A stretch of DNA of 64,000 nt from Pseudochryseolinea flava (GTDB lineage: Bacteria; Bacteroidota; Bacteroidia; Cytophagales; Cyclobacteriaceae). Below the pieces are notes generated by a model. The model was not told where the DNA came from. It saw only the letters and a list, made by a program, of their open reading frames with translations, and ran no database searches. A program made the translations under genes and the position numbers. Where the stretch lies: positions 248,001-312,000 of the forward strand of contig NZ_QMFY01000006.1 of assembly GCF_003286915.1 (NCBI RefSeq), written 5' to 3'. Shown here piece by piece: positions 1 to 64,000 of this stretch; the stretch's first letter is position 1; the number at the start of each line of letters is the position of its first letter.

Positions 1-2
1 AA

Positions 3-1343
3 CGTAGAAATGATCGCGAAAAACTCATTCGAATTTACATTACCAAAGCAGGGCAGTCCATCGAAGAACGCATCAATGTCGAGGCTATTCCGGGTGATGC
101 TGCAGTGTTTTACGAGATGGGGTACGAAACGGTGTTGAGTAATTTAGAATCGACCACCCACCAGCTACACGCCAGTGATGATGTTCCTGGGATCTACTTT
201 TTCAGAAGTGGGTTGAGCAAATCGTGGGATGAGTCACCTTTTGAATTTGATGACGCTGTAGCGAAAGAGTTCAAGTCTATTCCGAATTTGCCCGCCACGC
301 GTAAGCGCGAGAAGGTAGACAAAATCAATTTGCCAATGCCCAAGTTGACGTCGGAAAAACCTGTGTCAAAAAAAACGAAACCGACTGATAAGAAGACTTT
401 AAAGAAGTATGCGGTAGTCCCGGCGCAACCTAATTTTAAACTGAAGAATAAACTCACGTTTACGTCGCTTGACACCGTTATTTTTAAGCAAGCAAAATTG
501 AACAAGGAAGATGTGCTGAAATATTATAACGACATGTCAGACTACATTCTTCCATTTTTAAAAGATCGCCCGATATCGGTGAAACTTTATCATGATGCAT
601 TCCGCAAGCCGGTTATCCTAACAACTGAATTATTGGAAGAACATGGTGTTGGAGAAGTGCCGTCTTGGATTAAGTCCGCGCACGTTGAAATTTCTGATCA
701 ACCAGTAATATTGGTGAACGATCGAGAGCATTTGTTAGCGTGTGTGGAACTCGGCTGTATAGAATTCTGTCCGACACCTTCGCGAATAAAAAATATCGAT
801 GCGCCCGACTACATTGTTATTCAAATTGATTCACCCGATTATAATATCGCAAAGGCGATCGAAGTTGCGCGCGTGCTGAAAGTTGTCCTCAACGGCTTAA
901 AGTTTCCGTCATACATGATGACAAATGGCGGTTCTGCCGTGCATATCTATTTGCCGCTCGATGGAAAAACTGAATTTGAGTCGAGTATGCTTGTCGCGGA
1001 ATACATTTGTAAGCTCGTTCACTTAAAAATTCCAGATCTCGTAACCTTAGAGGGTGCCGAAGATTATACCTATGGTAAAGCGACGCTGCACTTTTTGTCC
1101 AACAACATGGGGCAGGGATTTATCGCACCGTATTCACTGACATCGGGAGAAACGGCTTCTGTTGCAACGCCATTGCTATGGGAAGAAATTGATGATGTGA
1201 CGATGATTGATAATGCAAGAAGTGAAACAATATCCGACCGTTTAAAACAAATTGGAAATCCAGTGGACAACTTTATGAAGAAGAAGCTAAACGCCAACGA
1301 AGTTGTGGATCGTATGGATACGCATTATGGGTTTCTATTTTGA
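3..1343 (+). CDS. LigD polymerase-domain-like protein, 5' end outside window
   Basis: The reading frame is open to the left edge, so the gene is 5'-truncated; an internal GTG at 105 is probably not the start. A lysine-rich linker (about residues 90-115 counted from 105) leads into a domain resembling the archaeo-eukaryotic-primase-type polymerase domain of bacterial NHEJ ligase LigD. The recognisable landmarks are the LTFTSLDTVIFKQA start, the VKLYHDAFRKP segment, SRIKNIDAPDY, TNGGSAVHIY and IAPYSL...VATPLLW. The usual metal-binding DLD motif reads Gln240-Ile241-Asp242. The third aspartate, in the FIDYLQN-type motif, is His329 (LHFLSNN). Polymerase activity is therefore doubtful. The N-terminal part seen here is not recognised; it does not look like the ligase or phosphoesterase domain. 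A structural or end-binding role is possible. Confidence 0.75.
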   Translation, partial: RRNDREKLIRIYITKAGQSIEERINVEAIPGDAAVFYEMGYETVLSNLESTTHQLHASDDVPGIYFFRSGLSKSWDESPFEFDDAVAKEFKSIPNLPATRKREKVDKINLPMPKLTSEKPVSKKTKPTDKKTLKKYAVVPAQPNFKLKNKLTFTSLDTVIFKQAKLNKEDVLKYYNDMSDYILPFLKDRPISVKLYHDAFRKPVILTTELLEEHGVGEVPSWIKSAHVEISDQPVILVNDREHLLACVELGCIEFCPTPSRIKNIDAPDYIVIQIDSPDYNIAKAIEVARVLKVVLNGLKFPSYMMTNGGSAVHIYLPLDGKTEFESSMLVAEYICKLVHLKIPDLVTLEGAEDYTYGKATLHFLSNNMGQGFIAPYSLTSGETASVATPLLWEEIDDVTMIDNARSETISDRLKQIGNPVDNFMKKKLNANEVVDRMDTHYGFLF

Positions 1344-1353
1344 TGCGTGGATG

Positions 1354-1384
1354 CGCACGAACTTGACAAATGGAGATTCGTGCG
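1354..1384. promoter_or_regulatory. Inverted repeat before the two-component operon
   Basis: CGCACGAA (1354-1361) and TTCGTGCG (1377-1384) form a perfect 8-bp inverted repeat with a 15-nt spacer. It lies between the stop of the LigD-like gene and the response-regulator start at 1413. The spacing fits an OmpR-type operator, possibly autoregulatory. There is no T-run, so it is not a standard terminator. Function is inferred from position only. Confidence 0.35.
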
Positions 1385-1412
1385 ATATACTTACACTTAT
1401 ATTCACATTTGA

Positions 1413-2102
1413 ATGAGAAAAGTTCTATTGGTAGAAGACGAAAGCAGCGTCGTTTCCTTTGTTCTGCGAGGGCTTACAGAAGCGGGATATGCCGTCACCG
1501 TTGCCCTCGATGGTAATCAGGGTTTGCAGATGGCGCTCACAGGCGACTATCATATGATCATTCTTGACATCATGCTTCCGGGGATGAATGGTCTCGAAGT
1601 ATGCAAACAAATTCGAAAGCAGAACAGGAAGGTTGCAATTCTCATGCTCACCGCGCTGGGAACAGCAGAGAACGTCGTGCTTGGGTTAGAAACGGGTGCG
1701 GATGATTACTTGGTAAAGCCTTTCAAGTTTATCGAACTTTTGGCCCGCATCAAAACCTTGCTTCGAAGATCGGAAAGCGGTGTGGCGACGGAAGAAGATC
1801 CTGATGTATATCGCTTCGCAGACGTCGAACTGAATGATACTACCAAAACGGTCATCCGAAATGGCGAGACAATTACGTGTACATCCACGGAGTATCGATT
1901 GCTGCTGTTGCTGATGAAAAGTCCACGAAAGGTTTTTTCTCGTGCTGAAATCCTTGAAGACGTGTGGGGCGTAAATTTTGAAATGAATACCAATGTCGTG
2001 GATGTATATGTAAATTATCTGCGAAAGAAATTGGAAGTAAATGGGCTCCCAAGATTGATTCATACTGTGATCGGAATGGGATATGTCTTAAAGAACGAAT
2101 GA
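1413..2102 (+). CDS. OmpR-family response regulator
   Basis: 229 residues. The receiver domain (about 1-115) has the acidic pair Glu8/Asp9, phospho-acceptor Asp52 in ILDIMLPGMNG, and the conserved Lys in YLVKPF. The winged-helix DNA-binding domain (about 130-229) has the usual SRAEILEDVWG and VDVYVNYLRKKL segments. The stop codon overlaps the start of the downstream histidine kinase by 4 nt (ATGA), so the two are translationally coupled partners. The kinase-regulator pair resembles CusRS-type envelope or metal-sensing systems, but no target gene is obvious nearby. It could regulate the downstream Usp-SulP pair; that is inference. Confidence 0.9.
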   Translation: MRKVLLVEDESSVVSFVLRGLTEAGYAVTVALDGNQGLQMALTGDYHMIILDIMLPGMNGLEVCKQIRKQNRKVAILMLTALGTAENVVLGLETGADDYLVKPFKFIELLARIKTLLRRSESGVATEEDPDVYRFADVELNDTTKTVIRNGETITCTSTEYRLLLLLMKSPRKVFSRAEILEDVWGVNFEMNTNVVDVYVNYLRKKLEVNGLPRLIHTVIGMGYVLKNE

Positions 2103-3463
2103 AAAATCAAACCCGTATCGCACTGGTATTTTTCTCGCTCACCATCTCTGTTATGATTATGTTGAGTGCTGCAGTTTACTATTTCGCGATGCAATATACT
2201 TTCGCGGATTTTTATAAGCGACTCAAAACACGTGCGCAACTTGCCGCTCGAATCAAACTGGAGGATGAGCGTACATCGCTTTCGGCTTACCAAGAGATGC
2301 GTGATCGAATCCTAGAGAAACTCCCCAATGAAATCGATTACTTCATTGAAGTGAAATCCGATTTCAACGCAACGCTTGCTGATACGTTGGGATTGCCTGC
2401 GTCATTTTTTCGAAATGTAATTGAGCAGGGTGCTGCTGAATATCGGCGTGATGAAATTTTTTATTCCGGAATTCGTCACCAGCAAGAAGGAAGATCATAC
2501 ATCGTAATCGTTTCTGCAGAGAGTTACTATTATTCTCACCACGTGGCCAACTTGCGCACGATTATGACCGCTGCTTTTGTGCTCATCTCACTGATCGTGC
2601 TCTATGTTTCATTTTTGTTTTCACGCTACGTGTTTGGACCAGTCAGACAAATTACACGTCAGGCTGGCGATATCAACTCAGATAATTTGCATGTGCGATT
2701 GGATGTGGAAGGTGTAAACGACGATATCAAGGAGTTGAAGGTTACGTTTAATACCATGCTTGATCGTCTCGAAGCGTCTTTTGCCACGCAGAATAATTTT
2801 ATAAGTAACGCTTCGCATGAACTCGCGACGCCGCTAACAGCAATCATCGGAGAATCCGAAGTCGCGTTATCGAAAGAGCGAAACGAAATGGAATATCGTG
2901 ATTCTCTAAAAAGAATATCGCATCAAGCGGAGCGTTTGGAGCGCATCACGAAATCGCTATTGTTTTTAGCACAAACGGGATTCGAAGGAAGTAAACAAAA
3001 GTTCAGGTCGGTGCGCGTCGACCAATTGCTTTGGGATGTAAAATCTACGATTGAGCAAATGAATCCGAAGAGCCAAGTGATGATTAACATTGAGCTCATG
3101 CCAGAAAATCCTGATTTACTCACCATTAATGGCAGCGAGCAACTTCTTCACTTGGCGTTATCAAACATTGTGAGTAACGGATGTAAATATTCGAATCACC
3201 AACCCGTCGAGATTTTTGTCGGCATTTCCGATACACACGTCATTGTAGTGGTGACGGATCGCGGCATTGGTATCCCGGAAAATGAAATCCGATTTATCTA
3301 TGATCCATTTTTCAGAGCTTCCAATACGATTGACTTCGAAGGCTATGGTATTGGTTTGCCGTTGACGCGTAATATTGTGCGTATTCATAAAGGCACGATT
3401 AGCGTGAAATCGAAGCTTGGTTACGGCACCGTTGTAGAATTATCTTTCCCAGTGGGCCGATGA
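2099..3463 (+). CDS. Membrane sensor histidine kinase
   Basis: 454 residues. One N-terminal membrane helix (about 7-29), a short periplasmic region of about 120 residues, a second helix (about 153-178), then a HAMP linker (about 180-232). The dimerisation/phospho-acceptor helix carries SHELATPL with His240. The HATPase domain shows the N box (SNGCKYSN), the D-x-G-x-G box (DRGIGIPENE) and a G2 box (GYGIGLPLTRNI). It is the cognate kinase of the overlapping response regulator. It is a normal-length classical kinase with no PAS domain. The ligand is unknown; the periplasmic segment has no metal-binding cysteines or histidine clusters that would settle it. Confidence 0.9.
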   Translation: MKNQTRIALVFFSLTISVMIMLSAAVYYFAMQYTFADFYKRLKTRAQLAARIKLEDERTSLSAYQEMRDRILEKLPNEIDYFIEVKSDFNATLADTLGLPASFFRNVIEQGAAEYRRDEIFYSGIRHQQEGRSYIVIVSAESYYYSHHVANLRTIMTAAFVLISLIVLYVSFLFSRYVFGPVRQITRQAGDINSDNLHVRLDVEGVNDDIKELKVTFNTMLDRLEASFATQNNFISNASHELATPLTAIIGESEVALSKERNEMEYRDSLKRISHQAERLERITKSLLFLAQTGFEGSKQKFRSVRVDQLLWDVKSTIEQMNPKSQVMINIELMPENPDLLTINGSEQLLHLALSNIVSNGCKYSNHQPVEIFVGISDTHVIVVVTDRGIGIPENEIRFIYDPFFRASNTIDFEGYGIGLPLTRNIVRIHKGTISVKSKLGYGTVVELSFPVGR

Positions 3464-3502
3464 CAAAACGTTTCCCATTCTTAACACATTTTAATGTACT
3501 TC

Positions 3503-3516
3503 TTAAAGCGCTTTAA
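3503..3516. promoter_or_regulatory. Perfect 14-bp palindrome before the Usp-SulP operon
   Basis: TTAAAGCGCTTTAA is a perfect palindrome located 60-73 nt upstream of the probable Usp-like start. A TAGTCTTG at 3550-3557 resembles the Bacteroidota -7 box TAnnTTTG with one mismatch and would place transcription start just before the GTG at 3576. An operator role is inferred from symmetry and position. Confidence 0.4.
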
Positions 3517-3575
3517 TCTGGCTCTTACACGGGCCTAATGCGGTGCTGCTAGTCTTGTATCAAACATATAAGACT

Positions 3576-4067
3576 GTGCGAAAAACGATTCTAATCCCCA
3601 CGGATTGTTCCATTTATTCTCTTCAAGTAGTAAAGCATGCCATCGATCGAAATGCCGATTGTGTAGTTGATGTCGTATTGTTTACCGGCGTGTTTTTGTC
3701 GAACAACATTTCCAATATGCTCTTTTTTTCAAAAGAAGAACTCGTGGATGAATTGTGTAGCGAAGAGTTTCACGAAGCGTGCGAAATCATTTGTAATAAG
3801 TACGGAAAGCGCGTGCGGTCGATGCGCTTCGAAATCTTTACCGGGAATACGCAAGCTGCGTTCGAAAATTTCTTACTGGGCAACGATGTCGATGAGATGT
3901 TCATTCCGCATGCACGCTTAGTCTACGGAAAAAAATGTTTCGATCCAGTTCCCTATATGCAAGACAGTAAGCTGCCGTCAACGGTCATATCGCTGGTTGA
4001 AGAGCGTAGTCCTTGGGGCGACAACATACTCAGTGAATTATTTTACAACCTGAATAAAGCAAGATAA
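3576..4067 (+). CDS. Universal-stress-protein-like protein
   Basis: About 163 residues if translation starts at the GTG at 3576; the frame is open from a GTG at 3543, but homologues usually begin just before the first strand, here RKTILIPTDCS. The ILIPTDCSIYSLQVVKHAID segment matches the first strand and helix of Usp-type alpha/beta domains. The C-terminal G-x2-G-x9-G-(S/T) ATP-binding motif of classical UspA is not evident, so this may be a non-nucleotide-binding variant. The stop is 2 nt from the start of the SulP transporter, indicating one operon. Usp domains are often linked to transporters, so a regulatory partner role is plausible but not shown. Confidence 0.6.
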   Translation: MRKTILIPTDCSIYSLQVVKHAIDRNADCVVDVVLFTGVFLSNNISNMLFFSKEELVDELCSEEFHEACEIICNKYGKRVRSMRFEIFTGNTQAAFENFLLGNDVDEMFIPHARLVYGKKCFDPVPYMQDSKLPSTVISLVEERSPWGDNILSELFYNLNKAR

Positions 4068-4069
4068 CT

Positions 4070-5485
4070 ATGGTACAACAATCGGAACGTCAGGCCACCA
4101 CCACGTGGCGGGAACGACTCAAACTTTTTTTCACGCTTTATGATAGTCGCTTCGAAGATCTTGAGAAGCATAATTGGAAGACGACATTGTATCGCGATTT
4201 TAGTGCGGGCTTGATTGTGGCCATGACGGCAATCCCGATGGCGATGGGATTTGCAATGGCGATGGGTTTGCGTCCCGAGCAAGGAATAATTGCAGGAGCG
4301 TTAGCCTGTATAATCGGAAGAACTTTTGGTGGATCGAAATATCAAGTGTATGGTCCGACGGCAGCATTTATTCCGCTCATTGCAAGTCTCATTGCAAAGT
4401 ACACGGCCATTACCGGCAGCGCAGAACAAGCGCACGGATTTCTCGTGGTGGTGTCGATCATTGCCGGCGTTGTGTTGATGATCATGGGTATTTCAGGACT
4501 TGGAAAGTACGCTAAGCTTGTTCCGAATTCAATCGTGGTTGGATTTACTGTCGGTATTGCAATCGCGATTGCGCTTACAAATTTTGAAGATATCCTCGGT
4601 ATAGAAACTGTAGCGGATACGATTGGGCAAGATGAAGATATCAAAGGCGGTTTCTTACACAACATCAGTGCGGCACTTCATCATTTAAATTTTATCAACA
4701 TCTGGTCTGTGGTGATCGGGTTGTCAACATTCTTCCTGACACGTTATCTGTTGAAGGTCTCGATTTTTATTCCAGCGCCACTGATTTCAATCGCAGCCGC
4801 TACATTGGCTTCAGCAACCTTGTTAAAAGACAAAGGCATTATTCTTATTCGTGATATTTATGGAACGATACCGAACAACTTCTTCGTGTTTACGCCGCCG
4901 ATCATGCCCGAGTTCTCGGCAACGCTGGTAGTCGATATTGTATATTTTGTTACGGCAATTGTATTTGTGTCGGGTGTTGAAAGTTTATTGTGCTCTTCCA
5001 TGGCTGATAAGCTTGCAAATAATAAACGTACGCCATTCAATGCAGACAAAGAGTTTTGGGGACAAGGTCTGGTGCAAATCATAACGCCGCTGTTAAATGG
5101 TTTTCCATGTACAGGAGCGTTGGCACGAACAGCGACATCGATTAAAGCAGGTGCTGTGACGCCGTTTGCAGGATATTTCAAAGGCGTATTGAAACTGGTG
5201 CTTGCATTCTATGTGGCGCCATATTTGGAAATTGTTCCAATGGCATGTATCGGTGGAATTTTATTATGGGTTGCATCAAACATGATTAAGCCTGCAGAGA
5301 TAAAGGAAGTAAAGGCAGCAGGGAGATTCGAACTTGCCATGTTGGTGTATACAGCAGCAATGGTTCCGCTTACAGATTTTCTCACGGGTGTGCTTTCAGC
5401 GTTAATCATTTATTTCGTTGCTATCAAATTATTCCCAAGTTTAAAGCAAGAGTCGACGATCAAGCCGACTGTAGTAGCAGACTAG
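4070..5485 (+). CDS. SulP-family anion transporter without STAS domain
   Basis: 471 residues, about 10-12 membrane helices. The start of the transport domain is typical (YRDFSAGLIVAMTAIPMAMGFAMA), as are the GPTAAFIPL segment after helix 3 and the NGFPCTGALARTATSIKAGAVTPFAG region. Inner-membrane transport of sulfate, bicarbonate or another small anion is expected. Most SulP proteins carry a C-terminal cytosolic STAS domain and exceed 500 residues. This one ends about 20 residues after the last helix (AIKLFPSLKQ), so the STAS domain is absent. The coupled Usp-like gene upstream may substitute as regulatory subunit (inference). A terminator follows at 5524. Substrate cannot be assigned from sequence. 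Confidence 0.85.
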   Translation: MVQQSERQATTTWRERLKLFFTLYDSRFEDLEKHNWKTTLYRDFSAGLIVAMTAIPMAMGFAMAMGLRPEQGIIAGALACIIGRTFGGSKYQVYGPTAAFIPLIASLIAKYTAITGSAEQAHGFLVVVSIIAGVVLMIMGISGLGKYAKLVPNSIVVGFTVGIAIAIALTNFEDILGIETVADTIGQDEDIKGGFLHNISAALHHLNFINIWSVVIGLSTFFLTRYLLKVSIFIPAPLISIAAATLASATLLKDKGIILIRDIYGTIPNNFFVFTPPIMPEFSATLVVDIVYFVTAIVFVSGVESLLCSSMADKLANNKRTPFNADKEFWGQGLVQIITPLLNGFPCTGALARTATSIKAGAVTPFAGYFKGVLKLVLAFYVAPYLEIVPMACIGGILLWVASNMIKPAEIKEVKAAGRFELAMLVYTAAMVPLTDFLTGVLSALIIYFVAIKLFPSLKQESTIKPTVVAD

Positions 5486-5523
5486 TAGTAAGTGTTCAGT
5501 TGTATAATTGGTTTAAGACCAGG

Positions 5524-5557
5524 AGACTCGGGGAATTTTCTTCGAGTCTTTCTTTTG
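5524..5557 (+). terminator. Rho-independent terminator after SulP gene
   Basis: AGACTCG (5524-5530) pairs with CGAGTCT (5543-5549) across a 12-nt loop and is followed by TTCTTTTG. It ends the Usp-SulP transcript. Confidence 0.7.
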
Positions 5558-5719
5558 TCAGAGTATCCTAATGTTTTTTTGGTCAGATGAAAACATTTAG
5601 TAGTGGTGTGTCACCATTTGTCACGTGAAAACACGGTGGATAACTTTCTAACTTCTCCACATTGCCGTGCGTGAAATGATTGTATTTTAGCGCCCCAGAA
5701 AAAAAAACAAAAAGTGATT

Positions 5720-5944
5720 ATGGCGAAGGAAATTATTGTTAAAGAAAGCCCCGTTATGGATGCATTAAAGAAATTGAAAGAAGATGAAGCGGAATTGTTG
5801 GCGAAATTGAAGCCGGTGCAAGAAGCGATCGGTGCACTTGAAAAAATCGTCGACAAGTCAGTGAAGAAGGTGAAGCCGGCAAAAGAAAATGGTAGCGAAA
5901 ATGTTACCGAAGAGGTAGCGCAAGAAGTTGCTGTTGAAGCTTAA
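5720..5944 (+). CDS. Small charged coiled-coil protein, unknown function
   Basis: 74 residues from the ATG at 5720 (an in-frame GTG lies two codons upstream). The sequence is rich in Lys, Glu and Ala with a heptad-like middle (MDALKKLKEDEAELLAKLKP) and an acidic, low-complexity tail ending in EVAVEA. No membrane segment or cysteines. It stands alone between two strong terminators, so it is an independently transcribed small protein. Coding is supported by frame-consistent codon use and a clean terminator 19 nt after the stop. I do not recognise a family; a small DNA- or ribosome-associated helical protein is possible. Confidence 0.6.
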   Translation: MAKEIIVKESPVMDALKKLKEDEAELLAKLKPVQEAIGALEKIVDKSVKKVKPAKENGSENVTEEVAQEVAVEA

Positions 5945-5962
5945 TCTTTTTAGAACAGTCAG

Positions 5963-6004
5963 GCGCACGAGCAAAGAAGTAATTTTTTCTCGTGCGCTTT
6001 TTTT
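5963..6004 (+). terminator. Strong terminator after the small coiled-coil gene
   Basis: GCGCACGAG (5963-5971) pairs perfectly with CTCGTGCGC (5989-5997), followed by seven T residues. The loop is 17 nt. Confidence 0.85.
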
Positions 6005-6054
6005 GCTCGCGGCATGATATTTTTTTGTTTGTATGAATCATAATATCCATCGCC

Positions 6055-6444
6055 ATGTCATCTACTGAAGAATCACTTCTGCAAACCGATTTGCTTTGGA
6101 ATAAAGCAATTGAAGAAAACAATGTCGATGAAATGGCTAAGCACACGCACGACGAGTGGCTTATTTTTTCGGGCGATGGAAACTTTACGAACAAGGAAAC
6201 TTTTTTAAAGCAAGTCCGATCAGGCGACTTACAGCATTCTAAAATGAAATCAAAAACCTTGCGCGTTCGTGTCTATGGCGACACGGGGCTTATCATTCAA
6301 CAGGGTATTAGTGCTGGTGTGTGGAAAGGACATGAGTTCAGTGAGGCCGAAATTTCGTCAACCGTATTTGTGAAGGAAAATGGACAGTGGCTTGCTGTTC
6401 AAACAATGATTACTCCTGATGTTACTTCAAATAAGCGCGCCTGA
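6055..6444 (+). CDS. NTF2-like / DUF4440-type protein
   Basis: 129 residues, cytosolic, no signal peptide. The pattern of an N-terminal helix (LLQTDLLWNKAIEENNVDEMAKHT), a short W-x-I-x-SGDG turn, then alternating strands ending in VFVKENGQWLAVQTMIT is typical of the NTF2-like cone fold (SnoaL/DUF4440 families). Such proteins act as small ligand-binding or enzymatic domains; nothing here fixes the role. It stands alone, bounded by the terminator at 5963-6004 upstream. Confidence 0.7.
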   Translation: MSSTEESLLQTDLLWNKAIEENNVDEMAKHTHDEWLIFSGDGNFTNKETFLKQVRSGDLQHSKMKSKTLRVRVYGDTGLIIQQGISAGVWKGHEFSEAEISSTVFVKENGQWLAVQTMITPDVTSNKRA

Positions 6445-6530
6445 ATCCTTTGTAATATTTAGAAGTTCTTGCTCCCAATTTTGTACTACCCGCAAGAAGT
6501 AACACTTCCGGAAATGTCCCCTCGCTAGGC

Positions 6531-6546
6531 TACCCTGCCCAGGGTA
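6531..6546. promoter_or_regulatory. Short hairpin/operator candidate upstream of the TonB receptor
   Basis: TACCCT and AGGGTA flank GCCC, about 50 nt upstream of the predicted -33 element of the receptor gene. It is a plausible repressor site but is too short to be firm. Confidence 0.25.
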
Positions 6547-6581
6547 TTTTGGATCGCTAGCGGCAAAAAAACTGAAACGGC

Positions 6582-6614
6582 TTTGCAATAGTTGTACATG
6601 TCACTTCATCTTTG
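6582..6614 (+). promoter_or_regulatory. Bacteroidota-type promoter for the TonB-dependent receptor
   Basis: TTTG at 6582-6585, a 21-nt spacer, then CATCTTTG at 6607-6614 (one mismatch to TAnnTTTG). The spacing fits the -33/-7 architecture of Bacteroidota sigma factor promoters. The receptor start is 38 nt downstream. Confidence 0.5.
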
Positions 6615-6651
6615 GCGCGGTTAAAAAAATCAAAAAATACCAAGTAACAAG

Positions 6652-9060
6652 ATGAAGTACATTTACTTTTTCCTAATGATCATAGGATGTCATTATACAG
6701 CATTGTCGCAAACAACGGGAGGGCTACGCGGTTCTGTCAAAACTTCCGATGGTAATCCGGCTGCTTTTGTGAACGTGAGTATCCAGGGGACATCGAAGGG
6801 GGCGACGGCGGATTGGCAGGGTAACTACGAAATAAAAAACGTCCCGCCAGGAAACCACGTAGTCGTTGCATCTTTCGTGGGACTGGAGGTTAAGCAGCAA
6901 ACAGTGGAAGTGCTTGCAGGTCGCGTGACCATTGTGGATTTTGCGCTCAGTGAGAACACAACAGCGCTGGAGGAAATAATTGTTTCTGCGCGACCACAGT
7001 TAAACAAAGAAGAAGATATGGTTGCGAAAACGCCACTCAAGAAGTTGGAGAACCCGCAGACCTACAGCAGTGTTTCAACCGAAATTCTCAAGCAACAAGC
7101 GATAACCAATTACGATGATGCGTTCAGAAACGTTCCAGGTATATCAAGAACGTGGGAAGCAACAGGCCGTGATGGCGATGGTGCAGCTTTTTTTGCGCTA
7201 CGTGGGTTGGAGTCACAATCAGGGTTGGTGAATGGTTTGCCTGCAATTACCAACGGAAATCTTGATCCTGCAAACGTTCAAGAGATTCAAGTGATGAAAG
7301 GACCGTCTGCAACATTGTTTGGTGCGAACGCTACGGCCTATTCAAGTTACGGTGGTATCATTAACGTGGTCACCAAGAAACCATATTTTACAAAAGGTGG
7401 TGAAATCGCCTACAGCATTGGAAGCTTCGGATTGAGTCGTATTACCGCTGACGTTAATGCACCTTTGAGCCAAGAAGATCGTGTTGCACTTCGTGTCAAC
7501 GCGGCTTACCACACGGAGGGAAGTTTTCAAGATGCAGGCTTTAAAAAATCATTGTTCATTGCGCCATCGTTAGCCTATGAAGTAAATGATCGGTTGAAGT
7601 TTTTAGTGAATACGGAAATTTTGGAAGAGGAGCGAGCTGTGGCGCCTGTGTTCTTTCATAGCAATCGATATGAACCGCTTACATTTAAAACGGTAGACGA
7701 ACTTGATCTGAATACAAATCTTTCGTTTACAACCAATGATCTATCGATTAAGAATCCACGCGCGAGTATTCAAGCGCAGATGATTTATAAAATATCTGAT
7801 CAGTGGACGTCTCAATCTGTTGTTTCTCGTGGGTCAGCGAAGTCTGATGGATACTATACCTATATATGGGCTGGTGATGAAGGCGATAATATTTTTAGTC
7901 AGAGCTTCACAGACGTTGAACAGTCGAGAACTACAACCAATGTTCAGCAGAATTTTAACGGTGACTTTAAAATTGGTAAGGTTAGAAATCGCGTGTTGAT
8001 AGGATTCGACTACCTCCATCAGGAGATTGATAACCGCGGTATAGGGTATGAGTTCGTTCGAAATGTGACACCGCAAGGCTTAGTACCCGGCGAAGAAATT
8101 TATTTAACGCGAGCCATTGTCGATAGTGTGTTGATGGATGCGGGTTCGGATAATAATAGCGCATCATTTGCAGCATTCGGAGCTTACGTTTCTGATGTTG
8201 TGAATATTACTGATCAACTAATTGTTTTGGCAAGTTTGCGTGCGGATTATTTTTATACCCAAGGAGATAAAGTGACAGAAGGTGATGCGTACGATGAATT
8301 TGTATTGTCTCCAAAAATTGGTGTTGTGTATCAAATCGTACCGGAGAAGTTTTCGGTGTTTGCAAATTATCAGACAGCTTTTCATAACAACGGCGTGTCA
8401 TTTGTAACCGATGATCCGGACGGTAAAGTCGGATATTATTATAAACCATTCAAAGCAGATCACGCTAATCAGTGGGAGGCCGGTGTGAAAGCAAATCTTT
8501 TACGAGACAGACTTTTTGCAACGGCATCGTACTATAACATCAACGTGTTTGATCGATTATATACTGATCCTGTTCGTCCGTACAATTCAATTCAAGGTGG
8601 TGAGGTTGAGAGTAAGGGTTTTGAAATTGAGGTAACAGCAAATCTGTTTCAAGGGTTTAGCCTGATCACGGGTTACAGCCACAACGAAACATTGAATGTT
8701 GCGGGCGCGAGTGAAGATTTTTATAGTCAGCCAGGAACGGTTCCGGGAGGACAAGGCCCACAAGATCAATTTAATTTTTGGGCAACTTATCGGCTTAATT
8801 TCGGCAAGCTGAAGAATTTAGGATTTGGTGTTGGTGGGAATTATGCAAGTGAATACCGCGTCGCTGACGGCGTGCTCACCGGCGTGTTCGATTTGCCTAG
8901 CTATAAAGTTTTTAACGCTAGCATCTTTTATCATCCCGAGAAGTTCCGCATCGGATTTAATTTGAACAATGTATTCGATGAAGAATACTACATTGGCTAC
9001 TGGTCGGTGAATCCACAGAAGCCTAGAAATTTTGTAGTTAGTTTTGCCTACAAGTTTTAG
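6652..9060 (+). CDS. TonB-dependent siderophore-type receptor
   Basis: 802 residues. Signal peptide (about 1-20, ending TALSQ), a carboxypeptidase-D-regulatory-like beta-sandwich (about 22-105, GGLRGSVKTSDGNPAAFVNV to DFAL), a plug domain (about 125-235, with the typical VMKGPSATLFG and GGIINVVTKKP motifs), then a 22-strand barrel. The last residue is Phe, as required for barrel assembly. Plug and barrel motifs resemble ferric-siderophore receptors rather than SusC proteins, and no SusD partner is adjacent. Likely takes up an iron-siderophore or similar ligand across the outer membrane with TonB energy. The gene is monocistronic, with its own promoter and terminator. Iron control is likely, but no Fur box is obvious. 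Confidence 0.88.
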   Translation: MKYIYFFLMIIGCHYTALSQTTGGLRGSVKTSDGNPAAFVNVSIQGTSKGATADWQGNYEIKNVPPGNHVVVASFVGLEVKQQTVEVLAGRVTIVDFALSENTTALEEIIVSARPQLNKEEDMVAKTPLKKLENPQTYSSVSTEILKQQAITNYDDAFRNVPGISRTWEATGRDGDGAAFFALRGLESQSGLVNGLPAITNGNLDPANVQEIQVMKGPSATLFGANATAYSSYGGIINVVTKKPYFTKGGEIAYSIGSFGLSRITADVNAPLSQEDRVALRVNAAYHTEGSFQDAGFKKSLFIAPSLAYEVNDRLKFLVNTEILEEERAVAPVFFHSNRYEPLTFKTVDELDLNTNLSFTTNDLSIKNPRASIQAQMIYKISDQWTSQSVVSRGSAKSDGYYTYIWAGDEGDNIFSQSFTDVEQSRTTTNVQQNFNGDFKIGKVRNRVLIGFDYLHQEIDNRGIGYEFVRNVTPQGLVPGEEIYLTRAIVDSVLMDAGSDNNSASFAAFGAYVSDVVNITDQLIVLASLRADYFYTQGDKVTEGDAYDEFVLSPKIGVVYQIVPEKFSVFANYQTAFHNNGVSFVTDDPDGKVGYYYKPFKADHANQWEAGVKANLLRDRLFATASYYNINVFDRLYTDPVRPYNSIQGGEVESKGFEIEVTANLFQGFSLITGYSHNETLNVAGASEDFYSQPGTVPGGQGPQDQFNFWATYRLNFGKLKNLGFGVGGNYASEYRVADGVLTGVFDLPSYKVFNASIFYHPEKFRIGFNLNNVFDEEYYIGYWSVNPQKPRNFVVSFAYKF

Positions 9061-9081
9061 TATCAACATATTTTAAACACT

Positions 9082-9117
9082 AATTCCTCGGGGCATACCT
9101 CGAGGAATTTTTTTTTG
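9082..9117 (+). terminator. Terminator after the TonB-dependent receptor
   Basis: AATTCCTCG (9082-9090) pairs with CGAGGAATT (9101-9109), followed by a long T-run. About 230 nt further to the next gene hold no other recognisable feature. Confidence 0.85.
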
Positions 9118-9348
9118 TGATTAAAAGCACATGATTCACAACACATGAATATACTGTAGTGATATCATTCAAAAACAATCAGGTTTTCCGTTGCGTGTTA
9201 TGTTGCTCTTGTTTAAATAATTTTCATCCTTCGTATTGTATTCACGCTTTTTATCTCGAAGAAAATTTTGCGTTCAGTTAACTATATCTGCGTGGAAGTA
9301 TTTGGTTCGCTGTAGAATAATCGTTGTCAATTTTAACCGTTAGCCTTT

Positions 9349-9771
9349 ATGAAAAATCTATTGATCGTCTTAATTGTTTGTGGAGTATCATCGAATGTAT
9401 GTCGCGCGCAATGGACTACTGCCGGTGTGAATATTAACTATACCACAGGCGCAGTAAGCATCGGCACCACCAAAGTATCTACACCGTATAAGTTGGCTGT
9501 TGGCGGAGGAATCATCGCTGAAGAAGTTGTGATTAAGTTACAAGCAGCTTGGCCGGACTATGTATTTGATGGGGGTTATCCTTTAATGGACTTGAAGGCT
9601 CTTGATGCGTACATATCGGAGCATAAACATCTCCCGGACGTGCCGAGCGCCCTTGAGGTTGAGCGTGAAGGCGTAAAAATTGGCGAGATGAATACTGTTT
9701 TGCTGAAGAAGATTGAGGAACTCACGCGCTATGTAATAGTGCTTCAAAAACAGATTGACGAAATGAAGTAG
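9349..9771 (+). CDS. Secreted protein with tail-fibre-type C-terminal module
   Basis: 140 residues with a signal peptide (MKNLLIVLIVCGVSSNVCRAQ). The C-terminal half matches a module common at the ends of long Bacteroidota surface proteins and phage-tail-like proteins. It reads WPDYVFDGGYPLMDL, then an HKHLPDVPSA turn, then GEMNTVLLKKIEELTRYVIVLQKQI forming a terminal coiled coil. Here the usual long repetitive N-terminal body is missing, leaving only a 50-residue start, so this is a minimal version. It is probably exported and trimeric; function unknown. Confidence 0.65.
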   Translation: MKNLLIVLIVCGVSSNVCRAQWTTAGVNINYTTGAVSIGTTKVSTPYKLAVGGGIIAEEVVIKLQAAWPDYVFDGGYPLMDLKALDAYISEHKHLPDVPSALEVEREGVKIGEMNTVLLKKIEELTRYVIVLQKQIDEMK

Positions 9772-9801
9772 TCAGTGATACACCGTTGAGTTTGATCTTG
9801 T

Positions 9802-10167
9802 ATGGAAGAGTCATTTGATCAACTGATGAAGGCCAAATTTGTGAAAGCACTGCTTGATACTACGCATGCTTTCAACTTGCGACGATTGGAACACGTACGG
9901 GTCATTGAAAAAGGTTGGGCTATTGTAGCTGAATATCGGAGTGCGGAAACGAAAGTAGAGCTATTATTCGGTCCTGCGGATTGGATGATAGAAATGCTCG
10001 TGGAAACAAAATCTACACGCTACGGTATTGAGAGCTTGTTTGAGATATCGATGCTGCGGAAATGGATTGGCGAAAATCCGTTACCAGTCAAAGATGAGCG
10101 CAATATTCGGCAGGAGCTTGAATGGAATCTAAAGCTTTATGACACAGCGTTACCCTTATTGGAATAG
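9802..10167 (+). CDS. Hypothetical cytosolic protein
   Basis: 121 residues, ATG at 9802, 30 nt after the preceding gene. No signal peptide or membrane helix. Mixed alpha/beta content with several aromatic residues (GWAIVAEYRSAETKVELLFGP, DWMIEML). No family recognised. Tight spacing with the upstream gene suggests co-transcription, although their likely locations differ. Confidence 0.55.
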   Translation: MEESFDQLMKAKFVKALLDTTHAFNLRRLEHVRVIEKGWAIVAEYRSAETKVELLFGPADWMIEMLVETKSTRYGIESLFEISMLRKWIGENPLPVKDERNIRQELEWNLKLYDTALPLLE

Positions 10168-10302
10168 CTGGACGTCATCAGTTCAATATGGAGTAAAGGG
10201 CTTATCAATTGAGGTATATTTTAGGAGTTTCTTGCGGTCGACGTAATAGACGAGCAGAAGTTGCATTATTAGTTTTCTGCGTATTTGTTATATTGACCGC
10301 CT

Positions 10303-10728
10303 ATGAAATCAATTGAATACCAGGTAGGCAATTGGGTAAAGCGCCCGCAATCCGTAGAGGACTTTTTTGTATCCCCGATGTTCGAAGACCAGATTAAGAC
10401 GCTTCAAACGAATGATTCAGCGCTCTTCTCCAAACCTGATGATCGGGGTAATGGAAGTGTGCCTCTTTTTCAACTTCGTGGTATTCCATTGACAGATCAA
10501 TGGTTTGTCCGTCTAGGTTTTGAAAACAAGAGCGATGATACAGCCATTATCTGGCGAAAAGTTGCTCCAGGAATGACGATGTTCGATATACTCCAACGTC
10601 ATGGCGACAGCCGGATTTTTTCTATAAACTTTAAAAAGGTGCAAATTCCTGTGCAGTATGTTCACCAGCTTCAAAATCTTTACAAAGGATTAGCCGGTGA
10701 AGAACTTATCCAAGACCAGACACTGTGA
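10303..10728 (+). CDS. Hypothetical cytosolic protein
   Basis: 141 residues, ATG at 10303. Soluble, no signal peptide. Contains short hydrophobic strands separated by charged turns (VPLFQLRGIPLTDQWFVRLGFE) and no diagnostic motif. It is convergent with the oxidoreductase at 10737, with only 8 nt between the stops, leaving no room for a separate terminator. Function unknown. Confidence 0.5.
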   Translation: MKSIEYQVGNWVKRPQSVEDFFVSPMFEDQIKTLQTNDSALFSKPDDRGNGSVPLFQLRGIPLTDQWFVRLGFENKSDDTAIIWRKVAPGMTMFDILQRHGDSRIFSINFKKVQIPVQYVHQLQNLYKGLAGEELIQDQTL

Positions 10729-10736
10729 TTTTAATC

Positions 10737-11624
10737 TTAGCTTTGACGTCCTGCTTTACGTTCGCGTAAAAAGCTGATTAACATCGGGAGATCTTGCTCG
10801 CCAAATCCTGCATCAATCATGGCTTTAAAATGTGATTGCATGATTTCGCCTAAAGGAAGTTGAACGTTGCTTGCATCGGCGGTATCTAATGCGAGTTTTA
10901 GGTCTTTGCTTGCTAAGCGTGTAGCGAACCCGTTGGGATTGTCTTTTTCGGCAACGATCATATTACCATAATTCTTTACAATCGGCGAGCCTAATACTGT
11001 ACTTGTCATCATTTCTAAAAGTGCTGCTTTGTCGATTTCATTTCGCTCTGCAACCAACATCACTTCGCTTAGCATACCGGTCGTTATGAAGATTTGATAG
11101 TTTACCAAAAGCTTCGCGATGTTAGCAGTGAATGGCTTAACACCATAGTCGAAAATGCGTTGGCTAAGTGCGCTGAGAACAGGCTGTACTTTCTCTTTGG
11201 CCATGGAATTTCCAGCGCATAAAATGAAAAGTTGCTTCGCAGCCGCTGCAGGTGGTCTTCCTAAGACAGGTGCAGCAATATAATCGACACCGAAATGATT
11301 CGCAGATCCTTCCAGTAGCAATGCCGTTGCCGCTGAAATGGTACTCATCGAAACGTGTACCGCGCCTTGTCGTAAATGTGGCAACATCTTTACTTGCACT
11401 TCTTTCACAGCAGCATCGTCACTCAGCATGGTTACTACAACGTCAACGTTTTGAACCGCTTCTTCGATCGACGTAAAATGTTGTACATTCTCGCCGCCAA
11501 GTTTTTGGACTTTTCCTTGTGTACGATTATAAAGATGTAATTGAAACCCCGCGGTGATAAGATTTTTTGCCATCGGGTGCCCCATGTTGCCGAGTCCAAT
11601 GAAAGCGATATTTGAAGTGCTCAT
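10737..11624 (-). CDS. NAD(P)-dependent 3-hydroxyisobutyrate-dehydrogenase-like oxidoreductase
   Basis: 295 residues. An N-terminal Rossmann fold with IAFIGLGNMGHPMAKNL (G-x-G-x2-G) and an Arg after strand 2 (LYNRT), consistent with NADP preference. The all-helical C-terminal domain contains the catalytic-lysine helix ANIAKLLVNY. The normal GPxGxG turn before that lysine is changed to GVKPFTAN. This family reduces or oxidises beta-hydroxyacids (3-hydroxyisobutyrate, tartronate semialdehyde, succinic semialdehyde); the substrate here is open. It is divergent from the 7TM regulator at 11806, and the shared upstream region holds a perfect 12-bp palindrome. Confidence 0.85.
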   Translation of the reverse strand: MSTSNIAFIGLGNMGHPMAKNLITAGFQLHLYNRTQGKVQKLGGENVQHFTSIEEAVQNVDVVVTMLSDDAAVKEVQVKMLPHLRQGAVHVSMSTISAATALLLEGSANHFGVDYIAAPVLGRPPAAAAKQLFILCAGNSMAKEKVQPVLSALSQRIFDYGVKPFTANIAKLLVNYQIFITTGMLSEVMLVAERNEIDKAALLEMMTSTVLGSPIVKNYGNMIVAEKDNPNGFATRLASKDLKLALDTADASNVQLPLGEIMQSHFKAMIDAGFGEQDLPMLISFLRERKAGRQS

Positions 11625-11758
11625 GTGTTTAAATTGTATTCACGTGAAAGATACCAACGATGCGGCGATATACCGCGAGTCAGTTCCCAACGTCGAATGA
11701 TTGTAGATAGTTTCGTGAATTTGTAAAATGTGTATGATGGGCCGGTATTTCTTCATAG

Positions 11759-11770
11759 CGTTTGCAAACG
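11759..11770. promoter_or_regulatory. LacI-type operator candidate, perfect palindrome
   Basis: CGTTTGCAAACG is a perfect 12-bp palindrome in the divergent interval between the oxidoreductase (start 11624, minus) and the 7TM sensor (start 11806, plus). The central symmetric CG/GC core with flanking A/T steps resembles LacI/GalR-family operators. No LacI regulator is encoded in this window. Confidence 0.45.
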
Positions 11771-11805
11771 TGTGAACACTTGAATACAATTGCTTACCTT
11801 GTATC

Positions 11806-13716
11806 ATGTTCCGAAGAATACTCTTCATTGCATACTTGAGCGCGTTCAGTCTCGCGAGTTTCGCTCAGCAAGTCGTTGAGGTCGACGACAATAAGACGGA
11901 GCATAATTTTATGCCTTTTGAAATTCCCTTTTTTCTTGATGAATCGAATTCGTTAACCTTCAGTGAAATTTCGTCGCCGGGTTTCTCTAATCGCTTTAAG
12001 ATCAATCCCAACTATCAGAACAAAGACTTCAAGCCAGATGCTTCGTATTGGATCCGCCTTCCAATCCGACATAACACGGCCTCGCGTAAGGTGTGGCTGT
12101 TAGAATTTTATGATCAGACGATCGATCACATTGATGCTTACATCCCACGCCACGATGGTTCCTACGTAAATATTGAAATGGGTGACCAAAAGCCTTTTCG
12201 TGCCAGATCAGTGCTTCATAAAAATTATGAGATGGTGCTCGATATGAAATCGGACTCCGTGATGTACTACTACTTTAAAGTGAGTTCGCATGAGTTTGCA
12301 GATATCCGAATTGCATTTAGGTCTGTCGATCGATTTATCTACTACGCACTGAATGAATATTTTCTCTTCGGCACATTTTATGGAATGATTTTGATCATCA
12401 GTCTTTATAACTTTTTGGTCTTTTTGGCGATCAGAGAAGTAAAGAACATTTTTTACATACTGTATATACTGAGTGTCGCGGCATACGCCATGAGTTATGA
12501 TGGCATTGGATTTCAATATTTATGGCCCAATCATCCGCAGTGGAATGACTATGCAGTAGGGGTAACGTTGTACGCTGTAATTATTTGGAGCCTCGTCTTC
12601 ACGCGCCGATTTCTCAGAACGAAAGCAAATGCACCTAAACTTGATCGAATCCTTCAATGGATGATTATCGCACGAACGGTATTATTCATCATTGAACTGT
12701 TCTTCGTACCAGAATTGCTCACGTACAGAAACATCGAAATCATTCCTTTGTCAATGATTTTTTACACGGCTATTTCGGTATGGCGACAAGGTTATCGACC
12801 GGCGCGATTTTTCGTGATTGCTTATGGCGTGTTATTCACGGGATTCTTCGTCCGTACCCTGGTGTATTTTAACTTACTGCCCTTCACCACGGCATTACAC
12901 TACAGCTTACACTTCAGTTTCGTGCTGGAAATGCTTTTCCTCACGTTTGCGATGGGTGATAGAATTCGCATTTTAAAAGACATGCGTGATCGCGCGCTGA
13001 AAAGAACTATCCATCAGCAAGAAGTCAACATGGTGTTGAAGGACAAAGTCAACCGTGAGCTTGAGCAGAAAGTTTTAGAACGCACCACAGAGATTAACCA
13101 AAAGAACCGACAGCTCGAAGAGAGTAATCAAAAGCTGGAACGTCAAGCTTTTGAGATCAATCAAATCAATTCCATTCTTGACCTCGATAACTGGAAACTT
13201 AAGAACAGCATCAAGGAAGTACTCAATGAACGCCTGATGGAAAAGACGATGGACTATCAGCAGTTTCAAACGCTGTATCCGGATACACTCGCGTGCTATC
13301 GTTTTTTAGATACATTGAAATGGGAGAAAGGATTTCATTGTCGTAAGTGCAGCAATGAGAAGTTTTTCGACGGGGCAACAAAGTTTTCCAAACGTTGCAC
13401 ACGATGTGGCTACAACGAATCCGTCACGGCCTTCACCATTTTTCATAGCATTAAGTTTCCGATCGAAAAGGCGTTTTATATAGCCTACCTCACCGTTGCT
13501 GGCAAAAAGGATTACACGTTAGACGACCTCGCGGGACAACTCGATTTGCGGGTCAATACGGTTTGGGCCTTCAAACACAAAGTACTCGAGCGGATCGAGG
13601 ACTCAGAAAAGAAGGGCCGACGGATGACAATTTCGAGGTGGGAAGAGGTGATCATGATACATGATCAGTCAACCTCGTCGAAGAAAACCAAGGGAAATAT
13701 CGGTCAGCCAGCCTAA
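11806..13716 (+). CDS. 7TMR-DISM sensor fused to IS1595-type transposase zinc ribbon and HTH
   Basis: 636 residues. Signal peptide (ending ASFAQQ), then a periplasmic 7TMR-DISMED2-like jelly roll (about 35-165; FKPDASYWIRLPIRHN, WLLEFYDQTIDHIDAY). Seven membrane helices follow (about 185-390), then a cytoplasmic coiled coil (about 395-480). The C-terminus is not a kinase or cyclase. It matches the N-terminal part of IS1595-group transposases: FLDTLKWEKGFHCRKC, a zinc ribbon with Cys512/Cys515 and Cys531/Cys534, SVTAFTIFHSIKFPIEKAF, and a helix-turn-helix (LDDLAGQLDLRVNTVWAFKHKV). The protein ends about 45 residues later, before any DDE catalytic domain. It sits directly upstream of susC, so a membrane-tethered, ligand-gated DNA-binding regulator of this locus is the natural inference. 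Confidence 0.85.
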   Translation: MFRRILFIAYLSAFSLASFAQQVVEVDDNKTEHNFMPFEIPFFLDESNSLTFSEISSPGFSNRFKINPNYQNKDFKPDASYWIRLPIRHNTASRKVWLLEFYDQTIDHIDAYIPRHDGSYVNIEMGDQKPFRARSVLHKNYEMVLDMKSDSVMYYYFKVSSHEFADIRIAFRSVDRFIYYALNEYFLFGTFYGMILIISLYNFLVFLAIREVKNIFYILYILSVAAYAMSYDGIGFQYLWPNHPQWNDYAVGVTLYAVIIWSLVFTRRFLRTKANAPKLDRILQWMIIARTVLFIIELFFVPELLTYRNIEIIPLSMIFYTAISVWRQGYRPARFFVIAYGVLFTGFFVRTLVYFNLLPFTTALHYSLHFSFVLEMLFLTFAMGDRIRILKDMRDRALKRTIHQQEVNMVLKDKVNRELEQKVLERTTEINQKNRQLEESNQKLERQAFEINQINSILDLDNWKLKNSIKEVLNERLMEKTMDYQQFQTLYPDTLACYRFLDTLKWEKGFHCRKCSNEKFFDGATKFSKRCTRCGYNESVTAFTIFHSIKFPIEKAFYIAYLTVAGKKDYTLDDLAGQLDLRVNTVWAFKHKVLERIEDSEKKGRRMTISRWEEVIMIHDQSTSSKKTKGNIGQPA

Positions 13717-14043
13717 TCTCAACATAACCTTCACATTTTTTTGAACCGGATTCCGCTGGCACCGCAATGACATAAATCAAGTTTTTGCTGATTTGGAAAC
13801 TTTATTTCTATCCGGCAAAATATGATGTTTTTTTCCTAGAAGAGAGCCGAGGAGAGCTGCGGCAAATACGCCCGAAAACGTTTGAAATCAATGTTTTTTA
13901 TCCGCAAAAAACAAAGTGATGCCAAACGCCCGAAATCGATGCAAAAAGCGTGATTTCTTAAAAAAATCGTTGGAAAGCGATTGCAAACTCCAAAATTCAC
14001 TTCTGCGGATAGCTAAAACCAGCCGCTGCCGCAAGTGAAACTT
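13717..14043 (+). promoter_or_regulatory. AT-rich regulatory interval before susC with repeated motifs
   Basis: About 320 nt without a gene. ACGCCCGAAA occurs twice, at 13868-13877 and 13926-13935, 58 bp apart. TGTTTTTT (13892-13899) and AAAAAACA (13906-13913) form an 8-bp inverted repeat around ATCCGC, and TATCCGGCAAAA/TATCCGCAAAAA repeats occur near 13810 and 13900. AAACGTTT at 13876-13883 is palindromic. No TAnnTTTG box is evident. This interval probably holds the susC promoter and the binding sites of a regulator, perhaps the adjacent fusion protein. Confidence 0.45.
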
Positions 14044-17000
14044 ATGGTGAGATTTCTACTTTTCATTCTTTTCGGCATGACCATTTTTCATGCGCACAGT
14101 CAAAGTCGTCGCATTACGGGAAGTGTAAAGGATGGTCAGGACGGTAGTCCGATTCCGGGTGCTAACGTTGTTGTTCAGGGCACAAGTAAAGGTACGACAA
14201 CGGACCTCGATGGAAATTTTGCCATCGATCTTTCCGACACAGAAAGCGTTCTCAATTTTTCTTTTGTCGGGTATAAAACAAGTACTGTCGAGGTGGGGGA
14301 CCGCACGGTTGTTGACGTAACACTCGAGGCAGACATTACGATGCTTGCCGACGTGGTTGTTGTCGGTTACGGTATTCAGAAAAAAACGGATATAACCGGT
14401 GCCACAGCTTCGGTAAAAGGAGAAGAATTGTCTAAGCAACCGGTGCTCACAGCAACGCAGGCAATGCAGGGTAAGGTGGCAGGCGTTCAGATCATCAGCA
14501 GCGGACAACCTGGTACATCACCACAGGTCCGTATTCGAGGTTTAAGTACAGCACTAGGAGGAACGACAACACTTTTTGTTGTTGACGGCGTGCTCACAGA
14601 CGATATATCTAACATCAACACCGCCGATATCGTCAGTATGGATGTGCTGAAGGATGCATCGTCTGCTGCCATCTATGGATCACGTGGTGCGAATGGTGTG
14701 ATCATCATTACAACGCGACAGGGAAAGGCTGGAGCTTTTAAAATTAATTATAACAATAACATCGGTATTCGTCAGGCATCAAACTTAGTGGAGATGGCGA
14801 ATGCTGAAGAGTATAGAAACTATGTTCAGGCAGCGACGGGTGAAATTGTTCCACAATCCGACTATGACACCGATTGGTATGATACCATCCTTCGCACTGC
14901 ATTGCAACAGAGTCATAATATTTCATTGTCTGGCGGTACAGACAAATCAACGTTCCTCATCAATGCCGGTTATCTGGAAGATGAAGGTATCGTTATTGGA
15001 AATGAATTCAAACGACTAACACTTCGCCTCAACAGCGACTATAAAATCAATGATAAAGTTACACTTGGACTGCAGTCATCGTACGGTAGCAGTGAAAACC
15101 AAAATGGGTTTAACAATATCGACATTGACGCATTTGGAAATATCGGTGCTGTATACAACAATGCTTACCGTGCATCGCCAACCATTGCCAGTAAAGTTGG
15201 TGGGCGCTATGGAAATACATCAGCCTTTCAGAATGTGGGCAACCCGCTACTAGACGTAAGTAATAATCGGGTAAAAGTGTTGGAGAACAGACTTCAAGGA
15301 TCATCCTTTCTCGAAGTAAAACCAACGTCATGGCTAAGCCTTCGTACATCCATAGGCGCTGATTGGAAAAATAGTTTGAATCGTGTTTACGCATATGAGT
15401 TCAGAGCTGATGAAAACACATTCCTCATTGCGGGTGGCAATCAATTGAATCCACTGAGTCGTCTGAATGTAAAACAGATTCAGTCGTTTCGTTGGGTATG
15501 GGATAACACCGCGACGATTACGAAATCCTTTGACAAGCACGCATTCACATTACTCATCGGAACAACAGCAGAGAAGTACAAGCAGCATTGGATTTCGGCC
15601 CTTCGGAAAGATGTTCCCCCAGATGAAAATCTATGGTATATCAATGTTGGCGACGCCAATACATCACAAAACGATGGTAAAGGTGAAGCATGGTCTCGTA
15701 ACTCTTATCTCGCAAGATTGAACTATGCGTTCGATGAAAAATATTTACTAACGGCAACGATTCGAACGGATGGAAGTTCGCGGCTCCCTGGAAAAAATCG
15801 ATGGCAACAGTATCCGTCATTTGGTGTGGGATGGATCGCCAGCAGAGAGGCATTCATGCTTGATCAGAATATATTCGACCTTTTAAAACTTCGCGCTTCT
15901 TATGGTAAAGTTGGCAATGATCAGGTTCCAACAGATGCTTATACCAGTATCGTTACGTTAAACACACCCTACGCTTTCAACGGAAGTGTTTCGCCTGCCA
16001 CGAACGGAGCACAGTTAAAACAACTTATCGATCCCAACCTCACGTGGGAATCAACAACGGAATATGATGTAGCGCTTGAGTTCGAAATGTTGAATTCGAG
16101 ATTGTCGGGTGAAGTAAATTACTATAATAAAAAAGTCGATAACGCATTGATCAAAGTGCCAATCTTTAATACGATTGGTGATGATGATAACGCAATCATT
16201 ACGAATGTAGCATCGATTCAAAATAAAGGTGTAGAGGTTGTGCTCAATTGGAAAGGTGAAATAAACACAAAACTATCATACACTATCGGTGCCAATGCCA
16301 CTTTTAATAAAAATGAAGTGGTTGCATTAAATGGAGGACAAGCCATTTGGGGAGGAAGTGTTGGCGCGGCGCAAGGCTTTACAACATACACTGATAATGG
16401 TCAGCCTGTCGGAAGTTTTTATGTGCTGAAAGTTTTAGGTGTATTTAATACGGATGCCGAGGTTAACGCTTACGTCAATGATGAAGGAGAAAAGATTCAA
16501 CCTACCGCAAAGCCCGGAACATTTAAATACTTGGATAAAAATGGCGATGGTACAATCGACGACAGTGATCGGGTGTTCGCAGGATCGTATCAACCAAAAG
16601 CGTACTTCGGATTGAATTTGGGTGTGAATTATAAGAACTGGGATTTTGCTTTATCCATTTATGGTAACGTTGGTAACGAAGTCTACAATGGGAAGAAAGG
16701 TGTTCGCATTGATGGAAAGGATAACATCGAGCGTGATATGGTTTACAATCGATGGACGAGTGGATCTCGTTCACAAACTGAACCCGCAGCCAACACCGGC
16801 AATCTTCTCGCCTCAGATTATTTTATCGAATCCGGTTCGTTTGCACGAATCAATAATCTCACGATAGGTTACACACTTCGCCCAACGTTGCTTGAGCGCG
16901 TACGCATCAATAGTCTACGCGTTTTTGTGATGTCTCAAAATCTTCTGACCTATAAAAAGTATAGTGGGTTTACGGCAGAGCTGCCCGGCGATCCAACCAA

Positions 17001-17070
17001 TTCCGGGATAGAGCTCAGCGCTTATCCGACAACAAGAACAATTTCAGCGGGGGTCAATATTAGCTTCTAA
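14044..17070 (+). CDS. susC: SusC/RagA-family TonB-linked outer-membrane transporter
   Basis: About 1008 residues from ATG 14044; a GTG three codons upstream (14035) is an alternative start. Signal peptide ending HAHSQ, carboxypeptidase-regulatory-like domain (RRITGSVKDGQDGSPIPGANV), a TonB-box-like VVVVGYGIQKK, the plug (VAGVQIISSGQPG, VRIRGLS, VDGV, MDVLKDASSAAIYGSRGANGVIIITT), then a large barrel. The order and the GANGVI motif are diagnostic of SusC-type importers of oligosaccharides. It works with the SusD lipoprotein encoded 10 nt downstream. In this locus the cargo is probably the oligosaccharide released by the GH144 enzymes. Confidence 0.95.
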   Translation: MVRFLLFILFGMTIFHAHSQSRRITGSVKDGQDGSPIPGANVVVQGTSKGTTTDLDGNFAIDLSDTESVLNFSFVGYKTSTVEVGDRTVVDVTLEADITMLADVVVVGYGIQKKTDITGATASVKGEELSKQPVLTATQAMQGKVAGVQIISSGQPGTSPQVRIRGLSTALGGTTTLFVVDGVLTDDISNINTADIVSMDVLKDASSAAIYGSRGANGVIIITTRQGKAGAFKINYNNNIGIRQASNLVEMANAEEYRNYVQAATGEIVPQSDYDTDWYDTILRTALQQSHNISLSGGTDKSTFLINAGYLEDEGIVIGNEFKRLTLRLNSDYKINDKVTLGLQSSYGSSENQNGFNNIDIDAFGNIGAVYNNAYRASPTIASKVGGRYGNTSAFQNVGNPLLDVSNNRVKVLENRLQGSSFLEVKPTSWLSLRTSIGADWKNSLNRVYAYEFRADENTFLIAGGNQLNPLSRLNVKQIQSFRWVWDNTATITKSFDKHAFTLLIGTTAEKYKQHWISALRKDVPPDENLWYINVGDANTSQNDGKGEAWSRNSYLARLNYAFDEKYLLTATIRTDGSSRLPGKNRWQQYPSFGVGWIASREAFMLDQNIFDLLKLRASYGKVGNDQVPTDAYTSIVTLNTPYAFNGSVSPATNGAQLKQLIDPNLTWESTTEYDVALEFEMLNSRLSGEVNYYNKKVDNALIKVPIFNTIGDDDNAIITNVASIQNKGVEVVLNWKGEINTKLSYTIGANATFNKNEVVALNGGQAIWGGSVGAAQGFTTYTDNGQPVGSFYVLKVLGVFNTDAEVNAYVNDEGEKIQPTAKPGTFKYLDKNGDGTIDDSDRVFAGSYQPKAYFGLNLGVNYKNWDFALSIYGNVGNEVYNGKKGVRIDGKDNIERDMVYNRWTSGSRSQTEPAANTGNLLASDYFIESGSFARINNLTIGYTLRPTLLERVRINSLRVFVMSQNLLTYKKYSGFTAELPGDPTNSGIELSAYPTTRTISAGVNISF

Positions 17071-17080
17071 TTCGACGCAT

Positions 17081-18586
17081 ATGAAAAAGATTTTCTATTC
17101 AATATTCCTATTCATCACGGTTGTCTCGTCCTCATGTAGTGATCAGTTTTTAGACGTGCCTGTTCAGGGTGGTCCAACAACATCTTCTGATCCTAAGCTC
17201 GCAGAACGATTGGTAACAGGTGTGTACAACAGTATGCTTCAAGGTGACTCATGGGGCAATGGCGATGTTCATGGGTTTGCATTTCTCACGGTAACGAGTA
17301 TTATTTCTGATGACGCAGACAAGGGAAGTACAGCCGGTGATCAACAAATTCCTGTCGGCGATATCGACAACTTTACATTGACGCCCTCCAATCGTTTTGC
17401 GGAAACACTTTGGAGTGGACACTACAAAGCTATTGGTGCTGCAAACAAAGCCCTTGAAGCGCTCGAAACAGCATCTATTAGTGAAGAAGAAAAAAATAAG
17501 TTGAAAGGTGAAGTTCGTTTCTTACGAGGCTATTTCTATTTTAATCTGGTTCGCATGTACGGCGGCGTGCCATTGGTGCTACGGGTTCCACGCGACGCAG
17601 CAGATGCGAACAGCGATTTAGCTTTTCAAACGCGCGCAACAGAGGAGCAAGTATACACGAGTATAAAGTCGGATCTTACTTTCGCCTACGAAAATCTAAA
17701 AGTTAAATCTCAATCGTTGGTTGGTCACGCCAATAAGGGAGCTGCAGGTGCTCTACTTGCAAAGGTGCATATGTATCTTAAAGAATGGCAACCTGCGTTT
17801 GATCTTACGAAAGAGATAATTGAATCCAACCAGTATCAACTTGTTGAAGATTATGCTACCATTTGGCGTCAAGCGGGAGATAACAGTAGTGAATCTATTT
17901 TTGAAATTCAAACGGGAGAATTTAACAACGCCAATCTCAATATCAACAACTACACTACAGCACAAGGCGTGCGTGTAGGCGGAAAAGGTGGTTGGGATGA
18001 TCTCGGTTGGGGCTTCAATAACCCCTCTACAAGCTTGATCGCCGCTTACGAACCCGATGATCTCCGCAAAAATGCAACGATCATTTTTGTCGATAATTCT
18101 GGAGAGCATCATGGAACAATTTTGTGGGATGGATTCAGGATACCCAGCTCCGATTCAGTACAGAATTTATACTATAACTACAAGGCGTATGCCAGTAACT
18201 CAAAGGAAAATTACGCTGATCCAGGTACTAAAGATCTTCCCAAGAACATTAAGATTCTTCGCTACGCGGAAGTGCTACTGATCAATGCTGAAGCTGGGCT
18301 GGAACTTGGGCAAGGTGATCCAACAGCACGTGTAAATGAGGTACGCGAAAGGGCAGGACTTGATGACTTGGGAAGTGTAGATATAGACGATGTATGGCAG
18401 GAGCGTCGAATCGAATTTGCAATGGAGCATGATCGCTTCTGGGATCTTGTTCGTCAAGGTCGCGCAGCGGAAGTCATGCAAGCTGCGGGTAAAAATTTCG
18501 TTGCCGGAAAACATGAGCGTTTGCCAATTCCGATTTCACAGATTTTGTTAAGTGGAAACAAACTTAAACAAAACGACCAATACTAA
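17081..18586 (+). CDS. susD: SusD/RagB-family nutrient-binding lipoprotein
   Basis: 501 residues. Lipoprotein signal with the Cys in SSSCSDQFLD, then the SusD fold. The N-terminal TPR-like helices include AIGAANKALEAL, LKGEVRFLRGYFYFNLVRMYGGVPLV and AAGALLAKVHMYLKEW. The C-terminal region ends in the typical YAEVLLINAEAGLELGQ, VNEVRERAGL, and EFAMEHDRFWDLVRQGRA. These motifs are standard for SusD proteins that cap the SusC barrel and bind the glycan at the cell surface. It follows susC by 10 nt in the same operon. Confidence 0.95.
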   Translation: MKKIFYSIFLFITVVSSSCSDQFLDVPVQGGPTTSSDPKLAERLVTGVYNSMLQGDSWGNGDVHGFAFLTVTSIISDDADKGSTAGDQQIPVGDIDNFTLTPSNRFAETLWSGHYKAIGAANKALEALETASISEEEKNKLKGEVRFLRGYFYFNLVRMYGGVPLVLRVPRDAADANSDLAFQTRATEEQVYTSIKSDLTFAYENLKVKSQSLVGHANKGAAGALLAKVHMYLKEWQPAFDLTKEIIESNQYQLVEDYATIWRQAGDNSSESIFEIQTGEFNNANLNINNYTTAQGVRVGGKGGWDDLGWGFNNPSTSLIAAYEPDDLRKNATIIFVDNSGEHHGTILWDGFRIPSSDSVQNLYYNYKAYASNSKENYADPGTKDLPKNIKILRYAEVLLINAEAGLELGQGDPTARVNEVRERAGLDDLGSVDIDDVWQERRIEFAMEHDRFWDLVRQGRAAEVMQAAGKNFVAGKHERLPIPISQILLSGNKLKQNDQY

Positions 18587-18710
18587 AATTGATAAACCTA
18601 AACTGATGATATGTATTCGACCTGCGATCCACGTGGCTCACCAAAGTTATGCGTGAGACGAATTCACAGCGCTATCAAATTATAAACCCGAAAATCTAAA
18701 TTAATTAACA

Positions 18711-19607
18711 ATGAAAACTAAACTGAATTACTGGTTAATGGCTGGTGTGGTCGCAATGGCTACAATCACTTCTTGTGGTAGTGACGACGATGATTCACTT
18801 CCGCCAATCGATGGTTATAATAACTCTAATGAAGTTTCCTCCGGAAATCTTCTTGCACACTGGTCTTTCGATGATACAAACAGTGAACGTATTTCAAATA
18901 CAGCAGCCTCCAATACATACGGCAGCGTCACTTACACAACTGGCCAGATTGGAAACGCATTGAAACTTGATCAGGGTGCACTTGTTTATCCTACAATAAA
19001 TGCAATCAATACTGCCAATGCGCTCAATAATTACACCGTTAGCCTCTGGGTGAATATTACAAACAATAAGAGAAGTGCTAACTCAGGGTTTACGTCCCTG
19101 TTCTCGCTAATTCCCACGAATGCTACTGATGTATGGGGCGATGTCAATGCGTGCGTGGAAACAAGTCGCCACTTGCCTTCTTCTGATACATTGGAATTAA
19201 AAAATCTTCAGCGATCTCACACAGAGGGTGGTGTAATTACCAATGATAACCTAGCCATGTTCAATGATGACACGGACAAAGGAAAATGGTTTATGGGTGC
19301 TAAAAAATGGGCGCACTATGTGATGACCTGGAATGCAACAACAAATGAGTATAAACTCTACGCAAATGGATCATCGCATGGTGCGTACGATGCGCGTAAT
19401 GAGGGTGGCATTATGATCATGGATGTGCCTGTGAAAGCTGTTTTTGGTAGCCTCGCGTCGAGCGACATCGGTTTTGCAGAAGCCGGGGAGCAGAGAGACT
19501 GGAATCCATGGGCAACAGCGATGATTGATGACGTACGCGTTTACAATACAGTATTGTCTCAAGTTGAAATTACGGCACTCTATAACCTGGGTGTCGCAGG
19601 TCGATAG
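18711..19607 (+). CDS. LamG-like jelly-roll surface lipoprotein
   Basis: 298 residues. Lipoprotein signal with Cys in TITSCGSDDDDS; the acidic stretch right after the Cys resembles the lipoprotein export signal of Bacteroidota surface lipoproteins. A single LamG/concanavalin-like domain (about 45-298) starts LLAHWSFDDTNS, includes YTVSLWVNIT and AHYVMTWNATTNEYKLYANG, and closes with MIDDVRVYNTVLSQVEITALYN. No glycosidase motif, so it is more likely a glycan-binding protein occupying the SusE/SGBP position after susD than an enzyme. A terminator-like hairpin follows at 19624. Confidence 0.85.
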   Translation: MKTKLNYWLMAGVVAMATITSCGSDDDDSLPPIDGYNNSNEVSSGNLLAHWSFDDTNSERISNTAASNTYGSVTYTTGQIGNALKLDQGALVYPTINAINTANALNNYTVSLWVNITNNKRSANSGFTSLFSLIPTNATDVWGDVNACVETSRHLPSSDTLELKNLQRSHTEGGVITNDNLAMFNDDTDKGKWFMGAKKWAHYVMTWNATTNEYKLYANGSSHGAYDARNEGGIMIMDVPVKAVFGSLASSDIGFAEAGEQRDWNPWATAMIDDVRVYNTVLSQVEITALYNLGVAGR

Positions 19608-19623
19608 GGTTTAATTGGTTGGG

Positions 19624-19652
19624 GGGTACATTTAACAGTGTACCCTCTTTTT
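19624..19652 (+). terminator. Internal terminator between binding and hydrolase genes
   Basis: GGGTACA (19624-19630) pairs with TGTACCC (19639-19645) across an 8-nt loop and is followed by TCTTTTTTG. It lies between the LamG lipoprotein stop and the first GH144 start. It may lower expression of the hydrolases relative to susCD, as is common in glycan loci. Confidence 0.75.
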
Positions 19653-19672
19653 TGTTTCTCAATGAATTGTCA

Positions 19673-21322
19673 ATGAAATTAGTAACATATCTTATTGCTG
19701 TGATCTCTCTCCTTGTTGTCTTCGTTTCATGCAAGGATAATGATGACACCGAGCCCCCGATTCCAAGAAACTTCGCGTTGACTAATATTTCACTCGATGG
19801 TCGGCCATTGAGTTTTGTGTATGCCAGTACGTCTATCCAACCTGAGATCAAATTATCGTTCGATGCACCGATCGATCATGAATCCGCGCTTGCCAATATT
19901 ACGATGGGAAGAGGAACGGGGCCTCTTGCTTTGAACATCACCTTCGAGAAAGGTGATAGTACCATCGTGATCAAACCGGTCAAGCCTTTAAACTATTTAA
20001 CAACTTACTCTCTGTTCGTTTCTACCGCACTCGCATCTCAAAAAGAACAGCTTTACGGAAGTACTATTGATATTAAAGTCGTGACTACCTACGACCCTGC
20101 AGATAAGTTCCCATCCATCAGTGACGATGCGTTGTTTGATCTTGTCCAGGAAAAAACTTTTCGGTACTTCTGGGATTTCGCGCATCCTGCCAGTGGTATG
20201 GCGCGCGAAAGAAATTCTTCCGGCAATACAGTTACGACTGGTGGCTCAGGATTTGGACTGATGGCCATTATTGTAGGAATAGAAAGAGAAATTATAACAC
20301 GAGCGGAGGGTGTGGAACGCCTTGACAAAATTCTTGCTTTCCTCGAAACAGCAGATCGATTTCATGGTGCATGGCCGCACTGGGTTGATGGACAAACGGG
20401 CAAAGTCATTCCGTTCAGTGCCAATGACAATGGTGGTGACCTGGTCGAAACATCTCTCCTTGTTCAGGGGCTGATCGCCTTTCGTCAGTACCTCCATCCA
20501 GAAAATGAAAATGAACAGGCATTGATTGATCGCATAAACGTATTATGGAAAGGCGTAGAGTGGGACTGGTACACGAAGGGCAACGAAAAAGTGTTGTATT
20601 GGCATTGGTCACCTGATAAAGCGTGGTCGATGAACCTTCAAATTCGGGGAGCGAATGAATGCCTGATTACTTATGTGCTTGCCGCAGCTTCCCCTGAACA
20701 TAGCATCGATGCTGATGTCTACACAGAAGGTTATGCGAGGAATGGAAATATTAGAAACGGGAAGAAATTTTATGACATTACCCTGCCGATCGGAAGCGAT
20801 TATGGAGGTCCACTTTTTTTTACACACTATTCTTTCTTGGGGTTAAATCCTAAAAATCTAAAAGATCAGTTTGCTGATTATTGGGAGCAAAATGTGAATC
20901 ATTCAAAGATTAACTACGCATACTGCGTTGATAATCCTAAAAATTATGCGGGCTACGGTGAAGATTGCTGGGGGCTAACAGCCAGTGATAATTACAATGG
21001 TTACTCAGCGCACTCACCGACAAATGATCTAAGTGTCATATCACCGACTGCCGCGCTTTCTTCTTTTCCATATACACCTGAAGAATCAATGCGCGCGATG
21101 AAATTTTTCTACTACAAACTAGGCGATAAATTATTCGATGACTATGGCTTTTATGATGCTTTCAGCTTGGAACGAGGCTGGATTGCGAACTCATACTTGG
21201 CCATTGACCAGGGCCCAATTATCGTGATGATCGAGAACCATCGCACCCAGTTGCTCTGGAATTTATTTATGTCTGCGCCCGAAGTACAAGCGGGCTTAAC
21301 AAAACTTGGATTTACATATTAA
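19673..21322 (+). CDS. GH144-like (glucoamylase-family) hydrolase with Ig-like domain
   Basis: 549 residues from ATG 19673; the frame is open further upstream through the terminator, so the later ATG followed by a signal sequence was chosen. Lipoprotein signal with Cys in VFVSCKDNDD. An N-terminal Big_5/Ig-like domain (about 30-145; IKLSFDAPIDHESALANI to IDIKVVTTY) precedes an (alpha/alpha)6-type domain. That domain has KTFRYFWDFAHPASGMARER, TTGGSGFGLMAIIVGIERE, ADRFHGAWPHWVDGQTGK and DGGDLVETSLLVQGL. These are signatures of the Pfam glycoamylase family that defines GH144, whose characterised members are endo-beta-1,2-glucanases. Likely periplasmic or surface-anchored. Confidence 0.85.
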   Translation: MKLVTYLIAVISLLVVFVSCKDNDDTEPPIPRNFALTNISLDGRPLSFVYASTSIQPEIKLSFDAPIDHESALANITMGRGTGPLALNITFEKGDSTIVIKPVKPLNYLTTYSLFVSTALASQKEQLYGSTIDIKVVTTYDPADKFPSISDDALFDLVQEKTFRYFWDFAHPASGMARERNSSGNTVTTGGSGFGLMAIIVGIEREIITRAEGVERLDKILAFLETADRFHGAWPHWVDGQTGKVIPFSANDNGGDLVETSLLVQGLIAFRQYLHPENENEQALIDRINVLWKGVEWDWYTKGNEKVLYWHWSPDKAWSMNLQIRGANECLITYVLAAASPEHSIDADVYTEGYARNGNIRNGKKFYDITLPIGSDYGGPLFFTHYSFLGLNPKNLKDQFADYWEQNVNHSKINYAYCVDNPKNYAGYGEDCWGLTASDNYNGYSAHSPTNDLSVISPTAALSSFPYTPEESMRAMKFFYYKLGDKLFDDYGFYDAFSLERGWIANSYLAIDQGPIIVMIENHRTQLLWNLFMSAPEVQAGLTKLGFTY

Positions 21323-21332
21323 GATTACAATC

Positions 21333-22706
21333 ATGATTAAACGTTTCGTTTACATTCTATTCGTTGGTACTACGCTTGGCGCCTGTGGCAAGCGTGATGC
21401 TCACGAAACTGTTGATGCCACTTCGAAGAAAGATTCATCAGCGGTAGCAATCAGCAACGATTCTCTCATGACACTCATTGAGTATAAAACATTTCAATAC
21501 TTCTGGGATGGAGCAGAACCCGTTTCAGGAGGAGCAAGAGAAAGATTCCACGCCGATAATATTTATCCGCAAAATGATAAGCATATTATCACTTCCGGTG
21601 GTACAGGTTTCGGCGTGATGGCTATTCTTGTTGGTATTGAGCGGAAGTTTATTACGCGCGAACAAGGTTATCAGCATCTTGATAAGTTTGTTTCTTGGTT
21701 AGAAAAAGCAGATCGCTTCCATGGTGTATGGCCACACTGGTGGAATGGTGAAACCGGAAAAGTAAAGCCGTTCAGTCCAAATGACGACGGGGGTGATCTC
21801 GTTGAAACCTCATATTTGGCGCAGGGTCTTCTTTGTGTTCGAGAATATTTTAAGGATGGTAGTGATGGGGAGAAGAAGCTTGCTTCACGCATCGACAAAC
21901 TGTGGCGTGAGATCGAATTTGATTGGCATCGCAATAACAAGAACGTATTGTACTGGCATTGGTCGCCTAACAATGGCTGGAAAATGAATTTCGCTGTTGA
22001 AGGGTATAATGAATGTTTGATTATGTATGTGTTGGCCGCGGCATCACCAACGCACAGCATACCAGCAGAAGTGTATCATGAGGGGTGGGCAAGAAAGGGC
22101 GGAATCAAAAACGATCCTGCACATGAGCAATATGGATTTCACCTCGACCTTCGTCACAACAGTGCGCAACAATTTGGTGGACCTCTTTTTTGGTCGCACT
22201 ATTCTTTTCTAGGCCTTAATCCAAAAGGTTTATCCGATCGCTATGCCGACTATTGGGAACACAACAGAAACCATACACTCATTAATCGGAAGTATTGCAT
22301 TGAGAATCCAAAACAGTTTAAAGGGTACGGAGAAAACTGCTGGGGACTTACCGCGAGTTACTCCGTGAAAGGATATGCGGCTCATAGTCCAACGGAGGAC
22401 CTAGGCGTCATCTCTCCAACAGCGGCATTGTCGTCACTCCCATATACACCGGATGAATCGATGAAAGTGCTGCGTCATTTTTATGAGGATTTAGGCGACC
22501 AGATTTTGGGCGATTATGGATTCTACGATGCTTTCAGCGAACAACATAATTGGTATCCGAAGAAGTACCTCGCTATTGATCAAGGCCCAGCTATTGTGAT
22601 GATGGAAAATTATCGGACAGGCTTATTGTGGAAACTGTTTATGCAAGCGCCGGAAATATCGCAAGGACTGAAAAAACTTGGATTTACAGTTCAGCAAACA
22701 AACTAA
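21333..22706 (+). CDS. Second GH144-like (glucoamylase-family) hydrolase
   Basis: 458 residues from ATG 21333, 10 nt after the previous stop. Lipoprotein signal with Cys in LGACGKRDAHE. No Ig-like domain; the catalytic-type domain follows a short linker. It is clearly a paralogue of the preceding gene: it shares YKTFQYFWDGAEPVSGGARER, ITSGGTGFGVMAILVGIER, ADRFHGVWPHWWNGETGK, DGGDLVETSYLAQGLL and the C-terminal LAIDQGPAIVMMENYRTGLLW. Tandem duplication with loss or gain of the Ig domain is likely. The two enzymes probably differ in location or chain-length preference on beta-1,2-glucan. Confidence 0.85.
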   Translation: MIKRFVYILFVGTTLGACGKRDAHETVDATSKKDSSAVAISNDSLMTLIEYKTFQYFWDGAEPVSGGARERFHADNIYPQNDKHIITSGGTGFGVMAILVGIERKFITREQGYQHLDKFVSWLEKADRFHGVWPHWWNGETGKVKPFSPNDDGGDLVETSYLAQGLLCVREYFKDGSDGEKKLASRIDKLWREIEFDWHRNNKNVLYWHWSPNNGWKMNFAVEGYNECLIMYVLAAASPTHSIPAEVYHEGWARKGGIKNDPAHEQYGFHLDLRHNSAQQFGGPLFWSHYSFLGLNPKGLSDRYADYWEHNRNHTLINRKYCIENPKQFKGYGENCWGLTASYSVKGYAAHSPTEDLGVISPTAALSSLPYTPDESMKVLRHFYEDLGDQILGDYGFYDAFSEQHNWYPKKYLAIDQGPAIVMMENYRTGLLWKLFMQAPEISQGLKKLGFTVQQTN

Positions 22707-22736
22707 GTGTAGTGTTCCAAATTTAGATCGTGTGTT

Positions 22737-24962
22737 ATGAAGAGACTAGCATTTTTATTTGTCGTTATTGTTGCCATGATGTTATCGGGGTGCGGTTCTA
22801 AAACAGAACACGAACAATCTGACAATATCAGTCATCAGGTTGACTCCGTTCTGCAATTGATGACTTTGGAGGAAAAGATTGGGCAATTGACGCTTTATAC
22901 CAGTGACTACGACGTTACAGGTCCTTCGATTCGCGAAAATTATAAAGACGATATAAAGAAGGGAAGAGTAGGGGCAATCTTCAACGCGTTCGGTGCCGAC
23001 TACACACGAAAACTTCAGGAAATTGCCGTGAAGGAAACGCGCTTAGGCATACCGTTGCTTTTTGGTTACGACGTCATTCATGGGCATCGCACCATATTTC
23101 CAATTCCATTGGGCGAAACCGCAAGTTGGGATACAGATGCCGCCTATACTTCGTCGCGTATTGCAGCTGTTGAAGCTTCTGCAGAAGGACTTCATTGGAC
23201 ATTTGCTCCCATGTGCGACATTGCGCGCGATCCACGCTGGGGAAGAATGGCTGAAGGTGCGGGTGAAGATACTTACCTCGGCGTAAAGATGGCAGAGGCT
23301 CGTGTGCGCGGTTTTCAGGGAAATAAACTCGGCGATTTAAATTCCGTGATGGCTTGCGTAAAACACTTCGCAGCCTATGGTGCTGTTCAGGCTGGTCGTG
23401 ACTATCACACCGTGGATATGTCGGACAGAATGTTGCGTGAAGTTTACCTGCCGCCATACAAAGCTGCGCTCGACGCAGGCGCTGCTACTGTGATGACGTC
23501 GTTTAACGAGTACGATGGTGTGCCTGCCTCAGGAAGTAAATTTTTGATGACGGATTTACTTCGAAACGAGTGGAAGTTCGATGGCTTTGTGGTGACGGAT
23601 TATACATCAATCATGGAGATGATTCCACACGGTGCAGCAGAAGACACAGCGTCGGCCGCAGCATTGGCTATTGAAGCCGGTGTCGATATGGACATGCAAG
23701 CTGGCTTTTATGAAGCAGCACTTCCTGCGTTGGTCAAGTCAGGAAAAATTAAAGAGCACATCATCGACGCTGCTGTCCGAAGAATTTTACGCAAGAAGTT
23801 TGAGCTCGGGTTGTTTAAAGATCCTTACCGATATAGCGATGTTGCTAGGGAAAAGAGCAGTGTGATGACAGCAGACCACCTGAATGCCGCCCGAGATATT
23901 GCGAGAAAATCTTTTGTGCTTTTGAAGAACGACGGTCAAGTGTTGCCACTCTCGAAAACAGGCAAACGTATTGCATTGATTGGCCCTCTTGTGAATAACA
24001 AACGTGAGATGATTGGCTCGTGGTCGGCAGCCGGCGATGGCCAGAAATCAATTTCTGTCCTTGAGGGAATTCGACAAGCGATTCCAGGTGTTCAAATCAA
24101 CTACGCAAAAGGGTGTAATATTAACGATGACTCGACACGTTATTTTTCGGAGGCTGTACGTGCAGCAAGCCAATCGGATGTTGTTGTGATGGCCTTGGGA
24201 GAAGCAGCATTGATGAGTGGTGAAGCGGCAAGTCGCGCTGATTTAAATTTGCCAGGGGTACAGCAAAAACTGTTTGATGAAATTAAAAAGACCGGTAAAC
24301 CAATTGTTGTGGTATTGTTTAGCGGCAGACCGCTAACGATAAATTCGCTCGATAAAAATGCAGATGCTATCCTTGAAGTATGGTTTCCGGGAACGCAAGC
24401 GGGGTTGGCGATTGCTGATGTTCTCTTTGGAGATTATAATCCGTCGGGAAAATTGCCGGTAACTTTTCCAAGGTCGGTAGGTCAAATTCCGATTTTCTAC
24501 AGCATGAAAAATACAGGGCGGCCCATGGATCCAAATCAAAAATATACCTCAAAGTATCTTGATGAATCGAATGAGCCATTGTATCCTTTTGGTTACGGGT
24601 TAAGTTATACGACGTTCAACTATGGTGACGTTTCGTTAAATACAAACGAAATGCAAGAAGGTGATACGTTGGTTGCGTCTTGCAGTGTGTCGAATGCCGG
24701 AAAAGCAACAGGTGAGGAAGTTGTTCAGTTGTATGTGCGCGATCAGGTTGGCAGCGTAACGCGACCTGTAAAAGAGCTGAAAGGGTTTCAGAAAATTGTA
24801 TTGAAGCCAGGTGAATCGAAGGTGTTAACGTTTAAGCTCTCGGTTAAAGATTTGTCGTTTTATCGTCGCGACATGACTTGGGGAACAGAGCCCGGCAAGT
24901 TCGATGTGTTTATCGGATCGAACTCACGCGATGCTAAGTCTACAACTTTCGTTTTGAAATAA
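22737..24962 (+). CDS. GH3 beta-glucosidase, lipoprotein
   Basis: 741 residues. Lipoprotein signal with Cys in MLSGCGSKTEHEQ. Classical three-part GH3 architecture: (beta/alpha)8 barrel (about 40-370; LMTLEEKIGQLT, FAPMCDIARDPRWGRMAEGAGED, KHFAAYGAVQAGRDYHTVDMS), the nucleophile region DGFVVTDYTSI, the alpha/beta sandwich (SFVLLKNDGQVLPLSK) and a C-terminal fibronectin-III-like domain (GEEVVQLYVRDQVGSVTRPVKELKGF). Resembles BglX. GH3 enzymes encoded with GH144 are known to cleave sophoro-oligosaccharides, so this protein probably converts the GH144 products to glucose in the periplasm. Confidence 0.92.
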   Translation: MKRLAFLFVVIVAMMLSGCGSKTEHEQSDNISHQVDSVLQLMTLEEKIGQLTLYTSDYDVTGPSIRENYKDDIKKGRVGAIFNAFGADYTRKLQEIAVKETRLGIPLLFGYDVIHGHRTIFPIPLGETASWDTDAAYTSSRIAAVEASAEGLHWTFAPMCDIARDPRWGRMAEGAGEDTYLGVKMAEARVRGFQGNKLGDLNSVMACVKHFAAYGAVQAGRDYHTVDMSDRMLREVYLPPYKAALDAGAATVMTSFNEYDGVPASGSKFLMTDLLRNEWKFDGFVVTDYTSIMEMIPHGAAEDTASAAALAIEAGVDMDMQAGFYEAALPALVKSGKIKEHIIDAAVRRILRKKFELGLFKDPYRYSDVAREKSSVMTADHLNAARDIARKSFVLLKNDGQVLPLSKTGKRIALIGPLVNNKREMIGSWSAAGDGQKSISVLEGIRQAIPGVQINYAKGCNINDDSTRYFSEAVRAASQSDVVVMALGEAALMSGEAASRADLNLPGVQQKLFDEIKKTGKPIVVVLFSGRPLTINSLDKNADAILEVWFPGTQAGLAIADVLFGDYNPSGKLPVTFPRSVGQIPIFYSMKNTGRPMDPNQKYTSKYLDESNEPLYPFGYGLSYTTFNYGDVSLNTNEMQEGDTLVASCSVSNAGKATGEEVVQLYVRDQVGSVTRPVKELKGFQKIVLKPGESKVLTFKLSVKDLSFYRRDMTWGTEPGKFDVFIGSNSRDAKSTTFVLK

Positions 24963-25027
24963 TTTCTTTGCGGTTCGTAAACTGAATGCGAGCGTTGTAA
25001 GTTTATTAGACAAATAAACATTGAATT

Positions 25028-25468
25028 ATGAAATGGTCTGATGTACTAACGTTTGCAAAGCAGGGAGCCCCAGCGGCCGATCATAAAGTTGAAAAAACAG
25101 AGGATGAATGGAAGAAAATTCTTTCGCCGGCAGAGTTTTCTATACTTCGAAAAAAAGGTACTGAACGTGCCTTTACGGGTGAGTATTGTGAAGCACATGA
25201 CCCTGGACTATACGCTTGTCGTGGATGTGGTACGCCGCTGTTTGATTCGCGTGTTAAGTTTGAATCAGGTACGGGTTGGCCGAGTTTTACAATTCCAGTA
25301 AAAGATAATGTAATCAAGTACGAAGCAGATAATAGCTTCGGAATGTATCGCGTGGAGGTGATGTGTAATGTATGTGAAGGTCACCTTGGCCACGTGTTCC
25401 CTGATGGACCGGCACCGACGGGTTTGAGATATTGCATTAACTCGGCATCGATTAAGCTGGTTGAATAA
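25028..25468 (+). CDS. msrB: Peptide-methionine (R)-S-oxide reductase
   Basis: 146 residues, cytosolic. Two structural zinc CxxC pairs (CRGCGTPLF and CNVCEGHLGHVF) and the catalytic Cys in GLRYCINSASI near the C-terminus match MsrB. The substrate-pocket motif SGTGWPSFT is intact. Repairs Met-R-sulfoxide in oxidised proteins. The length is normal for a single-domain MsrB with no MsrA fusion. It sits between the glycan locus and the Hsp20 gene. Confidence 0.95.
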   Translation: MKWSDVLTFAKQGAPAADHKVEKTEDEWKKILSPAEFSILRKKGTERAFTGEYCEAHDPGLYACRGCGTPLFDSRVKFESGTGWPSFTIPVKDNVIKYEADNSFGMYRVEVMCNVCEGHLGHVFPDGPAPTGLRYCINSASIKLVE

Positions 25469-25508
25469 TCTTCTTCGACAACTACTTCAAAATGTACTAT
25501 GCAGTAGC

Positions 25509-25621
25509 GAGGGTTAGGGATAGTAGCGTTACCCCGCAGTTGGGTTTGACATGCGGGTTTGCACGAGGAGTATAAGCGGATAGCCCGGCCCGACGGTAGG
25601 AGGGCAACCCCCAAAACTCCT
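25509..25621. other. Structured non-coding element of unknown family
   Basis: The 312-nt interval after msrB contains a GC-rich block that can fold. CCCGCA (25533-25538) pairs with TGCGGG (25552-25557). AGGAGT (25566-25571) pairs with ACTCCT (25616-25621), enclosing a GCCC/GGGC pair (25583-25586 and 25602-25605). The leader GAGGGTTAGGG...GTAGCG (25509-25528) reappears at 26259-26281 after the Hsp20 gene. No T-run follows. It may be a small structured RNA or a dispersed genomic element; the rest of the interval holds nothing recognisable. Confidence 0.4.
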
Positions 25622-25780
25622 TATGTCCAATGCGTTTCGTTAAAAATGACACGTTTTAGCGACACAATCAAGTCAATATGTCTTTTTTTTGAGCGAAAAT
25701 TTGGTGAAATCGGACGTAATGGCATTAAAAATGCCTCGGCACAGTTTTTCATAATAGGGTAATCATCAAACAAAAAATGA

Positions 25781-26248
25781 ATGTTAAACCCAAAAATGAA
25801 TAAAACTATGAGTCTCGTCCGTTACAACTCCGCTTTGAATGATTATGTACCAACTTCATTCAGCAATTTGATCGATCGGTTCTTCAACGAATCTGTTAGT
25901 CGCGCGGGAGGATCTGCGTACTCATTCGTACCCCGTGTAGACATCGTTGAAGAAGAGAAGGAATTCCAAATCCATGTGGCCGTGCCAGGTGTGAACAAGG
26001 AAGATTTTAAGCTCGATGTGAATGATAATCTACTTACCATCAGCGGCGAACGTAAATTTCAAAAGGAGAAGAAGGAGAGTAATTTCCATTCCATTGAAAC
26101 GCAGTATGGCACTTTTAGTCGCTCTTTCTCATTGCCTGAAAACGTAGATGTAAACAACATCGCGGCGAAATACAACAATGGTATCCTTGAGATCACCATT
26201 CCTAAAGATGAAAAGAAAGTGGTGAAGACAACTATTAAAGTCAACTAA
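25781..26248 (+). CDS. Hsp20-family small heat-shock protein
   Basis: 155 residues from ATG 25781; in-frame ATGs at 25796 and 25808 are alternative starts, the last giving MSLVRYNSALNDY, the usual N-terminus. The alpha-crystallin domain (about 47-150) runs from FVPRVDIVEEEKEFQIHVAVPG to NGILEITIPKDEK, including the GVNKEDFKLDVNDNLLTISGER strand pair. The I-x-I/V anchor at the C-terminus is represented by KTTIKVN. ATP-independent holdase chaperone in the cytosol. Followed by a strong terminator. Confidence 0.92.
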   Translation: MLNPKMNKTMSLVRYNSALNDYVPTSFSNLIDRFFNESVSRAGGSAYSFVPRVDIVEEEKEFQIHVAVPGVNKEDFKLDVNDNLLTISGERKFQKEKKESNFHSIETQYGTFSRSFSLPENVDVNNIAAKYNNGILEITIPKDEKKVVKTTIKVN

Positions 26249-26277
26249 GCATCTAAAAGAGGGTTAGGGTTAGGTGT

Positions 26278-26317
26278 AGCGCCCCGTCCGGTTTTTCGGT
26301 TCGGGGCGCTTTTTTTG
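26278..26317 (+). terminator. Terminator after Hsp20 gene
   Basis: AGCGCCCCG (26278-26286) pairs perfectly with CGGGGCGCT (26302-26310), followed by seven T residues. It is preceded by a GAGGGTTAGGGTTAGG leader similar to the one at 25509. Confidence 0.9.
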
Positions 26318-26430
26318 TTTACGCGTGAGCCGATCGGCGAATCTTTCGTTATACAAACATTCTCCTTCAATACGGGGGAATTTTTTTTCGGCAATTAAGC
26401 TTAACTTCACTACAAACAGACTTGAAGGGT

Positions 26431-27867
26431 ATGAAGCGCTCCTTATTCATTTTTATTATTGTACTCACCGCTTGTGTGGGTGGCATTGTCGGGTCACTTT
26501 TTACGATGCGTTTTTTGAGTGTCTATCTCGATCCAACGTATGAATCGATCGAAGCGAGGCAGAAACTCGTACTCGCGGGTTTCAAACCAGACTCTATCGT
26601 GCGTATACCCGCTGAGTTAAATTTCTTAGCGCCAGCCAAGCAGGTTACGCAAGGGGTAGTGCATATTCAAACCGCTTATGGTCCTGGTGAATTTAGTATC
26701 AACCCACTGCAAAATTATCTTGAGGCGCCAACGCGGTCTTCGGGCTCTGGGGTGATCATTTCTGACAATGGATTTATCGTGACGAATAATCACGTGATTG
26801 AAGATGCAAATAGCATAGAGATTGTGATGAATAACAACCAACGCTACTTCGCAAAATTGATTGGTGCTGATCCTACTACTGATCTTGCGTTGTTAAAAAT
26901 TCGTGCAAAAGATCTTCCCTTTATTCGTTATGGAAACTCAGATGGCATTACCCCTGGTGAATGGGTGTTGGCGGTTGGTAATCCTTTCGATTTGAACTCA
27001 ACGGTTACCGCGGGTATTGTTAGCGCGAAAGCACGGAATATTGGTATCCTTCGTGATAAAAATAATCTTCAGATTGAATCATTCATTCAGACTGATGCCG
27101 CTGTCAATCCTGGAAACAGTGGTGGTGCATTGGTGAACTTGAAAGGTGAATTGATTGGCGTGAACACAGCGATTGCAACGTCATCCGGAAGTTATCAGGG
27201 ATATTCATTCGCGATTCCGGTGAGTCTGGTGAAAAAAGTTGTTGATGACTTGCTTGAGTTTGGTCAAGTGCAGCGTGGGTTGTTAGGAATACAAATTACT
27301 GATGTCGATGCACGTGTGGCCGAAGACCTTGGCTTGCAGGTAAATCAAGGTGTGCTTGTTACGCGTGTAACCGAAGGCAGTGCCGCGGAGGAATCGGGTA
27401 TTGCTGTCGGCGATGTAATCATCGGAATTGAAGGACACGTGGTTAATTCTGTGTCGGAATTACAAGAGTGGGTCGCGCGAAATAGACCTGGTGCGAAAAT
27501 CAAAGTTTCGTATTTGCATGAGGGAAAAATGCTTGATGCCTCTGCGCGGTTAAAAAATAGTGATGGCAACGAAACGGTAGAGAAACGTGATGTGCGCTAT
27601 GAGTTCGGTGGCGTGTCTGTGGAGGATATTGAATACAAAAAATTGGTGGGACTGCAACTTGAGGGCGGTGTTCGCGTGAAGGATGTATCACCAGGCAAGT
27701 GGAAGGATGCAGGATTACGGGAGGGATTCATCATTGCTTATGTTGATAAGATTCCGGTCGACAACGTGGAGGATCTGAACAGCATTCTTGACTTTAAGAA
27801 AGGTGGTATTCTGATCGAGGGACGTTACGAAGATGGTAGTAAGGGAACGTATGGTGTTGAGTGGTAG
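26431..27867 (+). CDS. HtrA/DegP-type periplasmic serine protease
   Basis: 478 residues from ATG 26431 (a TTG three codons upstream is open). One N-terminal membrane helix (about 3-25) anchors it. The trypsin-like domain (about 60-270) has His in VTNNHVIED, Asp in TTDLALLKI and Ser in NPGNSGGALVN. Two PDZ-like domains follow (about 275-370, GLLGIQITDVDARVAEDLG, and about 385-478). Degrades or refolds misfolded envelope proteins. It follows the Hsp20 gene but has its own transcription unit, consistent with a general protein-quality role. Confidence 0.92.
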   Translation: MKRSLFIFIIVLTACVGGIVGSLFTMRFLSVYLDPTYESIEARQKLVLAGFKPDSIVRIPAELNFLAPAKQVTQGVVHIQTAYGPGEFSINPLQNYLEAPTRSSGSGVIISDNGFIVTNNHVIEDANSIEIVMNNNQRYFAKLIGADPTTDLALLKIRAKDLPFIRYGNSDGITPGEWVLAVGNPFDLNSTVTAGIVSAKARNIGILRDKNNLQIESFIQTDAAVNPGNSGGALVNLKGELIGVNTAIATSSGSYQGYSFAIPVSLVKKVVDDLLEFGQVQRGLLGIQITDVDARVAEDLGLQVNQGVLVTRVTEGSAAEESGIAVGDVIIGIEGHVVNSVSELQEWVARNRPGAKIKVSYLHEGKMLDASARLKNSDGNETVEKRDVRYEFGGVSVEDIEYKKLVGLQLEGGVRVKDVSPGKWKDAGLREGFIIAYVDKIPVDNVEDLNSILDFKKGGILIEGRYEDGSKGTYGVEW

Positions 27868-27886
27868 GAGGGAGTGCTGATGTGTC

Positions 27887-28084
27887 GGCGTGTTGATGTG
27901 TTGACGTCAGCGTCATTGACTTAAGTTACGGAGACATAAAAAATGCCACCGTAACCCTTTCATTCCCTAAAGGGTCAGCCCGCAACTTGAGTTCCCCTTC
28001 AGGGGCCAGGGGTGAGACGAATCCATACCTGAAGGAGGTGCTTAAGTCAACGACATTGGTGTTGGCGTGTTGATGTGTTGACGT
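27887..28084. repeat. MITE-like structured element with flanking 21-bp direct repeats
   Basis: The 21-bp sequence GGCGTGTTGATGTGTTGACGT occurs at 27887-27907 and 28064-28084. Just inside lie 14-bp inverted repeats with one mismatch, GTCATTGACTTAAG (27912-27925) and CTTAAGTCAACGAC (28041-28054). Between them are further hairpins: GTTACGG/CCGTAAC (27924-27930, 27948-27954), CCCTTT/AAAGGG, CCCCTTCAGGGG, and CCTTCAGG/CCTGAAGG. No coding frame. The architecture fits a non-autonomous mobile element or structured intergenic repeat. Confidence 0.5.
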
Positions 28085-28221
28085 TACTTTGATCTACGCG
28101 CTGACTAACACCGAACGCTAAACATGGGACTGTCAAAAAAAATGTTAACGTCACTATCATCTTGATTAACAAAACTTTCCTGAGCACGATTAATCATTAC
28201 AAAAAGCTATTCATATTTTTC

Positions 28222-28229
28222 TAGCTTTG
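28222..28229 (+). promoter_or_regulatory. -7 promoter box of the aldehyde dehydrogenase gene
   Basis: TAGCTTTG is an exact match to the Bacteroidota TAnnTTTG -7 element, 18 nt upstream of the chosen ATG at 28248. No clear TTTG -33 element is seen. Confidence 0.5.
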
Positions 28230-28247
28230 CCACACTCATTAACAACC

Positions 28248-29789
28248 ATGAAAAAATTCGGCATCAAAGAAGCGTTATCTACGCTTGGTATCAAGAAATC
28301 CAATTCGGGTACATCTACAGGTCACAAGTGGTATCGCTCTACCGGTAAAACGTTGGAATCGTATTCACCGGTAGATGGCAATCTTATTGGCAGTGTAGTT
28401 GCTACCGATGAGAAGGCGTATGAGCAAGTAATTCGTCAAGCTGAAGAAGCGTATAAGGAATGGCGTAAATGGCCTGCGCCTAAACGCGGAGAGATTGTGC
28501 GTCAGATGGGAGAGGCGTTTAGAAAATACAAGGAACCATTGGGAAAACTTGTCTCTTATGAGATGGGCAAATCCTACCAGGAAGGTTTGGGAGAGGTACA
28601 AGAGATTATTGATATATGCGATTTCGCTGTCGGGTTGTCGCGACAACTTCACGGGTTGACAATGCACTCAGAAAGGCCAAGTCACCGCATGTATGAGCAG
28701 TGGCATCCGATCGGAATTGTTGGAATTATTTCAGCGTTCAATTTTCCGGTAGCGGTATGGTCGTGGAATACGATGTTGGCCTGGGTGTGTGGAGATGTTT
28801 GTGTTTGGAAGCCATCGGAGAAAACACCGCTGTGCAGTATTGCCTGTCAGCGAATAGCAGAAGAGGTGTTTGTAAAAAATGGCGTTCCTGAAGGTGTATC
28901 GGTGTTGATCAACGGCGATGCATCCATCGGTCAATTGATGTCGAAAGATGAGCGTATACCGCTGGTGTCAGCTACAGGTTCTGTTCGAATGGGCAAAGCT
29001 GTGGCGCGTACCGTAAGTGAGAGATTAGGACGATCCCTGTTAGAGCTCGGAGGTAATAATGCGATCATCATTTCAGAGAATGCTAACCTCGACATGTCAA
29101 TTCGTGGTGCAGTATTCGGGGCGGTGGGTACTGCGGGGCAGCGATGTACGACAACAAGAAGATTGATCGTTCATGAAAAAGTATACAATGAAGTGCGCGA
29201 TAGGCTGCAAGCCGCTTATGGACAACTTCAAATTGGAAATCCATTGGATCCTGCTTTTCACGTGGGGCCTTTGATTGATACACTCGCGGTGAAATCTTAC
29301 AAGGATGCACTGAAGAAAGTGAAAGAGCAAGGCGGAACATTCTTAATTGAAGGTGGTGTGTTGAAGGGTGTTGGTTACGAGTCGGGTTGTTATGTAAAGC
29401 CAGCCATTGCCGAAGTGAAGAACGAGTTTGAAATCGTGCAGCAAGAAACCTTTGCGCCGATTCTTTATCTAATAAAGTACAAAACACTGGAGGAAGCTGT
29501 TGAGATCCAAAATGGTGTTAAACAAGGACTGTCGTCGGCGATTATGACAACGAGCATGCAAGACATGGAATACTTTTTATCGCACGAAGGATCGGACTGT
29601 GGTATCGCGAATGTTAACATTGGAACATCGGGTGCGGAAATCGGTGGCGCCTTTGGTGGAGAGAAAGAGACCGGTGGAGGCCGCGAGTCTGGTTCCGACG
29701 CCTGGAAGGTGTACATGCGGCGTCAAACCAATACGATCAACTACGGAAACACGCTGCCGTTAGCGCAAGGTATTAAGTTTCATATCTAA
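28248..29789 (+). CDS. ALDH7-type aldehyde dehydrogenase (aminoadipate semialdehyde type)
   Basis: 513 residues from ATG 28248, chosen because the promoter box overlaps the upstream open frame. NAD-binding ALDH fold with IGIVGIISAFNFPVAVWSWN, WKPSEKTPL, the catalytic Glu motif LELGGNNAI and the catalytic Cys in GTAGQRCTTTRR. The sequence resembles ALDH7A1/AmaB enzymes, which oxidise alpha-aminoadipate semialdehyde in lysine breakdown. Near the C-terminus, GAFGGEKETGGGRESGSDAWK matches the same subfamily. No other lysine-degradation gene is adjacent, so the physiological substrate is inferred. Confidence 0.9.
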   Translation: MKKFGIKEALSTLGIKKSNSGTSTGHKWYRSTGKTLESYSPVDGNLIGSVVATDEKAYEQVIRQAEEAYKEWRKWPAPKRGEIVRQMGEAFRKYKEPLGKLVSYEMGKSYQEGLGEVQEIIDICDFAVGLSRQLHGLTMHSERPSHRMYEQWHPIGIVGIISAFNFPVAVWSWNTMLAWVCGDVCVWKPSEKTPLCSIACQRIAEEVFVKNGVPEGVSVLINGDASIGQLMSKDERIPLVSATGSVRMGKAVARTVSERLGRSLLELGGNNAIIISENANLDMSIRGAVFGAVGTAGQRCTTTRRLIVHEKVYNEVRDRLQAAYGQLQIGNPLDPAFHVGPLIDTLAVKSYKDALKKVKEQGGTFLIEGGVLKGVGYESGCYVKPAIAEVKNEFEIVQQETFAPILYLIKYKTLEEAVEIQNGVKQGLSSAIMTTSMQDMEYFLSHEGSDCGIANVNIGTSGAEIGGAFGGEKETGGGRESGSDAWKVYMRRQTNTINYGNTLPLAQGIKFHI

Positions 29790-29846
29790 TGGCTGCGCCG
29801 AATTCAAAACGAAGGTAAAGCGGAAACTGTATTTGATTGAGATTTA

Positions 29847-29877
29847 TTTGCAAATCACCGTCAATCCCGTATTTTTA
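29847..29877 (+). promoter_or_regulatory. Promoter of the single-domain response regulator
   Basis: TTTG (29847-29850), a 19-nt spacer and TATTTTTA (29870-29877, one mismatch to TAnnTTTG) fit the Bacteroidota -33/-7 pattern, 19 nt upstream of the ATG at 29896. Confidence 0.4.
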
Positions 29878-29895
29878 TAGACCATTCTTATTCTT

Positions 29896-30303
29896 ATGGC
29901 AGGAAAAAAGTATCGCACGGTAATGTTGATTGATGACAATGAGATCGATAATCTCATTAACCAGAAAATGATTGAAGCGGCGTCTGTTACAGAAAACATC
30001 TACACACACACCGGCGCCAAAAGTGCGATTGAGTTCTTAAAGAACATGGAGAAGCTCGACGTAGCCGACCAAGTTTTGCCTGATGTCATTTTCCTTGATA
30101 TCGATATGCCGCTGATGGATGGCTTCCAATTCTTAGATGAATTCGAAAAACTCACTAACGTTGCTAAACGCAAGTGTAAGATTGTGATGCTCACCTCGTC
30201 AATCAATCCGCAGGACTTTAATCGTTCTAAAAAGTACGAGAACGTGAAGCTCTACCTGAACAAGCCACTGTCTCACGAAAGCATCGTGAAACTGGAAGTA
30301 TAG
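29896..30303 (+). CDS. Single-domain response regulator (CheY-like)
   Basis: 135 residues, receiver domain only. Acidic pair in LIDDNEIDN, phospho-acceptor Asp in PDVIFLDIDMPLMDG, Thr/Ser in MLTSS and Lys in LYLNKPLS. The NEIDNLINQKMIE helix 1 is characteristic of a Bacteroidota group of stand-alone receivers that work in phosphorelays. No kinase is adjacent, so its partner is elsewhere. Convergent with the 481-residue protein downstream. Confidence 0.88.
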   Translation: MAGKKYRTVMLIDDNEIDNLINQKMIEAASVTENIYTHTGAKSAIEFLKNMEKLDVADQVLPDVIFLDIDMPLMDGFQFLDEFEKLTNVAKRKCKIVMLTSSINPQDFNRSKKYENVKLYLNKPLSHESIVKLEV

Positions 30304-30335
30304 GCACCATCTCCTAATTTGCAGTACTACGCCAA

Positions 30336-30449
30336 GATCAAAAGATCATACACGTTTATCGTGTAGATGAGGCATTATGCGTTCGTAAAAATTGAATCCA
30401 CGACAGCGCACTGTAATGATTTTGGAATTCCTAATCGCTAGGAATTCCA
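30336..30449. terminator. Cluster of hairpins between convergent genes
   Basis: Three inverted repeats fill the 170-nt convergent interval: GATCAAAAGATC (30336-30347), TACACG/CGTGTA (30349-30354 and 30360-30365), and the strong TGGAATTCCT/AGGAATTCCA (30423-30432 and 30440-30449, 7-nt loop). None has a T-run, so they may block readthrough by structure or bind a protein. Confidence 0.45.
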
Positions 30450-30475
30450 GGCTTATCTAGACGTGGCGAATGCGA

Positions 30476-31921
30476 TTAGAAATCTGTGAGTAGGTTCACA
30501 AAGCGATCGTCCAACTTTACAAGTTTAGTTGGCGCAAAGTATTTCACCGTTACCGCATTTAATCTTGGAATAACGGCATTGATCTTCTTCGCTTTTTCTT
30601 TCTTGGCCTCACTCGTGGCGATTTTCAGGATCTTCAAAAACAACTGAATGTTCTCGCAGCTATCTTTTCCGAATAACCGGATTTGACGCTGAATACTATT
30701 TGATAATTGGTTGAATAATTCGAAATCGCGCAGTAATGTGTATTGTAATGCGAGCAATGACTTGATCTCGAGCTGCGCGTAAGGATACTTCTTCAAGCTC
30801 ACATCATTGAGAAGTCCGTTGATCAACTTCGCTGATTCTTCGAACTTTCCATTGTAATAGGAAGATAAAGCGCGATAGATCGTATAGACGATGTGTTTTG
30901 GAATATCCATCATATCTACCTCGTAGTCGAGGAAGATGCTTTCGTTTTCGGCATACAGATCTTGCTCGTTGCCCGTGCGAAGATGACGTTCCAGTTTGGA
31001 AATAAGGAATTGCGCTGGGAATGTAAACGTTGAATAGTTCACCATCAAATTACCACAAGCATCATTTACTTCTTCGTAGTATTTCTCTGCCTGACGATAT
31101 ACTTTGTAGTGATTGTAGTACTCGAGTTTCAGGAATTCGAACACCAGGTTGAGGTGATAATAAATTGAGTCGAGATGATAGCTTTCGAATATTTTCTGAA
31201 CCTTTTCGAAGATGTCTTCGATAGATTCGCCGTCTTGTTGCATGTTGTCGTCGACCTCTACGAAAAGGCGATGGAAGATGTACATGCAGCTTTGATAGAC
31301 ATACAGACGATGTGACTCGTATAGTTTGGCTACATTCTGCATTTCTTTCATAAGCAGCGCGAGACCAAGTTTCTCCACCTCGCCACCATTCAACATGTAG
31401 TCACCATATTTCTTGAAGTAGTCGGCGAGCAGATCCTCAGCCTTGTCTACCGCAAGCATATAGGCTACGTGGCGGTTATAGAGCTGGGAGTATTGAAAAT
31501 AGTCAGGCGAGTTGATGTTGAGTTTCTTCAGCGACTTGTAGATGATCGTGAGTTCGTTGGCGAGATCGTAGTCGAGCAGTTCTTTTTCGAGTTTCTTGAG
31601 GGTAGCAACGGAGATCGCGCGTTTCTTGGTGAACAGGACTTCGTTGATGTTGGCAACTTTACGAAGAACATCGGTGCGTGGACTTTCCAATTGGCCCATC
31701 AGATATTCTTCAATCTTGAGGTTTAGTCGCGATCGGAGTGTGTAATAGGCATTGGCATTGACGTCAAGCTCGGTCATGATCTTGTTGTCTGAAAGTGCCC
31801 GCTCGCGAAGTGACTTTAACAGATACGCCGACTTCTCGGCGTTGCTTTCTATTAACGAATCGTATATCGCTTTAAAGTCTTTCTCTGAGAGCTGCTTGAT
31901 AATGTTCTTAAGCTTGGCCAT
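30476..31921 (-). CDS. Large helical (TPR-like) protein, unknown function
   Basis: 481 residues, cytosolic, almost entirely helical by composition. The N-terminal part has SEKDFKAIYDSLIE, LKSLRERALSDNKIM and LNLKIEEYLMGQL; the middle holds repeated 30-40-residue helix pairs with Tyr/Leu spacing (YYNGKFEESAKLINGLLND, YPYAQLEIKSLLALQYTLL) resembling degenerate TPRs. Proteins of this kind recur in Bacteroidota without a known role. The ATG at 31919-31921 is well placed and divergent from the WG-repeat gene. No enzymatic motif is visible; a scaffold or regulatory protein is likely. Confidence 0.6.
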   Translation of the reverse strand: MAKLKNIIKQLSEKDFKAIYDSLIESNAEKSAYLLKSLRERALSDNKIMTELDVNANAYYTLRSRLNLKIEEYLMGQLESPRTDVLRKVANINEVLFTKKRAISVATLKKLEKELLDYDLANELTIIYKSLKKLNINSPDYFQYSQLYNRHVAYMLAVDKAEDLLADYFKKYGDYMLNGGEVEKLGLALLMKEMQNVAKLYESHRLYVYQSCMYIFHRLFVEVDDNMQQDGESIEDIFEKVQKIFESYHLDSIYYHLNLVFEFLKLEYYNHYKVYRQAEKYYEEVNDACGNLMVNYSTFTFPAQFLISKLERHLRTGNEQDLYAENESIFLDYEVDMMDIPKHIVYTIYRALSSYYNGKFEESAKLINGLLNDVSLKKYPYAQLEIKSLLALQYTLLRDFELFNQLSNSIQRQIRLFGKDSCENIQLFLKILKIATSEAKKEKAKKINAVIPRLNAVTVKYFAPTKLVKLDDRFVNLLTDF

Positions 31922-32049
31922 GCTACTTAGTTAACCTTCCTGAAAATTTACAAAATTTATTACATCCCACAACAGGCATGTCCCCTAATGAGACTAATTC
32001 TTGCGGCGAAGTTCGTAGTTTTACCCGAATAGAAAACAAGTTTTAAAAA

Positions 32050-34590
32050 TTGATTTCAAGATCTCTTCTGGTTTACCTTCTGATTGCCTTGCCAACCTTG
32101 GCTACAGCTCAGATGATGTCCGAAAAAAGTGCACTTAAAAATATTCGCGCGTCACGATTTGAAAAAGCAAACAAACAAGTTCGAAAGCTCCTCGATAGGG
32201 ATTCGACTAACGCAGTCACACACTACCTCGTGGCGATCTACTTCTTCTCTCCAGCCAATGCCGGCTACAATATCGACTCCGCGTATCGATATACCATGAC
32301 TTCATGGAAATACTTTTCCGGTGCCACTAGCAAGAATCAGGAACGAATGCGTCGGTTTCCGATTGATAGCGTTGTGCTGGTCACATTACGCCAACGCATT
32401 GACAGTGCCGCATTTGAGCGAGCCAAGCGCGCGAACACGTCGGCTGCATACAATACTTTCCTCGTAAAATTTCCATTGGCAATATCCAAGAACGAAGCGG
32501 TCGAACTCAGAAATGAAGCAGCCTTCAAAGAAGCTTCTCAGGAAAATACGCGCGAAGCATTTCGCTACTACCTCGACCAATATCCTCAGTCACAGAAAGC
32601 GATGGTGGCTCAGGCGCGCTATGAAAAGTTGGTCTTCGACGATGAAACAAAATCTCAGCGAGCCGAAGATTTTCAGCAGTTCGTGATGCACTACCCGAAC
32701 TCTCCGCACCGCGACGAAGCCATTCAAAAGATCTTTGAAATTCAGACTGCCTCGGGTGAACGCGACGACTACCTCGCCTTCATCGCGCTTTTCCGTGATC
32801 ATCTTTTAAGCAAAAAAGCAAAAGCCATAGTCAATCACCTTGACATCAACGACGCTGATTCCCTGCACACCGGAGAATCGATGCTTGTTCCGATACTTCA
32901 CAATGGCAAATTTGGGTTCATGAATGCGTTGGGTGAGGAAGTTATTCAACCCCTTTATGAAGAGATCGATAAGCGCTATAGATGTGGCAATATTACCGAT
33001 AAGATCCTTGCACTCGATGGAAAAGCAGTTTCTCACGAGGGTGTAGTGGCCAGCAACCAATCCATTGACGTTGTTGAGCCGGTCGGTAACGGATTTTGGT
33101 TAGCCGGAAATGACGATTGCTTCAAGGTTATTCATCATTCGGGCTTTGTGGTCGGTGATTCTTGTGTTGAAGATGCTAAAGTCATTGCCGGAAAATATCT
33201 GGCACTCAAGAGCAATGGATACTGGGGGCTATGGGCAATGAATGGAAGAAGAATGATCGGGCAGTCGTTTGATAACATCACCAACGTAGGCGAAATAGTA
33301 GTGTTCGAGAAGGATAAAAAGTACAGACTAGCGACTACCCAAACAATAGCGCGATCAGCCAACCAGCAACCTTTAAAATTATCTGATGCATTTGATGCTT
33401 GTACGCCCTGGCGACAGCAGCGTGTTTGGTTGAAAGCCGGTAGATTCGAAGGTGTCATGGATCAAAACCTTCAGGTAGTGATCGGCTTCGAAGAGGGTAA
33501 ACTTGAACAGACCTACTTCGGCGCGTCCCGAAAGACAGATCACGTTCAGTTGTACGATGAAAGGGGAGATAAAACCCACGCGATCGATGCGGTTCACATG
33601 ATTCAACCTTGGGCACTCGTGAAGAAGTCTCAGCAATGGCATATCTTCGACACCAAAGACCATACAATCCTGCCCCCTGCTTATGATACGATTCAAGTGA
33701 AAGGTCCCTTCGCGATCGCGATACGCCACGATAGCACCACGATAATTATAAATAAAGCGCGCCAGGTTAAACTTAATTCTACCGAGGCGTTCACCTTTAT
33801 TCCAGGGCAAGATTCTTCGGCGTTCTTTGTCATTGCCACGCCTAAAACAAAAACACTTTTTAATGAACGCGGAAAGAAAGAATTCGTCTTTACAGGCGAC
33901 AAAATTCAACATGCCGGTGGTCAATATTTCATCATCACCAAGAATGACAAGAAGGGCTTATTGGGTGCTGGTGGAAAAGCGCTAACACCAATAGCGTTCG
34001 ATGCCATCGGAACTGTTCGCGACGGTACAATTTCACTTTTAAAAGGAACGCGCTTTGGTACTTATTTGATCAAAACACAAAAAATGATCAATCCCGAATA
34101 CGCCAAGAATATTACACAATACAATAAAAAGTTTCTTACAGCATATAAAAGTGGCGCTTGGGGATTTGTTGACATGAATAATAAACCGATCAGCAAATTT
34201 GAGTTTGACGAAATTCAATATTGGAATGATTCACTCGCTTTTGTGAGAAAGCAAACGCAATGGTCGATGATACAAGTCGCCGCGCAACAAACGCGATTAC
34301 ATGGAATTAAATCGATCAAATACATTCGGAACACGGCAACGGAAAAGCTGGCGATCATCGATCATGAAAAAAAATATGGTGTGTTGTCCAGCACGCAAGG
34401 TGTTATCATTCCCCTTAACTTCAGCGACGTCATCAATGTAGGATCGGCAGATGTACCGGTATTTTTTACTGAGAAGCATGTGGAGGAGGCATCAGTATTC
34501 GTTGTGATTTACTACGATGCAAACGGTAAATTCATTCGCAAGGAAGTTTACGAAGCAGATGACTACGAAAAAATATACTGCGGGAATTAA
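32050..34590 (+). CDS. Secreted WG-repeat protein with N-terminal TPR-like region
   Basis: 846 residues using the TTG at 32050, chosen because it supplies a complete signal peptide (MISRSLLVYLLIALPTLATAQ); the next ATG would remove it. Residues about 25-260 are TPR-like helices with tetratrico spacing (RASRFEKANKQVRKLLDR, FRYYLDQYPQSQKA, FVMHYPNSPHRDEAIQ). From about 275 on are repeated WG-type units (GKFGFMNALGEEVIQPLYEEI, GYWGLWAMNGRRMIGQ, GAWGFVDMNNKPISKFEFDEI, KYGVLSSTQGVIIPL). WG repeats occur in secreted beta-rich proteins of unclear function. Probably periplasmic. A TAGTTTTA at 32016-32023 may be its -7 box. Confidence 0.75.
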   Translation: MISRSLLVYLLIALPTLATAQMMSEKSALKNIRASRFEKANKQVRKLLDRDSTNAVTHYLVAIYFFSPANAGYNIDSAYRYTMTSWKYFSGATSKNQERMRRFPIDSVVLVTLRQRIDSAAFERAKRANTSAAYNTFLVKFPLAISKNEAVELRNEAAFKEASQENTREAFRYYLDQYPQSQKAMVAQARYEKLVFDDETKSQRAEDFQQFVMHYPNSPHRDEAIQKIFEIQTASGERDDYLAFIALFRDHLLSKKAKAIVNHLDINDADSLHTGESMLVPILHNGKFGFMNALGEEVIQPLYEEIDKRYRCGNITDKILALDGKAVSHEGVVASNQSIDVVEPVGNGFWLAGNDDCFKVIHHSGFVVGDSCVEDAKVIAGKYLALKSNGYWGLWAMNGRRMIGQSFDNITNVGEIVVFEKDKKYRLATTQTIARSANQQPLKLSDAFDACTPWRQQRVWLKAGRFEGVMDQNLQVVIGFEEGKLEQTYFGASRKTDHVQLYDERGDKTHAIDAVHMIQPWALVKKSQQWHIFDTKDHTILPPAYDTIQVKGPFAIAIRHDSTTIIINKARQVKLNSTEAFTFIPGQDSSAFFVIATPKTKTLFNERGKKEFVFTGDKIQHAGGQYFIITKNDKKGLLGAGGKALTPIAFDAIGTVRDGTISLLKGTRFGTYLIKTQKMINPEYAKNITQYNKKFLTAYKSGAWGFVDMNNKPISKFEFDEIQYWNDSLAFVRKQTQWSMIQVAAQQTRLHGIKSIKYIRNTATEKLAIIDHEKKYGVLSSTQGVIIPLNFSDVINVGSADVPVFFTEKHVEEASVFVVIYYDANGKFIRKEVYEADDYEKIYCGN

Positions 34591-34870
34591 TAAAGGATGC
34601 AATTGATTGTTGTTTCGCGCCGCTGGCTTTTGGCGTGTCATTTTGTATCTTCAAATGCTATGCTGATATATCGCTTGCCCATTCTGTTTACGACGATTAT
34701 GACAGGGCTTTCAATACTTTTATAGCGGCTTTCTTCCACACTCCATTTGACATAGCTCCAACGGAAATCCATGCATGTTACCGCTGTTCCGTGCTTAACC
34801 CAAACTTAAACATAGACGCTTTCTGCTTTAAGCATTAAACTCTATCTTGACGCCCTATTAATTTTATAAG

Positions 34871-36520
34871 ATGAAAAGGTTTGTAATCCTCTGTATGGTG
34901 GTGATGATGCCGTTGCTAACGATGGCTCAAATGTCGGAACAGCCCAAACTTGTTGTAGGGATCACGGTTGATCAAATGCGACAAGAATATCTCTATCGAT
35001 TCTATAGTAAATACGGTGATGGCGGATTCAAGCGCCTCATGGGTGAAGGATTCATGTTGAAGAATGCACATTATAATTACGCACCGACCTACACGGGGCC
35101 TGGTCATGCTTCAATCTACACGGGAACGACGCCCGCGAATCACGGTATTATCGCTAATGACTTCTACGACCGGTTAGCGCGTAGAAAAGTAAACTGCGTC
35201 GAAGACGGACGATACAAACCCGTTGGAACCGATAATGGAAATGGTGATGTGGCGCCCTCGCGATTGCAATCAACAACCATCACGGATGAGCTGAAATTGT
35301 TTACGCAAAAAAAATCAAAGGTCATTGGTATCTCTGCGAAAGATCGCGGCGCGGTTTTACCGGCAGGACATATGGCCGATGCCGCATATTGGTACGACGA
35401 TAAGTCTGGAAAATTTATCACAAGCAGTTACTACATGACAAAGCTTCCCGCCTGGGTTGATCAGTTCAATGGAAGAAAACTTGCAGATAAGTACCTCAAT
35501 CAAGAATGGAACACGTTGTTGCCAATCGAACAATACACCGAAAGCGGCCCCGACGAGTCTCCTTATGAATCGAAGTTTAAAGGAAAAGCAAAAGCTGTAT
35601 TCCCTTATAATCTTAAGGAGCTTCGAAAAGCCAATGGTGACTTTGACATGTTGATCGGTACGCCATTTGGCAACGACTTGCTAACAGAAATGTTTCTCGC
35701 GACCATCGACGGCGAAGCCATAGGCAAAGATCAAATAACTGACTTTGTTACTTTGTCTTTTTCTTCGACCGATTATGTCGGTCATTCTGCAGGGCCAAAT
35801 TCTGTTGAGCTTGAAGACACCTACCTCAGACTTGATCGAAACTTAGAGACAATTCTTAAGTCGCTAGATGAAAAAGTAGGAAAAGGGAATTACACAGTGT
35901 TCTTAACTGCCGATCATGCCGTTGCCGAAGTACCACAATATCTTCGCGATAGTAAAACGCCAGCGGGGTACTTTAACGATGCGAATGTTCGTGCCAATCT
36001 CGAAGCCTACTTGCTGAAGTTTTTTCCAGGTCGCGACATCATCGAAGACATGGGCAATGAACAGATATTTCTTAACGTCAATGCCTTCAATGGCGATCCA
36101 AAAACATCCAGCGTAGATTTGTTGGTGGCTACTGAATTGATCATCAAATACCTTATGGCCATGGAAGGTGTGGCCAATGTATATTCCGAAAGTGATATGC
36201 GTAAAGGTTCTTTCACAGAAGGCGGAAGCAAAGGAATGCTCATCCGCGGTTACCATCCAAAACGATCAGGCGACATCCTTGTAGTGCTTGAACCAGGCTG
36301 GTTCGAATCATCTCGCGTGGCGGGTTCAACCCATGGCTCGACATACACCTACGACACGCACGTGCCCATTTTATTCTTTGGTAAAGGTGTTAAGCATGGA
36401 GAGTCGGTGAAGTATCATACGATCACAGACATTGCACCAACAATGTCAATGTTGTTAAATATCAAATTGCCAAGCGCTGCTACAGGCAGTCCTGTCGAAG
36501 AGATGTGGAGTAAAGAATAA
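34871..36520 (+). CDS. pafA: PafA-type alkaline phosphatase
   Basis: 549 residues. Signal peptide ending LLTMAQ. Alkaline phosphatase superfamily with the first metal-site Asp in VVGITVDQMRQEYLYRF and the nucleophile Thr in YTGPGHASIYTGTTP. A conserved Asn-rich loop (GIIANDFYDR) follows, and the second metal site is SFSSTDYVGHSAGPNS and VFLTADHAVAEVP, with the final His in THGSTYTYDTHVPILFFG. This matches the Bacteroidota PafA family, Zn-dependent periplasmic phosphatases with broad monoesterase activity that release phosphate from organic sources. Followed by a strong bidirectional terminator. The 280 nt upstream contain no recognisable feature. Confidence 0.88.
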   Translation: MKRFVILCMVVMMPLLTMAQMSEQPKLVVGITVDQMRQEYLYRFYSKYGDGGFKRLMGEGFMLKNAHYNYAPTYTGPGHASIYTGTTPANHGIIANDFYDRLARRKVNCVEDGRYKPVGTDNGNGDVAPSRLQSTTITDELKLFTQKKSKVIGISAKDRGAVLPAGHMADAAYWYDDKSGKFITSSYYMTKLPAWVDQFNGRKLADKYLNQEWNTLLPIEQYTESGPDESPYESKFKGKAKAVFPYNLKELRKANGDFDMLIGTPFGNDLLTEMFLATIDGEAIGKDQITDFVTLSFSSTDYVGHSAGPNSVELEDTYLRLDRNLETILKSLDEKVGKGNYTVFLTADHAVAEVPQYLRDSKTPAGYFNDANVRANLEAYLLKFFPGRDIIEDMGNEQIFLNVNAFNGDPKTSSVDLLVATELIIKYLMAMEGVANVYSESDMRKGSFTEGGSKGMLIRGYHPKRSGDILVVLEPGWFESSRVAGSTHGSTYTYDTHVPILFFGKGVKHGESVKYHTITDIAPTMSMLLNIKLPSAATGSPVEEMWSKE

Positions 36521-36536
36521 ACTCATCAATCAAATA

Positions 36537-36572
36537 AAAAAATACCTCAGCTTGCACTGAGGTATTTTTTTT
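36537..36572. terminator. Bidirectional terminator between pafA and nuclease gene
   Basis: TACCTCAG (36543-36550) pairs with CTGAGGTA (36557-36564), flanked by A-runs on the left and T-runs on the right, so it can end both convergent transcripts. Confidence 0.9.
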
Positions 36573-36591
36573 ATCGAGATGTCAATCGATA

Positions 36592-37356
36592 TTATTTTCC
36601 GTAAAGCTCGTTTAATACAGTGGCGATTCTAATGCCGGCCAATAGCAATCGATCCCTTACAATGTTCATGTTCCGGTATGCGTATTGATAACCGAGTTTT
36701 CCATTACCAGTTTTATAAACTTGTTGGCGGTAGCTCATACTTTCGGCAACCCAATCATTGATGTTGCTTTTTTGGATCACAGCAAGTCTGGTGGCGTCGG
36801 GGCGTTCCAATGACTGCGCGAATTCCGTATAGCTCAGTTTGGTGTCGTCAATCATATCGCTGTCCCAGATGCGATGTAAATTACTGTCTTCTCTGAACCA
36901 TGTCACTTTGATATCATTACCGCCGCGGTCATTACCACCGCCAACATGTAGTGGCTGATGAATATCGCCGATTAGGTGAATTAACATTTTGACAGCCTCT
37001 TGCTCCTCTTTCATATTGAGCTTTTTGCTTTTTAAGTCGGCAATGATTCGCTCGATGGTTTGCACAACGTCGCCATTCTTATTTTTGATACTTTGTGCAT
37101 ACGTCTGTCCATCTTGAATAGTGACCCAATGCCAATCCGCCGTGTGGTCATAGAGCGAGTCAGAACGAATTTCATCCATCCAAGTACTGGCAATGGCTAG
37201 CGATTGACCTTTCAGAATTTGTTCGAGACGTTTCTTAGCATTTTTATTAAGGTACTGTTCGGCAATCCAGCCCGTTACACGATGTCCCGTCGCACCCCAT
37301 GAAAATGCTGATAGGGTGTACATCGAAAAGATACCAATGAGCAATATTTTCTTCAT
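36592..37356 (-). CDS. S1/P1-type nuclease
   Basis: 254 residues from ATG 37356 (the open frame continues to a TTG two codons upstream). Signal peptide followed by the mature N-terminal Trp in SWGATGHRVTGWIAEQYL; this N-terminal Trp is a zinc ligand in the S1/P1 family. Other ligands are in WMDEIRSD, HTADWHWV and HLIGDIHQPLHVGGGNDRGGND. A zinc-dependent single-strand nuclease or nucleotidase in the periplasm. Its neighbour PafA also releases phosphate from organic phosphate esters, so both may serve phosphate or nucleotide scavenging. Confidence 0.92.
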   Translation of the reverse strand: MKKILLIGIFSMYTLSAFSWGATGHRVTGWIAEQYLNKNAKKRLEQILKGQSLAIASTWMDEIRSDSLYDHTADWHWVTIQDGQTYAQSIKNKNGDVVQTIERIIADLKSKKLNMKEEQEAVKMLIHLIGDIHQPLHVGGGNDRGGNDIKVTWFREDSNLHRIWDSDMIDDTKLSYTEFAQSLERPDATRLAVIQKSNINDWVAESMSYRQQVYKTGNGKLGYQYAYRNMNIVRDRLLLAGIRIATVLNELYGK

Positions 37357-37450
37357 AATCAATTAATCGGTGCGAATTTCCTGAAATTTCACTGAATCCG
37401 CCATGCATCGTTCATTAATTTAAATTTATATATTTAGTAAAAGCGCATGT

Positions 37451-38242
37451 ATGACACAACGCGTGAAATTGTCTGCACTCTTCGTCGCAAGTCAGCTTGA
37501 TATTAAGGGAATCAAAAGTTTTCTCGATATCAAACCTTTGGCAGATTCATCATCTGAATTGTTCTATAGTTTTAGCGGCGGAAAATTTCAATATTATTTC
37601 AACTTCGGTGTCGTTGTTTTTGCAGGATATACGGAAGACGAAATGAAGTGGGCGGTAAAAGCCGTATTAGCACATCAAAAAAATCCTGTGAACAATTGGC
37701 TTCGAGACGATCATGAAATCTCATGTCAGGATGGCGCAACTTTGGCTTATGAATTCGATGAAGTTGTCGTCGATAAATTGGATGTGAAAGTAATTCGCAT
37801 CACGATGTTCAACTTAGCACAGTCGGTTGCACTCGATCACTATCACGATGTGAGCGATGGCCTACTTACAGAAGTGAAAGGTTTTGCAAATCAACTTGAG
37901 CTTACTGGCAAACTGAAGATCAGCCGGAAAAACATGATGCGTTTTTTAGGGAAGGCCCTTAATACGCAAAACGACATCGCAGAAAATATATACATCTTTG
38001 ACGCACCCGACCTTGTATGGGACGATCAATATCTCGATAAGCTACATCAGGGCTTAATAAAACATTTCGATCTACGTGTTCGCTTCAGTGAAGTAGAATA
38101 CATGCTGCGCATCATTGAGGATAACTTGACGGTGTTTCGAGAAATTATTCACCAAAGAGAAAGTAGCTTACTAGAATACATTATCATTATATTAATTCTT
38201 GTAGAAGTTTTTGATTTGTTAATTACTAAGATCTTGAGTTGA
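37451..38242 (+). CDS. RMD1/DUF155-family membrane-anchored protein
   Basis: 263 residues. N-terminal half with the hallmark FSGGKFQYYFNFGVVVFAGYTEDE and later DHYHDVSDGLLTEVKGFANQL, LKISRKNMMRFLGKALNTQNDIAEN and LVWDDQYLDKLHQGL segments of the RMD1 (yeast Rmd1/human RMND1, DUF155) family. A single C-terminal membrane helix (YIIIILILVEVFDLLITKIL) anchors it. Eukaryotic relatives are mitochondrial and support organellar translation; the bacterial role is unknown. It is only 3 nt upstream of the C39-like peptidase gene, so it belongs to the predicted amide-ligase operon. Confidence 0.85.
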   Translation: MTQRVKLSALFVASQLDIKGIKSFLDIKPLADSSSELFYSFSGGKFQYYFNFGVVVFAGYTEDEMKWAVKAVLAHQKNPVNNWLRDDHEISCQDGATLAYEFDEVVVDKLDVKVIRITMFNLAQSVALDHYHDVSDGLLTEVKGFANQLELTGKLKISRKNMMRFLGKALNTQNDIAENIYIFDAPDLVWDDQYLDKLHQGLIKHFDLRVRFSEVEYMLRIIEDNLTVFREIIHQRESSLLEYIIIILILVEVFDLLITKILS

Positions 38243-38245
38243 CCT

Positions 38246-38968
38246 ATGCGGAAAGAACTTGGTCTCGGCTTCGATATTCAAGCACAGCCCGATGAGGTGA
38301 CTTGCGGGCCAACGTGTCTTCAGGCACTCTATCATTACTACGGTGATGACATTCCGTTAAAGCAAGTAATCCGGGAAGTAAAACAATTGAAGACTGGTGG
38401 TACGTTGGCGGTTATGTTGGGAAATCACGCCCTTCGTCGCGGGTATAAGGCGCAAATCTATACCTACAACCTAAATGTATTCGACCCCACGTGGTTTAAG
38501 TATCCTTCCAAAAAAATGATCAAATGTTTGAAGGAACAAATGATGTTTAAGAACAAGCGAAGGAAATTATTGGTCGCGTCTCATGCCTATATCAAATTCT
38601 TGGAACTTGGTGGTGAATTGAAATACGGTGAGCTAGATTCGGATTTGATTAAGAAGTATCTGAAAAAGTCGACACCAATATTAACCGGACTTAGCGCTAC
38701 CTACCTCTATGGAACACCACGCGAGATTCCCCAATTCGATATTTATGACAGCATTAAAGGAGAACCTGCTGGACACTTTGTTGTGATCAGCGGTTACGAT
38801 GAAGAAAAGGATTGCGTTTATCTCAGCGATCCGATGGAACCCAATCCGTTAGGCAAAGGGCAAAACTATAGCGTTCCCTTTACAAGACTACTCAACAGCA
38901 TCATGCTAGGTATTGTTACCTATGATGCAAACCTTCTTGTAATCGAGCCGAAGAAAAGCTTAAAATGA
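38246..38968 (+). CDS. C39-like cysteine peptidase
   Basis: 240 residues, cytosolic, no signal. Papain-like fold of the C39 type: the Cys motif is EVTCGPTCLQALYHYYGD (catalytic Cys near residue 20-25), a middle helix region, and the His/Asp motif GHFVVISGYDEEKDCVYLSDP near residues 165-185. Unlike bacteriocin-transporter C39 domains it is free-standing. Peptidases of this fold are found next to RimK-type ATP-grasp and GCS2 ligases. There they are thought to trim or hydrolyse the peptide product, or to act as transamidating enzymes. The RLAN ligase gene starts 99 nt downstream. Confidence 0.8.
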   Translation: MRKELGLGFDIQAQPDEVTCGPTCLQALYHYYGDDIPLKQVIREVKQLKTGGTLAVMLGNHALRRGYKAQIYTYNLNVFDPTWFKYPSKKMIKCLKEQMMFKNKRRKLLVASHAYIKFLELGGELKYGELDSDLIKKYLKKSTPILTGLSATYLYGTPREIPQFDIYDSIKGEPAGHFVVISGYDEEKDCVYLSDPMEPNPLGKGQNYSVPFTRLLNSIMLGIVTYDANLLVIEPKKSLK

Positions 38969-39067
38969 AATCAAACGTAGCGCACGAAGATTTCGTGTCG
39001 TTGCTGCAGGTGTTGACTTGAATGAGGAGTAGATAACGATAACTGGTAACGGATATCCGATAACTCA

Positions 39068-40510
39068 ATGAGAAAGCTAATCATAGTCGAGAATCCCGAG
39101 TTTTGGAACCTCACACTCGATGATGTGCAGGTTATAACGCCATCCAAATATATTGCAGAGCCTCAATTGCAAGAGAAAGGATTGCGTATCCTCAATCTTT
39201 GTAAGTCTTATCAATATCAAAGTATTGGCTACTATGTTTCGTTGCTTGCCGAGGCGCGCAAACACAATGTGCTCCCGGAAATTTATACGCTCCAGAATTT
39301 TAGGTATCCCTCAATATTGAGAGAAGACTTTGAAGATTTCGATCAATTAATTCAGACGACGTTTAAGAATGAAGACAAAGATAAAGTTGAGTTTGATATC
39401 TATCTCGGCATTGCGCGAAAGGAACATTTTAATAGACTCGCAAAGCAATTGTTTCTTTACGTTCAGGCTCCTTGCCTTACGGTAGTGTTTTCTAAAAAGA
39501 CAAAATGGGTTTTACAAAGTATTCGACCGGTGAGTGTAGAGGAAATTCCCGACGATGATCGTCCGCTCATGCGTAAAGCAGTGGAAAAATTTTTGCTTCG
39601 AAAGCGCGATGTCCAACAACCCGATAAAAAGAAGTATGATCTTGCAATTCTCGTCGATCCTGACGACCCGAATCCACCTTCAGATGAAAAAGCAATTCAA
39701 CGTTTTATCAAGGCTGCAGATCAAGCTGGATTCACGGTGGAATTAATCACGAAGAATGATTTTGCCGACCTCATTAAATACGATGCGTTATTGATTCGCG
39801 AAACGACCTTTGTCAATCACCACACCTTTAAGTTTGCAAAGAAGGCCGAATCATTAGGGCTCGCGGTAATTGACGATTCGGATTCTATATTGAAATGCAC
39901 GAACAAAGTTTACCTGTTTGAACTATTGAATGCGAATAAGATTCTTACACCAAAATCTTTTGTAATCAGTAAATCAAATTACAAAACGCTGCCGACAAAA
40001 CTTGCCTATCCTTTTATTCTCAAACAGCCCGATGGTGCATTCAGTAAGGGAGTTTTTAAAATCAATGATGAAGAAGAGTATAAACAGGTGTGTGGAAGTA
40101 TGTTTCAAAAGTCAGAACTGTTGATCGCGCAAGAATTTTTACCGACGCCATTCGATTGGCGTGTAGGTATCGTGGATGGTAAACCGCTTTTCGTTTGTAA
40201 GTATTTCATGGCCACAAAACATTGGCAAATCGTAAACTGGTCATCCGATAAACAAACGCAAGAAGGGGAGGTAGAGTCGATTCCCGTTGATCAAGCACCA
40301 TCAGGTTTGATTCGTACGGCCATGAAAGCAACAGCCTTGATCGGACGGAGTTTGTATGGCGTGGATATGAAAGAAGTGGATGGAAAGTTTTATGTGATTG
40401 AAATCAACGACAATCCGAATATCGATGCCGGTGTAGAGGATAAGATTTTGAAAGAAAAATTGTATGCGAAAATTATGGAAGTACTCCTAGACAAGGTAAA
40501 GGCACTTTAA
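39068..40510 (+). CDS. RimK-type ATP-grasp ligase with RLAN N-terminal domain
   Basis: 480 residues. The N-terminal domain (about 1-170) begins KLIIVENPEFWNL and includes SYQYQSIGYYVSLLAEARKH and FRYPSILREDFEDF; it matches the RimK-like ATP-grasp N-terminal (RLAN) domain. The ATP-grasp domain (about 280-478) shows the lysine FILKQPDGAFSKGVFKI, the QEFLPTPFDWRVGIVDGK region and the metal-binding VIEINDNPNIDAG. It ligates an amino acid to a carboxylate with ATP, as RimK does for glutamate, but the acceptor is unknown. Its stop directly abuts the start of the GCS2 gene, showing translational coupling. Confidence 0.9.
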   Translation: MRKLIIVENPEFWNLTLDDVQVITPSKYIAEPQLQEKGLRILNLCKSYQYQSIGYYVSLLAEARKHNVLPEIYTLQNFRYPSILREDFEDFDQLIQTTFKNEDKDKVEFDIYLGIARKEHFNRLAKQLFLYVQAPCLTVVFSKKTKWVLQSIRPVSVEEIPDDDRPLMRKAVEKFLLRKRDVQQPDKKKYDLAILVDPDDPNPPSDEKAIQRFIKAADQAGFTVELITKNDFADLIKYDALLIRETTFVNHHTFKFAKKAESLGLAVIDDSDSILKCTNKVYLFELLNANKILTPKSFVISKSNYKTLPTKLAYPFILKQPDGAFSKGVFKINDEEEYKQVCGSMFQKSELLIAQEFLPTPFDWRVGIVDGKPLFVCKYFMATKHWQIVNWSSDKQTQEGEVESIPVDQAPSGLIRTAMKATALIGRSLYGVDMKEVDGKFYVIEINDNPNIDAGVEDKILKEKLYAKIMEVLLDKVKAL

Positions 40511-41758
40511 ATGATTGATCAAATGACGCGACTTCATCTCTTTCAAGCTTTCGGTGTAGAGCTCGAATACATGATTGTAGACAAAGACTCTTTGATGGTG
40601 AAACCATTGACGGACGAATTACTCAAGCACGTTCTTGGTACGTATGGTAGCGACTACGACAACGGGATGGTTACTTGGTCGAATGAATTGGTGCTGCACG
40701 TGGTAGAGTTGAAATCTTCAAATCCGGAAATCAATTTCAGTGCGCTTGAACATCAGTTTGCGGAAAATGTTCGCAGAATAAACGCCATACTTTTGGGATG
40801 GAATGCTATGCTAATGCCGACAGCAGCACACCCGTTCATGAATCCTCATGTTGAAACGAAGCTGTGGCCGCACGATAATAACGACGTGTATGAGATTTAT
40901 AATCGGATCTTTGATTGTCGAGGACATGGGTGGTCGAACTTGCAAAGTACGCACCTTAATCTTCCATTTTACGATGACGAAGAATTCGCTAGCCTTCATG
41001 CGGCTGTGAGATTAATCTTGCCCATGCTTCCGGCGCTTTGTGCAAGCTCGCCAATGTTGGATGGAAAATATTCTGGCCTGCACGATACGCGATTACACTA
41101 CTATAAAACAAACCAAGCTAAACTTCCGTCGATCACGGGGAAAGTTATTCCTGAACAACTGTTCTCGAAACGAAACTACCTTAACGGTGTTTACGAAAAG
41201 ATAAAAGTAGACATCGCGCCTTACGATAAGGAAGAAATCCTTGATCCGATTTGGGTGAATTCACGCGGCGCCATACCACGCTTCGATCGTGGTTCAATCG
41301 AAATTCGCGTCATGGATATCCAAGAGTGTCCTACGGCTGATCTCGCCATTGTTACTTTAGTCATTGAAACGCTCCGTGCGCTCGTGAAGGGTGAGTTTAT
41401 TTCATACGGCGAACAAATTCAATGGACCGCCGATTCGTTGGCCAACATACTCGATAAAACGATTGTCAACGGCCATGAAACACTTATTGATGATGCCGCA
41501 TATTTGAATGTATTCGGCATGGCGTCGACTACACGACAAGCAAATGAAGTATGGGAGCACATTCTTCAAAAACTAATTGCAAATGGCCACGGTGCGCTTC
41601 AACGGTGGAAACCTGAACTCGATATCATTTTAAAACATGGAACATTGGCATATCGAATCAAAAAAGCTTTAGGAACGCAGCCCGACAGGGCGCGCGTTGT
41701 TTCAGTCTATAAAAAGTTGTCGTCATGTCTGGCGCAAAACAAAATGTTCCTGGGGTAA
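40511..41758 (+). CDS. GCS2-family carboxylate-amine ligase
   Basis: 415 residues, ATG immediately after the ligase stop. Glutamine-synthetase-like fold of the glutamate-cysteine ligase type 2 (YbdK-like) family: FGVELEYMIVDKDS with the metal-binding Glu, VVELKSSNPEI, STHLNLPFYDDEEF with His, and RGSIEIRVMDIQECPTADLA near residues 255-275. Forms an amide bond between a carboxylate and an amine using ATP. Coupling to the RLAN ATP-grasp and the C39-like peptidase suggests sequential synthesis of a small peptide or modification of a protein tail. True glutathione synthesis is less likely because no GshB-like gene or thiol-linked gene is present. Confidence 0.88.
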   Translation: MIDQMTRLHLFQAFGVELEYMIVDKDSLMVKPLTDELLKHVLGTYGSDYDNGMVTWSNELVLHVVELKSSNPEINFSALEHQFAENVRRINAILLGWNAMLMPTAAHPFMNPHVETKLWPHDNNDVYEIYNRIFDCRGHGWSNLQSTHLNLPFYDDEEFASLHAAVRLILPMLPALCASSPMLDGKYSGLHDTRLHYYKTNQAKLPSITGKVIPEQLFSKRNYLNGVYEKIKVDIAPYDKEEILDPIWVNSRGAIPRFDRGSIEIRVMDIQECPTADLAIVTLVIETLRALVKGEFISYGEQIQWTADSLANILDKTIVNGHETLIDDAAYLNVFGMASTTRQANEVWEHILQKLIANGHGALQRWKPELDIILKHGTLAYRIKKALGTQPDRARVVSVYKKLSSCLAQNKMFLG

Positions 41759-41773
41759 GAATCCGGTGACAAT

Positions 41774-41803
41774 AAAAAAGCCGGACGATTTCTCATCCGG
41801 CTT
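41774..41803 (-). terminator. Terminator for the minus-strand secreted protein gene
   Basis: AAGCCGGA (41778-41785) pairs with TCCGGCTT (41796-41803). On the minus strand the stem is followed by a T-run, 85 nt past the stop at 41886. On the plus strand it may also end the amide-ligase operon. Confidence 0.7.
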
Positions 41804-41885
41804 GCTTCGTTCTCATTTAAAACTCAGCTTAGGTATTTCCTTCAATCAACAGATATATTCTTTCGGCCACAGGTTGAAGGCCAGA

Positions 41886-42293
41886 CTAATTAAGCGTCAC
41901 AGCGTTGGTGTCGTCGTTAACAACAAGCTTGAGCGTTTTTCCCTTGCTTTTATTTTGGATAACACTATTCAAAATAATCGTATAAGAACCGGCTTTTACT
42001 TCGCGGCTCAAAGAAATTTTCGCGGTACTTTTTTCAATCACTCCCTCTGCTGGTTCAAATTCAATGGTTACACCTGCTGGAAGTCCTGACGACAAACCGA
42101 GTTTTGCATTTGATTTTGAATACGACTTCGAACGATTTAAAGTAATGTCAACAGAAGTAGTCTCGCCCGGTTTTGCGCTAACGGTTGTTGTAGAAAGCTC
42201 GACCGTAAATTCACTTTTCGGCGTTGTTTTTTCTTGTGCAAACACTACCGTGGTTGCAACTGCAAACAAAATGGTAAACATTATATTTTTCAT
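41886..42293 (-). CDS. Small secreted beta-rich protein, unknown function
   Basis: 135 residues from ATG 42293; the open frame runs further but the signal peptide MKNIMFTILFAVATTVVFAQ fixes the start. The mature part resembles a single Ig/fibronectin-like domain: VSAKPGETTSVDITLNRSKS, LSSGLPAGVTIEFEPAEG, KISLSREVKAGSYTIILNS. The pattern is that of the NEW3/alpha-galactosidase-associated (CARDB-like) domains that describe post-translational or adhesive envelopes. No enzyme motif. It splits the amide-ligase operon from the hydrolase at 43457. Confidence 0.65.
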   Translation of the reverse strand: MKNIMFTILFAVATTVVFAQEKTTPKSEFTVELSTTTVSAKPGETTSVDITLNRSKSYSKSNAKLGLSSGLPAGVTIEFEPAEGVIEKSTAKISLSREVKAGSYTIILNSVIQNKSKGKTLKLVVNDDTNAVTLN

Positions 42294-42432
42294 GAGCTTG
42301 GCGTTTTGTGACTTTAATGACACAAAGAAAGCGCATGTATCTTTCATAAATTGGGCAATGGAGCGAATGGTGTTGGTGTTGGCGCGAGTGGTGCGGTATT
42401 GGGGTCAATAATGCATGGCCTGGGGTGAAATG

Positions 42433-43332
42433 CTAGGCCAGTTCCATTACATTTTTCAGTTGCTGGATCTTTTCGATCACTTCTTTTCCCTTAGGTCGTG
42501 ATACCGGAATGAAAAATTCCGTGTCCAGTATTTGAAGCTTATAACCGTTCGTATTCCCGGTGATGTTGCTGATTGCATTTACATTCACGATGTAAGAACG
42601 GTGGCAACGTATGGCAAAGCTATTATTGATTTGACTTTCAATATTCTTGAGATTGACACGCAGCAGCTTCTTTTGAATACCGGCACCATTTTTCCAATAA
42701 AACGTGGAGTAATTATCGTCGGCTTCTACAAAAAGTAGATCCGGTAAGTGAAGGCTTAACGTCTCACTGGTATCGGAGTGGATCGTTAACGCGTTGCTGG
42801 CCACCGTTTTCACAGGTGTCTCTTTCTTCAACGTCTTGATTTTCTCAAGCTCCTGATTTGCTAACAAAGCGTCTTTCAGGTTCTGCTTGAGCATGATATT
42901 CTTTAAGAACAGGAATAGAAATGTAATCGGAAACGCCCCCGTCATGATCACCTGGCGATTGGCACCGAAAATGTTCTGAAGCACCGTGCGATCGGGCCTC
43001 AAAAAGTAGATGTCGATCAAAGAGGATGCAATACCAATAAATAGCATGTGCAAAAAAGTGATGAAAATATATTTGCCCAGTGTCCATTGATCGAAGTAAC
43101 CAGGAAAAATCTTTGGAAGAACGATGATGTTGAATGTGAGAATTACTAAAGTCACAGCGCCGAATAGGAACTGTTGCGGTACGGTTAGATCGATATGATC
43201 GGTGTGGGGCCGATAGATATTTAAGAAAAGCACAACGAAAAGACTTAGTCCGACAATGAGGACAAAATTTTTCCGGTCGTTGTCGAGATAGAACGGAAAG
43301 GGTGATTTGAGCTTATCGATCCATCGGTTCAT
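42433..43332 (-). CDS. Membrane-bound LytTR-family transcriptional regulator
   Basis: 299 residues. Four predicted membrane helices (about 23-40, 53-73, 87-107, 130-147), a short linker helix (LLANQELEKIKTLKKE), then a C-terminal LytTR DNA-binding domain (about 190-290). The LytTR domain reads LLFVEADDNYSTFYWKNG, LKNIESQINNSFAIRCHRSYIVNVNAISNI and FFIPVSRPKGKEVIEKI. Membrane helices directly fused to LytTR without a receiver domain are frequent in Bacteroidota and give a one-component membrane sensor. It is divergent from the FGase-like gene at 43457, so that gene is the likely target (inference). Confidence 0.88.
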   Translation of the reverse strand: MNRWIDKLKSPFPFYLDNDRKNFVLIVGLSLFVVLFLNIYRPHTDHIDLTVPQQFLFGAVTLVILTFNIIVLPKIFPGYFDQWTLGKYIFITFLHMLFIGIASSLIDIYFLRPDRTVLQNIFGANRQVIMTGAFPITFLFLFLKNIMLKQNLKDALLANQELEKIKTLKKETPVKTVASNALTIHSDTSETLSLHLPDLLFVEADDNYSTFYWKNGAGIQKKLLRVNLKNIESQINNSFAIRCHRSYIVNVNAISNITGNTNGYKLQILDTEFFIPVSRPKGKEVIEKIQQLKNVMELA

Positions 43333-43456
43333 GTCTGTAAAATTACGAATTGCCTAACCGGGAGGTTGTTTTTTTTCATGTCCGCAACGGTATTTCTATG
43401 CGCACCAACCACCCCTGTGGCAAATTGAGCTAGTTTGGGGTAAATTGTACAAAAAA

Positions 43457-44137
43457 ATGAAGCTCGCGCCTATCATAACTTGTGAACACGCCGGCAATAC
43501 GGTACCCGAAAGGTATGCAAAATTGTTTCATGGGGTTGAAAGCGTGTTAGAATCACACCGAGGATGGGATCCCGGTGCCGAAGGCGTTGCACACCAATTG
43601 GCCTTACAACTCAAGGCACCCCTGCATACCTGTCGAACCACCAGACTGCTTATTGAGCCCAACCGTTCCCTGGGAAATCATGACTTATTTTCTGAGTTCT
43701 CAGCAGACCTGTCTAATGCTGAAAAAGATCACCTCGTCCAAAACATATATGTGGCTTACAGGCACGCCGTTGTCGCCAACATTCTCGATATCGGTGCGCC
43801 AGTCGTTCATCTTTCAATTCATACATTCACACCAATGTGGAATGGTGAGACCCGAGACGTAGACATCGGCTTGCTTTTCGACCCGGAAAGAAAATTAGAA
43901 TCTGATTGTTGTGCCCGTATGAGTGCGATGTTGAAGAAGAACCTGGCCGGGTATAAGATTAAAATGAACGAACCGTATCGCGGCATCGATGATGGCTTCA
44001 CAACTTTTTTAAGAACGCACTTTCGAGATCAGGAATATGCAGGTATCGAAATCGAAATCAATCAAAAATTTGTAGATACGCCAGCCCTTCAAAAAATCAC
44101 AGCGGAGCTTTCTAGAAGCATTGCCGCGACCTGCTAA
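43457..44137 (+). CDS. N-formylglutamate amidohydrolase-like hydrolase
   Basis: 226 residues from ATG 43457 (a TTG four codons upstream is open). FGase fold with the zinc-site motifs IITCEHAGNTVPERY (Glu, His), SHRGWDPGAEGVAHQLA (Asp), LIEPNRSLGNHDLFS and VVHLSIHTFTP (His), and late Glu in YAGIEIEINQKFVD. Family members hydrolyse N-formylglutamate in histidine degradation, but no hut genes are present. FGase-like hydrolases also occur near RimK/GCS2 clusters, so it may hydrolyse the amide product made nearby. The stop overlaps the convergent gene's stop by 3 nt. Confidence 0.82.
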   Translation: MKLAPIITCEHAGNTVPERYAKLFHGVESVLESHRGWDPGAEGVAHQLALQLKAPLHTCRTTRLLIEPNRSLGNHDLFSEFSADLSNAEKDHLVQNIYVAYRHAVVANILDIGAPVVHLSIHTFTPMWNGETRDVDIGLLFDPERKLESDCCARMSAMLKKNLAGYKIKMNEPYRGIDDGFTTFLRTHFRDQEYAGIEIEINQKFVDTPALQKITAELSRSIAATC

Positions 44138-44757
44138 GCTGCCGGAAAATCTTGTTTTAATTCGTATAACACATCGCGCAGCTTATCCATTTGATTGCCA
44201 TAGAGCTTTCGCAGATACCATGTCGTTAACCATGTGCTGCAAAAGAAAAACACAGCAGCGACAAATACCAAGTAGATAATTGTTTTCGTTTGAATGAGTG
44301 CCTCTAGGAATTCGTCGGTACCTCTTTCCAGTGCACCGAAAATCAAACCGAGGCAGAAGTATACGGGATAAAGGATTGTATAACTGCGCTTATAGAATTT
44401 TAAATAGCTCGAAAAGGTGAGGTATAATTTTTCTAAGTTACTCTTGATGTTTTCACTTGACGAATCAAAACGAATAAGTAAGACGAGTTTTTTAATATAG
44501 TAGAAAGAGTACCCCGCGAGCATGATCAAAATAGAAAGTGACGTCCATTTCAATGCGCCAGACGGAAGTGTAAGCGCATAAATGAACAGCGCTATTCCTG
44601 CGCCGATGGTAAATAGCAGCTCGAACCAAACGCTTTTCTTAAGCTTTGAAATGATCGATTGGCTCGTTCCTCGGAGCATACTTGCCAACTCAACTTCATT
44701 CTTGAGTTTAAAAGCTTCGCCGTTCTTCCAAATATTTTTTAAATCTTCTAGTTCCAT
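44134..44757 (-). CDS. Membrane protein paired with ECF sigma factor
   Basis: 207 residues. A short cytosolic N-terminal helix (MELEDLKNIWKNGEAFKL), two closely spaced membrane helices (about 43-63 and 68-88), a charged cytosolic helix region, and two more helices (about 124-142 and 154-172). It is 5 nt downstream of the ECF sigma gene in one operon, in the position of an anti-sigma factor, although no zinc-binding ZAS motif is present. The N-terminal LEDLKNIWK resembles the start of Bacteroidota sigma-linked membrane proteins. It probably restrains the sigma factor or transmits an envelope signal. Confidence 0.75.
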   Translation of the reverse strand: MELEDLKNIWKNGEAFKLKNEVELASMLRGTSQSIISKLKKSVWFELLFTIGAGIALFIYALTLPSGALKWTSLSILIMLAGYSFYYIKKLVLLIRFDSSSENIKSNLEKLYLTFSSYLKFYKRSYTILYPVYFCLGLIFGALERGTDEFLEALIQTKTIIYLVFVAAVFFFCSTWLTTWYLRKLYGNQMDKLRDVLYELKQDFPAA

Positions 44758-44762
44758 GTCAA

Positions 44763-45251
44763 CTACCCCATGAGTTTTCTAAGTTTTTCGCGGATCCGAT
44801 TCATTCTTACACGCACGTTATTCTGGGTGATACCAATAGTTTCTGCGATTTCATCGTATGGAATTTCTTCCAGCGCCATCATGATCATTGCGCGCTCTAC
44901 TTCGGTTAATTGGCGAATAGCCCACTGTAGCCGTTGAAAATCGTCCTCGCGTTCGTCTACATGATGCTCCGATATATTAAAATGTACTTCTCTTAGATCT
45001 TCAGTCTTCACATTTCGGGTATGCTTTCGAAGACCTGAGATCGCTGTATTCAAAGCGATACGATACATCCAGGTGGTGATCTTCGCTTCACCACGGAACG
45101 TTGGGAATGAACGCCAAAGCTGAAGGACGATTTCCTGAAAAAGATCGTTCCGTGCATCATGATCATTTTCATACATGATGCAGACCTTGTGGATAAGGCC
45201 CTGGTTTTCGTTGATCAGGGATATGAATCTTTTTTCTTCCTCGATGGCCAA
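44763..45251 (-). CDS. ECF-type RNA polymerase sigma factor
   Basis: 162 residues. Region 2 (RFISLINENQGLIHKVCIMYENDHDARNDLFQEIVLQLWRSFPTFRGEAKITTWMYRIALNTAIS) and region 4 (LTEVERAMIMMALEEIPYDEIAETIGITQNNVRVRMNRIREKL) are complete. In that region 4, the helix-turn-helix is EIPYDEIAETIGITQNNVRV. The start used is a TTG at 45249-45251, because the next ATG would delete conserved region 2.1. Co-transcribed with the membrane partner downstream. The target promoters are unknown. Confidence 0.9.
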   Translation of the reverse strand: MAIEEEKRFISLINENQGLIHKVCIMYENDHDARNDLFQEIVLQLWRSFPTFRGEAKITTWMYRIALNTAISGLRKHTRNVKTEDLREVHFNISEHHVDEREDDFQRLQWAIRQLTEVERAMIMMALEEIPYDEIAETIGITQNNVRVRMNRIREKLRKLMG

Positions 45252-45386
45252 AGGAGAAGACTTTTAGGATAAGTCGAAGATAGCCAAGAAAATTACAGGA
45301 AGTGAAAACAAAATTTAAAACACAAGAAAAACCGGGCTGCCGCAAACTCAACTACCCTCTCATCTGATGCGACAGCCGGTATTTTA

Positions 45387-46262
45387 TTAGATGCTCTTCA
45401 GATACAAGTGAAGTGCTTTCAATTCAACATCGGTCAATTCTTTTGTCATCGTCCAAGGCATCTCCTTCGGATTGAGAACCTTGCCTTCTGGTGTTTTCCC
45501 TGTTCTCAAAGTCGCGATGAATTGTTCGTCAGTCCAATTTGCTGGATGACCTGTCGACGAAATGTCAGCTACAACGGGGAAGCCTGGCGCAACGGGTTCT
45601 CCACCCTTCATGTTTTTACGGTGGCAACCTTGACACGCTACCGCAACATATTCTCCATAGGCAACAGTTACTGCAGGCACAACTTCTTTTGTCAATGTTC
45701 TATTATGATCGATTGCCTCTGCAGGGAACAACGCAATCTTACCAGCGTCAGTTAAGATATTTCCCAACGGACCAATGGATGATTCTTCAAGTTCACGATC
45801 CACATTAGGAAGCGTCTGACAATAGGCGATGATCGAGCCCATATCTTGTTCGCTGAGCATCGTGTATTCATGCGCAGGCATGATGATCAAAGGCTTGTGG
45901 TCACGATCCAAACCGTGCTTTAAAGCAAGAACCCAATCTGCGGTTGAATAATCTTGCGGAAGACCTCCTTTGCCTTTCGTAAGATTGCGCGCAACAATAA
46001 GTCCCAACGCGGGGTCGTCAATAAAATTCTTTCCGCCCATGTCGTCACCGTGACAATCTGTACACCCTTTGGCTTTAATCAACCTTCCTCCCAATGCATA
46101 CGACGCTGAATCGGTGGGAATGTTTACGACTTGTGGTGTAACAGTGTAGGTTTTAGTATGCCGATTGTTAACGCTAATGCATACCTTCACATAATATCCG
46201 ATGGCCAACACAACGATGCTTCCAAGCACGATCCCTGTAACCCTTAAAATCTTCTTTAACAT
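45387..46262 (-). CDS. Diheme cytochrome c, membrane-anchored
   Basis: 291 residues from ATG 46262 (a TTG nine codons upstream is open). N-terminal membrane helix (about 5-27), then two class I cytochrome c domains with haem motifs CTDCH (in KGCTDCHGDDMGG) and CQGCH (in AVACQGCHRKNMKGG). Axial Met candidates are IMPAHEYTM and EMPWTM. Electron transfer in the periplasm; commonly linked to dehydrogenases, but none is adjacent. Divergent from the AraC regulator at 46457. Confidence 0.88.
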   Translation of the reverse strand: MLKKILRVTGIVLGSIVVLAIGYYVKVCISVNNRHTKTYTVTPQVVNIPTDSASYALGGRLIKAKGCTDCHGDDMGGKNFIDDPALGLIVARNLTKGKGGLPQDYSTADWVLALKHGLDRDHKPLIIMPAHEYTMLSEQDMGSIIAYCQTLPNVDRELEESSIGPLGNILTDAGKIALFPAEAIDHNRTLTKEVVPAVTVAYGEYVAVACQGCHRKNMKGGEPVAPGFPVVADISSTGHPANWTDEQFIATLRTGKTPEGKVLNPKEMPWTMTKELTDVELKALHLYLKSI

Positions 46263-46456
46263 AAATAGTGAAAACAATTTTAGACGCAATAACGGGTGGT
46301 CTACTGTTTTTGGACTACGCTAAAAGGAGCAAGGTCTACGCCTGGCGGATCATGTGAGGTAACCTACTTGCTTTGCATCGAAACGACTACATGATGATGG
46401 AGGACGACTAACCAATTGTGTTTCGCTCCGTTAAACCACGCAATTCGAGAATACCC

Positions 46457-47410
46457 ATGCCACCCTACAAGACGCTGTCAATGGACAACCTGATGGAGTT
46501 GTCAACGGTCATCAAACATAACGACGATCCTGACTATAACGAATACCGAATGGTGAAAAAGGAATTGGGCGCACTGGAGACACGTGAATTGAAACACGAA
46601 ATCGGTACGATACTCCAATATAAATCGGTCGTGGATGATAATCTCCGCATCGAGTACAACGAAGAGCAGATGGTCGAGAATATCAACATTTGCTTCACGA
46701 TGCAAGGACAGGTGGCGCTACATTTTCCAAAGTACAATTTCCAAACGGCGCTGGCCGATTTTCAACATCACCATATTTATGCACCAGAACCGCGTTATGA
46801 TTTGTTAGTGAATAGAAATGTTCACGGCTTTCATTTTACCATCAAGCGCGACTATTACGCGGAACTCTTGTGCGACCTGGATAGAACCACAGGAAAGCTG
46901 AAGGAAAGTCTTTATCGCCAACAAATGACGTGGAGTGGAAGTCATTCGGTAAACGCTTCCATGCGTCAATCGCTCGACGATATTTTTTCGACCCCGTTGC
47001 AAGGAAAACTAAAATCGATGTTTATAGAAGGGAAGGTGCTGGAGTTGATCGCGCTACAGTTGGGACAAAGCACCGCCATTGTTAAATCGACCAAACGATC
47101 CGATGCAGATGTCTTTCATGACATCAAGAAATATTTAGACATTCATTTTACCGATGATCTTTCGCTACGGGGCATCGCGCGCACCTTTGGGTTAAATGAA
47201 TTCAAACTCAAGAAAGGGTTCAAGATGCAATTCGAAACTACCATCTTCGACTATATCCACGACTTGCGGATGATTCATGCCAACCACTTATTGCGGGATA
47301 ATAAAATGTTTGTGAATGAGGTGTCGTCGATTGTGGGATATAAAAATCCAAATCATTTTTCGACGGCGTTTAAGCGTCGCTTCGGCATAAGCCCTTCGAG
47401 TATAAAATAA
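46457..47410 (+). CDS. AraC-family transcriptional regulator
   Basis: 317 residues from ATG 46457; a GTG at 46418 is open further upstream and ATG 46481 is another option. The N-terminal sensory region (about 1-200) is not recognised, with beta-rich stretches (INICFTMQGQVALHF, YDLLVNRNVHGFHFTI). The C-terminal double helix-turn-helix is typical: LSLRGIARTFGLNEFKLKKGF and NEVSSIVGYKNPNHFSTAFKRRFGISPS. Architecture as in siderophore-responsive PchR-like regulators, so iron-related control is possible. No iron gene is next to it. Confidence 0.88.
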   Translation: MPPYKTLSMDNLMELSTVIKHNDDPDYNEYRMVKKELGALETRELKHEIGTILQYKSVVDDNLRIEYNEEQMVENINICFTMQGQVALHFPKYNFQTALADFQHHHIYAPEPRYDLLVNRNVHGFHFTIKRDYYAELLCDLDRTTGKLKESLYRQQMTWSGSHSVNASMRQSLDDIFSTPLQGKLKSMFIEGKVLELIALQLGQSTAIVKSTKRSDADVFHDIKKYLDIHFTDDLSLRGIARTFGLNEFKLKKGFKMQFETTIFDYIHDLRMIHANHLLRDNKMFVNEVSSIVGYKNPNHFSTAFKRRFGISPSSIK

Positions 47411-47440
47411 AAAAGTCCGGATTGAGGTCCGGACTTTTTT
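47409..47440. terminator. Bidirectional terminator between AraC gene and hemA
   Basis: AAAAGTCCGGA (47411-47421) pairs with TCCGGACTTTT (47428-47438) around a 6-nt loop; A-run and T-run on opposite sides serve both convergent genes. Confidence 0.92.
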
Positions 47441-47458
47441 ATTGATAACAATATCTGT

Positions 47459-48718
47459 TTAGTGTTTCTCTGCAGTTTTTTCGAGATTGAATAACTCATG
47501 CAGAACTTCGGTGAGTGACTCTGCATCGCCGCGCTTACACGCTGCTTTCAATTGTAACACCGGATATTTCAATATCTTCTGCATCAGCGAACGGCTCATT
47601 TCTTCAAGCTTTTCTGCTTCTTCAGGTTTTGCATTTTTCAAAAAACGCGCAAGCTCTTCTTTACGAATTTGCTCTAACGTATTCTTTAATTTCTGAATGG
47701 TTGGTGACACCACCATTTCTTTCGACCAGTCCTCAAATTCGGCCATCGCTTCATGAATGATCGCCTGCACTTTTGGAATTGAAGCTCTCCGTTTTTCAAC
47801 AGCTTCATTGGTCTTCTCTTGGATGTCGTCGAGATTGTAAACAATCGTTCCAGGAACTTCTTCTACCGAAGGCTCAATACTTCTCGGAATAGACAAGTCG
47901 ATCAAAAACTTGTGTGAAAGAATTTTCACCTCACGCATCATAGCTGATGTGATCAAAGGCTCTTGACCTGATACCGATGAAATAATTACATCAGCTTTTG
48001 CAAGTTCACTTTCTAATTGATCAATACCGCCAAAGTTGAATCCACAGCGGACCGCTAATTTCTCTGCCTTCTCAACCGTGCGGTTTAAGATCATCACATT
48101 CTTGATTCTCGAATGCTGAAGATTTAAGCACACATCTTGTCCTATTTCACCCACACCAACAACCAGAACTTTCGGCTCGCGAACACTGGCGGTGAGGTCT
48201 TCTGCTAATTCCTTAGCAGCGTATGATATCGAGGCAGCACCATCTCTGAAAGACGTCTCTTGAACGACGCGCTTATTAGCAAAGAAAATGGTGTGTAAAA
48301 GTCTATGGAGAAATGGTCCCGCCATGTTTTCATCGGCGCTCCATTGATACGCATTCTTTACCTGTCCGGAGATTTGGAAATCACCTACTACCTGGGCATC
48401 CAAGCCCATAGCGACCTCGAAAAGGTGCTGAACGGCAGCCTGGCCAGCATATGTTGTGAAATGCTTTTCAAAACCTGCATCAAGATTTTTGATCAGGCTC
48501 AAACCCTTCAAAATATCGCTAGAATGGTCCTTTTCGGCCAAATAATAGATTTCCGTGCGATTGCAGGTAGATACGACGAGCACATCAGTGGCAGAAACGT
48601 AATCCCTGATGAAATTCAGGAGTTTTTTCGCGCCCGTTTCATTCAACGATACCTGCTCTCTAAGGGCAACAGGCGCTGTTTTGTACGTTAAAACTAATGC
48701 TTTAAAATTCTGTGTCAT
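47459..48718 (-). CDS. hemA: Glutamyl-tRNA reductase
   Basis: 419 residues. N-terminal catalytic domain with the active-site Cys in VVSTCNRTEIYYL, the NADPH-binding Rossmann domain (KVLVVGVGEIGQDVCLNL, ILNRTVEKAEKLA) and the C-terminal dimerisation helix (about 330-419). First committed step of C5 tetrapyrrole synthesis, reducing glutamyl-tRNA to glutamate-1-semialdehyde. Other haem genes are not adjacent. Haem products nearby in this window are the cytochrome c and the haemoglobin. Confidence 0.95.
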   Translation of the reverse strand: MTQNFKALVLTYKTAPVALREQVSLNETGAKKLLNFIRDYVSATDVLVVSTCNRTEIYYLAEKDHSSDILKGLSLIKNLDAGFEKHFTTYAGQAAVQHLFEVAMGLDAQVVGDFQISGQVKNAYQWSADENMAGPFLHRLLHTIFFANKRVVQETSFRDGAASISYAAKELAEDLTASVREPKVLVVGVGEIGQDVCLNLQHSRIKNVMILNRTVEKAEKLAVRCGFNFGGIDQLESELAKADVIISSVSGQEPLITSAMMREVKILSHKFLIDLSIPRSIEPSVEEVPGTIVYNLDDIQEKTNEAVEKRRASIPKVQAIIHEAMAEFEDWSKEMVVSPTIQKLKNTLEQIRKEELARFLKNAKPEEAEKLEEMSRSLMQKILKYPVLQLKAACKRGDAESLTEVLHELFNLEKTAEKH

Positions 48719-48727
48719 GCGGGACTA

Positions 48728-48735
48728 CAAAAGTA
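48728..48735 (-). promoter_or_regulatory. -7 promoter box of hemA
   Basis: On the minus strand the sequence reads TACTTTTG, an exact match to TAnnTTTG, 9 nt upstream of the hemA ATG, implying a very short leader. No strong -33 element is visible. Confidence 0.45.
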
Positions 48736-48869
48736 AAACCTGGGAGAACATCTGTCATGATAAAAGTCACCTGATTGTCAATTTAGAATCAGTATAAATA
48801 AGGAGTAACGAAACGCTCCACCGTTTTACGGGCAGAGCGCTATTTGGTTGGATGTTAGGATCATAAAAT

Positions 48870-49340
48870 TTAGTCTTCTACGATATCAGCTTTCATCGGT
48901 CCTAAAACTGCCAACAACTCATTTTTTTCTGCCGTGGGAACACTGTTCTTATCTAACGCCTTTACAAGATCGCCAACCAATGCATTAAACTCCACTGTTG
49001 AAATGCCCATTCCAGCATGCGCTTCTTTCATACTTTTTCCTTTGTACGAACAAGGTCCGCCTGCGCCGGCGCAAATCTGATCAATGAGGTTGGCGCGAAG
49101 CAATTGTGTTCTATACGAATCAGCCACTGTTGCTTCAAACTTATCGTTGATCTCCGTGTCGGCAACAACGTTCGTAAGGAAATCATCGACTACCGTGCTG
49201 ATGGCATCGATGCCACCGAGCCTGGTATAGAGCGTAGGTGTTTCTTCTTTCTTTTCATCGTCATCGCTGCAGCCAATCATGGCGGTACATACGGAGATCA
49301 TAAGCATCGCAGAGATGCTTCTTAAAACATTTTTTTTCAT
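48870..49340 (-). CDS. Lipoprotein truncated haemoglobin (group 1-like)
   Basis: 156 residues. Lipoprotein signal with Cys in AMIGCSDDDEKKE, so the globin is outside the cytosol, which is unusual. The globin domain (about 35-156) begins TLYTRLGGIDAISTVVDDFL (the B-helix region of truncated haemoglobins), continues with DTEINDKFEATVAD and ends AHAGMGISTVEFNALVGDLVKALD, with the proximal His in EAHAGMGI. The acidic DDDEKKEE stretch after Cys suggests export to the cell surface. Sensing, scavenging or transfer of haem, NO or oxygen is possible. It is 30 nt downstream of the HMA-like gene in the same orientation. Confidence 0.85.
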   Translation of the reverse strand: MKKNVLRSISAMLMISVCTAMIGCSDDDEKKEETPTLYTRLGGIDAISTVVDDFLTNVVADTEINDKFEATVADSYRTQLLRANLIDQICAGAGGPCSYKGKSMKEAHAGMGISTVEFNALVGDLVKALDKNSVPTAEKNELLAVLGPMKADIVED

Positions 49341-49370
49341 TCTTTTTTTTGTTTGGTTTTACGTTAATTT

Positions 49371-49781
49371 TTATTGCGTTCTTACATCCAACAAGGTCAT
49401 AAATCTGTTGAAGGAAGCACCAAGTTGGTGTACCGGACATCCGCCGCGCGTAGCAGACAAATCTTTCTTTGTAACCTTTGAAATTGAGCCTTCGGTGAGC
49501 AGCGATGCCACAGAAGATTCGCTTATCATGTCTTTATAGTAGATCACACAAGCTGCTTTCCCGCGCGCATTGATTGAACATGATCGCACACCTTTTGTCG
49601 ATTGAATTTTCTTTTCTAGTGTATATAATGCTACGGAATCAAGATTACCCGTCAACAGAAATGACGTGAGCTCAACACTTTTTTGTTTTTCTCCTTCCGA
49701 GCGTACGCGAAGATTGGCGTAACTGAAGAGCGTAAGAATTCCTGCGACCAATAGCATGGTCGTTACTTTCAACATTTTCAT
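49371..49781 (-). CDS. Exported HMA-like small protein upstream of the haemoglobin
   Basis: 136 residues. N-terminal signal or anchor (MLKVTTMLLVAGILTLFSYAN). The middle (about 42-110) has the spacing of a heavy-metal-associated ferredoxin-like fold: NLDSVALYTLEKKIQSTKGVRSCSINARGKAACVIYYKDM. The metal-binding CxxC loop is not conserved, so metal transport is unlikely. The C-terminus has a GCPVH motif. It is in one transcription unit with the lipoprotein haemoglobin and may form a complex with it. No named family is claimed. Confidence 0.6.
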   Translation of the reverse strand: MKMLKVTTMLLVAGILTLFSYANLRVRSEGEKQKSVELTSFLLTGNLDSVALYTLEKKIQSTKGVRSCSINARGKAACVIYYKDMISESSVASLLTEGSISKVTKKDLSATRGGCPVHQLGASFNRFMTLLDVRTQ

Positions 49782-49885
49782 AGGTGAGGTTTCTTTGTTT
49801 TCGAGATCTACGAACCTTCACTTTGTTTTGGATTTCGCTTCGATGACAAAATTTTTTATTTTGTTATCTCAAACCGTTAGCTGTT

Positions 49886-50794
49886 ATGTTTAAACTCCGT
49901 CGTTTGGTACGCGACTTCTTCGGATTTCCGCGTGCCCACATCAATGCATTCTTGATCATGCTTCCATTGATGGTTGTTGCGTTATGTTCGCAGCCGATCT
50001 ATCACTTTTTTCAATTGCAACATACCGTTGATTTATCGAGTGATATCGGAAAACTCGACAGTATTGCCGCACTGTGGAAAAAATTGCCGGTCGATCATCC
50101 GCGAGCTGCCCAGCGCAGTAAAATGTTTCATTTCGATCCGAATCGTGCTACCACAATCGAATTTGATTCATTGGGTTTTTCTGATGCTTTGGCTTCTCGA
50201 ATTACAAACTACCGTAAAAAAGGAGGTCGCTTTCGCGTGAAACATGATCTCCTTAAAATTTTTGGAATGGATTCTGCGTTTTATCGTCGACTGTATCCTT
50301 ACATCGATTTGCCAATTTCTGTTCAACGCGCCTACGATACCACCACATTTAAAAAACCGATGGTACAGCGTTTTCAGAAATCTGCGTTAAGCAGTTTTGA
50401 TTTAAACGTTGCCGACACAACGCAACTAAAATTGATTAGAGGAATAGGAACCAAGCTTTCGATACGAATACTTAAGTATCGTGATGCCTTGGGAGGATTT
50501 GTGAATGAAAATCAGCTGGGAGAAGTGTTTGGATTAGATACCACAGTGGTGAAACTTTTAAAAGATAACGGATTTATCGCGGTTGATTTTCGACCCCGAA
50601 AACTCTACGTCAACAGGTTGAACGAAAAAGAGCTGTCCACTCATCCCTATATTTCGGGTTTTGTCGCCAGAGCAATTGTTGCCTATCGATTTCAGCATGG
50701 TGATTTCCACAATGTTGAAGATCTTCGCAAGATACCGACGCTGAAATCCGAAACCATTCAGAAAATCACTCCATATTTGGAGTTCGAAAAATAG
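49886..50794 (+). CDS. Helix-hairpin-helix (ComEA-like) membrane protein
   Basis: 302 residues. One membrane helix near the N-terminus (about 20-38, AFLIMLPLMVVALCSQPIY), then helix-hairpin-helix units: FDPNRATTIEFDSLGFSDALASRITNYRKKGGRF, FDLNVADTTQLKLIRGIGTKLSIRILKYRDALGGFV, and VNRLNEKELSTHPYISGFVARAIVAYRFQHGDF. Each carries the hydrophobic-G-hydrophobic hairpin or a variant. HhH domains of this type bind DNA without sequence specificity; ComEA proteins do so at the cell surface during DNA uptake. The extracytoplasmic location fits a competence role, but no other com gene is near. Confidence 0.8.
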   Translation: MFKLRRLVRDFFGFPRAHINAFLIMLPLMVVALCSQPIYHFFQLQHTVDLSSDIGKLDSIAALWKKLPVDHPRAAQRSKMFHFDPNRATTIEFDSLGFSDALASRITNYRKKGGRFRVKHDLLKIFGMDSAFYRRLYPYIDLPISVQRAYDTTTFKKPMVQRFQKSALSSFDLNVADTTQLKLIRGIGTKLSIRILKYRDALGGFVNENQLGEVFGLDTTVVKLLKDNGFIAVDFRPRKLYVNRLNEKELSTHPYISGFVARAIVAYRFQHGDFHNVEDLRKIPTLKSETIQKITPYLEFEK

Positions 50795-50842
50795 AAACAA
50801 CTCATCGCCGCAGCGCATACCTTATCCCTGTCGCGATACATT

Positions 50843-53800
50843 ATGGCTGTTCAAGCAAAGATTATTTTACAAGCGTATTTGCGCAGGTTAACCAACCTTT
50901 CCGGAAATAACCGATCTCTTTTTCTATTACGTCTCCCTGCCGAACAACTCATGGACGTTCATGAGCTAAGCTTCCTTAACGGAGACCGCTCCTTCGAAGT
51001 AATCAACGCACTCATTGCTGGGCGTGACAAGAAACTATGTCAGGTGCTCGATGCCCGCGTTGAAGCAAATAATGAGGCGAGTAAAAAATTAAAAGCCTTA
51101 CAAAGGATCGATCAGTTTATTTTTGAAGAACGTGGTTCTAACGATTTGCACGTCGGATGGCCTTTCGTACGCGGCAAATTCGCTGACGGAACGATGGTGC
51201 GATGCCCGCTATTATTTTTTCCTGTTTCTATTGTACAAGAAGGACAACATTGGGTTTTGCGTGCGCGCGAAGATGCCGGTATTACATTTAACAAAGCGTT
51301 TCTTCTGGCATATTCATTCTACAACAAAGTAAGCGTCGATGAAGAATTGCTCGATATCAACTTTGAAGATTTTGATACAGACAGCACTGTATTTCGAACG
51401 CAAATTTATCAGCACATCAAAGACAAAGTTGAAATCAACTTCAACCCAGATAATTTCAGAGACGAGTTGACGCCGTTTCAGGTTTTTAAGAAGGATGAAT
51501 TTGATGAACAGCATCGCAATGGAGAAATAAAACTTTTTCCGGAGGCTGTGTTGGGAATCTTTCCGCAGGCAGGCTCGCAGCTTGTTCCTGATTACCTACA
51601 TCTTATCGAACAAGATGGCTTTCGCGATTTAGAAGAGTTTTTTGAAAGCAAGTCGAGTGCTGTTCCTGGGAGTGAAGGAATATCAAGATTATCTGCTATT
51701 CCGGAAGAGAAATTGTTTGCGCCATTCGTGTTAGACGCACATCAAGAAAATGCAATTCGTGCCGTGAAGCGCGGCCAATCCATCGTGGTTCAAGGCCCAC
51801 CAGGAACAGGTAAATCTCAATTGATTTGCAATCTCCTTGCCGACGCCATCGCTTCTGGAAAACGAGCGCTATTGGTATGTCAAAAACGTGCTGCGCTTGA
51901 TGTTGTCTATGAGCGGTTGAAAGAAATAGACCTCGGTGATTTTCTAGGCCTCATCCATGACTTTAGAAATGATCGGAAAGACATTTTTGGAAAACTTGCC
52001 CGGCAGATCGAGAGCGTCGACGATTTCAAGACAAAAAACAGATCTGTAGATGTCATTCAGAAGGAGAGAAGGTTTCTCCAAATTTCGCGTACAATCGATC
52101 AGGTTTCAGAAGAGTTAGAAGAATTTCGTAAGACATTGTTTGATGAACGTGAGTGCGGGCTTCCAATCAAAGAACTCTACTTGACTTGCGATCCCCATCG
52201 TCCTGCGATCAACATCCGACAGGAGTATCACTACTTTAACTTCTACGAACTCGATAATTTTATTCGACAACTTAAGTTGTATTCAAACTACGCATCATGG
52301 TTAGATGGGCGTGACTATCCGTGGCGTGATCGAAAATCATTTGCAGCACTTAAGCCTTCCGACGAGAAGGTAGTAGAGAAAGCAGTCACTGATATAGCCA
52401 CCTATCAGAAACAATTGTCGCAAGTAATCTTCAGGTTGATTGGTATTCAGTTAGACTTGACGGATAGCGAATCATTTTTAACGCAAGAGGAGGAGATTTT
52501 GGGAATGCTTACGCTCTTGAAAGATCCTGAGGTGTATCAATATTTTCAGGCGATGAGTCAAGAGTCGGATGATGAGACGAGTTCGCTATGGCTGTCGAAT
52601 ACAGAGCGCGTTGCTTTAAACTGTTTTATCGATGACGGTCCTGAACGTACCGTCGTTGGCGATCAGATCGGAAGATTGCAAGAAGCGCTGCACCAGTGTA
52701 TGGAAGCGCGACGCAATATTTTTCGCCGAATTAAATGGGAGTTCTTCTCCGAAAAAAAGCAGCTTCTAAAAAGTGTACTTGAGCTTAATAACCTTCCCTA
52801 CAATAAAGAAGGATTCTTGCGACTTGAAAAACGTATAGATTGTCGCCTGAATTTGGAACATCACCTCACCGCACTCAAGCGAAAGCCATGGCTGATCGAT
52901 CTACCAACAGACTATGACGAAGGGCGCATGCGCTCATGGTTTAACAAACAACGATTGGCCGTGCGTTCAAAGCTGGTGTTTAACACCTTGCGCACCATTC
53001 GAAAATCGATTCATGTTCACAGCTTAAGCCAAGTTGAGTTCATGAAGTTGATGAACGATTTGCTTGCAGCTGTAAAACAATTGCCGGAAAAGAAACAGTA
53101 TTGGGGAACATATCTTTCTGCATTTCAGATTCGCCAGCTCATTGAGGATCCGACAAAAGAGGGAGAGTATCTACAAGCCTTGCGTCGCGACTTCGAGAAT
53201 TTGTGTGCGTATGATGTGTTAAAGGAAGAACTAAAACCTTTCGAGCAAGAGGTTATAGTGAAACTCCATGATCACATCCATCAATGGGATCCTGTATTGC
53301 TAGAACAATTATTTCAAAATAGTCTGAGACTTTGCTGGATCGATCACATCGAAACAAAATATCCTATTCTCCGTGCGGCGTCTACATCTCGGCTAGACGT
53401 GCTTCAAGCTGAACTTGAACGATGTGTGAAAGAGAAAGAAAAGATCAGTGAAGAAATTTTATTGGTAAAGGCGCGCGAAAGGGCGTATGAAAATTTAGAA
53501 TATAATAGACTCAATAACCGTGTTACTTATCGCGATCTGCTGCACCAGGTTACGAAGAAGAAAAAAATCTGGCCCGTGCGTAAGGTGATCTCTGACTTTA
53601 AAGATGAAGTATTTCAGTTGATACCTTGTTGGATGGCCTCACCCGAATCGGTTTCAGCAATCTTTCCCATGCAGCAATTGTTCGACGTGGTGATTTTTGA
53701 TGAAGCTTCTCAGTGTTTTACAGAGCGTGGTATTCCGGCCATGTATCGTGGAAAACAAATTGTTGTCGCCGGCGATGACAAACAGCTTCGTCCGAATGAG

Positions 53801-54859
53801 CTCTATCAAATTCGATGGGATGATGAATTGGAGGAACCCGATGTGGAGGTTGATTCATTATTAGCGCTAACTGCGCGATACGTATCGACAGTCCATTTGC
53901 AAGGTCATTATCGCAGTCACTCCTTAGAGCTTATCGATTTTTCTAATCGCTATTTTTACGAGGGTAGATTGCAATTGCTACCCGATAGAACGATGATTAA
54001 TCAGAATCAAGCTGCCATTGAATATCATCATGTGCCCGGATTTTGGGAGAATCACACCAACCAGGTGGAAGCACAAGCTGTCGTTGATTGCGTGATGTCA
54101 TTACTCCAAACACAGCCTGGAAAAAGCATCGGTGTAGTTACTTTTAATGCACCGCAGCAAATACTAATTCTTGACCTGTTGGAAAGTGAGGCTGCGAAAC
54201 TAAAGCTTTCAATTCCGTCGTCGCTTTTTGTTAAGAACATCGAAAATGTGCAAGGAGACGAAAAAGATGTTATTGTGTTTTCGATTGGATATGCGCCAGA
54301 TAAGAAAGGCAAAATGGTGATGCAATTTGGAAGTCTTAATGCCGTAGGAGGGGAGAACAGATTAAACGTAGCGATTACCCGTGCAAGGGAAAAGGTAGTG
54401 GTGATCACGAGCATTTTGCCCGAGCAGCTCAAAACGGAATCGTTGAAAAATGATGGACCAGAGTTGCTGCGAAAATATCTAGCGTTTGCCCGCGATGTTC
54501 ATCATCGGAAATTTGTGCCTGCGGTTCAAATTAACTTGCCGGTCAATCCTACGTGGTACTTGTCACCGCATTTGCAGTCGTGGGTAAAACAGCGATTGCA
54601 AGGATATGATTTTGACGTTAACGTGCTGCCCTATACCGATATCAGTGTTCGTCAAGGCGATCAATACCTCGGTGCAGTGTTAACCGATGACGCGCGTTAT
54701 TTTCAAGCGTTGTCAGTCAAAGATGTTTATGCTTATACGCCGTCGTTGCTGAATCAGAAACGTTGGCGTTATCACACCGTGTATAGTCGAAACTTTTGGA
54801 AAGACCGAGAAAAAGTAGAAAGTGAGTTGATGCGATTTGTAGGAAGTGGTAGCCAGTAG
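50843..54859 (+). CDS. Large SF1 (UPF1-like) helicase with degenerate nuclease-like C-terminus
   Basis: 1338 residues. After an N-terminal unassigned domain (about 1-290), the helicase core has Walker A GPPGTGKS (318-325), motif Ia LLVCQKRAALDVV, Walker B Asp953/Glu954 in VVIFDEASQCF, motif III VVAGDDKQLRPNE, and motifs V/VI ENVQGDEKDVIVFSIGYAP and RLNVAITRAREKVVV. About 600 residues of helical insertion separate motifs I and II. The last 110 residues resemble the REase-type domain that ends many of these helicases, but its catalytic ECDG-type motif is replaced (YLGAVLTDDARYF). A role in nucleic-acid repair or phage defence is possible, not shown. Confidence 0.85.
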   Translation: MAVQAKIILQAYLRRLTNLSGNNRSLFLLRLPAEQLMDVHELSFLNGDRSFEVINALIAGRDKKLCQVLDARVEANNEASKKLKALQRIDQFIFEERGSNDLHVGWPFVRGKFADGTMVRCPLLFFPVSIVQEGQHWVLRAREDAGITFNKAFLLAYSFYNKVSVDEELLDINFEDFDTDSTVFRTQIYQHIKDKVEINFNPDNFRDELTPFQVFKKDEFDEQHRNGEIKLFPEAVLGIFPQAGSQLVPDYLHLIEQDGFRDLEEFFESKSSAVPGSEGISRLSAIPEEKLFAPFVLDAHQENAIRAVKRGQSIVVQGPPGTGKSQLICNLLADAIASGKRALLVCQKRAALDVVYERLKEIDLGDFLGLIHDFRNDRKDIFGKLARQIESVDDFKTKNRSVDVIQKERRFLQISRTIDQVSEELEEFRKTLFDERECGLPIKELYLTCDPHRPAINIRQEYHYFNFYELDNFIRQLKLYSNYASWLDGRDYPWRDRKSFAALKPSDEKVVEKAVTDIATYQKQLSQVIFRLIGIQLDLTDSESFLTQEEEILGMLTLLKDPEVYQYFQAMSQESDDETSSLWLSNTERVALNCFIDDGPERTVVGDQIGRLQEALHQCMEARRNIFRRIKWEFFSEKKQLLKSVLELNNLPYNKEGFLRLEKRIDCRLNLEHHLTALKRKPWLIDLPTDYDEGRMRSWFNKQRLAVRSKLVFNTLRTIRKSIHVHSLSQVEFMKLMNDLLAAVKQLPEKKQYWGTYLSAFQIRQLIEDPTKEGEYLQALRRDFENLCAYDVLKEELKPFEQEVIVKLHDHIHQWDPVLLEQLFQNSLRLCWIDHIETKYPILRAASTSRLDVLQAELERCVKEKEKISEEILLVKARERAYENLEYNRLNNRVTYRDLLHQVTKKKKIWPVRKVISDFKDEVFQLIPCWMASPESVSAIFPMQQLFDVVIFDEASQCFTERGIPAMYRGKQIVVAGDDKQLRPNELYQIRWDDELEEPDVEVDSLLALTARYVSTVHLQGHYRSHSLELIDFSNRYFYEGRLQLLPDRTMINQNQAAIEYHHVPGFWENHTNQVEAQAVVDCVMSLLQTQPGKSIGVVTFNAPQQILILDLLESEAAKLKLSIPSSLFVKNIENVQGDEKDVIVFSIGYAPDKKGKMVMQFGSLNAVGGENRLNVAITRAREKVVVITSILPEQLKTESLKNDGPELLRKYLAFARDVHHRKFVPAVQINLPVNPTWYLSPHLQSWVKQRLQGYDFDVNVLPYTDISVRQGDQYLGAVLTDDARYFQALSVKDVYAYTPSLLNQKRWRYHTVYSRNFWKDREKVESELMRFVGSGSQ

Positions 54860-54865
54860 CAGAAC

Positions 54866-54949
54866 AAGAATGGGCTGATGGGCTGTGCAAAGTCCGGGTG
54901 GTGAGAGGCGAACCTCATCGGGAGAAATAGGGGAGGACGTCTACTCGAT
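54866..54949 (+). mobile_element. Probable 3' end fragment of a group II intron
   Basis: Just after the helicase stop lies GGGCTGTGCAAAGTCC, then GGTGAGAGGCGAACCTC, GGGAGAAATAGGGGAGG and CGTCTACTCGATT. The GTGAGAGG linker, a short hairpin and the CTACTCGAY end are reminiscent of domain V/VI and the 3' terminus of bacterial group II introns. GAGG/CCTC (54904-54907 and 54912-54915) closes a CGAA loop. No intron-encoded reverse transcriptase is present, so only a fragment remains. Based on pattern memory, not on a covariance search. Confidence 0.35.
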
Positions 54950-55285
54950 TGGCGTTTGCGTTAATTCGTCCTTTATTTTTTTGGGGGCGTAATGAATCTG
55001 GTATCCTTTTCTTAGGGAAGCCTCAATACTTTTCTTATACTCTGTCCAAGTTGTTTCTTTGTCGCGATATCTTATCATTTCATCTTCTTTTTTCAACTCA
55101 GTTTCATTTCGAATCTCGAAGATGTCCCATTGAGAATAGTCGTTAGGATTAATTAAACAACATACGGTCTGAGGTCGCAGGTTGTCGATTAGTTGGTCCA
55201 AATCGCAAATTTGATTTTCTAGTTTACGCTTCAACCATTTTTGTCGGCAACGTCGGATACATGAAATTCTGCCGGAACCTAGCAT
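54941..55285 (-). pseudogene. Possible truncated hypothetical gene
   Basis: An open frame of up to 114 codons; the start is uncertain and the first 15 residues look non-coding. The middle (LENQICDLDQLIDNLRPQTVCCLINPNDYSQWDIFEIRNE) and end (TWTEYKKSIEASLRKGYQIHYAPKKI) look like real protein sequence. Its stop codon lies inside the CTACTCGATT end of the presumed intron fragment, so the original C-terminus may have been cut off by that insertion. No family recognised. Confidence 0.4.
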
Positions 55286-55785
55286 ACCGACAAATAACGC
55301 ATTGCTCGTAGCTCCTAACTCGCAGCACGCAGCTTTCTAACAAGCTACCGAAACACCTAACATTCCGACATCGGACACCTGAACACTTCCTCCGAACACA
55401 GCACATGCACGAACGCAGCTTATTAAACCTACCTGCCAACTGTAGCAACGCCTCCTAATTTTGCTGCATGGACGCACATTTTGAAATATTTGGTATCGTT
55501 TTTCGATTTTAACCCAATGTTATTGGGATTTGTGTCCGTTTTATAGAATTCAATTCTGAATCCTGCCATTGCAATCTTTACAAAATTTTCAATAAAACTA
55601 CGTTTCCCATTGAAACTATGGCCGAACTACAACGTTTTCGTTAATTTTTTTTCGAAAGTGACCTCATTTTTACCCTATTGTTAAAAAAATGAGGCCATAT
55701 TTGAACATTGTTAGTTAAAAAATGACCCTCATTAACGCCCATAGCAATTCTTAAACCCTACAAACCTATAACCAAAACTATAACT
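55286..55785. other. AT-rich 500-nt interval before amt
   Basis: The first 170 nt are irregular low-complexity sequence rich in CGCAGC- and CTAAC-like words with no gene. The remainder is AT-rich and leads to the amt promoter region. Apart from the inverted repeat at 55662-55694, nothing recognisable is present. Confidence 0.5.
55662..55694 (+). promoter_or_regulatory. Inverted repeat upstream of amt operon
   Basis: CCTCATTTTT (55662-55671) and AAAAATGAGG (55685-55694) form a perfect 10-bp inverted repeat with a 13-nt spacer, 92 nt upstream of the amt start. A related ATGACCCTCATT follows at 55722-55733. This is a candidate operator for nitrogen control. Confidence 0.45.
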
Positions 55786-57138
55786 ATGAAAAAAGCGCTA
55801 ATTCCATTCATCTTGCTGATCGTCATTAGCATCATGGGCGTAATCATGCCTGCGATCCCTACGACCATCAACACCGAGGGTATGAACTCCGGTGATGTGG
55901 CCTGGATGCTCTGCTCAGCAGCCTTGGTACTTCTCATGACGCCGGGTCTTGCCTATTTCTATGGCGGTATGATCGACACCAAAAACATTATCTCTACCAT
56001 GCTCCAGAGCTTTGTTGCCATGGGCGTGATCTCTGTCCTCTGGATAGTGGTTGGTTTCAGCCTTGCATTCGGAACTGACTTAAATGGCTGGGGCCTTATT
56101 GGCGACCCTAGATCTTACTTCATGTTCCAAAACGTATTGGATGCGCCACTCTGGGGTACTATTCCATTGGTTTTGTTTGCTTTCTTCCAATTGAAGTTCG
56201 CGATCATTACACCTGCTCTCATCACCGGTACATTTGCTGAGCGTATTCGCTTCAAGTCTTATATTCTCTTCCTCGTATTGTTCTCTTTATTGATCTATGC
56301 TCCGCTTTGTCACTGGACATGGCATGCTGACGGATTTCTTTTCAAAATGGGTGTCCTAGATTTCGCTGGTGGTACAGTTGTACATATGTCGGCTGGTTTC
56401 GCTGCACTTGCTGCCTCTATCTACCTCAGAAATAAGAAGGAAGAAAAATCACACATCTCTCCAGCAAACATTCCATTTGTATTGCTTGGAACAGGTCTTC
56501 TCTGGTTCGGATGGTTCGGCTTTAATGCGGGTAGCGCTTTAGCTGCAAACGCACTTGCTGCATCTGCTTTCGCTACGACGAACACTGCGTCTGCTGCTGC
56601 CGGTCTCGCATGGATCCTTTTCGATTCTGTACGTGGCAAAAAACCATCTGCACTTGGTTTCTGTATCGGTGCTGTAGTAGGTCTCGTTGCGATCACGCCT
56701 GCTGCTGGTTTCGTAACGATTCCTTCAAGCTTGTTCATCGGAACATTTGCTGCTCTCATCTCTAACCTTGTGGTTAGCTGGAAATCTAAAACTTCATTGG
56801 AAGATACACTCGACGTATTCCCTTGCCACGGTGTAGGTGGAGCTGTCGGTATGATCATGACTGGTTTGTTGGCAACGAAAGGTGTTAACAGTTTGGTTGG
56901 TGATAACCAAGGTCTTTTCATCGACGGTGGTACACACCTTATTACGATGCACGTGATCGCATTGGTGATCGTGATTGCATTCAGCTTCTTGGGAGCACTT
57001 CTCTTGTTGAAACTCACAGACCTTATCTCTCCGCTTAAAGTAACTGCAGAAGAAATGAAAGTCGGTAATGACTACAGCCAGCACGGCGAAAATCTTTACC
57101 CTTCAGACTTCAGCACATTGAAAGAAGAAATAGCCTAA
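55786..57138 (+). CDS. amt: Ammonium transporter
   Basis: 450 residues, 11-12 membrane helices. Amt/MEP/Rh motifs are intact: GDVAWMLCSAALVLLMTPGLAYFYGGMI at the pore entrance, GFSLAFG, the substrate-path Trp region WTWHADGFLFKMGVLDFAGGTVVHMSAG (first twin-His side) and VFPCHGVGGAVGMIMTG (second His). It imports ammonium or ammonia across the inner membrane. A hairpin with a T-run follows, then an outer-membrane barrel gene and GSII, so it heads an ammonium assimilation unit. A glnK/PII gene, the usual Amt partner, is not present here. Confidence 0.95.
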   Translation: MKKALIPFILLIVISIMGVIMPAIPTTINTEGMNSGDVAWMLCSAALVLLMTPGLAYFYGGMIDTKNIISTMLQSFVAMGVISVLWIVVGFSLAFGTDLNGWGLIGDPRSYFMFQNVLDAPLWGTIPLVLFAFFQLKFAIITPALITGTFAERIRFKSYILFLVLFSLLIYAPLCHWTWHADGFLFKMGVLDFAGGTVVHMSAGFAALAASIYLRNKKEEKSHISPANIPFVLLGTGLLWFGWFGFNAGSALAANALAASAFATTNTASAAAGLAWILFDSVRGKKPSALGFCIGAVVGLVAITPAAGFVTIPSSLFIGTFAALISNLVVSWKSKTSLEDTLDVFPCHGVGGAVGMIMTGLLATKGVNSLVGDNQGLFIDGGTHLITMHVIALVIVIAFSFLGALLLLKLTDLISPLKVTAEEMKVGNDYSQHGENLYPSDFSTLKEEIA

Positions 57139-57147
57139 CCTGAATAC

Positions 57148-57176
57148 GAGGCCCTGCACGTAACAGGGCCTCTTTT
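57148..57176 (+). terminator. Terminator or attenuator after amt
   Basis: GAGGCCCTG (57148-57156) pairs with CAGGGCCTC (57164-57172), followed by TTTT. The short T-run suggests partial termination, giving less transcript for the downstream barrel and glnA genes. Confidence 0.7.
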
Positions 57177-57221
57177 AAAGCCCTCTTTTACCCTATCACA
57201 CAAACCAAACAATCCTCACGT

Positions 57222-58361
57222 ATGAAGAAATCAATTGTACTAGCTTTAGCATTGATCACACTTTCATTCTCGGCCTTTAGCCAGGATACCACAAAAACGT
57301 TCACACTCTCCGGATCTGTTGATACTTATGTTCGCACAGCGCTCGGAACTACAAACAACTTTGCAGGATACGGTCCTTCATCTTCATTCGCTGACCTAAA
57401 AGGTTTTTCCCTTGGTATGTTTAACCTGATCGCTTCGTACTCAGGTGAGCGGTCTGGTTTTGTTGGAGACATCGTATTTGGTCCGAGAGGTCAAGCTGCC
57501 GTGTTCGGTACTGCTTCAGGCCAGGCTGTCATCAACCAGATGTATGGTTACTACAAACTGTCTGATAAAGTAACACTGAACATGGGACAGTTCAATACTT
57601 TCCTTGGATACGAAGTAATTTCTCCAACAATTAACGTAAACTATTCTACATCTTACCTGTTCTCTTACGGACCATTCAACCACACAGGCTTGCGCGCAGA
57701 CTTTGATTTCGGTGATGGGCTCGTTGGTAAATTGTCAATCATGAACCCAACAGACATCGTTGAATTCAATCCAGTGAATACATATACGCTTGGCGCACAA
57801 ATCGGTAAGACTGGCGACTTCGGTGGTGTTTGGTTGAACTTCCTCTATGGTGATCAGGACGGCACATTGGATGAAGACGATTTTCACCTTGATGAAGACG
57901 GCGAATTCGTAACATCAGCAGGGTCAACCTTCCAAGTCGATCTTACTGCAGGCTTCAACATCAGCGAATCATTCTATCTCGGTGTTAACACATCATTGCA
58001 ACAGACGGCTACTGGCGAAGCATTTACAGCGCCTGGTACTATTGCCGATGTTGATGGAGATGCATCGTCGTTCTTCGGCATAGCCGTGTATCCTAAGTTC
58101 ACGCTTTCGGAAAGCTTCGCGCTTGGATTAAGAGGTGAATATTTTAGCGTGAAAAATGCACACCTTGATATTTTCGGACTCGATGCTGGCGACGGAGATG
58201 TTATCGAATTCACAGTCTCTGGCAACTGGAAAGTTGGTGGATTGACAATCATTCCTGAGTTGCGTCTCGACAAGACGTCAGAAGATTCATTCACAGACAA
58301 AGATGGTGAGCCAACAGATCAAATGTTGTCGGCTACCCTCGCAGCAGTCTACAAATTTTAA
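57222..58361 (+). CDS. Outer-membrane beta-barrel protein (porin-like)
   Basis: 379 residues. Signal peptide ending FSAFSQ, then alternating amphipathic strands with aromatic girdles (VTLNMGQFNTFLGYEVISPTINVNYSTSYLFSYGPFNHTGLRADFDFG) and a C-terminal Phe (AVYKF), as needed for barrel assembly. The middle segment FLGYEVISP and PFNHTGLRADF occurs in Bacteroidota porins of the DUF1597 / BBP2 type. Its place between amt and glnA suggests an outer-membrane route for nitrogenous solutes (inference). Confidence 0.75.
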   Translation: MKKSIVLALALITLSFSAFSQDTTKTFTLSGSVDTYVRTALGTTNNFAGYGPSSSFADLKGFSLGMFNLIASYSGERSGFVGDIVFGPRGQAAVFGTASGQAVINQMYGYYKLSDKVTLNMGQFNTFLGYEVISPTINVNYSTSYLFSYGPFNHTGLRADFDFGDGLVGKLSIMNPTDIVEFNPVNTYTLGAQIGKTGDFGGVWLNFLYGDQDGTLDEDDFHLDEDGEFVTSAGSTFQVDLTAGFNISESFYLGVNTSLQQTATGEAFTAPGTIADVDGDASSFFGIAVYPKFTLSESFALGLRGEYFSVKNAHLDIFGLDAGDGDVIEFTVSGNWKVGGLTIIPELRLDKTSEDSFTDKDGEPTDQMLSATLAAVYKF

Positions 58362-58370
58362 TATACCTGA

Positions 58371-58398
58371 CCTGGATGGATGGGATACTCCATCCAGG
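58371..58398 (+). other. Intercistronic hairpin between barrel gene and glnA
   Basis: CCTGGATGGA (58371-58380) pairs perfectly with TCCATCCAGG (58389-58398) over an 8-nt loop. There is no T-run, so it is more likely an mRNA-processing or stability hairpin than a terminator. Confidence 0.5.
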
Positions 58399-58451
58399 GA
58401 TCTTAGAAACTACAACGAAAGAAAAACAACCAACAAACAAACAACGCTCGT

Positions 58452-59486
58452 ATGTCAAAAACTAAATTAGAGTACATCTGGCTCGACGGTTATGTTCCGA
58501 CGCAAAGCCTCCGTAGTAAAACTAAAATTGTTAAAGATTTCAAAGGCACTATCGAAGATTGTCCAGCATGGTCATTCGATGGTAGCTCTACTGAACAAGC
58601 TCCAGGTGGATCATCAGATCTTATCTTGAAGCCAGTAGCTTTGTTCCCAGATCCAGGTCGTAAAAAAGCGTTCCTCGTAATGTGCGAAGTACTCAGCGCA
58701 GATGGAACACCACACGCGTCTAATGGCCGTGCAACAATCGAAGATGATGACAGAGATTTCTGGTTCGGCTTCGAACAAGAATACTTCCTCTGGAATCCTG
58801 AAACTAACAAACCACTTGGCTTCCCAGAAAACGGATATCCAGCACCACAAGGTCCATACTATTGCTCAGTAGGTGCTAAAAATGCTTTCGGCAGAGAAAT
58901 AGTTGAAGAGCATTTGGATCTTTGCCTTGATGCAGGTATCAACGTAGAAGGTATCAACGCTGAAGTTGCTGCTGGTCAGTGGGAATTCCAAGTATTCGCG
59001 AAAGGTGCGAAAGAAGCTGGTGACCAAGTTTGGGTTGCTCGTTACCTCCTCGAGCGTGTAGCTGAGAAATACGGTGTTGCGATCAACTGGCATTGCAAAC
59101 CTCTCGGTGCTACCGATTGGAACGGTTCTGGTATGCACGCAAACTTCTCGAACAACCTCCTTCGTACAGCAGGTTCTAAAGATGTTTACGATCAAGTATG
59201 CCGCGCTTTCGCTCCTGTAGTGAAAGAACACATCGCTGTATACGGTGCTGATAACCACCTCCGCCTCACAGGTAAACACGAAACTCAGTCTATCGATAAA
59301 TTCTCTTACGGTGTATCTGACCGCGGTGCTTCTATCCGTATTCCGATTGCTACTGTTGAGAACGGCTGGAAAGGCTGGTTAGAAGACAGAAGACCAAACT
59401 CTGCAGCAGATCCTTACAAAGTTGCAGCTAGAATTATTAAAACAGTAAAGACTGTTCCTGCTTACGCCACAGTGAACGGTAAATAA
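58452..59486 (+). CDS. glnII: Type II (eukaryotic-like) glutamine synthetase
   Basis: 344 residues, close to the 330-370 of GSII and much shorter than GSI. Starts KLEYIWLDGYVPTQSLRSKTK; catalytic motifs are CPAWSFDGSSTEQAPGGSSDL, FWFGFEQEYFLW (metal Glu), GINVEGINAEVAAGQWEFQV, HCKPLGATDWNGSGMHANFSN and DRGASIRIPI with the substrate-binding Arg. Makes glutamine from glutamate and ammonium. It lacks the adenylylation Tyr loop of GSI-beta, so control is probably transcriptional. It ends the amt-barrel-glnA unit. The 3' end seems partly duplicated just downstream. Confidence 0.95.
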   Translation: MSKTKLEYIWLDGYVPTQSLRSKTKIVKDFKGTIEDCPAWSFDGSSTEQAPGGSSDLILKPVALFPDPGRKKAFLVMCEVLSADGTPHASNGRATIEDDDRDFWFGFEQEYFLWNPETNKPLGFPENGYPAPQGPYYCSVGAKNAFGREIVEEHLDLCLDAGINVEGINAEVAAGQWEFQVFAKGAKEAGDQVWVARYLLERVAEKYGVAINWHCKPLGATDWNGSGMHANFSNNLLRTAGSKDVYDQVCRAFAPVVKEHIAVYGADNHLRLTGKHETQSIDKFSYGVSDRGASIRIPIATVENGWKGWLEDRRPNSAADPYKVAARIIKTVKTVPAYATVNGK

Positions 59487-59554
59487 TCATTGCCTGTAAC
59501 CAATCAGGATGAAACTGTAAACGCCGCCGCTGTTCAAGACGCCACAGCGAACGG
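59464..59554 (+). repeat. Short duplication of the glnA 3' end
   Basis: ACGCCACAGTGAACGG at 59464-59479 (last codons of the glutamine synthetase) recurs as ACGCCACAGCGAACGG at 59539-59554, 75 bp downstream, in the same frame and again followed by a stop (GGATCGTAA). It looks like a remnant of a tail duplication. Confidence 0.5.
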
Positions 59555-59592
59555 ATCGTAAAAACTTTCTTTCAGGGCGTCTGGTTGTAGTT

Positions 59593-59625
59593 GAAGTCGG
59601 GCAGAAATGTCCGGCTTCTTTTTTT
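59593..59625 (+). terminator. Terminator of the amt-glnA unit
   Basis: GAAGTCGG (59593-59600) pairs with CCGGCTTC (59611-59618), one mispair, followed by seven T residues. Confidence 0.8.
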
Positions 59626-59671
59626 CCTGGCTAGTTAATGGCTACTGGCATCTCTACGCTTCGTCCAGAAG

Positions 59672-59862
59672 TTTCGCTGGGTTTAAACGCGGCGAAATCC
59701 TCCGACAACGAAATGCTAATGATGTATCTACTTCTCCCACACGAGGCTTTACTTACTACTCATTGAAGGTTTTCCCAACGTTTCACCGTGTTTTAAAAAA
59801 AAAAAAATACTCCACAACGAAACGTAGTAGACAAATTTTCGCCGGGTTTAAACCCGGCGAAA
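59672..59862. repeat. Two copies of a 26-bp GTTTAAAC-centred palindrome
   Basis: Positions 59837-59862 are a perfect 26-bp palindrome, TTTCGCCGGGTTTAAAC followed by CCGGCGAAA. Positions 59672-59697 are an imperfect copy (TTTCGCTGGGTTTAAAC followed by GCGGCGAAA). They are 165 bp apart on either side of an A13 run (59797-59809). The interval 59626-59890 has no gene. They are possible binding sites or REP-like repeats. Confidence 0.65.
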
Positions 59863-59894
59863 CAACAACTCGCAAGCTAATTTTCAAAAGAAAT

Positions 59895-59919
59895 AAAAAA
59901 AGCCACCCGAGGGCAGCCT
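59895..59919 (-). terminator. Terminator of the outer-membrane barrel gene (minus strand)
   Basis: On the minus strand GCTGCCC and GGGTGGC form a 7-bp stem with G-U pairs, followed by a run of seven T residues, 26 nt past the stop at 59945. Confidence 0.65.
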
Positions 59920-59944
59920 TCTTTTAATATTAAAGCGGTTAAGA

Positions 59945-60598
59945 TTATTTCTTACCACCACCGATTGTTACACCAAGACGGATACCGAGGTAGCTGTTTT
60001 TGAATTCGCTCTTCGCAACACCAATTTGCTCATATTCATCAGTCTGTTCATTGTACTCGAAAATAGGAGTCTCTTGTGAAGTTTTACCAACAAGGTTATA
60101 GTCAATTGATAATTGGAAGTGACCAGCGTCGAAACCCACTCTTGGGTAAAAACCGAATTTAGATTCGTCTTTTCCAAGATCAATGTTGTTTCCACTACCA
60201 CCGGCACTAGCGTCCTCTAAGCTTACTGCCGCGATGCTGTAGATACCGAAACCAACGCCAGCAAAAGGACGGAAACCTGATGAAGCGTCTTTGAAGTAAT
60301 ACTGTCCGTTAACTGTATATGAACCTGAAGTTGATACATCAAAATCGGCAGTTGAACTTGAGGCATCTACTGTACCTCTGGCCATTGCTGCCCACTCCAT
60401 GCGTAGGTTAACGAGAAGCATGTCGCTGATTCTATAACCAGGTTCAAGATAGAAGAGAACACCACCTTTAGCACCACTTCCGCTTGGAGATGCATAACCG
60501 GCACCAAGACCAACTCTAAATTTTTTCAATTCCTGGGCGTTGGCTGCTACTGAAATCATCAGAAAGCCAAGAAAAAATAGGATAGACGTTTTTTTCAT
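59945..60598 (-). CDS. Outer-membrane beta-barrel protein (8-stranded, porin family)
   Basis: 217 residues from ATG 60598; the open frame extends further but the signal peptide (MKKTSILFFLGFLMISVAANAQ) fixes the start. The mature protein has repeated strands with Gly-rich turns (KKFRVGLGAGYASPSGSGAKG, YLEPGYRISDMLLVNLRMEWAA, GFRPFAGVGFGIYSIAAVS, YLGIRLGVTIGG), typical of small OmpA/OmpX-like barrels in Bacteroidota. Membrane integrity or adhesion role; not assignable further. Confidence 0.8.
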   Translation of the reverse strand: MKKTSILFFLGFLMISVAANAQELKKFRVGLGAGYASPSGSGAKGGVLFYLEPGYRISDMLLVNLRMEWAAMARGTVDASSSTADFDVSTSGSYTVNGQYYFKDASSGFRPFAGVGFGIYSIAAVSLEDASAGGSGNNIDLGKDESKFGFYPRVGFDAGHFQLSIDYNLVGKTSQETPIFEYNEQTDEYEQIGVAKSEFKNSYLGIRLGVTIGGGKK

Positions 60599-60833
60599 GT
60601 TGTTTTTTGTTTTTAGGTAGGGCAAAGCACGCACTATTCCGGCACTGAACAAACAACGGGCACGGTCCATAACCGATGTGTGTAATAAATCGAAATAGAT
60701 AAATGGCCATATTTATGAAAACGGGTGCAATCCAGTCAAAATGCGTTAAAACCCCGTTAAATGGCTGATCTCAAGTAGTGTAAGGTTTGGGTACTTTATC
60801 GCACATTCTCATCTGTTTTCTTCATTATAAAGG

Positions 60834-62732
60834 CTAACCGACGTATTTCCGCCACCATGCCTGAAATACGACAAGTGCCCATATACGAGCATGACTATCA
60901 GCGGGGTTAGCTGAAAATAGCTGTAGTTTTAGTTTACTGATTTCAGCAATATCGAAGAGTCCTTGATCCTGAATAAACTTTTCGCCGAGCAAATCTTCCG
61001 TGATGTAAGTCTTCATCTCTCTTCTAAACCATTTCAGCAATGGAACTTCGAAACCCTTCTTCGGACGATTGTAAAGTGCAGTAGGCAGTACGTTGCGAAA
61101 GGTGTCTTGAAGAATACGCTTTCGAATAGCGCGGTTAATCTTATAGCTTTCAGGAAGGCTGAATAAAAAGTTTACAACCTCAACATCTAAGAATGGCGTG
61201 CGCACTTCCAGCCCGTTAGCCATACTCATTAAATCGACTTTTGTAAGCATATCATTCGCCAATACCAATTGCACATCGGTATAAAGAATGTCGTTGATGT
61301 TTTCGTGCGAAGGGATGTGCTGTAAGATTTGTTTTCGTCGACCAACATATTCTCCAAGCCATTTATTTTGGCGCAAGTCGGGATGCAATAATTTAAGCGC
61401 GTCGTCGTTGCTTGCCAATGCTGCCCACTGCCAATAGCGATCCTTCGAATTCTGTTTAGCACCCTCTGCAAATCGCGATAGCTGCCGAATCTTATTACCA
61501 AAAGCACTGTTGCGCGACTGTGGTAGCGAGCCCCAAAGCGATGCCGTACTTTGAACTAGTTTCTCTTTAAGACCGGGATGAAGCACGCGATAATGTGCAG
61601 CGTGTTTGTTGTAACCGGCCAGTAACTCGTCTGCACCATCGCCAGATAGGGCTACCGTTGCATGTTTGCGCGTTTCTTTACTTAATATATAGACGGCGAT
61701 TGCCGATGAATCCGCGAAAGGTTCGTCGATATAGTTTAATATGTCGTGAACATGTCGGTAGAGATCATCATTCGTCAACGAAAAAACAGTATGCTTTGTG
61801 TTAAACTTCTTTGCAACCAGTTCTGCATAATGAGTTTCATCAAAAAACTTTTCATCGCGAAATCCTATCGAAAATGTGTGGAGATCTGGTTTGTGTTTAG
61901 AAGCTAATGCGGTTATAACAGAAGAATCTAAGCCACCACTTAAAAATGCGCCAAGCGGTACATCTGATACCAATCTCCGTTGAACAGCTTCATCCATTAA
62001 ACGCTCAAATGTCGATTGCGCTTCGGAGTATGAAATATTTTGATAGTTCCCCGGTGAATAGGGGATCGAATAGTATTGATGAACCGACATTTTCTGCCGG
62101 CGTATTTCAAGATAATGCCCGGGGAGAAGTTTTTTTACATGCGTGAATATCGTATCGGGAGCTGGGATGTAATTGAGTTGGAGATAGGTGTAAAGAGAAT
62201 TGTAGTCGATTTGTTTTTCTAGTCCGTATTGTAAGATGGCTTTCATCTCAGAGGCGAACAGGAATTTATCGTCATCAAAAACATAGAGCAACGGTTTCAC
62301 GCCGTACCGATCACGTGCAACGATCATCGTTTGTTCTTGCTTGTCATAAAATGCAAAAGCAAAGAATCCGTTCAGCTCGTTCAGTGATTCAGTGCCTTCA
62401 TGCATGAGCAATTTTAGCAGTACTTCGGTATCGGACGTAGTATTGAATTTTTCTCCCTTTGATTCTAGTGAAGCTCGGAGTTGCTTGTAGTTGAAAATTT
62501 CACCATTAAAGACAATGCAATAACGATTCGATTCATCCCACATGGGCTGATTAGCAACAGCACGTGTGTCAATAATGGAAAGGCGACGATGGCCTAAGCC
62601 TATCCATTCATCAGTATAAATATCCTGAAAGTCGGGACCGCGTTGATGAAGGGCCATGGTCGCATTGGTGACATGAATGCGATTAAATTTTCCGACAAGA
62701 TTAAAAGCGAATATTCCGGTAATACCACACAT
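60834..62732 (-). CDS. asnB: Asparagine synthetase (glutamine-hydrolysing)
   Basis: 632 residues from ATG 62732; the frame is open upstream, but the Met-Cys start places the nucleophile Cys2 of the glutaminase domain at the processed N-terminus (MCGITGIFAF). Other glutaminase motifs are HQRGPDFQD, LGHRRLSIID and YCIVFNGEIFNYKQL. The synthetase domain has the P-loop GAFLSGGLDSSVITAL and ALSGDGADELLAGYNK. Makes asparagine, or amidates an unusual acceptor in some biosynthetic clusters. A TACCTTTC sequence at 62758-62765 (minus) resembles a -7 box. It is close to the nitrogen genes but on the opposite strand. Confidence 0.93.
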   Translation of the reverse strand: MCGITGIFAFNLVGKFNRIHVTNATMALHQRGPDFQDIYTDEWIGLGHRRLSIIDTRAVANQPMWDESNRYCIVFNGEIFNYKQLRASLESKGEKFNTTSDTEVLLKLLMHEGTESLNELNGFFAFAFYDKQEQTMIVARDRYGVKPLLYVFDDDKFLFASEMKAILQYGLEKQIDYNSLYTYLQLNYIPAPDTIFTHVKKLLPGHYLEIRRQKMSVHQYYSIPYSPGNYQNISYSEAQSTFERLMDEAVQRRLVSDVPLGAFLSGGLDSSVITALASKHKPDLHTFSIGFRDEKFFDETHYAELVAKKFNTKHTVFSLTNDDLYRHVHDILNYIDEPFADSSAIAVYILSKETRKHATVALSGDGADELLAGYNKHAAHYRVLHPGLKEKLVQSTASLWGSLPQSRNSAFGNKIRQLSRFAEGAKQNSKDRYWQWAALASNDDALKLLHPDLRQNKWLGEYVGRRKQILQHIPSHENINDILYTDVQLVLANDMLTKVDLMSMANGLEVRTPFLDVEVVNFLFSLPESYKINRAIRKRILQDTFRNVLPTALYNRPKKGFEVPLLKWFRREMKTYITEDLLGEKFIQDQGLFDIAEISKLKLQLFSANPADSHARIWALVVFQAWWRKYVG

Positions 62733-62839
62733 AGTGTCACGACATATTTTGATGTTTGAAAGGTAATGGATTGAATTGGAATCGCGATAAAATTTCGACA
62801 ACAGCTGCGTGGCAATTACCGAATGCTTTTCAAGCGGCT

Positions 62840-63436
62840 TTACTTTTTGACGATGTAATTGCGTATCTGCCGGGTGAAACGCCAAACGAAAATGGCCAGT
62901 GTAATGCCGAGCAAAGTAATGAACTCAATCATGTTTCCACCGACGCCGGGAAGTTTTCCAAGTACGCGCGGGATGTAAGCCATCAAAAAGATGAACCAAA
63001 TGTAATACAGACTTACGTTCTCATAGATTTCCATCGCAGATGATGATAGTTTCCCCTTTTCAAATTGATGTTCAATCCAGGGCATCACAAATACAATGAG
63101 GTAAGCCACGAATCCTCCTGCAAGTCGAATCGGAATCAATTCGCGTTGCGACAGCGTAATATATATCAACAGTTCAATAAGATGAATGCCATGCGCGATA
63201 GCGAAAACAAAAAAGGCTCTTGGAGGCAGCCACTGCGATGATGTGCTTCCTTTTAAAACAAAGATGGCACTAAATACAAGAAGCGATAATCGTCCGGATA
63301 AACGTGCGATAGCTTGCCAAACCTCGGTGGCGTGATCATACGCGACAATAGCGTGAAGAATAATCAAACATTCCATCAGAACGACCCCGAAGACAGCTCG
63401 CTTTGTGGTTATCGGATGGAATGATACGGCGATCAA
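62840..63436 (-). CDS. Integral membrane protein, unknown function
   Basis: 198 residues using TTG 63434-63436, which overlaps the TGA stop of the upstream DUF1080 gene (TTGA), so translational coupling is likely. Five or six hydrophobic segments (VFGVVLMECLIILHAIVAY, LSLLVFSAIFVL, AFFVFAIAHGIHLIELLIYITL, LAGGFVAYLIVFVMPWI, YIWFIFLMAYIPRVL, FITLLGITLAIFVW). His residues in the segments (HAIVAY, HGIHL) are notable and could ligate haem or metal. No family recognised. Confidence 0.6.
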   Translation of the reverse strand: MIAVSFHPITTKRAVFGVVLMECLIILHAIVAYDHATEVWQAIARLSGRLSLLVFSAIFVLKGSTSSQWLPPRAFFVFAIAHGIHLIELLIYITLSQRELIPIRLAGGFVAYLIVFVMPWIEHQFEKGKLSSSAMEIYENVSLYYIWFIFLMAYIPRVLGKLPGVGGNMIEFITLLGITLAIFVWRFTRQIRNYIVKK

Positions 63437-64000
63437 TTTGTTTTGATTTTTATGTTCTTAAACCAAACCTCGTTGCCATGATCTTGTAGATCGATGTGCC
63501 CGCTTTCCGCTTTTGCGTAATCGCTAAATGTTTTCCATTTACTTGCCGATTTCACCTCGTTCCATGTGGGAGAATTGATGTCGTATTGCAGCACTTTTTC
63601 TCCATTAAGCCAATGTTCAACGTGATTGTTCTTGCTCAAGATTTGTGATTGATTCCAGTGACCAACCGGATTGAGCGTTTTTTTTCCGGCGGCGTACATT
63701 CCAAATAAGCATCCTGTGAAATTACTTTCGTGTACATCGGCATAGGCAACATCGTCGAGAATTTGATACTCCGGTCCTGTAGCGTAAGGCTCTTCGTAAT
63801 CTTCTCGCACCCGGAACATGACGCCGCTGTTACTTTGCTTTTGAATTTTCCATTCGAAGGATAGTTCGAAGTCATCATACTGATCTGTCGTGATAAGGTC
63901 TGCTCTTTTCTCCGCAGTTTTTGGTTCGAACGCTTTGCAATGCAATGTGCCGTGATCAACTTCCCAACTGTTGTTCTCCTTATCTTTATACATGCGCCAA
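63433..64000 (-). CDS. DUF1080 / 3-keto-disaccharide hydrolase-type protein, 5' end outside window
   Basis: The frame is open to the window end (the preceding codons read Trp-Arg), so the N-terminal part is missing. Visible motifs match the LamG-like DUF1080 family: NNSWEVDHGTLHCK, ADLITTDQYDDFELSFEWKIQKQSNSGVMFRVREDYEEPYATGPEYQIL and GHIDLQDHGNEVWFKNIKIK at the end. Members bind or cleave 3-keto-glycosides and often are secreted. The downstream membrane protein overlaps its stop. No dehydrogenase partner is seen inside the window. Confidence 0.82.
   Translation of the reverse strand, partial: WRMYKDKENNSWEVDHGTLHCKAFEPKTAEKRADLITTDQYDDFELSFEWKIQKQSNSGVMFRVREDYEEPYATGPEYQILDDVAYADVHESNFTGCLFGMYAAGKKTLNPVGHWNQSQILSKNNHVEHWLNGEKVLQYDINSPTWNEVKSASKWKTFSDYAKAESGHIDLQDHGNEVWFKNIKIKTN

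Follow-up and report, generated by a model that had tools for sequence, protein, structure and literature searches.

The regulators that are specific to the glycan-utilization loci of the Bacteroidetes fall, according to one study, into three kinds, namely SusR-like proteins, hybrid two-component systems and pairs of ECF sigma and anti-sigma factors (PMC3878776). In the same study the sites predicted for the SusR-like proteins are direct repeats whose centres are separated by 67 or 77 bp, and the SusR DNA-binding domain is credited with no significant similarity to known ones (PMC3878776). Another protein of this kind, BT3091 (SusR2), adjoins the susC gene bt3090 and lies directly before it, according to a second paper (PMC6874557). 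Receptors of the 7TMR-DISM type, such as NicD and RetS, are further described proteins with which the locus reported here can be compared. The output of RetS is a kinase. For NicD, a third paper describes a GGDEF domain, and a DISMED2 domain linked to direct carbohydrate binding (PMC8544897).

Here we report on a gene in a window of 64,000 nucleotides (the whole stretch of DNA that was analysed) from the genome of Pseudochryseolinea flava, a member of the Cyclobacteriaceae, whose product joins a 7TMR-DISM receptor to the zinc ribbon and HTH of an IS1595-type transposase. Most probably it represents a type of sugar-sensing gene switch that has not been described. Among the titles and abstract openings listed in searches of the open-access literature, with subscription papers, preprints and database architecture pages outside their scope, none describes such a receptor-transposase-domain fusion.

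With the SusR-like regulators (SusR and SusR2/BT3091) the fusion has in common the plan of a membrane protein with a periplasmic sensor and a cytoplasmic C-terminal HTH, a gene situated before susC, and long-spaced direct repeats; it differs in that its sensor consists of a DISMED2 domain and seven helices, and its DNA-binding domain of an IS1595 zinc ribbon and HTH. The shared site layout and gene position suggest that the fusion works like SusR. With the 7TMR-DISM receptors it shares the DISMED2 and seven-helix domains, found together in 43 of 43 fusions, and the periplasmic domain of RetS is its best solved match, whereas its output is a DNA-binding domain in place of, for instance, the GGDEF domain of NicD. 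Hybrid two-component systems and ECF sigma/anti-sigma pairs likewise tie periplasmic sensing to susCD transcription (PMC3878776), but the fusion is without a kinase, receiver, AraC, sigma or anti-sigma domain in Pfam searches. Lastly, the transposases of the IS1595 family carry an N-terminal zinc ribbon and HTH colinear with those of the fusion over 119 columns; the fusion, in contrast, lacks the DDE domain, is joined to a receptor and occupies a conserved place before susCD.

Domain architecture of the fusion protein

The fusion gene lies at positions 11806 to 13716 on the forward strand, which carries all the features described below, and constitutes a single uninterrupted frame of 636 codons. 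Its product begins with a likely signal peptide (residues 1-21; 11806 to 11868), judged by eye and coinciding with a helix at residues 2-18 in the structural model. This is followed by a 7TMR-DISMED2 periplasmic sensor (residues 42-169; 11929 to 12312; Pfam PF07696, E = 1e-24) and by a 7TMR-DISM_7TM seven-helix membrane domain (residues 184-386; 12355 to 12963; PF07695, E = 7.7e-47), whose helices are also seen in the model. A linker (residues 387-476; 12964 to 13233), in which the model places helices at residues 367-448 and 460-476 and which by eye resembles a coiled coil, leads to the IS1595-derived domain (residues 484-602; 13255 to 13611). The latter, delineated using hhalign, NCBIfam and AlphaFold, comprises a zinc ribbon with cysteines C512, C515, C531 and C534 and an HTH at residues 553-602; that it binds DNA is inferred. 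The family matches together with the model thus fit a plan of sensor, membrane anchor and C-terminal HTH, the topology being predicted only.

In the window protein itself the Pfam zinc ribbon family Zn_ribbon_IS1595 (PF12760) matches residues 496-536 with E = 1.6e-4 and 22.0 bits, below its cut-off of 25.4, and the NCBIfam IS1595 transposase model scores 30.1 bits (E = 4e-7) over residues 550-602, short of its cut-off of 75. A score far under this whole-protein cut-off is expected if the N-terminal transposase part alone is present. Across 43 aligned members, including the window protein, the 7TMR-DISM_7TM and DISMED2 (PF07696) domains were recovered in 43 of 43 and the zinc ribbon (PF12760) in 41 of 43 at E <= 0.001, and the NCBIfam model matches 25 of 28 fusion C-termini. 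For PF12760, six fusions were scanned, of which four exceed the 25.4-bit cut-off, one (L151) equals it as printed and one (L098, 22.3 bits) falls under it. The earlier note, made from the letters of this stretch without database searches, had proposed such a fusion in one polypeptide, and these matches bear it out.

The four cysteines that the note had picked out as a zinc ribbon are invariant columns in the 43-row alignment. Its further observation that the DDE catalytic domain is missing also holds: the frame stops 34 residues past the final HTH helix with no DDE domain after it, and PF12762 is absent from the families matched by the 43 fusions in Pfam. In free transposases serving as a control the same family scored 71.9 bits (L131) and, weakly, 21.9 bits (L154), against a cut-off of 27. 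The TIFHS-type motif that the note had described is present in the window protein, but its histidine and serine are not conserved (e.g. TLLQ in L003 and L017). No kinase, receiver, AraC, sigma or anti-sigma family was found among the Pfam matches of the window protein and the 43 members.

Modelling of the whole protein with AlphaFold from the 43-row alignment gave a mean pLDDT of 85.8 and a pTM of 0.64, with residues 450-470 poorly placed. At the C-terminus the model has three short strands within residues 520-539 and helices at 553-565, 572-579 and 583-602, an arrangement obtained alike when the C-terminus was modelled alone (pLDDT 82.3, pTM 0.76). Foldseek returned the RetS periplasmic domain (3jyb) as the best match of the N-terminus (E = 1.1e-5); further matches of the whole model at E <= 0.001 were to human WLS and, more weakly, to seven-helix receptors. 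With the C-terminal model it recovered nothing at E <= 0.001, only weak pieces such as NudC, TFIIB, DeoR, GerE and IclR, and a sequence-profile search of solved chains with the C-terminus likewise gave nothing significant (best E = 0.035). Hence, the C-terminal fold is a prediction without confirmation by a solved relative.

Origin of the C-terminal domain

Comparison by hhalign of a profile of 28 fusion C-termini with one of nine IS1595-type transposases gave a probability of 99.85 and E = 1.1e-30 over 119 columns, the alignment being colinear and ending before the DDE domain. Judged from these profiles, the fusion C-terminus is homologous to the N-terminus of IS1595 transposases. A C-terminus other than a zinc ribbon plus HTH, named by the earlier note as an outcome that would overturn its reading, was looked for and not encountered: the region is IS1595-homologous with a predicted ribbon and HTH, albeit without a solved relative in Foldseek at E <= 0.001.

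A tree of the domain, built on 135 columns and 76 rows, places 48 fusions on one side of a branch that separates them from the 28 other rows, with support of 96/78 and recovery in 96% of 200 bootstrap trees. Close rows were thinned, the columns are few and the support is not decisive; in an earlier tree, where L079, L091 and L099 were not labelled as fusions, the corresponding fork had 97/57. The nearest non-fusion rows in that earlier tree were a stand-alone protein of 137 residues on a long branch (G450) and ten transposase-like copies in a single genome (G452). The topology is consistent with a single capture of the transposase domain.

Distribution of the fusion

The source genome encodes three full-length copies of the fusion, the one in the window and two paralogs, C4 and C22, which are respectively 45% and 39% identical to it; six 7TMR-DISM genes are present in all, three of them fused. 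A search with the domain alone recovered 160 of 295 genomes and 53 of 84 genera of the same family at E <= 1e-15, and among the matches listed (down to E 1e-42, 125 genomes) every one sits in an open frame of 584-715 residues, i.e. one of fusion size. A whole-protein profile built from the three own copies recovered 153 of the 295 genomes and 48 of the 84 genera at E <= 1e-60, with nearly all the rows listed spanning the C-terminal domain; some of these 153 genomes may have receptors without the domain, as exemplified by G030, which has no domain match. Absence of the fusion from related genomes, as would be expected of an assembly or frameshift artefact, was thus sought and the opposite found. 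Cultured carriers of the fusion include Chryseolinea serpens, Ohtaekwangia koreensis and Pedobacter. Across the phylum, 48 of 395 genomes have a domain match at E <= 1e-5, and these are a mix of fusions, transposase-sized proteins and short proteins.

A scan of named genomes, including Cyclobacteriaceae, Fulvivirgaceae, Pedobacter and others, in which the best 80 of 196 relatives were retained, placed the domain within a receptor frame in 79 of these best 80 loci; the exception, L091, is a sequence that starts inside the domain at a contig end. Two of the loci show irregularities in their frames, L099 being without an ATG near its start and L079 having an apparent frame break further upstream. 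Apparent members lacking most of the periplasmic domain (calls of 514 residues) were rejected as a separate form: in L071, the only such case looked into, the reading frame continues open upstream, and the shortness of the call results from an ATG-only choice of start.

Gene neighborhood

Downstream of the fusion gene lie a susC-like TonB-dependent transporter (14044 to 17070; the frame is listed from a GTG at 14035, the ATG at 14044 being the more likely start) and a susD-like lipoprotein (17081 to 18586; PF07980, PF14322). These are followed by genes for a protein with a lectin-like Laminin_G_3 domain match (18711 to 19607), two enzymes of the PF10091 'glucoamylase' family (19619 to 21322 and 21306 to 22706) and a GH3 glycosidase (22737 to 24962), the enzymes being assigned with Pfam. 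The position directly before susCD, as the earlier note had it, recurs widely: 75 of the best 80 loci have, on the same strand, a SusC-like gene whose start lies downstream at a distance below 600 nt, although in L041 another TonB-dependent receptor stands in its place. SusD comes next in 68 of the 69 loci with enough sequence, L041 being the exception. Among the five misses, SusC begins at +1763 in L048, the contig ends after 397 and 1165 nt in L084 and L088, and the next long gene is on the opposite strand in L090 and L111. With about 44 SusD genes in the 6.5 Mb of the source genome, chance adjacency would, by our estimate, be seen for approximately one gene in a hundred. Two of its three non-fused 7TMR-DISM genes have no SusC or SusD in the 17-18 kb stretches around them. 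Of 40 further fusions, 33 are followed by a SusC-like frame within the next ~850 nt, and for the 29 among them independent of the first set the count is 22; adjacency to susC is therefore not universal. Within the source genome, the C22 paralog is followed by SusC and SusD and, two genes further along, by two GH30 genes, and the C4 paralog precedes a GH30 gene, not susC.

The enzymes behind the transporter offer some indication of the ligands. PF10091 includes the GH144 beta-1,2-glucanases, and the first of the two such enzymes in the window (19619 to 21322) is presumably GH144-like; GH30 includes beta-1,6-glucanases. PF10091 enzymes are also encoded in each of five other window-type loci scanned (L038, L046, L061, L078 and L089), GH30 genes were found in the Pedobacter-type locus L096 and beside the C22 paralog, and a GH3 gene is Pfam-confirmed in the window only. 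Given its two PF10091 enzymes and GH3, the ligand of the window locus is perhaps a beta-1,2-glucan fragment; such ligands are guesses.

Paired repeats before susC

The spacer between the fusion gene and susC in the window contains a direct repeat, the left copy of which, beginning ATGTTTTTTTCC, lies at 13825 to 13843 (an offset of 108 past the fusion stop codon), and the right copy of which, ATGTTTTTTATCCGCAAAA, lies 66 bp from it at 13891 to 13909 and is preceded by the left flank CGTTTGAAATCA from 13879, as revealed by comparison of spacers. Two types of loci are distinguished here, the Pedobacter-type, represented by 20 Pedobacter and one Albibacterium, and the window-type, by which we mean every other locus of the set. 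Window-type copies share the consensus WTGTTTTT, followed 16 nt on by an invariant A, and CGTTTGAAATCA precedes the right copy. Of 51 dereplicated spacers of the window-type, 44 contain the string ATGTTTTT, against 3.2 expected from shuffles. Counting near-identical loci as well, 39 of 56 of the window-type have an exact pair of [AT]TGTTTTT at 64-67 bp. The pair is found in none of the 21 Pedobacter-type loci and in none of 40 other susC promoters of the source genome, which were taken as controls from its ~42 other SusD loci; a single copy occurs in 6 of these 40. Where the exact pair is present the spacing is 65 bp in 21 loci, 66 in 16 and 64 in 2. By this comparison of sequences the spacer likely holds an operator, for which there are no binding data. 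The earlier note had read the protein as a membrane-tethered transcription factor, and this gains support from the conserved repeats that the predicted target spacer contains, one kind of which tracks the type of the domain, DNA binding remaining inferred.

The exact window-type pair was considered as a universal signature and is ruled out as such: it is found in 1 of 29 independent spacers, most of them from paralogous or more divergent loci, and in 2 of the 7 new loci among the top-scoring ones. When repeat pairs of any sequence at 60-95 bp were sought without a model, 4 of the 29 independent spacers reached p <= 0.05, with 1.5 expected, and their average repeat profile peaks at 64-65 bp. 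Some of the later window-type loci have TAAAGCG-like strings in partial repeats 64 bp apart (e.g. L266 and L271). Genome-wide, the exact pair has three occurrences, one of them the window site, versus five for a reversed-pattern control, indicating that the pair alone does not define a regulon.

The Pedobacter-type spacers have GGTATTWAAGCGTATCA-like repeats, separated by 92 bp in 20 cases and by 90 bp in the remaining one. The core AGCGTAT is found in 21 of 21 of these loci, in 0 of 56 window-type loci and in 1 of 40 control promoters. A derivation of the operator from transposon ends is not supported, and not excluded: around the transposases closest to the fusions, strong inverted repeats (19/20) were detected for a single copy, L159 (which coincides in place with L177), with no clear match to the operator, and they were sought around free transposase genes only.

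Proposed mechanism and alternatives

The fusion is very probably a one-component activator, tethered to the membrane, that controls the neighboring glycan-uptake locus through its captured IS1595 domain acting on the paired repeats, a reading not backed by bench data. A glycan fragment would bind the periplasmic DISMED2 domain, and the signal would pass through the seven-helix domain and the coiled coil to the cytoplasmic zinc ribbon and HTH, a unit that would have been captured once from an IS1595-family transposase. This DNA-binding domain, probably as a dimer, would bind the two direct repeats before susC (66 bp apart in the window) and would then turn on susC and susD together with the enzyme genes that follow. 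That the domain binds DNA, that it dimerises, that the effect is activation and not repression, and what the ligand is are all inferences.

The sign of the effect is not fixed by anything in the sequence, and the protein could bind the repeats and repress susCD until the glycan binds; with some six helical turns between them, the two repeats could hold in place a loop that impedes transcription. We consider this unlikely, while granting it some weight. In 20 of the 21 Pedobacter-type loci a promoter-like element, TTG...TAACTTTAC, which we take to resemble the -33/-7 promoter of Bacteroidota, stands at a fixed distance past the start of the right repeat (67 nt in 19 loci and 68 nt in one), such that both repeats lie upstream of it, as they would for an activator. 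In the window-type loci such an element was found in 8 of 39, not above chance (9.0 in shuffles). Furthermore, SusR, which is of similar working, activates (PMC3878776).

A second possibility, which we regard as improbable, is that the zinc ribbon and HTH form a protein-contact module without DNA binding, with another regulator binding the spacer repeats. No measurement of DNA binding exists, and the window-type repeat is not conserved in divergent members. Zinc ribbons, moreover, often contact proteins. Against this stand the invariance of the four cysteines in the 43-row alignment and the manner in which the Pedobacter-type repeat accompanies its own type of domain, a pattern that holds even where a single genome has two paralogs (G000; G240). 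Thus, the domain of the C22 paralog groups with the Pedobacter-type in the tree, and its spacer has GCGTATCA twice, 81 bp apart. In a later set of 40 more spacers, 29 of them independent of the earlier ones, the domain was typed by best alignment score for 20 hand-chosen of the 29, yielding 6 Pedobacter-type and 14 window-type loci. The pattern RGCGTATYA, fixed after strings from these spacers were known, occurs in the spacers of 6 of 6 of the former, four of which have two copies 78-80 bp apart, and in 0 of 14 of the latter; in genome G240, which has both domain types, only the Pedobacter-type copy has it. The 14 later window-type loci show a single [AT]TGTTTTT in 2 and a pair in none, so that co-variation of motif and domain is demonstrated for the Pedobacter-type repeat only.

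We deem it very doubtful that the fusion is a divergent member of the family of SusR, which is presumably a DUF6377 protein. The plan of a periplasmic sensor, membrane segment and C-terminal HTH, encoded directly before susC, is the same, and long-spaced direct repeats are found in both cases, with SusR centres at 67 or 77 bp versus 64-66, 76, 78-81 and 90-92 bp in fusion loci. However, the family matches of the 43 members do not include DUF6377, the DUF6377 C-termini that were read show no four-cysteine ribbon, and hhalign of the fusion against DUF6377 aligns only 26 HTH columns (Prob 29.5). As far as tested by these comparisons, the fusion would not belong to the SusR family.

That the gene is a receptor merged with a transposase remnant by an error of assembly or frame, to which only the sub-threshold Zn_ribbon match of the window protein could lend color, can be practically discarded, as it is already refuted by the fusion-length frames of all the matches listed from the 295 genomes, and is further countered by the zinc ribbon in 41 of 43 members and the grouping of the fusions on one side of the tree branch.

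Implications

Beyond the activator proposed for the window locus, we think it likely that the fusions represent a further class of glycan-locus regulator, in which the domain would have been captured once, the long-spaced paired operators would have diverged along with it into at least two types (ATGTTTTT and GCGTATCA), going with PF10091 versus GH30 enzymes in the few loci scanned, and the design of SusR would have been converged upon from unrelated parts. Binding and reporter assays could be aimed concretely and cheaply at the paired repeats, and the enzymes encoded next to them hint at candidate ligand glycans. If true, this would be one of the uncommon instances in bacteria in which a membrane sensor has as its output the domesticated DNA-binding domain of a transposase, and would supply a regulator for many glycan-uptake loci of the Cyclobacteriaceae, Pedobacter and their kin.

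Enzyme content and spacer features of the fusion loci

In the few loci scanned, enzyme content differed according to the type of DNA-binding domain carried by the fusion of the 7TMR-DISM receptor to the IS1595-type zinc ribbon and HTH: GH30 was encoded at L096, which has the Pedobacter-type domain, and at L151, whereas PF10091 was encoded in the window and at L038, L046, L061, L078 and L089. Visual inspection of the susC gene in the window suggests that its start is probably the ATG at 14044, a better candidate than the listed GTG at 14035. The window-type pair of direct repeats was also discerned by eye at locus L088 (10481-10600), where the gene that follows it codes for a lipoprotein-like protein, not SusC, and the contig ends soon beyond.

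IS1595-type domains outside the fusion

Stand-alone zinc ribbon and HTH proteins of 154-155 aa were observed in three genomes of a single genus (L160, 6435-6899; L161, 6336-6800; L162, 6413-6880), in a gene neighborhood that is common to all three and by eye is not a glycan locus. Another stand-alone IS1595-type domain protein, of 185 aa (L163, 5888-6445), is flanked by a SusD-containing locus and, on the opposite strand, by a 1358-aa gene that by eye looks like a hybrid two-component regulator.

Genome G452 codes for ten IS1595-type proteins (L152-L159 and L128 among the loci). Inspection of nine of these by eye revealed that the aspartates of both the TD and the VDE motifs are substituted in all nine, with L157 and L159 displaying an aspartate adjacent to the substituted VDE position. 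The gene surroundings of these copies are mixed, and strong inverted repeats surround one of them, L159. The set may have arisen by non-autonomous expansion, or it may represent an independent domestication.

Possible coexistence with the SusR-like design

The Pseudochryseolinea flava genome also encodes two DUF6377 proteins (L223, G000:C45:205200; L234, G000:C3:7787), which we take to be SusR-like. Because the gene for the latter, judging by coordinates, lies a short distance ahead of a SusC/SusD pair, the fusion and SusR-like designs may coexist in this organism.
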